This document shows, one piece after another, positions 1 to 21,701 of a DNA stretch of 21,701 bases (position 1 is the first letter of the stretch; each line of letters begins with the position of its first letter). Source of the DNA: a virus; IMG/VR virus record IMGVR_UViG_3300036944_000447, positions 1 to 21,701 of that record; one strand, given 5' to 3'. The translations under genes and the position numbers were made by a program. The notes below the pieces were generated by a model that saw nothing but the letters and a program-made list of their open reading frames with translations, did not search any database and was not told where the DNA came from.

Positions 1-1251
1 GCCATTGTCCTGACTGGAGACAATTATTGATAGGTGATCTAGAAATACATACTTACATCCCAGTCCCTTAGCCATATACTTCACACGATTGACAATGTTC
101 TCAATGGCTGTACTGCCGAAGTGATCAAAGAAGTACAGCCTACCAGTGCCTAGTGTTTTATCAAAGGCATCCTTGCGTACAGCTTCTGACACTTCAGATG
201 TTGGTAGATGTAGTGGTGTGTCAGCAGCTAAGCTCATCATTGACAAGCCAGTCTTTCTCACACTCTCTTCAAGAAACATCAAGCCAATGTTGTCACTGCT
301 ATTCTGTAACAAGTGCCAAACAATTTCTCTAAGAGTTTGACTCTTACCTAAGCCACTGCCTGCTGTGAATGTAACAAGCTCACCTGCTCTGATGCCATAG
401 GTGATGTCGTTAAGTCCCTTCCAAGGATAGAAACAATCTGCTGCTTCCATTGGTGTAGACACTAGCTCCCACAGCCCAGTGCCACTAACAATTCCATCAG
501 GAACGAATGGCTCTGCTGCCCACCAACGGGCTACGAATGCCGCTTCTTTGTTATCTGCTAGCCACTCGCATGCATCCTTGTATGCAGGGTCTGGTTTAAA
601 TATTTTGCACTTGCTACCAAACAATTCAGCAACTTCCTTTGCTGCCTTCTGTCCTGCCTCATCACCATCAAAGCACAGCACAATGTTTTCAAAGCTATTG
701 ATGTATTCGTAGTTTGCTTTAGCATCCTTCAATGCACTACCTGCACCTGTGCGAATAGACACCACAGGGTATTTGCTACCTGTCAATTGGTATGCAGCCA
801 GTGCATCAAACTCACCTTCAGTGATTGTTAAGTACTTGCCATTGGACGGGTATAGGTTCTGTCCAAACAATGTACCCTTGCTCCATCCACCCACTGTTGT
901 GAATTTCTTATCCTTCACTTCCCTACGCTTAGCCGCCACCAGTTGTGAGTTGCTGTCGTAGTAGGGGAAGAAGTAGTAGCCATTGCTTCTAACCACACCA
1001 TAGCGTTCCATTGTGGTTTTGTTAATGCGTCTGTCGGACACACTAACACTATGCCCTTCGTTATATTCTTTTAGAAAAACACTTGTGTCTTTAGTTTCAC
1101 TATCTACATCAATCACTTCAAGTCTTTCATTGTTGGTGGAAGGGATGTATGTATTACATACAAAACATTTGGTGGACATGTCTTCATTGATGGACAAGCC
1201 ATCACTACTACCGCATGTCTCACAAGGTAGATGGGTTTTTAGAAATGTCAT
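1..1251 (-). CDS. T7 gp4-like primase-helicase (3' end outside window)
   Basis: Bifunctional replication enzyme expected to make RNA primers and unwind DNA at the phage fork. The 417 visible residues contain a zinc-binding domain (C10, C13, C29, C32), a TOPRIM primase core with EGEFDALA at 145-152 and FDGDEAG at 194-200, and a RecA-type helicase with Walker A GSGLGKS at 298-304 and a Walker B strand ending in D405. This domain order is that of T7 gp4 and Twinkle. The C-terminal helicase motifs lie beyond the left edge. The start ATG overlaps the preceding small gene by 32 nt, so translation is probably coupled to the leftward operon. The SD is AAGGG, placed close to the ATG. Fold and role are secure; primer recognition sequence is unknown. 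Confidence 0.95.
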   Translation of the reverse strand, partial: MTFLKTHLPCETCGSSDGLSINEDMSTKCFVCNTYIPSTNNERLEVIDVDSETKDTSVFLKEYNEGHSVSVSDRRINKTTMERYGVVRSNGYYFFPYYDSNSQLVAAKRREVKDKKFTTVGGWSKGTLFGQNLYPSNGKYLTITEGEFDALAAYQLTGSKYPVVSIRTGAGSALKDAKANYEYINSFENIVLCFDGDEAGQKAAKEVAELFGSKCKIFKPDPAYKDACEWLADNKEAAFVARWWAAEPFVPDGIVSGTGLWELVSTPMEAADCFYPWKGLNDITYGIRAGELVTFTAGSGLGKSQTLREIVWHLLQNSSDNIGLMFLEESVRKTGLSMMSLAADTPLHLPTSEVSEAVRKDAFDKTLGTGRLYFFDHFGSTAIENIVNRVKYMAKGLGCKYVFLDHLSIIVSSQDNG

Positions 1252-1474
1252 AGCCCTTGTAAGTTATTTTGTTGGTCTTTAATACTTGCTCGTATGCGTT
1301 AAACAGCTTAGCCATTCTAGCATCGTGAAGGGTGTGCAGTCCAATTAATAAGTTGGCTAGCTCATCCTCTGTTGGTGTCTTCTCTCTATCCATCAACACC
1401 CACAGGATGGAGTCGATGTCCTCTTTAGTTATCCATGCTGCCATGATGAGGTTTTCAAGTTCATGTGCTTTCAT
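1220..1474 (-). CDS. hypothetical protein just upstream of the primase-helicase
   Basis: An 84-residue protein that I do not recognise. It looks mostly helical, with an acidic N-terminal half (ITKEDIDSILWVLMDREK) and a basic C terminus. No cysteine motif, signal peptide or membrane segment is visible. The ATG overlaps the stop of the previous gene as ATGA and has a GAGGG SD nine bases upstream inside that gene. Its 3' end overlaps the helicase start by 32 nt. The tight coupling to the primase-helicase suggests they are made together, but no function can be assigned. Confidence 0.7.
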   Translation of the reverse strand: MKAHELENLIMAAWITKEDIDSILWVLMDREKTPTEDELANLLIGLHTLHDARMAKLFNAYEQVLKTNKITYKGYDISKNPSTL

Positions 1475-1683
1475 TTCTTCATCCCTCGGATTGCTTTAGC
1501 ACACCATAAAGCCGCACCATCTTTTTCCCAATGGCTTTCACACATCTTCGCAGCCTCCTCTAATACTTGGTTTCGCTGTGATGGGGACACAAAAATATCA
1601 AAGTGGTAAGGCTGTCCCTTCGTAGCATTCTCTCGCTCAATGCGAGCAAACTCATCGTCTTCTTCTTTAGTCCATTCAGTCAT
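1471..1683 (-). CDS. small Cys/Trp-motif phage protein (paralogue A)
   Basis: A 70-residue protein whose C-terminal half carries E..AK.C...WE.DG....CA.AIR, a pattern common in tiny phage proteins of unknown role. The same pattern is seen in the products of 2024-2236 and 4280-4531, so the three are probable paralogues. The N terminus is acidic and charged (MTEWTKEEDDEF). The ATG overlaps the previous stop as ATGA, preceded by AAGGAGAAGAACAC, a strong SD. Two cysteines 13 residues apart could bind a metal, but this is only a suggestion. Confidence 0.75.
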   Translation of the reverse strand: MTEWTKEEDDEFARIERENATKGQPYHFDIFVSPSQRNQVLEEAAKMCESHWEKDGAALWCAKAIRGMKK

Positions 1684-2027
1684 GTGTTCTTCTCCTTGAG
1701 TTTGGCTTCTATGGCTCGAGCTAATATTCCTGCAAGGTGTGTAGAGATGGTGCAGTTGTGCTTTGCAAACGTTTGCTGCGCTTCCTCATCCGTCAGAGCC
1801 ACCCATGTGCGCTGTGGTGGGGTGGTGATTCGCTCAAGTAACTCAGCGGCTTCAACCGAAACAGGGTCACTGTTTTCGTACAAGGCTTCAACTACGGTTT
1901 TCACATACGCCACAGGCTCATCCTTCGCTTCTAGTGCGGCTTTAATGGCATGACGGACATATTTGCGTTCATGTGCGTCTGTCTCAATGTATTCAAGGCA
2001 CATTTGCAATGCTTCGTCTTTAGTCAT
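1680..2027 (-). CDS. hypothetical protein with PPQRTWVxLTDEE linker motif
   Basis: A 115-residue protein of unknown function. It starts with a helical segment (YIETDAHERKYVRHAIKAAL), continues through the EAKDEPVAYV element, then ITTPPQRTWVALTDEEAQQ, then a helical tail. The DEPVAY and PPQRTWVxLTDEE elements recur, from memory, in many phage and prophage proteins of Burkholderiales and environmental phages, where they seem to be shuffled between small proteins. The gene starts in an ATGA overlap. Its C terminus KEKNT is encoded by the bases that form the SD of the next gene. The motif gives a weak hint of a betaproteobacterial host. Confidence 0.75.
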   Translation of the reverse strand: MTKDEALQMCLEYIETDAHERKYVRHAIKAALEAKDEPVAYVKTVVEALYENSDPVSVEAAELLERITTPPQRTWVALTDEEAQQTFAKHNCTISTHLAGILARAIEAKLKEKNT

Positions 2028-2236
2028 GCTTGCCCCAATGTTCTGATGGCTTCAGCACAGTCATAGGCAGTGCCATCATCTTCCCAAAGGTCATCACATA
2101 CCTTTGCACACGCCTCACGTTCATGCTGTGTTACTAGCTTGGCAAATTCTTGAAGGTCTTTTATTGTAAAAATAGCAACACTTGGTCCGCTATAACCAAC
2201 TTGTCTAGACATCTCAATGATTTCATCTTGTGTCAT
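2024..2236 (-). CDS. small Cys/Trp-motif phage protein (paralogue B)
   Basis: A 70-residue protein ending in HEREACAKVCDDLWEDDGTA followed by YDCAEAIRTLG, the clearest example of the phage REACAKVC motif in this window. It shares E..AC..C...W..DG....CA.AIR with the product of 1471-1683. The N-terminal part (MTQDEIIEMSRQVGYSG) resembles the short helical head seen on homologues in other phages. The start is chosen at the ATG coupled to the previous stop, with SD GGAGG seven bases upstream. Function unknown. Confidence 0.8.
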   Translation of the reverse strand: MTQDEIIEMSRQVGYSGPSVAIFTIKDLQEFAKLVTQHEREACAKVCDDLWEDDGTAYDCAEAIRTLGQA

Positions 2237-2379
2237 TTCGATGCCTCCATATACAAACCCACATTGCCCAGTGCATAACCAATAAAGGCTATGCCTAGCC
2301 CAGTGTTACCCTTGAGCAGCAGTTCCACTGCCACCACTGCATAGACAACACCAACAATTGCAATTAGCCAAGCACTCAT
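2233..2379 (-). CDS. 48-residue membrane microprotein
   Basis: A small hydrophobic protein with two likely membrane segments: about residues 4-21 (WLIAIVGVVYAVVAVELL) and 28-43, separated by a KGNTG turn. It is a good candidate for an inner-membrane hairpin. An SD of GGAGG lies seven bases before the ATG. The ATG overlaps the previous stop and the TGA overlaps the next ATG, so both ends follow the coupling rule of this operon. That supports a real gene despite its size. No similarity to a known holin or exclusion protein is recognised. Confidence 0.7.
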   Translation of the reverse strand: MSAWLIAIVGVVYAVVAVELLLKGNTGLGIAFIGYALGNVGLYMEASK

Positions 2380-2666
2380 GACTTTTCCTCCACAAAGTTT
2401 ATAGGTTGGAATTCTTTCAACACTCTTGTTAATGCATTGATAAGTTCCCAGTCTTGATCTTCAGCAGCATGCTTAAGCTCATACTGCAGAAGCCATTCAA
2501 GTTGTTCAACAACAACTGCCTCTTGTTCCATTTGATTTAATGTCATAACTCTTTTCTCCTTTATCAATCTAGCATACTGATCTGTCTTAGTGCAATAGCT
2601 TTTTATCCAAGCCTTGTCACTGTCCCTCTCATACACCTGCTTACATTTAGAACACTTGTATATCAC
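2376..2666 (-). CDS. zinc-ribbon-like protein, probably with a second internal start
   Basis: Read from a GTG that overlaps the integrase stop, this is a 96-residue protein. The first 39 residues (C5, C8, C25 and WIKSYC) look like a complete small zinc-binding phage protein. Residues 41-96 are a separate acidic helical region. Met41 (ATG at 2544-2546) has an excellent SD, AAGGAG, nine bases upstream. So the locus probably makes both a 96-residue protein and a 56-residue C-terminal product, or is a recent in-frame fusion of two genes. Function unknown. Confidence 0.7.
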   Translation of the reverse strand: MIYKCSKCKQVYERDSDKAWIKSYCTKTDQYARLIKEKRVMTLNQMEQEAVVVEQLEWLLQYELKHAAEDQDWELINALTRVLKEFQPINFVEEKS

Positions 2667-3763
2667 ACCAGTCCTCTCATCTCCTGTGCCACTGTTGCAC
2701 TACGCAAAGTGTTCTTGATGTATGGCGTTAGGCTCTGCGGTGTGGCATGCCCAGATATTGCCATGATGTTTGTAATTGGAATGGCAGCTTCCACCATCTC
2801 AGTTATTGCTGTCCTTCGCAAGTCCTGTAGCACCAAGTTGCTAGGAAGATTTGCCTCAGTCATGATTTGCTTAGCCACTCTAGACAGATTGAACAAGCTG
2901 TAAGGCAACAAGCCACCCTTCCTATCGGGATTGTTAGATGGTGCAATGTATTGCTGCCACCCAAACTCAGCATGTTGTTGCTTCAGCATAGCTAACAGCC
3001 CTGCACTTGTAGGTATAGTCACCCTAGACCTACGCTTGCTTTGTTCCAAGTGCAATACACCCTTCTCTAGGTCTACACACTCCCATCGTAGCTTACGCAT
3101 GTCACCCATACGCTGCCCATATTCATATCCCATCTGCACAATGAGTCCTACATTACGCCACTTGAATGTACTGTAAGCTGTGTTCATGAATGCTCTAACA
3201 TCTTCCCTTGTCCACACCACTCTGCGAGGTTTGTCTGATCTTCTCAGCACCTTGCTGAATGGATTGTGTGTGATGTAGCCATGACGAATAGCGAAATTAA
3301 ATAGCAACCTGTAGACAGCTAAGGTGTGGTTAGCTAGGCTAACACTATGCTCAGCATGTTGTTCATATATCTTCTGACAATGCGGGGTAACTAAGCTACC
3401 AAGCTTGCATTGATACAATGGAATGCCATTGGCTTTGCTGTCTTGCCACCCTTGTAAGTAATAGAGGTAGTCACGCTGTGCCTTAACACTGAGCTTTGTA
3501 TAAGTGATGTTGTTCTTATACGCCTTGATAAGATCAATCACCTTCGTATCCTCTGATATATCTTTAAGATATCTAAGTTCTTTACGCCAGTTGTCTAGCT
3601 GTGCATTCAGCTCTTCAGCTAAAGCAAACACTTTAGATTTGTCAGTGCCTAATACACGCCTAGCCACCACCCCTGCATCCACTGCATCCTGTGGTGGGTT
3701 GTAGCGATACTTGGTTATGCCTTCGGCAGCTTTGGCTAGTGTTACATAGCGAGGTAGTGTCAT
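2663..3763 (-). CDS. int: tyrosine recombinase (phage integrase)
   Basis: A 366-residue site-specific recombinase expected to integrate the phage into, and perhaps excise it from, the host chromosome. The N-terminal half holds an arm/core-binding SAM-like region (about 70-170). The catalytic domain (about 180-360) shows R218 in GQRMGD, K243 in the beta hairpin, R316 in LRRT, H339 in SGH and the nucleophile Y348. The box II position that is usually histidine (HxxR) is Q313. The ATG has SD AAAGGA and overlaps the previous stop. The gene sits inside the leftward operon with no obvious promoter of its own. No attP core or excisionase is recognised nearby. It implies that the phage, or its recent ancestor, is temperate. 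Confidence 0.93.
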   Translation of the reverse strand: MTLPRYVTLAKAAEGITKYRYNPPQDAVDAGVVARRVLGTDKSKVFALAEELNAQLDNWRKELRYLKDISEDTKVIDLIKAYKNNITYTKLSVKAQRDYLYYLQGWQDSKANGIPLYQCKLGSLVTPHCQKIYEQHAEHSVSLANHTLAVYRLLFNFAIRHGYITHNPFSKVLRRSDKPRRVVWTREDVRAFMNTAYSTFKWRNVGLIVQMGYEYGQRMGDMRKLRWECVDLEKGVLHLEQSKRRSRVTIPTSAGLLAMLKQQHAEFGWQQYIAPSNNPDRKGGLLPYSLFNLSRVAKQIMTEANLPSNLVLQDLRRTAITEMVEAAIPITNIMAISGHATPQSLTPYIKNTLRSATVAQEMRGLV

Positions 3764-4092
3764 TTGTTTTCCTTTACTTTAGTAGGCAAAGGGATAGCCA
3801 CAGTTTGTTGCCAACCTTGTGTACAAACATAAGCAGTTGCACACCAATCACCTGCCTTCAATGTCTCATCAAACTCATTCACAATTTTTAGTGGATATTT
3901 CTTATCCCATTCCATTGTCTGTGGTTCGCTGTTAGCCCAACAGCGAGCAACGATAAGACACTTCGATGCAGCATGTCCAACGACATATGCTTGAGGAGTT
4001 ACATGGCTTGGCTTTCTTAACAGCTTCCACTTCTTTTTTGCACACCACTTCTCAATGGCACTAACAGTTTCTTTGTGTAGCTTTGTTGTCAT
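3760..4092 (-). CDS. hypothetical protein upstream of the integrase
   Basis: A 110-residue basic protein of unknown function, with four cysteines (C18, C45, C51 and C83) and alternating strand-like segments (YVVGHAASKCLIVARCW, then CATAYVCTQGW). The mixed alpha/beta pattern, conserved-looking tryptophans and basic N terminus could suit a nucleic-acid-binding or nuclease-like fold, but I see no catalytic signature. The gene overlaps the integrase start as ATGA, so it is translated directly before the integrase. An excisionase role is possible from position only. Confidence 0.65.
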   Translation of the reverse strand: MTTKLHKETVSAIEKWCAKKKWKLLRKPSHVTPQAYVVGHAASKCLIVARCWANSEPQTMEWDKKYPLKIVNEFDETLKAGDWCATAYVCTQGWQQTVAIPLPTKVKENK

Positions 4093-4283
4093 TTAACTTC
4101 AACCTTTCCTACAAGATAAAGAAAGTCCCTAGACTTTGCATTCTTCTTTTCAGCTTCAGCCTTAGCTTCTTTTCTATTGGCATAAGCTCCATAGATTTCA
4201 AACGCATTGTAATAAGACAGCCCGTCTGTAAAATATTTATGTCGGGTAATCTTATGTTTACGAACAATATAAATTGTTGTCAT
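4089..4283 (-). CDS. hypothetical 64-residue protein
   Basis: A short, basic protein (MTTIYIVRKHKITRHKYFTD) with a C-terminal IYGAYANRKEAKAEAEKKN stretch. That stretch resembles the 'strand, then EEA-rich helix' layout of many tiny phage proteins that are read as domain-like caps of unknown function. The ATG follows SD AAGGGGAAACAC, which also encodes the RGNT end of the upstream gene. The stop overlaps the next ATG. No membrane segment or motif identifies a role. Confidence 0.65.
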   Translation of the reverse strand: MTTIYIVRKHKITRHKYFTDGLSYYNAFEIYGAYANRKEAKAEAEKKNAKSRDFLYLVGKVEVK

Positions 4284-4531
4284 GTGTTTCCCCTTGCTCT
4301 AATTTTTCTAGCCAATACAGGATTATCTTTCACCATTTCATAGCCATCATATTTAAGTTCTTCACAGAGCAAAGCACAAGCCTCACGCTCTGCTTCCACT
4401 GCCTCATGTATCTCTGCCTTTAGCGCCTTGTCAGACCACAGAGACAGTGGGCCTAGTGCATGTCCCACCTTCTGTATCGTGCATTGACCTGCAGCTAACT
4501 GTCTTAGTAACATCTCTTCTTCTTTAGTCAT
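4280..4531 (-). CDS. small REACA-motif phage protein (paralogue C)
   Basis: An 83-residue helical protein ending in EREACALLCEELKYDGYEM and then LARKIRARGNT. The EREACA..CEE..YDGYE...NP....KIRARG pattern is found at the end of many phage ORFs and matches the products at 1471-1683 and 2024-2236 in its first half. It is the longest of the three and has a leucine-rich N-terminal extension (EEMLLRQLAAGQ). SD AAAGGAATGAT lies before the ATG. Function unknown. Confidence 0.75.
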   Translation of the reverse strand: MTKEEEMLLRQLAAGQCTIQKVGHALGPLSLWSDKALKAEIHEAVEAEREACALLCEELKYDGYEMVKDNPVLARKIRARGNT

Positions 4532-4749
4532 ATCATTCCTTTCATCTGTGCCTCAGTCTTACAAGACTCTCCCAGTTTGTACCAATAACCACCAGTCCAT
4601 TTGTACACAACTTCCTCATGGCATACAAACTTGGTAGTTGTTTGATAGGTTTCTTGTGCTTGCATGTAGCCTACTTGGTAGGCAGCAACACCAACAAGCA
4701 TGCAAGCCACTAAGCCAATCACATACTCTGGTGTGTAATGTGGTGTCAT
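4528..4749 (-). CDS. single-pass membrane protein with a Cys-Cys extracytoplasmic domain
   Basis: A 73-residue protein with one membrane segment at about residues 9-28 (VIGLVACMLVGVAAYQVGYM). A polar C-terminal domain follows with two cysteines (FVCHEEVVYKWTGGYWYK and SCKTE) about 20 residues apart, as expected for a disulfide formed outside the cytoplasm. Similar anchored mini-domains occur in other phages, but I know of no proven role. Effects on the host envelope, including superinfection exclusion, are possible and untested. SD GAAGGAG precedes the ATG; stop and start overlap its neighbours. Confidence 0.7.
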   Translation of the reverse strand: MTPHYTPEYVIGLVACMLVGVAAYQVGYMQAQETYQTTTKFVCHEEVVYKWTGGYWYKLGESCKTEAQMKGMI

Positions 4750-4952
4750 GTGTTCTCCTTCATCCTTGAAACTTTCACTTGGATGTGACCTTCTCCCATG
4801 TGATACATCAACCTTTGTAGAAACTGATTCGTGATATGCTTTGTATCAATCTCAATGGTGGCTTCTTTGTACAGCAAGATGCCATCAGTAATGCACTTAG
4901 GGTTTTCGTACACAATCTTATGTTCATAAGCACTGAATGTAGGGATGGTCAT
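4746..4952 (-). CDS. hypothetical 68-residue protein
   Basis: A small protein with alternating strand-like segments (FSAYEHKIVY, EATIEIDTKH and HIQVKVSRM) around a helical centre (NQFLQRLMYHMGEG). No family is recognised. Its last codons (MKENT) are encoded by the SD and start region of the next gene, the recurrent coupling layout of this operon. It starts in an ATGA overlap with the gene before it. Confidence 0.65.
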   Translation of the reverse strand: MTIPTFSAYEHKIVYENPKCITDGILLYKEATIEIDTKHITNQFLQRLMYHMGEGHIQVKVSRMKENT

Positions 4953-5164
4953 TGCTTTCTCGCCTCCATCATTAGGTCAGCCATCTTGTATGCCCTTGCA
5001 GGGATCTCTTCTTGCTTTAAGACCCACGCAGGGCCATGCATGGCTTCCATAACCTTAGCTGCGAAGTAGTCACGCAAGGTCATGCCTCTATCTTTTCCAA
5101 ACTTTTCATGGAATTCATTTTCAATTGGATTAACTTGTGGAAATGCTAGTTCATTTTTACTCAT
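4949..5164 (-). CDS. phage protein with GMTLRDYFAAKxM motif
   Basis: A 71-residue protein of a widespread phage/prophage family recognised by GMTLRDYFAAKVMEAM followed by an A..AY..AD.M...R tail. Its role is unknown. I place the start at the second of two adjacent ATGs (5162-5164), because a GGGAGG SD lies just upstream at proper distance. Starting earlier, at 5203, would add a 13-residue stretch that is only the shadow of the upstream gene's end. It overlaps the glycohydrolase stop by 8 nt. Confidence 0.8.
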   Translation of the reverse strand: MSKNELAFPQVNPIENEFHEKFGKDRGMTLRDYFAAKVMEAMHGPAWVLKQEEIPARAYKMADLMMEARKQ

Positions 5165-5993
5165 CATCACCTCCCAGTGCATAAAGTTTTTCAGCCATAT
5201 CAATCAACTCATCCTTCTTCACTAGCTTCTCAAGCCATCTAGTGGGTATACCTTTCAAGCCATACTTACGCCCTGCCAACATACCTGTCACTGCACCGAC
5301 AGTGTCAGCGTCATAGCCTTTGTTCACTGCCATCACTAAAGCTTTCTCAAAGCTTGAGGTTTCTTCTACACATTCCCATGCTGTGATGTAGGCATGCATG
5401 ATAGTGCCACCACTGTTAGGGTCACGATAGTAGCGGAGGTAGTTGAAGCTGTCCTCCTTCTTCCCTGACATAAGCTCAGTGACAAACCCTGATATGTAGT
5501 TGATGGTGTCTATGTTGCCGTGTGTCATCAATGACACAGCCACAGCCTGTGCCACAGCATTAGACAAATTGTTGTGGTTGGCAAGCACAATGGGAGCTAC
5601 TCGCATGATAGAACCATTACCACTGGCATTGAAACTACAGCTCCCTGCGTATGGGTGTGTCACTGCCATTCTATCGATGGCCTCGCTACATGTACGGCCT
5701 ATGTCAAAGACATAATCTCTAGTGCCAAAGTGACCTGTCTTCTTCCACATCTTGAAGTTGAAGGCAATGGTTTCAGGGTTGAAGTATTGGTTACTGATGT
5801 AAGCATCGGCAATAGCCACAGCCATAGCACCATCGTCTGTCCATTCACCCTCGGCAGTGTTATGCACACCACCACCCTCCATCTCTGTCAATGTCTTAGA
5901 CATCTCATGTGGTCTGATGAATTCCAATGGCGCACCCAGTGCATCTCCAATGAACAGACCCATGAACATACCAATTGCTTTATCTTGATGCAT
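5157..5993 (-). CDS. ADP-ribosylglycohydrolase (DraG/ARH family)
   Basis: A 278-residue enzyme predicted to remove ADP-ribose from a protein, nucleic acid or small-molecule acceptor with a two-magnesium site. Family landmarks are present: GDALGAPLEF at 16-25, the metal-binding T52-D53-D54 in GEWTDDGAM, GNGSIMR in the middle, and Y227-D228-A-D230-T231 near the C terminus, which supplies the other metal ligands. The length is normal for the family, so it is likely active. The start is set at 5993 because AAGGA lies five bases upstream; a longer frame to 6047 lacks an SD. In a phage it may reverse ADP-ribosylation by a host defence toxin or process ADP-ribose from NAD turnover; both are inferences. 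Confidence 0.92.
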   Translation of the reverse strand: MHQDKAIGMFMGLFIGDALGAPLEFIRPHEMSKTLTEMEGGGVHNTAEGEWTDDGAMAVAIADAYISNQYFNPETIAFNFKMWKKTGHFGTRDYVFDIGRTCSEAIDRMAVTHPYAGSCSFNASGNGSIMRVAPIVLANHNNLSNAVAQAVAVSLMTHGNIDTINYISGFVTELMSGKKEDSFNYLRYYRDPNSGGTIMHAYITAWECVEETSSFEKALVMAVNKGYDADTVGAVTGMLAGRKYGLKGIPTRWLEKLVKKDELIDMAEKLYALGGDDE

Positions 5994-6084
5994 GTATTTC
6001 CTTGTATAGGTGGGGTACTCGCTGCGTCTTGTGGTACTGCACCTCATGAACTAAATCACTTGGCTGAGCATCTTCCACAAGCAT
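5980..6084 (-). CDS. possible 34-residue ORF before the glycohydrolase
   Basis: A short frame, MLVEDAQPSDLVHEVQYHKT and onward, fills the gap between the DUF932 gene and the glycohydrolase. It overlaps the latter's start by 14 nt, consistent with the coupling seen elsewhere. A G-rich run (five G) lies seven bases upstream but is not a classical SD. It may be a real micro-gene or simply a leader that passes ribosomes on to the glycohydrolase. No homologue is recognised. Confidence 0.3.
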   Translation of the reverse strand: MLVEDAQPSDLVHEVQYHKTQRVPHLYKEIHASR

Positions 6085-6103
6085 CCGCTTTCCCCCGTTA
6101 TCT

Positions 6104-6946
6104 TTAAGCGAAGGCAATGTCTTCGGCAATGTTCCACAACTCTGAGTTGATGCGGATGTTTTCTTTCACACTGTTAACAGGGCGAGCCTTACGGGTCACA
6201 CCATTGGGGTGCTTCTCAGACAAGCTCTTAACAAATGCATTGCCACGAACAACACCTTCCTGAATGCGGTTGAACACAGTGAAGGCATCCATGTAGTTGT
6301 CTTCATAGCGAGAGATGTGCAACACATCAGCAATGGTTTGAGGAGTGGCATACACACCAGTGGTCTGCTCTTCGAGCATGTCCCATCGTGTCTCAACACC
6401 ACGCTTAGCCATCAACACAGACTGGTGTGGGTCAAGAGTGACACCACGCAACTTCTCAAGACGCTCCATCATGGTGGGCAATGTAGCCACAGTGTTGCGG
6501 AGCATCTCTTCAAAGCCATTCAATGCCTTGCTGTGATAGATGCGAGACTGGAAGCCATCACCTGCAATGATGCCATTGGAGCAGATGAAGCGGAAGCAAC
6601 CTGCAAACAACTTCACAGAGCCTGAGCCATCGTGAGAGTTGTACAAAATAATTTCAGGACGAAGGTCACCAGTGCCAAAGTCAATGTCCCATGTCTTAGC
6701 GAAGGCTAACATGTGGGCTGAGTGAGCAGGGTTGAGGCTACGGCTACGCTTCTGTGCTGCTTGCACTGGTGCATATCCATAGTCTTGCATCACTGGGATG
6801 ATTTCGCTGGTGTTCAACGACACATAACGATCTGTAAGTTTCTCAGCCTTGGTTGTGCTGAAAGCGGCAGGGGCAAGCTGTTGAATACGCTCTGCAGAGA
6901 GAGCAGAGTTGTTAGCATTGCGAGAGAAGATGAGGTGTTTAGCCAT
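6104..6946 (-). CDS. DUF932 family protein
   Basis: A 280-residue protein of the DUF932 family, common in phages and plasmids and of unproven function. Recognisable features are the central VSLNTSEIIPVMQDYGYAPV segment, then RPEIILYNSHDGSGSVKLFAG and FRFICSNGIIAGDG, followed by a helical C-terminal half. The start is placed at 6944-6946, after the SD hairpin TTCCTAAGGAA; an upstream in-frame ATG at 6982 has no SD. It is the first gene after the strong promoter at 6994-7023, so it is probably produced at high level. That agrees with its unusually regular, optimised-looking codon use. Confidence 0.85.
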   Translation of the reverse strand: MAKHLIFSRNANNSALSAERIQQLAPAAFSTTKAEKLTDRYVSLNTSEIIPVMQDYGYAPVQAAQKRSRSLNPAHSAHMLAFAKTWDIDFGTGDLRPEIILYNSHDGSGSVKLFAGCFRFICSNGIIAGDGFQSRIYHSKALNGFEEMLRNTVATLPTMMERLEKLRGVTLDPHQSVLMAKRGVETRWDMLEEQTTGVYATPQTIADVLHISRYEDNYMDAFTVFNRIQEGVVRGNAFVKSLSEKHPNGVTRKARPVNSVKENIRINSELWNIAEDIAFA

Positions 6947-6952
6947 GATGTT

Positions 6953-6963
6953 TTCCTTAGGAA
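6953..6963 (-). promoter_or_regulatory. palindromic SD hairpin, copy 1
   Basis: Reads TTCCTAAGGAA in the transcript, so the SD AGGAA is the 3' arm of its own small stem. It lies six bases before the DUF932 start. One of seven related elements in the left block. Confidence 0.6.
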
Positions 6964-6973
6964 GGTTGATGAG

Positions 6974-6986
6974 TGTCAGCAACTGA
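6974..6986 (-). repeat. short hairpin in the DUF932 leader
   Basis: GTCAG-TTG-CTGAC forms a 5-bp stem with a 3-base loop at the very start of the predicted transcript from the 6994-7023 promoter. A 5' terminal stem of this kind often protects mRNA from decay. Related bases occur at 7574-7597. Confidence 0.45.
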
Positions 6987-6993
6987 CGAACAA

Positions 6994-7023
6994 ATTTTAA
7001 AACAAAATTAAGGGCAGTGTCAA
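6994..7023 (-). promoter_or_regulatory. strong sigma70-type promoter for DUF932 and the operon below
   Basis: On the minus strand the -35 is an exact TTGACA (7018-7023) and the -10 is TAAAAT (6994-6999), one base from consensus, with an 18-base spacer. Transcription should start near 6987. It would serve DUF932, the glycohydrolase and the genes further left. The match is among the best in the window. Confidence 0.7.
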
Positions 7024-7043
7024 CAGCGTTAACAAATACCCTT

Positions 7044-7061
7044 ACAGATTAGTCAGTCTTT
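7044..7061. repeat. direct repeat bordering the HNH unit, left copy
   Basis: ACAGATTAGTCAGTCTTT. The partner at 7614-7631 differs at one base. The two copies are 570 bp apart and bracket the HNH gene and its leader. Confidence 0.7.
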
Positions 7062-7074
7062 AGAACTAACAATG

Positions 7075-7467
7075 TTACCATTGGTTAGGCCAGTGCCTAT
7101 TTCCTTTGGTCATGTTGTCGCTACCTTGCAACAATTGTAGATTGGATTCGCAGTGTAACCCACACACCAACTTGCTTCGAAGAGGGACTATGTGATCAAC
7201 TTGCACATCGTATCCTGCCTTTCTATTAATTGAAGCCAAATAATAAATGCTGTCTATTTGTTCTTTATCAGCCCACGCTGGTGTGGCTTGCAGTTTTTTT
7301 GCCCTTCGTTTTGCTACTGAGGTATACATAATATGAGGATTAGCCTTGACATAAGCTCTCCGTTGTTTCTGCAGGACATCTTTGTTGGCTTGATAATAAG
7401 CCCTTGCATGTTCATTTACAGCCTTTTTGAAGGCTTCATAATAGGCATTCTGTTGTTCGGGTAGCAT
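7075..7467 (-). CDS. HNH endonuclease
   Basis: A 130-residue nuclease of the phage HNH type. The N-terminal part is helical and basic, with an aromatic/charged repeat (ARAYYQANKDVLQKQRRAY). The C-terminal domain has D91-H92 in VDHIVPL, N109 in ESNLQLL and N118/K121 in SDNMTKGN, the expected HNH layout. C102 sits beside the second strand. The start is at 7465-7467 with SD TAGGAA seven bases upstream. It stands alone between two direct repeats and below a branched leader, so it resembles a freestanding homing-type unit rather than a packaging HNH protein beside a terminase. The target is unknown. Confidence 0.9.
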   Translation of the reverse strand: MLPEQQNAYYEAFKKAVNEHARAYYQANKDVLQKQRRAYVKANPHIMYTSVAKRRAKKLQATPAWADKEQIDSIYYLASINRKAGYDVQVDHIVPLRSKLVCGLHCESNLQLLQGSDNMTKGNRHWPNQW

Positions 7468-7486
7468 GGTGATTCCTACAAACAAA

Positions 7487-7562
7487 GAAGCCTAGATAGG
7501 CCACCCCCATCTTACTGATACTAAGATGGCGCATTGCTGCATAGGTAACCTAACTAGGCTTC
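7487..7562 (-). repeat. branched inverted repeat in the HNH leader
   Basis: Outer arms GAAGCCTAGATAGG (7487-7500) and CCTAACTAGGCTTC (7549-7562) pair over 14 positions with one mismatch. Inside lies a second perfect hairpin, CCATCTTA/TAAGATGG (7507-7529, 8-bp stem, 7-base loop). In the transcript this sits 20 bases upstream of the HNH start codon. It could regulate translation or RNA processing, or be a DNA cruciform. Confidence 0.65.
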
Positions 7563-7566
7563 ACTG

Positions 7567-7597
7567 TAGCGTTAGAGGGTATCAGCAACTAACGCTA
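7567..7597 (-). repeat. 9-bp stem hairpin upstream of the HNH leader
   Basis: TAGCGTTAG (7567-7575) pairs perfectly with CTAACGCTA (7589-7597) around a 13-base loop. No U-run follows on the minus strand, so it is not a classical terminator. Confidence 0.55.
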
Positions 7598-7613
7598 TGT
7601 CTGTAGTTATACC

Positions 7614-7631
7614 ACAGATTAGTCGGTCTTT
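7614..7631. repeat. direct repeat bordering the HNH unit, right copy
   Basis: ACAGATTAGTCGGTCTTT. It overlaps the last codons and stop of the gene at 7619-7837. It is the likely original of the copy at 7044-7061. Confidence 0.7.
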
Positions 7632-7837
7632 TTAACCAGAGGTATCACATCTATCCAAGCGACTAGATGAATAGGATCTCCGAACATATCTAGGCAGTAG
7701 CTATACATGCCATCGATGTGATCGAAGTAGAAGACAACGCCAGTGTTAGGCATCTGTATATAGCTCTTAGGCTTGACGGAATACAGTGGTGTCACTGGTT
7801 GTTTGTCGAAGTCTCGAATATCCACTTCACTTAACAT
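7619..7837 (-). CDS. hypothetical 72-residue protein
   Basis: A small protein with a strand-rich appearance (KSYIQMPNTGVVFYFDHIDG, later HLVAWIDVIPLV). No family is recognised. The start at 7835-7837 is chosen because it overlaps the previous stop by 11 nt and has an AAAGG run upstream; extending to 7900 would run through the previous gene. Its last codons and stop form one copy of the direct repeat that borders the HNH unit. Confidence 0.65.
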   Translation of the reverse strand: MLSEVDIRDFDKQPVTPLYSVKPKSYIQMPNTGVVFYFDHIDGMYSYCLDMFGDPIHLVAWIDVIPLVKKTD

Positions 7838-7985
7838 AGGGATAAAGCCTTTCCTTTTCTTGTTCAATAAACAATCGTTTTGTTTTCTGTCCTTCGGCAT
7901 AGCCTAAGACATAGTCTTTGTTCATCCACTCTTTAGACAAAGGCAAACTGCGTAGACCATGAACAAACCCTAAGGTGAAGCTCAT
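7827..7985 (-). CDS. hypothetical 52-residue protein (FVHGLRSLPL motif)
   Basis: A short protein beginning MSFTLGFVHGLRSLPLSKEW, then a charged helix (GYAEGQKTKRLFIEQEKER). The start at 7983-7985 is chosen because it forms an ATGA overlap with the stop of the 23-residue membrane microprotein above it; there is no other SD. Its TLGFVHGLRSLPL and NKDYVLGYAEGQ parts look like a shared small phage motif, but I cannot name a family. Confidence 0.65.
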   Translation of the reverse strand: MSFTLGFVHGLRSLPLSKEWMNKDYVLGYAEGQKTKRLFIEQEKERLYPYVK

Positions 7986-8053
7986 ATCCATAAAGACACC
8001 AGTGCCACAAGGGAACACACAATGAACCAAGTGTACAGAGTTTTATCGCTCAT
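7982..8053 (-). CDS. 23-residue membrane microprotein
   Basis: MSDKTLYTWFIVCSLVALVS followed by LWI: a polar cap of six residues and one membrane helix that uses the rest of the protein. The start lies inside the end of the proline-rich ORF above (ATGAGCGATAA) and the stop overlaps the next ATG as ATGA. Both junctions match the rest of the operon, which argues for translation. A role in membrane disturbance or anchoring a partner is possible, not shown. Confidence 0.55.
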   Translation of the reverse strand: MSDKTLYTWFIVCSLVALVSLWI

Positions 8054-8138
8054 GTCTAGGCTCAGGTGGTATGCTAGCAGGAAGGGGATGGGCAGGGAAA
8101 GGCCACACTGGTGGTGGTGGCGGTGTTTGTTTAAGCAT
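8043..8138 (-). CDS. 31-residue proline-rich microprotein
   Basis: About 40 percent proline, starting MLKQTPPPPPVWPFPAHPLP. It would be extended and unstructured and could bind SH3-like, WW-like or periplasmic partners. AAAGGA lies about ten bases before the ATG, the ATG overlaps the previous gene's end by eight bases, and the TAA overlaps the membrane microprotein start. Low-complexity composition is a reason for caution, but the coupling on both sides supports it. Confidence 0.5.
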   Translation of the reverse strand: MLKQTPPPPPVWPFPAHPLPASIPPEPRHER

Positions 8139-8298
8139 TGGCTGAGTCCTTTCGTTGTACATGTTTAGCTAACAACCACTTGTCACCCAAGTGCCTAATG
8201 CTTTTCACCCACTGTCGTTGGTTGTGTCTGTTGATACGCTTGTCAACACCTTGTGTGTTGAACAATTGTCGTACATGTTTTAACATCTTTGTATTCAT
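8131..8298 (-). CDS. hypothetical basic 55-residue protein
   Basis: A very basic small protein (MNTKMLKHVRQLFNTQGVDK, then RINRHNQRQWVKSIRHLG and a KHVQRK tail), likely to bind nucleic acid. The start at 8296-8298 is favoured over an upstream TTG because AAGGA lies five bases before it and the previous stop is only one base away (TGAAATG). No family is recognised. Confidence 0.65.
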   Translation of the reverse strand: MNTKMLKHVRQLFNTQGVDKRINRHNQRQWVKSIRHLGDKWLLAKHVQRKDSANA

Positions 8299-8299
8299 T

Positions 8300-8494
8300 T
8301 CATTCCTTAACAATACGAAAGTTACCGAAGTCTACCTGTTCTCTGTTGGCAAAGAACAACCCATCTAGGTATCGTTCCAGTGCCAGTGATGCATCGTTCA
8401 ATGTGTGGTATCGCCTTGGCTTGTACCCACTGTCTGTCACATCAAACTCTAGGCAATGCCACTTGTCACGAAGCCGTGTTTGTATCTTGTACAT
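8300..8494 (-). CDS. hypothetical 64-residue protein
   Basis: A small protein starting MYKIQTRLRDKWHCLEFDVT and ending VDFGNFRIVKE, with a helical middle (LNDASLALERYLDGLF). The layout strand-strand-helix-strand suggests a compact alpha/beta domain. The start at 8492-8494 is preceded by AAAGG; the longer frame up to 8626 lies inside the upstream gene. It overlaps that gene by 29 nt. Function unknown. Confidence 0.65.
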   Translation of the reverse strand: MYKIQTRLRDKWHCLEFDVTDSGYKPRRYHTLNDASLALERYLDGLFFANREQVDFGNFRIVKE

Positions 8495-8762
8495 ATGTAT
8501 ACCTTTCATAAGATCTGATTTTGCTGTCACCATCGGTGTGTTTAGTGACCCACTTGATGGATACATTGTCAGAGTGTAAGCGTTGTAACAACAACGACAA
8601 GTCACAGTCTTCCTCAAGGTACACATTGTCTTTGTATTGGTAGCTATAGCTGCTTACATCAGGGGCAATGCCCAAGTTCTCTAACACCTTACGCTTCACC
8701 TTGCCCCATCCATGTCCTGCATCGGTGTATACAGTGATGGTGAATGTTTTCTTATCTGTCAT
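8466..8762 (-). CDS. phage protein with TDAGHGWGKVKR motif
   Basis: A 98-residue protein of a family I recognise from many phages by TVYTDAGHGWGKVKRKVLEN, SYSYQYKDNVYLEEDCD and KHTDGDSKIRSY. The histidine, aspartates and conserved cysteine suggest a real active or binding site, but no function is established to my knowledge. The start overlaps the previous gene by 11 nt and has a weak AAAGAG SD. Confidence 0.8.
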   Translation of the reverse strand: MTDKKTFTITVYTDAGHGWGKVKRKVLENLGIAPDVSSYSYQYKDNVYLEEDCDLSLLLQRLHSDNVSIKWVTKHTDGDSKIRSYERYTYVQDTNTAS

Positions 8763-8958
8763 CTGCTAGCTCTTTCATTTTGTTTTTGTCTGCTTGATAT
8801 TCCATTCCTTTAAGGAAGGCATACCAAGGCTTTGACTTAGGGCTGTAGAAGTTGTTAGCTATGTCCTTCATGTCTCTATAACGTGACCAATTAGGGAAGG
8901 TGATGACATACAACTCACCAAAGAATTTGGCTGTGGTTTCTTGCTTACTCGTAGTCAT
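8752..8958 (-). CDS. hypothetical 68-residue protein
   Basis: A small protein (MTTSKQETTAKFFGELYVIT, then FPNWSRYRDMKDIANNFYSP) with a conserved-looking KPWYAFLKGMEYQ segment. The start at 8956-8958 is clear: AAGGAG lies six bases upstream. A longer frame to 8997 has no such signal. It overlaps the end of the 171-residue gene by 14 nt and the start of the next by 11. Not recognised. Confidence 0.7.
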   Translation of the reverse strand: MTTSKQETTAKFFGELYVITFPNWSRYRDMKDIANNFYSPKSKPWYAFLKGMEYQADKNKMKELADDR

Positions 8959-9460
8959 CACATGCTCCTTCCATAACATCATGTAAAGCAACACCATACA
9001 CTAGGTCATCAGCACTGCTCTCGAATTGTTTGCGAGTGTGTTCAATGAGGTCAATGATGTCCTCATTAGGATGGTATTCAATCAGCTCCCAAGGCACAAT
9101 GCCATTGTCACCAGAGGTGAAGGTGTCTAGCCCAATCACCTGCAACACAGAGGCATAGGACATGGTGTCAGGATAGTCAGACAACCATTGGTTGAGAGCA
9201 AACCTCTCACTCACCTTCATCTTCACAGGGAAGTCTAGGTCAACACTAATCATGTAATAGCACTCACCGTTACGAAGCTTCACATAACAGAACGGATGAT
9301 CGTCACCGTCAGCAGGGTCATTGCCCTGCACCGCATCCTCTAGGTCATCAGCAGATAGATAAAGTTTATCTACCAAAGTGTCATAGTCTTCGAAGCTCTT
9401 ACCTGCAGGGATTAACATGCCTTCCTCTGCTAGGTCTGTTCTCATTCTGATCTTGTTCAT
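8945..9460 (-). CDS. hypothetical acidic 171-residue protein
   Basis: An acidic protein rich in aspartate (VDKLYLSADDLEDAVQGND, and a tail ending EGACDDYE) with an aromatic strand-like middle (FCYVKLRNGECYYMISVDLD). High negative charge is typical of phage DNA-mimic inhibitors of host nucleases, but also of ordinary small domains, so this is only a lead. It starts right after an SD hairpin (TCCTGAAAGGA). No family is recognised. Confidence 0.7.
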   Translation of the reverse strand: MNKIRMRTDLAEEGMLIPAGKSFEDYDTLVDKLYLSADDLEDAVQGNDPADGDDHPFCYVKLRNGECYYMISVDLDFPVKMKVSERFALNQWLSDYPDTMSYASVLQVIGLDTFTSGDNGIVPWELIEYHPNEDIIDLIEHTRKQFESSADDLVYGVALHDVMEGACDDYE

Positions 9461-9462
9461 AT

Positions 9463-9648
9463 TTATTTCCTTTCAGGATATTGTTTACTGTAAATGCCTT
9501 CGCTTGCCAACCTCTCATACTCTTCCTTTAGAAGAGCAATCCAATCACCCAGTGCATCAAGCTGAGTTAGCCTATCCTCACACTTAAAACTATCTCTGAT
9601 AGTTACTATGCCTTTGCCCCTTGGGTTAGACCATCGTAGCGTTATCAT
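9463..9648 (-). CDS. hypothetical 61-residue protein
   Basis: A small protein with a beta-like start (MITLRWSNPRGKGIVTIRDS) and a helical tail (GDWIALLKEEYERLASEG). The end of the coding sequence (QYPERK) is encoded by the SD hairpin of the next gene. Its own start follows another copy of that hairpin, placed inside the end of the gene above. Unknown function. Confidence 0.65.
   Translation of the reverse strand: MITLRWSNPRGKGIVTIRDSFKCEDRLTQLDALGDWIALLKEEYERLASEGIYSKQYPERK
9468..9478 (-). promoter_or_regulatory. palindromic SD hairpin, copy 2
   Basis: TCCTGAAAGGA in the transcript: a 4-bp stem around GAA that holds the SD AAGGA, just before the start of the 171-residue gene. Confidence 0.6.
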
Positions 9649-9841
9649 GTTTGTTTCCTTTCAGGAGTTGTTCTCGCTTAATGAAGGGTAGGTAAACTTT
9701 GTTACCAAAGAACTGATGCTCAAACAATTGGTCATCAACGATCTTGTCTGAGTGTGCTCTCGCTGCTTTCAATGTCTTGAAAGAAGCAACAGGGCTAGTG
9801 CTATTGGGATAGCACACAATGTATTTGTATCTGTATCTCAT
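9626..9841 (-). CDS. hypothetical 71-residue protein
   Basis: A basic protein, MRYRYKYIVCYPNSTSPVAS followed by a helix (FKTLKAARAHSDKIVDDQLF) and FFGNKVYLPFIKREQLLKG. It resembles the short 'modulator' proteins that phages use against the host, but with no specific match. Start 9839-9841 is chosen since the previous stop is one base away (TGATATG) with GGTGGTGA as SD. Its end overlaps the next gene by 23 nt. Confidence 0.65.
   Translation of the reverse strand: MRYRYKYIVCYPNSTSPVASFKTLKAARAHSDKIVDDQLFEHQFFGNKVYLPFIKREQLLKGNKHDNATMV
9656..9666 (-). promoter_or_regulatory. palindromic SD hairpin, copy 3
   Basis: TCCTGAAAGGA in the transcript, inside the coding end of the 9626-9841 gene, serving the ATG at 9646-9648. 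Confidence 0.6.
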
Positions 9842-9842
9842 A

Positions 9843-10226
9843 TCACCACCATGAGTCGTAGAACACAGCCTTGCCAGCGGCAATGGATTGCCTTGATAGC
9901 TTGACGAAGTCAGCCACACTCTCTAGGTCTTCGGGGTATATGGTGGATGTGTCACCAAAGAAGAAGCCATTGCGTGGCACTAGTTTGTTAGCCCCAACAT
10001 CCATCTCCAGTCTGTCTAGATCTTTTAGATCAAGACGAACAGTGGTGCAGTTGAAGTCGTGTCTTGTGCCACCCTTAAGGCGGTACAAATCCTCCATCCA
10101 ACCATGCAAAGCATTGAACTTACGCCAGTAGCTGATCTGCTCAGCACCATCACCCAGTGCCACATCAGTGACATACTCACCAACGCTGTCAGCATTGACA
10201 GCAAATGCATACATATCAAGTCCCAT
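9843..10226 (-). CDS. MGLDMY family phage protein
   Basis: A 127-residue member of a common phage family marked by MGLDMYAFAVNAD, YWRKFNALHGWMEDLYR, FNCTTVRL and the end AAGKAVFYDSWW. Database entries for this family sometimes carry an unsupported 'phosphoglycerate kinase' label; I see no kinase motif and regard the function as unknown. The start is at 10224-10226, after GAGGAA. A longer frame to 10277 runs inside the upstream 53-residue gene. Confidence 0.85.
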   Translation of the reverse strand: MGLDMYAFAVNADSVGEYVTDVALGDGAEQISYWRKFNALHGWMEDLYRLKGGTRHDFNCTTVRLDLKDLDRLEMDVGANKLVPRNGFFFGDTSTIYPEDLESVADFVKLSRQSIAAGKAVFYDSWW

Positions 10227-10377
10227 AATCGTTCCTCGGAAAGTTAATTGTTGAATAATAGAAGTCGAGGATTTCATCCTCTGTCAATCTAAAGTCTATG
10301 TCACCGAGTGCCACAGCAATACCAATGTCATAGTTGTTACGAGACAAGCCTACCTCATTTATCAGAGGAATCTTCAT
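10216..10377 (-). CDS. hypothetical 53-residue protein
   Basis: A small acidic protein (MKIPLINEVGLSRNNYDIGI, then GDIDFRLTEDEILDFYYS) that fills the gap between two recognised genes. The ATG is one base after the previous stop (TGACATG) with SD AGGTG, and the stop overlaps the MGLDMY gene by 11 nt. Short length is the only reason for doubt. No family is recognised. Confidence 0.7.
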   Translation of the reverse strand: MKIPLINEVGLSRNNYDIGIAVALGDIDFRLTEDEILDFYYSTINFPRNDYGT

Positions 10378-10378
10378 G

Positions 10379-10522
10379 TCACCTACAGCAAACATGCACC
10401 ACCATCCTGTCTATGTCAACTGTCAGCCAAGCCTTACGAGTCACACTGTCATACACAATAATGTCACCGACATTAATGATTGCCCCTGTCTTGCAACAGA
10501 CACCTTTAAACTTTGCAGTCAT
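10379..10522 (-). CDS. hypothetical 47-residue beta-rich protein
   Basis: MTAKFKGVCCKTGAIINVGD followed by IIVYDS and WLTVDIDRMVVHVCCR: a compact all-beta pattern with CC pairs near both ends, which might bind zinc or form a small barrel such as an SH3/KOW-like fold. The start at 10520-10522 overlaps the upstream gene by 17 nt; an alternative ATG at 10534 or 10579 would lie in coding sequence of that gene. Function unknown. Confidence 0.6.
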   Translation of the reverse strand: MTAKFKGVCCKTGAIINVGDIIVYDSVTRKAWLTVDIDRMVVHVCCR

Positions 10523-10934
10523 TGTTTTCAACATACCAATCCTTTTTATAAATAACACCACGCTTAATGCCTTCGGCATCAGCGAACACTTTCATACCAA
10601 CAACATCCGCCTTATCCACTGATTGCTCAGTGGCTTTGATGACGAAGCTGTCATACTTATAAGGGTTATAAGTAACTTGTCTGCCTACCATGCTAAGGAA
10701 TTCATAGTGGCTCTCAACTCTGTCGCCATTAATCCAAGTGCCAGTGACTCCGGCATGGACATTCTTACGCTTCTCTCGAAGCACTCGCTGTCGTCCTGCC
10801 TCGGACACCTTGAACTTGCACCCCTCAAGCAACACAGTGTCACGATGGGCAATCACTCTGCCCTTGTTAGCACCTTCCAAGGCTTTAATGCTGAAGCATT
10901 TCCTATGTAAATTAAAGTAGACAAAGCACCTCAT
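10506..10934 (-). CDS. phage protein with NLHRKCFSxxALEG motif
   Basis: A 142-residue protein of a family I recognise across phages of Proteobacteria: YFNLHRKCFSIKALEG, GRVIAHRDTVLL, CKFKVSEAGRQRVLREKRKN and VHAGVTG. Charged arginine-lysine stretches suggest RNA or DNA binding, but no function is proven to my knowledge. The start is 10932-10934, six bases after an SD hairpin. A longer frame to 10970 is unsupported. Confidence 0.85.
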   Translation of the reverse strand: MRCFVYFNLHRKCFSIKALEGANKGRVIAHRDTVLLEGCKFKVSEAGRQRVLREKRKNVHAGVTGTWINGDRVESHYEFLSMVGRQVTYNPYKYDSFVIKATEQSVDKADVVGMKVFADAEGIKRGVIYKKDWYVENNDCKV

Positions 10935-10939
10935 TGTGT

Positions 10940-10952
10940 TTCCTTTCAGGAA
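10940..10952 (-). promoter_or_regulatory. palindromic SD hairpin, copy 4
   Basis: TTCCTGAAAGGAA in the transcript. Its internal TGA is also the stop codon of the 25-residue microprotein at 10946-11023. Confidence 0.65.
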
Positions 10953-11023
10953 AAGATTGTTAATAACCAAAATTTCACAGCAACAAATGCTGCAAAGCAG
11001 AGCACACCTATTACATATTCCAT
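10946..11023 (-). CDS. 25-residue membrane microprotein
   Basis: MEYVIGVLCFAAFVAVKFWL followed by LTIFS: nearly all one membrane helix. The ATG lies one base after the previous stop (TGACATG, as at 10377), with AAGGTG upstream, and its stop is the TGA inside the next gene's SD hairpin. That double coupling makes chance unlikely. No known lysis or exclusion peptide is matched. Confidence 0.55.
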   Translation of the reverse strand: MEYVIGVLCFAAFVAVKFWLLTIFS

Positions 11024-11024
11024 G

Positions 11025-11276
11025 TCATTCACCTTCCTTTGGAAGGAATGTCAGATTCCCTGTGTACCTCATCTCAAACATTAGGGCTTTAGCCCTGTTG
11101 AGATATTGCCTAGCTGTCTCGGTGTCACCCAGTGCCATTAGCTCTTGAGCATCGGACAACAGTCCTGCAAGCACCATCACACCACCTGACAACTTGTAAG
11201 TGATCGAGTCTTTAACGCTTTCCTTGAAAGCATCAAAGTCACAGCCATACATTTGGATTTGTTTATCTACTGACAT
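11025..11276 (-). CDS. phage protein with LSDAQELM..G..E.AR..LNRAK motif
   Basis: An 83-residue helical protein. The segment GGVMVLAGLLSDAQELMALG followed by ETARQYLNRAKALMFE matches a small family found next to the NLHRKCFS protein in many phages, so the two may work together. Function unknown. The start at 11274-11276 follows an SD hairpin, and the end FLPKEGE carries the SD of the next microprotein. Confidence 0.8.
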   Translation of the reverse strand: MSVDKQIQMYGCDFDAFKESVKDSITYKLSGGVMVLAGLLSDAQELMALGDTETARQYLNRAKALMFEMRYTGNLTFLPKEGE

Positions 11277-11281
11277 GTTGT

Positions 11282-11294
11282 TTCCTTTCAGGAA
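11282..11294 (-). promoter_or_regulatory. palindromic SD hairpin, copy 5
   Basis: TTCCTGAAAGGAA in the transcript, six bases before the ATG at 11274-11276. Here TGA is the stop of the upstream 71-residue gene region (stop 11288-11290). Confidence 0.65.
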
Positions 11295-11503
11295 TTGATT
11301 GCTTCAGCCAGTGCATTTTCACTGTCGATAGTGACAGCATCAAACACCTGTTGCTTCGTACCTTTGTAACCCATACCCTTAAGAATTGCATAGCAAGTCT
11401 TACCCTTGGAAGTCAGACGCATACCTTTCATCTCCAGTTTAAGACCTTGTCTTAAGGAACGGAGACGGAAAGCTTCGATTTGTTGCGGTGTTGTTAATAC
11501 CAT
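11288..11503 (-). CDS. small phage protein with TTPQQIEAFRLRSLRQGLKLE motif
   Basis: A 71-residue basic protein, MVLTTPQQIEAFRLRSLRQG then LKLEMKGMRLTSKGKTCYA and a helical tail. It belongs to a small phage family often found in early regions; a short helix-turn-helix-like or RNA-binding role is plausible from its charge but not shown. The start at 11501-11503 follows SD hairpin copy 6. The stop TGA lies inside copy 5. It is the first gene after the promoter at 11626-11654. Confidence 0.8.
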   Translation of the reverse strand: MVLTTPQQIEAFRLRSLRQGLKLEMKGMRLTSKGKTCYAILKGMGYKGTKQQVFDAVTIDSENALAEAINS

Positions 11504-11508
11504 GATGT

Positions 11509-11520
11509 TTCCTTTAGGAA
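11509..11520 (-). promoter_or_regulatory. palindromic SD hairpin, copy 6
   Basis: TTCCTAAAGGAA in the transcript, with AAGGAA as SD six bases before the ATG at 11501-11503. Confidence 0.65.
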
Positions 11521-11523
11521 AAG

Positions 11524-11541
11524 AGAAGCGACTTTGCTTCT
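11524..11541 (-). repeat. hairpin, 6-bp stem, before the 11503 gene
   Basis: AGAAGC and GCTTCT pair around a 6-base loop. It directly follows the longer hairpin at 11541-11568 and lies just upstream of SD hairpin copy 6. Confidence 0.5.
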
Positions 11542-11568
11542 GTGAATGTCCTTAACAAGACATTCGCA
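11541..11568 (-). repeat. hairpin, 10-bp stem
   Basis: TGTGAATGTC (11541-11550) and GACATTCGCA (11559-11568) pair over 10 positions with one G-T wobble around an 8-base loop. No U-run follows, so it is a 5' leader stem rather than a terminator. Confidence 0.6.
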
Positions 11569-11625
11569 GAAACCCACTGTCTAGCACCGACCCCAGTGCC
11601 ACAATGGAAATTGTCTCTCACACAT

Positions 11626-11654
11626 ATTATCAACATGATATGTAAGCATGTCCT
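11626..11654 (-). promoter_or_regulatory. candidate leftward promoter for the small-gene operon
   Basis: The -10 GATAAT (11626-11631) is one base from consensus and lies 17 bases from a -35 AGGACA (11649-11654), which matches four of six. Start expected near 11619. The position, upstream of the long gene chain and below the boxA module, is sensible. Confidence 0.4.
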
Positions 11655-11666
11655 ATGCATTCACCT

Positions 11667-11692
11667 TGCATAGACTAGGCTAGTCCATAGCA
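11667..11692. promoter_or_regulatory. operator-like inverted repeat
   Basis: TGCATAGACTAG and CTAGTCCATAGCA are near-perfect arms around one G. The centre lies about 60 bp upstream of the predicted start of the 11626-11654 promoter, a position usual for an activator or repressor site. Confidence 0.4.
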
Positions 11693-11694
11693 GT

Positions 11695-11722
11695 GGTGCT
11701 TACCTTGCTAACAGCAAGCACC
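11695..11722 (-). repeat. hairpin below boxA
   Basis: GGTGCTT and AAGCACC are 7-bp arms around a 14-base interior that can fold further (CTTGC/GCAAG alternative). It comes about 20 bases after boxA in the transcript, where lambda-like nut sites place boxB, but its size is larger than boxB. Confidence 0.5.
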
Positions 11723-11740
11723 CTCACCGACACTAGTCTC

Positions 11741-11760
11741 AATTTTTAAAGAGCAAGACG
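11741..11760 (-). promoter_or_regulatory. boxA-like antitermination element
   Basis: The transcript reads CTTGCTCTTTAAAAATT here. It matches the proteobacterial rrn boxA TGCTCTTTAACA at 11 of 12 positions. boxA recruits NusB-NusE and helps RNA polymerase read through terminators. No phage N-like protein is recognised, so host Nus factors may be enough. Confidence 0.55.
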
Positions 11761-11820
11761 GAATAAGCTTCGCTTCACAGCGGGACAAATCCCTAGATAG
11801 AACGCTAGATAACATTCTCC

Positions 11821-11836
11821 AAAGCCCTAAGGCTTT
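11821..11836 (-). repeat. hairpin after GP88 gene
   Basis: AAAGCC and GGCTTT pair around four bases. Together with the stem at 11850-11864 it follows the GP88 stop. There is no T-run after it on the minus strand, so a Rho-independent terminator is not supported. Confidence 0.45.
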
Positions 11837-11849
11837 AGGCAAGGCTATC

Positions 11850-11864
11850 GTAAGCTTTGCTTAC
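11850..11864 (-). repeat. hairpin overlapping the GP88 stop codon
   Basis: GTAAGC-AAA-GCTTAC on the minus strand: a 6-bp stem whose first arm contains the TAA stop (11861-11863). It may protect the 3' end of the message. Confidence 0.5.
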
Positions 11865-12565
11865 ACCACAAAACCAGTGGTATCAAGCTTCGCTTTACCT
11901 TTGGCATACAGTCCGACAATGACTTTGTCATCAAGGTGTCGAACATCTGAGTTGTCTCCAGAGACAACAGGAATTCCCATGAAGCTTTGGGGAATGTCTT
12001 GTTCCTTACGGAACACAACAGCCATTCTCATGTTGTTAAGCAAAGCTTTTTGAACAAAAGGCTGAAAGCCTTCAACACCGGAATAGGAAAAGGTAAGGTC
12101 ATAATTGGCAGGTAAATCTTTACGATTTACATCTTTGGTATAGTCATAAAATTGAACATCAGGGAACATCTCAAAGATGTTCTTACCTGTGTTTGCTACT
12201 TCGATGGATTCCCATCGAATGTCAGATGTACCATTCAGTCTAACCAAAGGCTGTAAGCCTTGCTTATAAGCTTTACGAATCAACTTGCTAATATCTTCAG
12301 CAAGCTGAAGCATGAAGCTGTCTCGCTCTTCAAAAAACCAAATGGTTTTGTTGACCCTAGCTTGCTGAACAGAGCTGAAAGCTCCACGACCTGCTGAATA
12401 CAAGCAAGCCTTGTCACATTCAGCAACCTTAGCCATTGAACAAGTGTTCCACTTGGTTGTTGTTGCCGGAGCTAGATAGAGAATGCCAGTCAAAAAGCCT
12501 ACGGCTTCTCCCTTGACAGTTTTGGCATCTGACGACACTGAAAGCAAAGCTTTAGACTTGAACAT
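11861..12565 (-). CDS. GP88-like phage protein
   Basis: A 234-residue protein of the phage 'gene product 88' family as I recall it. Landmarks are GEAVGFLTGILYLAPATTT, three cysteines C42, C50 and C54 in NTCSMAKVAECDKACLYSAG, VNKTIWFFEERDSFM, LVRLNGTSDIRWE, FPDVQFYDYTK, NYDLTFSYSG and the end LDTTGFVV. The Cys-x7-Cys-x3-Cys set and the TIM-barrel-like strand spacing recall Fe-S or radical enzymes, but no activity is known to me. The start at 12563-12565 follows SD hairpin copy 7. Its coding sequence is unusually rich in perfect mini-hairpins. It is the second gene from the origin and so probably very early. Confidence 0.8.
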   Translation of the reverse strand: MFKSKALLSVSSDAKTVKGEAVGFLTGILYLAPATTTKWNTCSMAKVAECDKACLYSAGRGAFSSVQQARVNKTIWFFEERDSFMLQLAEDISKLIRKAYKQGLQPLVRLNGTSDIRWESIEVANTGKNIFEMFPDVQFYDYTKDVNRKDLPANYDLTFSYSGVEGFQPFVQKALLNNMRMAVVFRKEQDIPQSFMGIPVVSGDNSDVRHLDDKVIVGLYAKGKAKLDTTGFVV

Positions 12566-12570
12566 TGTGT

Positions 12571-12582
12571 TTCCTTTAGGAA
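12571..12582 (-). promoter_or_regulatory. palindromic SD hairpin, copy 7
   Basis: TTCCTAAAGGAA in the transcript, five bases before the GP88-like start. Confidence 0.65.
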
Positions 12583-12641
12583 GGTTGTGGCAACATTGCC
12601 GTTGAGGTTTCAATTGTAGCGATCAATAAAGACCATGTCAA

Positions 12642-12887
12642 TCACAGGGCTTTTCTGCTACCAACAAGGGTTTTACCCTTGAACAACAGTGCTTCATCAT
12701 AACAACCCATCCACTGTAATGCTTCAGCTTTGCTGAGAGTGTAGTGAGATTTCTTGAAACCAACACCAGTTACTTTGTAACCAAAAGCTTTACACAAAGC
12801 CAGTTTGATTTCATCCTCCCAAAGGAGGACTAATGCTGTAGTGCTTAGCACTATTGTGGTGAGACTGAGAATGTCGATTGCTGTCAT
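12642..12887 (-). CDS. small membrane-anchored protein, first leftward gene
   Basis: An 81-residue protein with an N-terminal membrane segment at about 4-22 (IDILSLTTIVLSTTALVLL), then a basic soluble part with FGYKVTGVGFKKSHYTLSKA and EALQWMGCYDEA. The topology is probably a short periplasmic or cytoplasmic tail on one helix. SD AAGGAAC lies before the ATG and the giant hairpin at 12899-12985 is directly upstream. As the origin-proximal leftward gene it is probably made first after infection. No family is recognised. Confidence 0.7.
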   Translation of the reverse strand: MTAIDILSLTTIVLSTTALVLLWEDEIKLALCKAFGYKVTGVGFKKSHYTLSKAEALQWMGCYDEALLFKGKTLVGSRKAL

Positions 12888-12898
12888 TTTTGTTCCTT

Positions 12899-12985
12899 CA
12901 TGTCTTTCATTTAACTAAGAAAAGAAACTATTTCCTTTTCTCACTAAAGTGAAAAGGATAGTTTCTTTGTTAAATGAAAGACATG
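12899..12985. repeat. giant hairpin in the first leftward leader
   Basis: Outer arms CATGTCTTTCATTTAAC and GTTAAATGAAAGACATG are a perfect 17-bp pair. After a 5-base bulge, an inner AAAGAAACTAT/ATAGTTTCTTT (11 bp), then CCTTTT/AAAAGG and CAC/GTG continue toward a 4-base loop. The total is near 37 paired bases over 87 nt. It lies directly upstream of the SD of 12642-12887. As RNA it would be an RNase III-type duplex; as DNA, a cruciform. Confidence 0.85.
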
Positions 12986-13008
12986 GGATTGGGCGTATGT
13001 ACGCAGAT

Positions 13009-13077
13009 CTTCCTATATTTAAGCATTTTTTAATGCCAACATAGTTGTCATAAAAATGCGATTATAAATATAGGAAG
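13009..13077. repeat. long AT-rich inverted repeat
   Basis: CTTCCTATATTTA (13009-13021) and TAAATATAGGAAG (13065-13077) are perfect 13-bp arms. GCATTTTT (13023-13030) and AAAAATGC (13052-13059) add an inner 8-bp pair. A local alternative GCATT/AATGC exists in the left half. The AT-rich arms beside DnaA boxes could act as the unwinding element, and the right arm holds the -10 of the leftward promoter. Confidence 0.75.
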
Positions 13078-13095
13078 TTAAGAGAGGGTTATCAA
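13067..13095 (-). promoter_or_regulatory. candidate main leftward promoter
   Basis: On the minus strand -35 TTGATA (13090-13095) and -10 TATATT (13067-13072) are each one base from consensus, spaced by 17. The -35 lies inside the DnaA box at 13089-13097, so DnaA binding would block or tune it. Start near 13060. Confidence 0.6.
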
Positions 13096-13155
13096 CAGGT
13101 TATTGTTGAGCCATGTCATTGGGTTGTTGATAACTGGGTTGGTTGCTGTGGATAA
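13089..13155. other. DnaA-box cluster
   Basis: TTATCAACA at 13089-13097 (plus strand), TGTTGATAA at 13125-13133 and TGTGGATAA at 13147-13155 (the last two are minus-strand boxes). The third is an exact match to the consensus TTATCCACA and the other two differ by one base. Three boxes in 67 bp in a gene-free region point to host DnaA binding, for replication or control. Confidence 0.7.
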
Positions 13156-13222
13156 CTTAGGATGGGGTATGCTTTGTTTTGCTTAAATTTTAGGCAATGA
13201 AGGATGGTGTAGATGGGGTAGT

Positions 13223-13237
13223 ATAACTTTTAGTTAT
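13223..13237. repeat. small inverted repeat ATAACT-TTT-AGTTAT
   Basis: A perfect 6-bp stem with a 3-base centre; looser symmetry continues outward (GGTA ... TACC). It could be an operator between the origin and the rightward genes. Confidence 0.4.
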
Positions 13238-13416
13238 AGATATACCACCTTCCATTCACCGGACTTTGCTTAAAAAATAGGCAACTATTTTCCGTTTTTT
13301 GACATTGAAAACCGATTTTGAATCAGTATTCAGAGATCTTCTAAGTCATTGAATTCATTGAAGATTCTTTATTCTTGAGTTGAATGCATTCTATGTCTTT
13401 GATTCACCTAAGATCT

Positions 13417-13462
13417 GCAACGCATTGCAACGCATTGCACTGGCGCAACGCTGGCGCAACGC
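13417..13462. repeat. iteron-like tandem repeats
   Basis: Two copies of GCAACGCATT (13417-13426, 13427-13436) are followed by two of TGGCGCAACGC (13441-13451, 13452-13462). All four share the core GCAACGC at nearly regular spacing, 10-14 bp apart, on one face of the helix. Such repeats usually bind an initiator or repressor. Confidence 0.7.
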
Positions 13463-13463
13463 T

Positions 13464-13491
13464 GGGGTGGCGGGGGCACAGGGGGGTAGGG
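13464..13491 (+). other. G-quadruplex motif
   Basis: Four G-runs of 4, 5, 6 and 3 bases with loops TGGC, CACA and TA, directly after the tandem repeats. The surrounding sequence is moderate in GC, so the run is compositionally distinct. Confidence 0.7.
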
Positions 13492-13611
13492 CGCTATATG
13501 TATATGGCCTCGTACAAAAATCAGGAAAAATAGACTTGTTAACCAAGGCTGGTTTACAGCAGCGCCCACACCGCCATAGAAATAATTAGGGACAGATCAA
13601 CATGCACAATG

Positions 13612-13640
13612 CTGCACAATCTCGACTGTTTTATGTGCAG
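13612..13640. repeat. hairpin CTGCACA / TGTGCAG
   Basis: Perfect 7-bp arms with a 15-base loop. The left arm is part of a direct repeat TGCACAAT that occurs twice (13603-13610 and 13613-13620). Confidence 0.45.
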
Positions 13641-13668
13641 TATATTGAACAAAAATAGATGTGTACAC

Positions 13669-13680
13669 CCTAGCGCTAGG
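13669..13680. repeat. 12-bp perfect palindrome CCTAGCGCTAGG
   Basis: A perfectly self-complementary 12-mer in non-coding sequence, suited to a dimeric regulator. Confidence 0.5.
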
Positions 13681-13725
13681 CAGCTACATAGATGTTAACA
13701 ATCTTCATTAAAGTTTCATGCACTT

Positions 13726-13756
13726 GATACTTAAAAGTTCTGATTAGATACTTAAA
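13726..13756. repeat. direct repeat pair GATACTTAAA
   Basis: Two exact 10-bp copies (13726-13735 and 13747-13756) start 21 bp apart, two helical turns. A partial third (ACACTTAAGC) is at 13796. They lie upstream of the rightward promoter candidate and could bind a regulator cooperatively. Confidence 0.45.
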
Positions 13757-13881
13757 CAGCAACCTATAGGTAGCAGCATATCGCCTATTGTCGGACACTT
13801 AAGCTTATCGTTTCCCTATACCCCCACATGGACCAGAGGCTAGGGAGGTACAACATATTTCATTCTTTCCAAAAGAAAAGC

Positions 13882-13909
13882 TTGACATTGTTTTTAATGT
13901 GTGTAAAAC
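13882..13909 (+). promoter_or_regulatory. candidate rightward promoter
   Basis: An exact -35 TTGACA (13882-13887), 16-base spacer and -10 TAAAAC (13904-13909, four of six matches). It is the best plus-strand promoter match between the origin and the first late genes. Confidence 0.45.
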
Positions 13910-13925
13910 TACCCGTACCTGCACC

Positions 13926-14072
13926 ATGTATGTATTTGACATACAGGCGATACGAAGAAAAAGTATAGGCTACCTTCCGGCTACGGGTAAAGAAAAGAGC
14001 TTGCAATCGGCTGCTGAAGAGAAAAGACTCGGAGAGAACGACATAGGGGCCACTGTGTTGTTCTTGCTCTGA
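13926..14072 (+). CDS. possible 48-residue ORF in the late leader
   Basis: Begins MYVFDIQAIRRKSIGYLPAT and continues GKEKSLQSAAEEKRLGEN to LFLL. The sequence reads like a protein (a basic strand, then a charged helix), but there is no clear SD, and the frame sits only about 10 bases after the predicted transcription start. It may be a remnant or leader peptide. No homologue is recognised. Confidence 0.3.
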   Translation: MYVFDIQAIRRKSIGYLPATGKEKSLQSAAEEKRLGENDIGATVLFLL

Positions 14073-14398
14073 ATACTGGCAGTGGTAACACCTTACACTG
14101 ACCAGACTAGACTTGATGTGGGTACTTGTTAAAAGCTGTTGCTAAAAGGGTGGGCTAACAACAGCCATAGATGAACACATCCCTTATGGGCTTTCTAGGT
14201 GTATGTTCTAGATATTAGTGGTAGGTAGCTGTATTTCACTATGTGATATGTACAGAGTTCTTACAAGTAATGGTAGTTGTTTCTTCACAGAATCTCTACC
14301 GTCAACACTATAGACATACATTGGGATAGGTTGTTATGTGTAGCTATAAACGCTACCATACCACCTTAGCTAGGCTATGTGTGTTAGCATAAAGCATT

Positions 14399-14680
14399 AT
14401 GAACTTATACACCAGACAAGAGCTAGAAGACAGAGGTTTAACAAACACATATCCCTACAGTGTATTTACACAGGCTTCATTAGCGTTACACAGGGGATAT
14501 GTAGACAAGATGCATTTGTTTCACAGTGATGTCTATTACGTCAGAGCATCCTTGGAAAAATATACAGGATATGTATTTCCATTAGACAAGGTTGAAGAAG
14601 CTATGAGAGCTGAAGGATGGAAAGAGCATAGACACCTACCAAGGAAGAAACAACATGGCAACAAAGAAAAGCACTGTTAA
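14399..14680 (+). CDS. hypothetical protein, first rightward gene
   Basis: A 93-residue protein, MNLYTRQELEDRGLTNTYPY then SVFTQASLALHRGYVDKMHL and FPLDKVEEAMRAEGW, ending in a lysine/histidine-rich tail. The helical, charged pattern suggests a small DNA-binding or regulatory protein, but no family is recognised. There is no good SD before the ATG, which may mean poor or regulated translation. It overlaps the next gene by 26 nt. Confidence 0.65.
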   Translation: MNLYTRQELEDRGLTNTYPYSVFTQASLALHRGYVDKMHLFHSDVYYVRASLEKYTGYVFPLDKVEEAMRAEGWKEHRHLPRKKQHGNKEKHC

Positions 14681-14834
14681 TGCTGCGAATAATTACACCA
14701 AGCCTACAATGCGTAAGGCGTTAGTGGCTAGTGTTAAAGCTGGCACTAAAGGTGGTGATGCTGGTGAATGGTCTGCTAGGAAAGCACAGCTTGTAGCTAA
14801 GAAGTATAAGGCTGCTGGAGGTGGTTATAAATGA
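14655..14834 (+). CDS. small basic phage protein (STVNxAxNYTKP...GGGYK)
   Basis: A 59-residue basic protein, MATKKSTVNAANNYTKPTMR then GGDAGEWSARKAQLVAKKYK and the end AAGGGYK. I recognise this small family from many environmental phages, where it lies just upstream of the terminase genes. Function unknown; the charge suits DNA binding or virion association. AAGGA lies nine bases before the ATG. The stop overlaps the next ATG as ATGA. Confidence 0.85.
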   Translation: MATKKSTVNAANNYTKPTMRKALVASVKAGTKGGDAGEWSARKAQLVAKKYKAAGGGYK

Positions 14835-15064
14835 AAGCCTCACAGAAGTCTTTAAAGGATTGGACAGAGCAGAAGTGGACAACTAAGTCTGGTAAACCTT
14901 CTTCTAAAACAGGAGAGAGATACTTGCCTGAGGCTGCTATTAAGTCTTTAAGCTCTGCTGAGTATGCTGCCACCACCAAAGCCAAGAGAAAAGGTACAGC
15001 AGAAGGCAAACAGTTTGTTAAACAGCCTAAAGCCATTGCTAAGAAAGTGAGCAAATTCAGATGA
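14831..15064 (+). CDS. DUF5872-like basic protein
   Basis: A 77-residue lysine-rich protein with KASQKSLKDWTEQKWTTKSG, TGERYLPEAAIKSLSSAEYA and TKAKRKGTAEGKQFVKQP, ending KKVSKFR. This matches the DUF5872 pattern as I remember it, shared by phages and some giant viruses. Role unknown; probably DNA- or capsid-associated. SD GGAGGTGG is excellent, six bases from the ATG. Confidence 0.8.
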   Translation: MKASQKSLKDWTEQKWTTKSGKPSSKTGERYLPEAAIKSLSSAEYAATTKAKRKGTAEGKQFVKQPKAIAKKVSKFR

Positions 15065-15330
15065 TTAAAAGAGGCAGTGAAGAGTTTAGCGGGTATAACA
15101 AGCCTAAGGCTACACCGAAACATCCTACGAAGAGTCATGCTGTGTTAGCCAAAGAGGGTGACTCAGTTAAGCTAATTAGGTTTGGACAGCAAGGTGTTAG
15201 TGGTGCTGGCTCTAGTCCAGATACACCGAAAGAGAAAGCTAGACAGAAGAGCTTCAAAGCTCGACATGCTGAGAATATTAGTAAGGGTAAGATGTCTGCG
15301 GCCTTCTGGTCGGACAAAATTAAGTGGTAA
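15061..15330 (+). CDS. basic phage protein (KLIRFGQQGV...KMSAAFWSDKIKW)
   Basis: An 89-residue basic protein with PTKSHAVLAKEGDSVKLIRF, FGQQGVSG, KSFKARHAENISKGKMSAAF and WSDKIKW. The family is very common in environmental phage genomes next to the terminase genes and has no assigned role to my knowledge. The arginine/lysine content suggests nucleic-acid contact. The start overlaps the previous stop as ATGA, without a strong SD, so it relies on coupling. Confidence 0.8.
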   Translation: MIKRGSEEFSGYNKPKATPKHPTKSHAVLAKEGDSVKLIRFGQQGVSGAGSSPDTPKEKARQKSFKARHAENISKGKMSAAFWSDKIKW

Positions 15331-15345
15331 CTAAAAGGAGAAACT

Positions 15346-15660
15346 ATGGCTACCGATGCAGAAAAAGTTAAGATGTACCGTGAGAAGGCTAAGGACGCTT
15401 CCATTCCTCAAGAGGTGCGTAACACCTATTTGGACAGAGCCAATGAGCTGGAGCGTAAGGCTTTTGAAAATACAAAGAAAGCTCCTGCCACTCCTGAGAA
15501 GAAGATGATGTATGGTGGTATGCCTGTAAGAGGTAGTCGTACAGCCACTAATGCAAAGAAGAAGATGATGGGTGGTGGTTATGCTATGAAGCCTCCTGTC
15601 AAAGCTATGGCTAAGGGTGGCGCTGTTAAGAAAGCTGCTACAGCTAAGAAAGGTAAATGA
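15346..15660 (+). CDS. Lys/Gly/Met-rich small protein with AKGG tail
   Basis: A 104-residue protein. The N-terminal third is a charged helix (DAEKVKMYREKAKDASIPQE); the rest is low-complexity, with MMYGGMPVRG, MMGGGYAMKPPVKAMAKGG and a KKAATAKKGK end like a histone H1 tail. Such tails occur in phage proteins that go with DNA or the capsid. SD AAGGAG is ideal. The stop overlaps the next start. Confidence 0.75.
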   Translation: MATDAEKVKMYREKAKDASIPQEVRNTYLDRANELERKAFENTKKAPATPEKKMMYGGMPVRGSRTATNAKKKMMGGGYAMKPPVKAMAKGGAVKKAATAKKGK

Positions 15661-15851
15661 TGGCTACTAAGAAAGCATTTAAGCCTTGTGAGGGATGTCC
15701 CTCACCAGCCAAGTGTAAAGCTGCTGGTACTTGTATGGCTAAAGAAGGTAAGGGCGGTAAGCCTGTTGTTGCCATCATGATTGGTGTTGGTAAGCCTAAG
15801 GGTAAGACAGCCATGAACAAAGGTGGCATGGCTAAGAAGGGTAAGTGCTGA
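15660..15851 (+). CDS. small CxxC-type protein with NKGG tail
   Basis: A 63-residue protein with CEGCPSPAKCKAAGTC near the N terminus (four cysteines, spacing 2-5-5), then a Gly/Lys-rich tail with MNKGGMAKKGKC. It may bind zinc. The second of two adjacent ATGs (15660) is preferred because AAAGG lies six bases before it; the ATG at 15657 is also possible and adds one residue. No function is known. Confidence 0.7.
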   Translation: MATKKAFKPCEGCPSPAKCKAAGTCMAKEGKGGKPVVAIMIGVGKPKGKTAMNKGGMAKKGKC

Positions 15852-16009
15852 TGGCTACTAAGAAACAAACAGCTAAAGTTGCTAAGGTGATGGGTGAGTT
15901 TAAAGACAAGAGCTTGCACAGTGGCAAAGGTGGTCCTGTTGTTAAAAACCCCAAGCAAGCCATTGCCATTGCATTGTCTGAAGCTAAAGTGAAGCCTAAG
16001 AAGAAATGA
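15851..16009 (+). CDS. DUF6496-like small protein
   Basis: A 52-residue basic protein: KVAKVMGEFKDKSLHSGKGG, then KNPKQAIAIALSEAKVKPKK. The V.GEFK...L.SG.G..V.NPKQAIAIALSEA pattern is that of DUF6496 as I recall it, found in phages and bacteria. It may bind nucleic acid. The start overlaps the previous stop by one base (TGATG) and the end overlaps the next start. Confidence 0.75.
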   Translation: MATKKQTAKVAKVMGEFKDKSLHSGKGGPVVKNPKQAIAIALSEAKVKPKKK

Positions 16010-16365
16010 TAGACAACACAAGAGCTTCTAGATTTAGAAGTGTTGGTACAAACCTGACAGCAGGTAGTGCCAACACTATTTATACTTGTCCTAACAACTT
16101 CACTTCTAAGGTGGAGTTGCTATTTGTTTGTAACAAGACAAGTGGTAATAAGACAGTACAGATAGATTGGCATGACACTTCTACTGGAATCAACTACGCT
16201 ATAGTTGGTGGGTACACAATATCTGCTTACAACTTCTTAAAGTTGGACCAAGCCTATCTTGTTCTAAATGCTGGAGACTATTTATCCATCACTCCTGAGG
16301 CTGGCAGCACAATGGATGCAACAGTGTCTGTTGAAGAATATTTTGATCCAGCAACTAGAGTATAA
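16006..16365 (+). CDS. probable small beta-sandwich virion protein
   Basis: A 119-residue protein with regular strand-like segments (NTIYTCPNNFTSKVELLFVC, TVQIDWHDTSTGINYAIVGG, YLSITPEAGSTMDATVSVEE) and no long helix. Such all-beta proteins near terminase genes are often head decoration or tail accessory proteins, which is the best guess. No specific family is recognised. It follows SD AAGAAGAA inside the previous gene. Confidence 0.7.
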   Translation: MIDNTRASRFRSVGTNLTAGSANTIYTCPNNFTSKVELLFVCNKTSGNKTVQIDWHDTSTGINYAIVGGYTISAYNFLKLDQAYLVLNAGDYLSITPEAGSTMDATVSVEEYFDPATRV

Positions 16366-16373
16366 GGAAACAT

Positions 16374-16742
16374 ATGGCTAAAAGAGAACTTACAGAACAA
16401 CAGAAGAAATTCATTGAGGTGTTATTTGCTGAAGCTGGAGGCAATCCTGTAACAGCAAGGAAGCTTGCTGGCTATAGCGAAGGCTACAACACTAAAGCAA
16501 TCATGGATGTCTTGAAGGAAGAAGTGATTGAGGCTACACAGCTTTACATCGCCATGAACGCCCCTAGAGCAGCTATGGCTGTTGTTAGTGGCATTGCCGA
16601 TCCTACGGAGCTTGGCTTGAAAGAGAAGCTCAATGCTGCTAAGGATTTGTTAGACAGGGCTGGCTTGGTAAAAACAGATAAGGTTCAGATTGAAGCACCA
16701 TCTGGCATTATGATTTTACCTGCCAAAGATAAGAGTGAGTGA
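16374..16742 (+). CDS. terS: terminase small subunit
   Basis: A 122-residue DNA-recognition subunit of the packaging motor. The N terminus (LTEQQKKFIEVLFAEAGGNP, ARKLAGYSEGYN) is a helix-turn-helix of the terminase small subunit type; the middle (MNAPRAAMAVVSGIADPTEL) and LKEKLNAAKDLLDRAGLVKT match TerS of T7-like environmental phages, ending with EAPSGIMILPAKDK. SD AAGGAAACAT is good. It overlaps the next gene by 8 nt. Confidence 0.85.
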   Translation: MAKRELTEQQKKFIEVLFAEAGGNPVTARKLAGYSEGYNTKAIMDVLKEEVIEATQLYIAMNAPRAAMAVVSGIADPTELGLKEKLNAAKDLLDRAGLVKTDKVQIEAPSGIMILPAKDKSE

Positions 16743-17208
16743 GAGAGACTTAGGGGCTTGGATACTTCCACAGCCTAAAGATAAGGAAACATATGTACCC
16801 ATACCAAAGATTGGTAGAACTATACCTTTTGGCTACCGACAAGATGAAACAGATCCTGACCTCTTGCAGCCAATACCTGCAGAGCTTGAAGCGCTAGAAA
16901 AAGCTAAGAAGCATTTAAAACAATATCCTTCTAGGCAGGTAGCTGCTTGGTTGACTAAGGTGAGTGGCAGAGAGATTAGTCATGTTGGACTTTTAAAGAG
17001 AATAAAGAGTGAGCGAAAACACGGATACAAATCCACTACTTACCGCAACCTTGCCCGAAGGCTCCAAAAAGCCCTTGAGCAAGCGCAAAGGTACGAAAAG
17101 AGGCTCGGTAAAGAAGACCAGTCAGGCTACTTCGAGTCAGAAAGCTACAGCAAGCTCACCCAATATATCGATAGCAAGCTCGGAGGAGACACAGCTCCCA
17201 ATAGCTGA
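16735..17208 (+). CDS. HTH-like protein between the terminase subunits
   Basis: A 157-residue protein from a GTG start. A proline-rich N terminus (WILPQPKDKETYVPIPKIG) leads to GYRQDETDPDLLQPIPAELE, then LEKAKKHLKQYPSRQVAAWL and TGR-like VSGREISHVGLLKRI, which look like a recombinase or resolvase helix-turn-helix. The C terminus is a coiled-coil-like basic helix. The family is frequent between terS and terL in environmental phages. A DNA-binding role in packaging is likely. Its last 200 bp overlap terL in another frame, and its residues there (ARRLQKALEQAQRYEKRLG) are helix-like, so both frames seem used. Confidence 0.75.
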   Translation: MSERDLGAWILPQPKDKETYVPIPKIGRTIPFGYRQDETDPDLLQPIPAELEALEKAKKHLKQYPSRQVAAWLTKVSGREISHVGLLKRIKSERKHGYKSTTYRNLARRLQKALEQAQRYEKRLGKEDQSGYFESESYSKLTQYIDSKLGGDTAPNS

Positions 17209-18607
17209 TGAGAGAGAAGTGTTGTTTAAGCCCAACCCCGGGCCTCAAACATTCTTCTTAGCGTCTTCAGAGAGGGAAGTGTTATATGGTGGAGCTGCTG
17301 GTGGTGGTAAATCTTATGCCATGCTTGCAGATCCGCTTAGGTATATGGTGCATCCGCAATTTTCTGGGTTGCTTCTGCGTCACACAACAGAAGAACTTCG
17401 AGAACTCATCTGGAAAAGCCAAGAGCTTTATCCAAAGATTTATCCCGGCATCAAGTGGAGTGAGAGAAAGATGCAGTGGGAAGCACCATCAGGGGCTAGG
17501 CTATGGATGTCCTACCTTGATAGAGATGAAGACGTATTGAGATATCAGGGTTTGGCGTTTAGCTGGATTGGTTTTGATGAGTTGACGCAGTGGCATACGC
17601 CATTTCCGTGGAACTACATGCGTTCTCGTCTGCGTACAGCAGCATCAGACCTACCAATCTTCATGAGAGCTACTACAAATCCGGGTGGTCCGGGTCATGC
17701 TTGGGTGAAAAAGATGTTTATTGATCCTTCTCCAGCAGGAAAAGCGTTCGATGCAACAGATATTGAGACTGCTAAAACCCTAGTGTATCCCAAAGGACAC
17801 AGCAAAGAGGGACAACCACTGTTTAAGCGTAGGTTTATCCCTGCTATGTTGACGGATAATCCCTATTTGATGCAGACAGGTGACTATGAAACCATGTTGT
17901 TGTCACTTCCTGAGCATCAGAGGAAGCAACTACTAGAAGGAAATTGGGATATTGCTGAAGGTGCAGCGTTTCCTGAGTTTAATAGACAGATTCATGTAGT
18001 GGAACCGTTCCACATCCCAAGTAATTGGACTAAATTTAGGGCTTGTGACTATGGATACGGAAGTTATAGTGCTGTGGTGTGGTTTGCTGTGTCTCCAAAT
18101 GAACAATTGGTCATCTATCGTGAGCTATATGTTAGCAAAGTGCTTGCCAAAGACCTCGCTCACTTGGTAATGAGGGCTGAAGAGAACGATGGCACTATAA
18201 GATATGGTGTATTGGACAGTAGTTGCTGGCATAAGCGTGGTGATACAGGTCCATCACTGGCAGAACAGATGATTGCAGAGGGTTGTAGGTGGAGGCCAGC
18301 GGATAGAAGTGCTGGAAGTAGGGTGTCTGGTAAGAATGAGCTGCATAGAAGGCTACAACTTGACCCCTTTACAGATCAACCAAGACTAGTTATAACAAGC
18401 AACTGTGTAAATACGATTGCTCAGCTACCCATCATCCCTTTGGATAAGAAGAACCCAGAGGATATTGATACTAAAGCTGAAGATCACTTATATGATGCTA
18501 TTCGTTATGGAGTGATGAGCAGACCTAGAAGTAGTTTGTTCGATTACAATCCATTAAATTCTGCTGGCTCTGGAATGAAGATGGCAGATCCCACATTTGG
18601 GTATTAA
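17009..18607 (+). CDS. terL: terminase large subunit
   Basis: A 532-residue packaging ATPase and nuclease. Walker A GGAAGGGKS lies near residue 94, Walker B at GFDELTQ (D190, E191), and the RNase H-like nuclease has D347 in CDYGYGS, D403 in GVLDSS and D492/D496 in EDHLYDAIRYG. The GTG start gives a basic, low-complexity N-terminal extension (KRKGTKRGSVKKTSQATSSQ) before VLFKPNPGPQ. No other in-frame ATG precedes the ATPase, so an alternative start would be a non-ATG codon. It overlaps the previous gene by 200 bp. Confidence 0.95.
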   Translation: MSENTDTNPLLTATLPEGSKKPLSKRKGTKRGSVKKTSQATSSQKATASSPNISIASSEETQLPIADEREVLFKPNPGPQTFFLASSEREVLYGGAAGGGKSYAMLADPLRYMVHPQFSGLLLRHTTEELRELIWKSQELYPKIYPGIKWSERKMQWEAPSGARLWMSYLDRDEDVLRYQGLAFSWIGFDELTQWHTPFPWNYMRSRLRTAASDLPIFMRATTNPGGPGHAWVKKMFIDPSPAGKAFDATDIETAKTLVYPKGHSKEGQPLFKRRFIPAMLTDNPYLMQTGDYETMLLSLPEHQRKQLLEGNWDIAEGAAFPEFNRQIHVVEPFHIPSNWTKFRACDYGYGSYSAVVWFAVSPNEQLVIYRELYVSKVLAKDLAHLVMRAEENDGTIRYGVLDSSCWHKRGDTGPSLAEQMIAEGCRWRPADRSAGSRVSGKNELHRRLQLDPFTDQPRLVITSNCVNTIAQLPIIPLDKKNPEDIDTKAEDHLYDAIRYGVMSRPRSSLFDYNPLNSAGSGMKMADPTFGY

Positions 18608-18616
18608 AGGGTATTT

Positions 18617-20701
18617 ATGGCGCAAAATAATTTTATGGACGATCAGTCTATTAGCTTAGGAGATAAGAAAGAGGGCGAAGCTGCTCCTTTCACGGGAGAT
18701 CTTCTCTTAAATTTTCTAAGGGAAAGATATACCAAGAGTGAAGAAAGCCGTAGACAAGACGAACAGCGTTGGTTGAGAGCTTATAGAAACTATCGTGGTA
18801 TTTATGGACCAGATGTTAAATTCACTGAGACAGAGAAGAGCCGTGTATTTATTAAAGTGACAAAGACCAAGGTGCTAGCAGCATATGGTCAAATCACTGA
18901 TGTGTTATTTGCTAACAATAAGTTTCCTCTTAGTGTTGATCCCACTGTATTGCCAGAAGGTGTAGTTGATACAGTACATATTGATCCTAAAGCACCAGAG
19001 GGTGCAGAAGTTGAAGTGGCTTCTCCGTTTGGTTATAAAGGTGATGGTAAAGATCTACCACCCGGTGCTACATTAAAGACTTTAATGGATCGTCTTGGTC
19101 CATTGACAGACCAACTTAAAGATACCAAAGGTCTTAAAGAAGGTCCGGGTGTAACTCCTTCATCTATCACCTTCCATCCTGCAATGGTTGCAGCTAAGAA
19201 GATGGAGAAGAAGATACATGACCAGTTGGATGAGAGTGGTGCTAATAAACATCTTCGCTCTACAGCTTTTGAGATGGCTCTGTTTGGCACAGGCATCATG
19301 AAAGGTCCATTTGCTAAGACCAAGGAATATCCAAACTGGGATGAAGAAGGTACATATACACCAGAGATGAAGACAGTACCAGAGACATCACATGTTTCTA
19401 TCTGGAACTTCTATCCTGATCCTGATGCTACCAACATGGAAGAAGCTCAATACATTATTGAGCGTCACAAGCTTAGCTCTACACAGCTTAGAGCTTTGAA
19501 GAATCGTCCATTGTTTAGAGCTAATGTTATTGAAGAAGTGATTGAAGCAGGTTCTTCTTATGTTAAAAAATATTGGGAAGATGATTTAAAAGACTATGCT
19601 CCCAACTTTGGCATAGATAGATTTGAAGTGTTGGAATATTGGGGCAATGTTGACATTGACTTGCTCAAGGAAAACGACATCACTATTCCAGAAGAACTTG
19701 AAAACTACAAAGAACTACAAGCTAACGTATGGTTTTGCAATGGCAAGATTATGCGCTTAGTGTTAAATCCGTTTAAGCCCGCCAACATTCCGTACTATGC
19801 TGCTCCTTGCGAATTAAACCCCTACTCTCTATTTGGCATTGGTGTCGCTGAAAACATGGACGACACCCAGACCCTCATGAATGGTTTTATGCGTATGGCA
19901 GTGGACAATGCGGTGTTGTCGGGCAACCTTGTGTTTGAGGTTGATGAAACCAACCTCGTTCCCGGACAGGACATGTCTGTCTATCCCGGTAAAGTGTTTA
20001 GGCGACAGGGTGGTGCTCCCGGTCAAAGCTTGTTTGGAACTAAGTTTCCTAACGTAGCTGCTGAGAACTTACAACTGTTTGACAAGGCACGACAGCTTGC
20101 TGATGAATCTACAGGTATGCCATCATTTGCACACGGACAAACTGGTGTGAGTGGTGTAGGTAGAACAGCCTCTGGTATTTCTATGTTGATGAATGCTGCA
20201 TCTGGAAGTGTTAAAACCATCATCAAGAATGTGGATGATTATTTGTTAGCTCCATTAGGTAAGGCTTTCTTTAGCTTCAACATGCAGTTTGACTTTGATA
20301 AATCAATCAAAGGAGACTTGGAAGTTACGGCTAGAGGTACAGAGAGCTTGATGGCTAATGAGGTGAGAAGCCAGCGATTGATGCAGTTCTTGCAAATTGC
20401 TAGCTCTCCTGCATTGATGCCATTTGCTAAGTTCCCTTACATCATTCGTGAAATTGCTAAGAGTATGGACTTAGATCCAGACAAGGTTACTAACAACATG
20501 GATGAAGCTATGCGTCAAGCTTTGCTAATGCAACAAGCTACAGCCCCTGCTCCTGCAGAGGGTGCTCCTCCTGTTGGTGGTCCTCCCCCAGTGTCTGACA
20601 TGACTGGTGGTGGTGGTGGAAATATTGGCGTTGGTGCTGCACCAGTGCCGGGTGAACAAGGATTTGCTGGTAATGTACAAGCCGTACCTCCCCAAGCTTA
20701 A
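18617..20701 (+). CDS. portal protein
   Basis: A 694-residue portal, the dodecameric gate of the head. Its N terminus (FLRERYTKSEESRRQDEQRW, LRAYRNYRGIYGPDV) and the core with NPYSLFGIGVAENMDDTQTL and FRRQGGAPGQSLFGTKFP match environmental podovirus-type portals, larger than T7 gp8. The last 70 residues are Pro/Ala/Gly-rich (PAEGAPPVGGPPPVSD), a flexible tail. SD AAAGGG precedes the ATG. The next gene starts inside its 3' end. Confidence 0.88.
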   Translation: MAQNNFMDDQSISLGDKKEGEAAPFTGDLLLNFLRERYTKSEESRRQDEQRWLRAYRNYRGIYGPDVKFTETEKSRVFIKVTKTKVLAAYGQITDVLFANNKFPLSVDPTVLPEGVVDTVHIDPKAPEGAEVEVASPFGYKGDGKDLPPGATLKTLMDRLGPLTDQLKDTKGLKEGPGVTPSSITFHPAMVAAKKMEKKIHDQLDESGANKHLRSTAFEMALFGTGIMKGPFAKTKEYPNWDEEGTYTPEMKTVPETSHVSIWNFYPDPDATNMEEAQYIIERHKLSSTQLRALKNRPLFRANVIEEVIEAGSSYVKKYWEDDLKDYAPNFGIDRFEVLEYWGNVDIDLLKENDITIPEELENYKELQANVWFCNGKIMRLVLNPFKPANIPYYAAPCELNPYSLFGIGVAENMDDTQTLMNGFMRMAVDNAVLSGNLVFEVDETNLVPGQDMSVYPGKVFRRQGGAPGQSLFGTKFPNVAAENLQLFDKARQLADESTGMPSFAHGQTGVSGVGRTASGISMLMNAASGSVKTIIKNVDDYLLAPLGKAFFSFNMQFDFDKSIKGDLEVTARGTESLMANEVRSQRLMQFLQIASSPALMPFAKFPYIIREIAKSMDLDPDKVTNNMDEAMRQALLMQQATAPAPAEGAPPVGGPPPVSDMTGGGGGNIGVGAAPVPGEQGFAGNVQAVPPQA

Positions 20702-20885
20702 AGGCTTCGTAAACACTAACGCTACATGGGAAGCGTTCTTAGATATGTTGGATGCTGATATTGCTCAGCAGCATAAAAACTTAGAACAAGCTGTTGATGT
20801 GCGTGAGATTGGAAAGGCTCAAGGAGCCATTGCTGCTTTACGCAGATTAAAACATCTAAAGGATGAAGTGAATGTACAACAATGA
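20673..20885 (+). CDS. small protein downstream of the portal
   Basis: A 70-residue protein, MYKPYLPKLKGFVNTNATWE and a helical remainder (FLDMLDADIAQQHKNLEQAV, then GAIAALRRLKHLKDE). It matches a short family that follows portals in environmental phages; it may be a head-completion or scaffolding helper. The start at 20673 is chosen over one at 20607 because the earlier part merely mirrors the portal tail. It overlaps the portal by 29 nt and the next gene by 14. Confidence 0.7.
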   Translation: MYKPYLPKLKGFVNTNATWEAFLDMLDADIAQQHKNLEQAVDVREIGKAQGAIAALRRLKHLKDEVNVQQ

Positions 20886-21701
20886 TACAGAGCAACTCTT
20901 TGCTGAAGGCGGCATGAATGATGAAGGCGGCACAGTAGATCCTGTGTCCGGCAATGATGTACCTCCGGGTTCTTTGCAGAATGAAGTGAGAGATGATATT
21001 CCTGCAAGGCTCAGCGAAGGTGAGTTTGTTATTCCTGCTGATGTTGTTAGATATATTGGTCTTGAAAGATTGATGAAGCTTCGTGATGAAGCTAAGCAGG
21101 GACTCAATCGAATGGCAGAGATTGGTCAGATGGGTAATGCTGATCAAGTTGAAAACCCAGAAGCTTTGCACGAAGGCGATAAAGAATTTGAATCAGAGAT
21201 TGATGACATCATGTCTGAGGTTGATGGTGAGCAAATGGGCGAACAGAAGTTTGCTGCTGGTGGTGTTGTTAAAGTTCCAGAAGCTAGTAAAGACATCTTA
21301 GCTAAATACAACATTCAAAGAACAGCCATTACAAATCCAGCAAATGATGTAAGACTTTTGAAGAATGCTGCTGGTGATTCTTTGTACATGACCTATTTCA
21401 ATGGTAAGCCTTCTGGAAGGATACCTAAAGGATACTCTGTTGTTGATGCAAATCCTGCAAGTAGAATGGTAGGTACAACTCCACCACCTGCTCCAGTTAC
21501 AGATGTAACCAACCCAACAAACATTGTTGCAACAGTTGGCGGTGGAAAGATAAGAGAAACTTCTATTAATCCAGTAAGTATTCCTACTAACATACCAATC
21601 GTTGATGCTACTTCTCCTACTGAAGATACTCCTACTAGTACACCACAGACTACTACAACCACTACAACCACTCCTCCTCCTAACGCAGCCTTTATGGGTG
21701 A
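20872..21701 (+). CDS. FAEGGMxDEGG virion-associated protein (3' end outside window)
   Basis: At least 276 residues. The start MYNNDTEQLFAEGGMNDEGG continues with GSLQNEVRDDIPARLSEGEF and VIPADVVRYIGLERLMKLRD, a signature of a very common environmental-phage structural family of unknown detail, encoded after the portal. A second AAGG element (KFAAGGVVKVP) follows around residue 127. The right end is Thr/Pro low complexity (PQTTTTTTTTPPPN), a linker to a domain beyond the window. SD AAGGA overlaps the previous gene. Confidence 0.8.
   Translation, partial: MYNNDTEQLFAEGGMNDEGGTVDPVSGNDVPPGSLQNEVRDDIPARLSEGEFVIPADVVRYIGLERLMKLRDEAKQGLNRMAEIGQMGNADQVENPEALHEGDKEFESEIDDIMSEVDGEQMGEQKFAAGGVVKVPEASKDILAKYNIQRTAITNPANDVRLLKNAAGDSLYMTYFNGKPSGRIPKGYSVVDANPASRMVGTTPPPAPVTDVTNPTNIVATVGGGKIRETSINPVSIPTNIPIVDATSPTEDTPTSTPQTTTTTTTTPPPNAAFMG

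Follow-up and report, generated by a model that had tools for sequence, protein, structure and literature searches.

The 21.7-kb virus record analyzed here, referred to at its full length as the window, belongs to the HMO-2011 podophage group and carries a long hairpin directly before its first leftward gene, which raises the question of whether this structure acts in an mRNA leader, as folded DNA, or hardly at all. The terminase and portal genes share 66 to 72% DNA identity with those of HMO-2011 and Roseobacter CRP phages, and an integrase gene is present in the window. HMO-2011-type phages are described as dominant and widespread in the ocean (PMC9038755); the literature searched gave no account of how their replication or early transcription begins. 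In a 58-kb relative (G001), the late genes lie to one side of a control region of ~1.3 kb, which is followed by a co-directional block of ~22 kb that encodes a T7-like primase-helicase, PolA, a gp2.5-like SSB, ribonucleotide reductase, and ThyX. In the window, an ADP-ribosylglycohydrolase-family gene (PF03747; 5157–6047) lies among the leftward genes, and a DUF932 protein gene (PF06067), also carried by G001, is found at 6104–6982.

Two mirror-image hairpins precede the first leftward gene

The following features of the window make up the hairpin region.

12642–12887, minus strand: first leftward gene, 81 aa; unrelated genes take its place elsewhere among genomes that carry the element
12893–12898, minus strand: SD-like AAGGAA, flush with the H1 end at 12899; ATG at 12887
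12899–12985, minus strand: hairpin H1, 87 nt, with a 17-bp outer stem, a one-sided 5-nt bulge, a 10- to 11-bp stem, a 2-nt bulge, a ~8-bp stem, and a loop
12916–12920, plus strand: the 5-nt H1 bulge, which lies on the 5' arm in the plus-strand reading; 3 to 8 nt in relatives, always on the same side
12986–13008, minus strand: linker, beginning ATCTGCG (leftward), then a variable part able to form a 4-bp mini-hairpin
13009–13077, minus strand: hairpin H2, with a 13-bp outer stem, a 5-nt bulge on the leftward 5' arm, an 8-bp stem, and a conserved tip
13033–13051, minus strand: H2 tip stem, leftward ATGACAAC-NNN-GTTGGCAT, near-invariant, with an A·G mismatch

The outer stem of H1 (arms 12899–12915 and 12969–12985, 17 bp) and its inner stem (12921–12931/12958–12968, 11 bp) are both perfect and, with the ~8-bp stem above them, bring the total to about 35 pairs. 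The hairpin that an earlier, sequence-only reading had claimed at 12899–12985 is thus real, and it ends, as that reading had it, at the SD of the 12642–12887 gene. Folding also bears out the claim that the stem is beyond chance, with an MFE of −42.9 kcal/mol for 12880–13000 vs −15.4 ± 3.1 kcal/mol for shuffles (z = −9.0; 0 of 200 shuffles); the opposite strand of the region has a similar folding energy. When hairpins are ranked in the window and in the 58-kb relative, H1 is the strongest and H2 the second, and the two are the sole strong hairpins of the genome.

H2 (13009–13077), and with it the joint conservation of H1 and H2, was overlooked in the earlier reading. The hairpins are spaced by 23 nt and are mirror images of one another, H2 having its bulge on the 5' arm when read leftward and H1 when read rightward; further, an H2 covariance model matches the H1 of one relative (L256) on the opposite strand (E ≈ 0.001). 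An RNA copied from one strand would have no need of bulges on opposite strands. The segments flanking H2 (12986–13001 and 13078–13087) are highly variable even among genomes with identical H1 and H2 and are possibly diversifying or mosaic, and the linker retains an alternating purine-pyrimidine pattern.

The hairpin pair is a single-copy element of one phage clade

The exact outer arm of H1 is found in 37 viral stretches, 33 of which carry the partner arm at the identical 70-nt offset, and comparison of the flanks reveals that conservation runs on into H2 and the linker. Relaxed patterns and the H2 covariance model together enlarged the family to >50 IMG/VR contigs, all from HMO-2011-like phages and with the H1/H2 pair at the same position. 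A search based on the GP88-family gene (PF17338; 11861–12565, minus strand), which serves as a marker for the clade, added two further divergent lineages with different stems (58–69 bits). In each of the 14 element-bearing records searched, H2 is single-copy; searches of HMO-2011 and MW202701 found that both lack it. On the GP88 tree the presence of the element needs only two label changes, which fits one clade with loss. A mobile hairpin of the REP/MITE type was rejected on the same grounds, as there is one copy per genome, at a constant place and in one clade.

Relatives of the element were found in none of the INPHARED phages, PLSDB plasmids, or GTDB genomes, and a GP88 scan of the GTDB genomes found neither host nor prophage. 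The H2 tip motif scanned alone gave, among the matches listed, only chance matches outside the known set; an Rfam scan of the window returned 0 families at the gathering cut-off and only miRNA-like chance matches below it. No description of the element was found in the literature searched, a search whose reach excluded most subscription journals. The element is undescribed in the collections and papers searchable here.

The folds are retained while the letters change

RNAalifold predicts 56 pairs, 36 of which show both-sided changes with pairing retained. In H2, 98.5% of alignment cells are paired (vs 78% when shuffled and 44 to 54% when slid), the covariation score is 0.472 vs 0.127 for shuffled alignments, and 16 of the 28 pairs have both-sided changes with 0 showing one-sided variation only. 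Nearly all distinct H1 sequences in the main alignment retain 16 to 17 outer pairs, a one-sided bulge of 3 to 8 nt, and the inner stems; one refolds into a longer stem. Entire stems have been swapped in some lineages with all 17 pairs intact and the one-sided bulges persisting, and in L098 and L104 the arm sequence of H1 is wholly different and the fold is retained. At the other extreme, the near-identical stems of L245 and L248 differ by a single Watson–Crick pair, and H1 is identical at 87 of 87 positions across many genomes in which the adjacent protein is just 65 to 85% identical. Compensatory change in homologues had been set beforehand as a check on the hairpin, and such strong retention of pairing excludes the refuting outcome, no conserved pairing. 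The element formed by H1 and H2 is real and strongly selected, and since its folds are retained while the letters change, it does something important.

The composition of the pairs bears on whether DNA or RNA is folded. Among 28 distinct versions of H2, G-U pairs make up 0 of 618 pairs on the leftward strand and 1 of 621 on the rightward strand; the value for the leftward strand of H1 is 1.5%, and mRNA-leader stems of neighboring early genes in the same phages, a rough control, have ~9%. RNA structures normally tolerate G-U pairs, and their near absence from H2 therefore leans toward DNA, although template-switch correction of inverted repeats could mimic this scarcity. The distinct versions of the linker mini-hairpin contain 20 leftward G-U vs 6 A-C pairs, an excess that leans toward RNA but that an alternating purine-pyrimidine sequence gives as well.

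First genes and promoters around the element

At least nine unrelated small first genes follow H1 across the genomes, and near-identical elements precede different first genes in the pairs L024/L025, L041/L043, and L098/L105. The gap between H1 and the SD is 0 to 2 nt in most lineages; in others H1 ends 3 to 5 nt from the start codon, so that any first-gene mRNA would carry H1. The unrelated first genes favor a module independent of one gene's product and fit the edge of an origin and a reusable leader alike. A candidate leader peptide, MKEQK*, which overlaps the start codon of the window's first gene, was discarded as not conserved.

The promoter that could be recognized in this region lies on the other side of the first gene.

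12613–12641, minus strand: early promoter (TTGACA-17-TACAAT) on the downstream side of both H1 and the first gene; kept in relatives without H1/H2

This near-consensus promoter (12641–12613) precedes the GP88 gene, and its leader contains a small GGCAAT..TTGCC stem-loop conserved across relatives. A promoter before GP88 scoring 12.6 to 14.5 bits was found in 25 of 52 distinct loci. In 50 of the 52, our scan, which covered sigma70-like sites, found none of ≥11 bits that lies within 1.4 kb and is aimed at the element; the two exceptions have such sites at −1088 and −1190. Because no sigma70-like promoter was found close upstream and the early promoter is downstream, the main early transcript, as predicted from these sites, probably starts after the stem and excludes H1, and on the same evidence the earlier description of H1 as the leader of the first gene made is not supported. 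In three relatives without H1/H2 (L232, L247, and L254), the homologue of the 81-aa gene comes with a consensus promoter of its own; no promoter was found near this homologue in two others (L233 and L257). Candidate conserved promoters, TATAAT in the H2 bulge or TGTGGA/TTGATA with TATATT, are missing in other lineages and overall are no better than shuffled sequence. A sigma54 box (TGGCAT...GC) was rejected on its GG-GC offset of 13 rather than 12, and an intrinsic terminator on a count of 0 in 12600–14500 on both strands, with no T run.

The element lies in an origin-like intergenic region

Beside H2 lie short repeats resembling DnaA boxes.

13089–13097 (plus strand), 13125–13133 (minus strand), and 13147–13155 (minus strand): DnaA-box-like repeats TTATCMACA

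This motif occurs four times in the window vs 0.44 expected, with three of the four at 13089–13155. In relatives the boxes lie ~55, 77, 103, and 124 bases before H2, and in most lineages the sites are 21 to 26 bp apart and end close to H2. The earlier suggestion of a position near the origin fits these phased repeats. Origin activity, strand folding in vivo, and a recognizing protein are inferred. Upstream of H2 in L097, L099, L106, and L107 there are repeats of AAAAGTGTTACAGGGTTTTCCC instead of DnaA-like boxes, as if the initiator had changed and H1/H2 had not. Adjacent tandem repeats of TGCAACGCAT and CTGGCGCAACG occupy the noncoding region 13416–13465.

In the mechanism that we propose, the phased boxes beside H2 would first be bound by an initiator, which could be the DnaA of the host or, where other repeats are present, a protein of the phage, after which the AT-rich tract from H2 to H1 would melt. 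The separated strands could then fold into H2 and H1, with their bulges on opposite strands, and the folds would be recognized as a loading or priming signal for the phage T7-like primase-helicase, PolA, and SSB.

Folded DNA or structured RNA

Our preferred reading, held tentatively, is that H1 and H2 are halves of one single-copy cis element in an origin-like intergenic region that acts as folded DNA. It draws on retention of structure over sequence, with new stems in further lineages, the near absence of G-U pairs from H2, the DnaA-box-like repeats that end near H2 in most lineages, the mirror-image bulges of the only two strong hairpins in the genome, the at least nine unrelated first genes, the replisome genes, and the lack of a nearby sigma70-like promoter feeding the element; the pRN1 stem-loop and the RSF1010 iterons with ssiA/ssiB offer precedents (PMC4234260). 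Against it stand the abutment of H1, throughout the lineages, on the SD or start codon of the gene that follows, the leftward G-U excess of the mini-hairpin, the lineages without DnaA-like boxes, and the relatives without H1/H2, which evidently replicate; template-switch correction could also yield stems of Watson–Crick pairs only. We know of no need for hairpins among T7-type primases. That a mirror-image pair of DNA hairpins, folded as single strands, is where a group of dsDNA tailed phages initiates replication or has a working non-sigma70 promoter seems to us doubtful, and the precedents for folded-strand hairpins of which we are aware come from some plasmids and N4-type promoters, with none for the HMO-2011-like group.

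A close rival, and a quite possible one, is a structured mRNA 5' leader serving as an RNase III site or translation switch, in which a transcript from upstream of H2 would carry both hairpins and the mini-hairpin between them. Its long bulged stem resembles RNase III substrates, H1 is necessarily part of any first-gene mRNA and lies within a few nucleotides of the SD or start codon of genes that are unrelated to one another, and the linker mini-hairpin retains leftward G-U; this account is set against the missing upstream sigma70-like promoter and the strong early promoter downstream, the missing G-U in H2, and the unrelated first genes, which speak against control by one product, and it leaves the mirror arrangement of the bulges without explanation. 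The element may also have a dual role, in which the DNA and RNA readings both apply. It is improbable that the element replaces the sigma70 promoter of the first gene with one used by a phage-modified polymerase, an alternative sigma, or an N4-like hairpin-promoter system: consensus promoters appear in L232, L247, and L254, which lack H1/H2, and none was found with H1/H2, and the near-invariant H2 tip is a 7- to 8-bp stem with a 3-nt loop, but L233 and L257 likewise have no nearby promoter and the element is single-copy. No polymerase was found among the large late proteins searched, and the 1779-aa late protein of G001 (L110:45-5384), considered as an N4-type vRNAP, has no PHROG or PDB match. 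An antitermination RNA like the put of HK022, acting on the 22-kb early block, would account for two bulged stem-loops heading a long co-directional set of genes, but put differs in size and sequence and the early promoter here is downstream, which makes this very improbable. We give equally little credence to a palindrome of little function kept perfect mainly through template-switch correction; both-sided Watson–Crick changes, sometimes of one pair in near-identical stems (L245/L248), speak for it, but bulges that correction should erase stay on the same side, the H2 tip is near-invariant, and the position is fixed within one clade.

Comparison with known systems

With its long double-stranded stem just ahead of the SD of a small early gene, H1 resembles RNase III sites of the T7 type and the hairpin in the lambda N leader. 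Here, in contrast, an upstream early promoter is not recognizable, a second covarying hairpin is present, G-U pairs are few or absent, and cleavage is putative. The put RNA of HK022 consists of two bulged stem-loops downstream of an early promoter (PMC9378689); ours also head a long early gene block, but the element is larger, has another sequence, and lies upstream of the early promoter.

Replication of pRN1 requires a stem-loop of ~100 nt, the structure of which is conserved more than its letters (PMC4234260). The pRN family of Sulfolobus further resembles the present case in the intergenic location of its stem-loop and in encoding primase and helicase activity (PMC4234260), whereas pRN1 has one stem-loop and no iterons and we find two hairpins beside DnaA-like boxes with a putative origin role. 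The pRN1 enzyme combines an archaeo-eukaryotic primase with an SF3 helicase, and the protein here is of the T7-type Toprim/DnaB-like kind. Phased repeats lie beside two hairpins here as in RSF1010 oriV (iterons and ssiA/ssiB), in which the hairpins are exposed on single strands, as ours may be; our hairpins are longer and differ in sequence. Phased repeats beside the hairpins occur in most lineages of our element, with other repeats or none in some. A T7-like primase-helicase is encoded, a candidate for the hairpin-specific primase that an origin of this type would use. RepA, RepB', and RepC were returned by no family search, these searches not being aimed at them specifically.

Integron attC sites share the imperfect palindrome with one-sided bulges, and ATTTAAC...GTTAAAT in the lineage of the window fits RYYYAAC...GTTRRRY. 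The attC assignment was rejected since the core is not conserved (ATTTAAT in the L084 type and ATTCATAA in the L098 type); the element also differs from attC in being single-copy and in having no cassette array.

The ~180-nt single-copy element, with folds kept by compensatory change in an origin-like region, offers a concrete, testable entry point. Should the folded DNA be the active form, ordinary tailed phages would join the replicons known to use stem-loop origins or hairpin promoters; if the element acts as RNA, it would represent a new type of phage leader common to unrelated genes. Finally, two more distant relatives carry another long-stem hairpin of 63 to 65 nt with a different sequence at the corresponding place (L251:3360-3422 and L261:3349-3413), which is possibly a remote version of H1.
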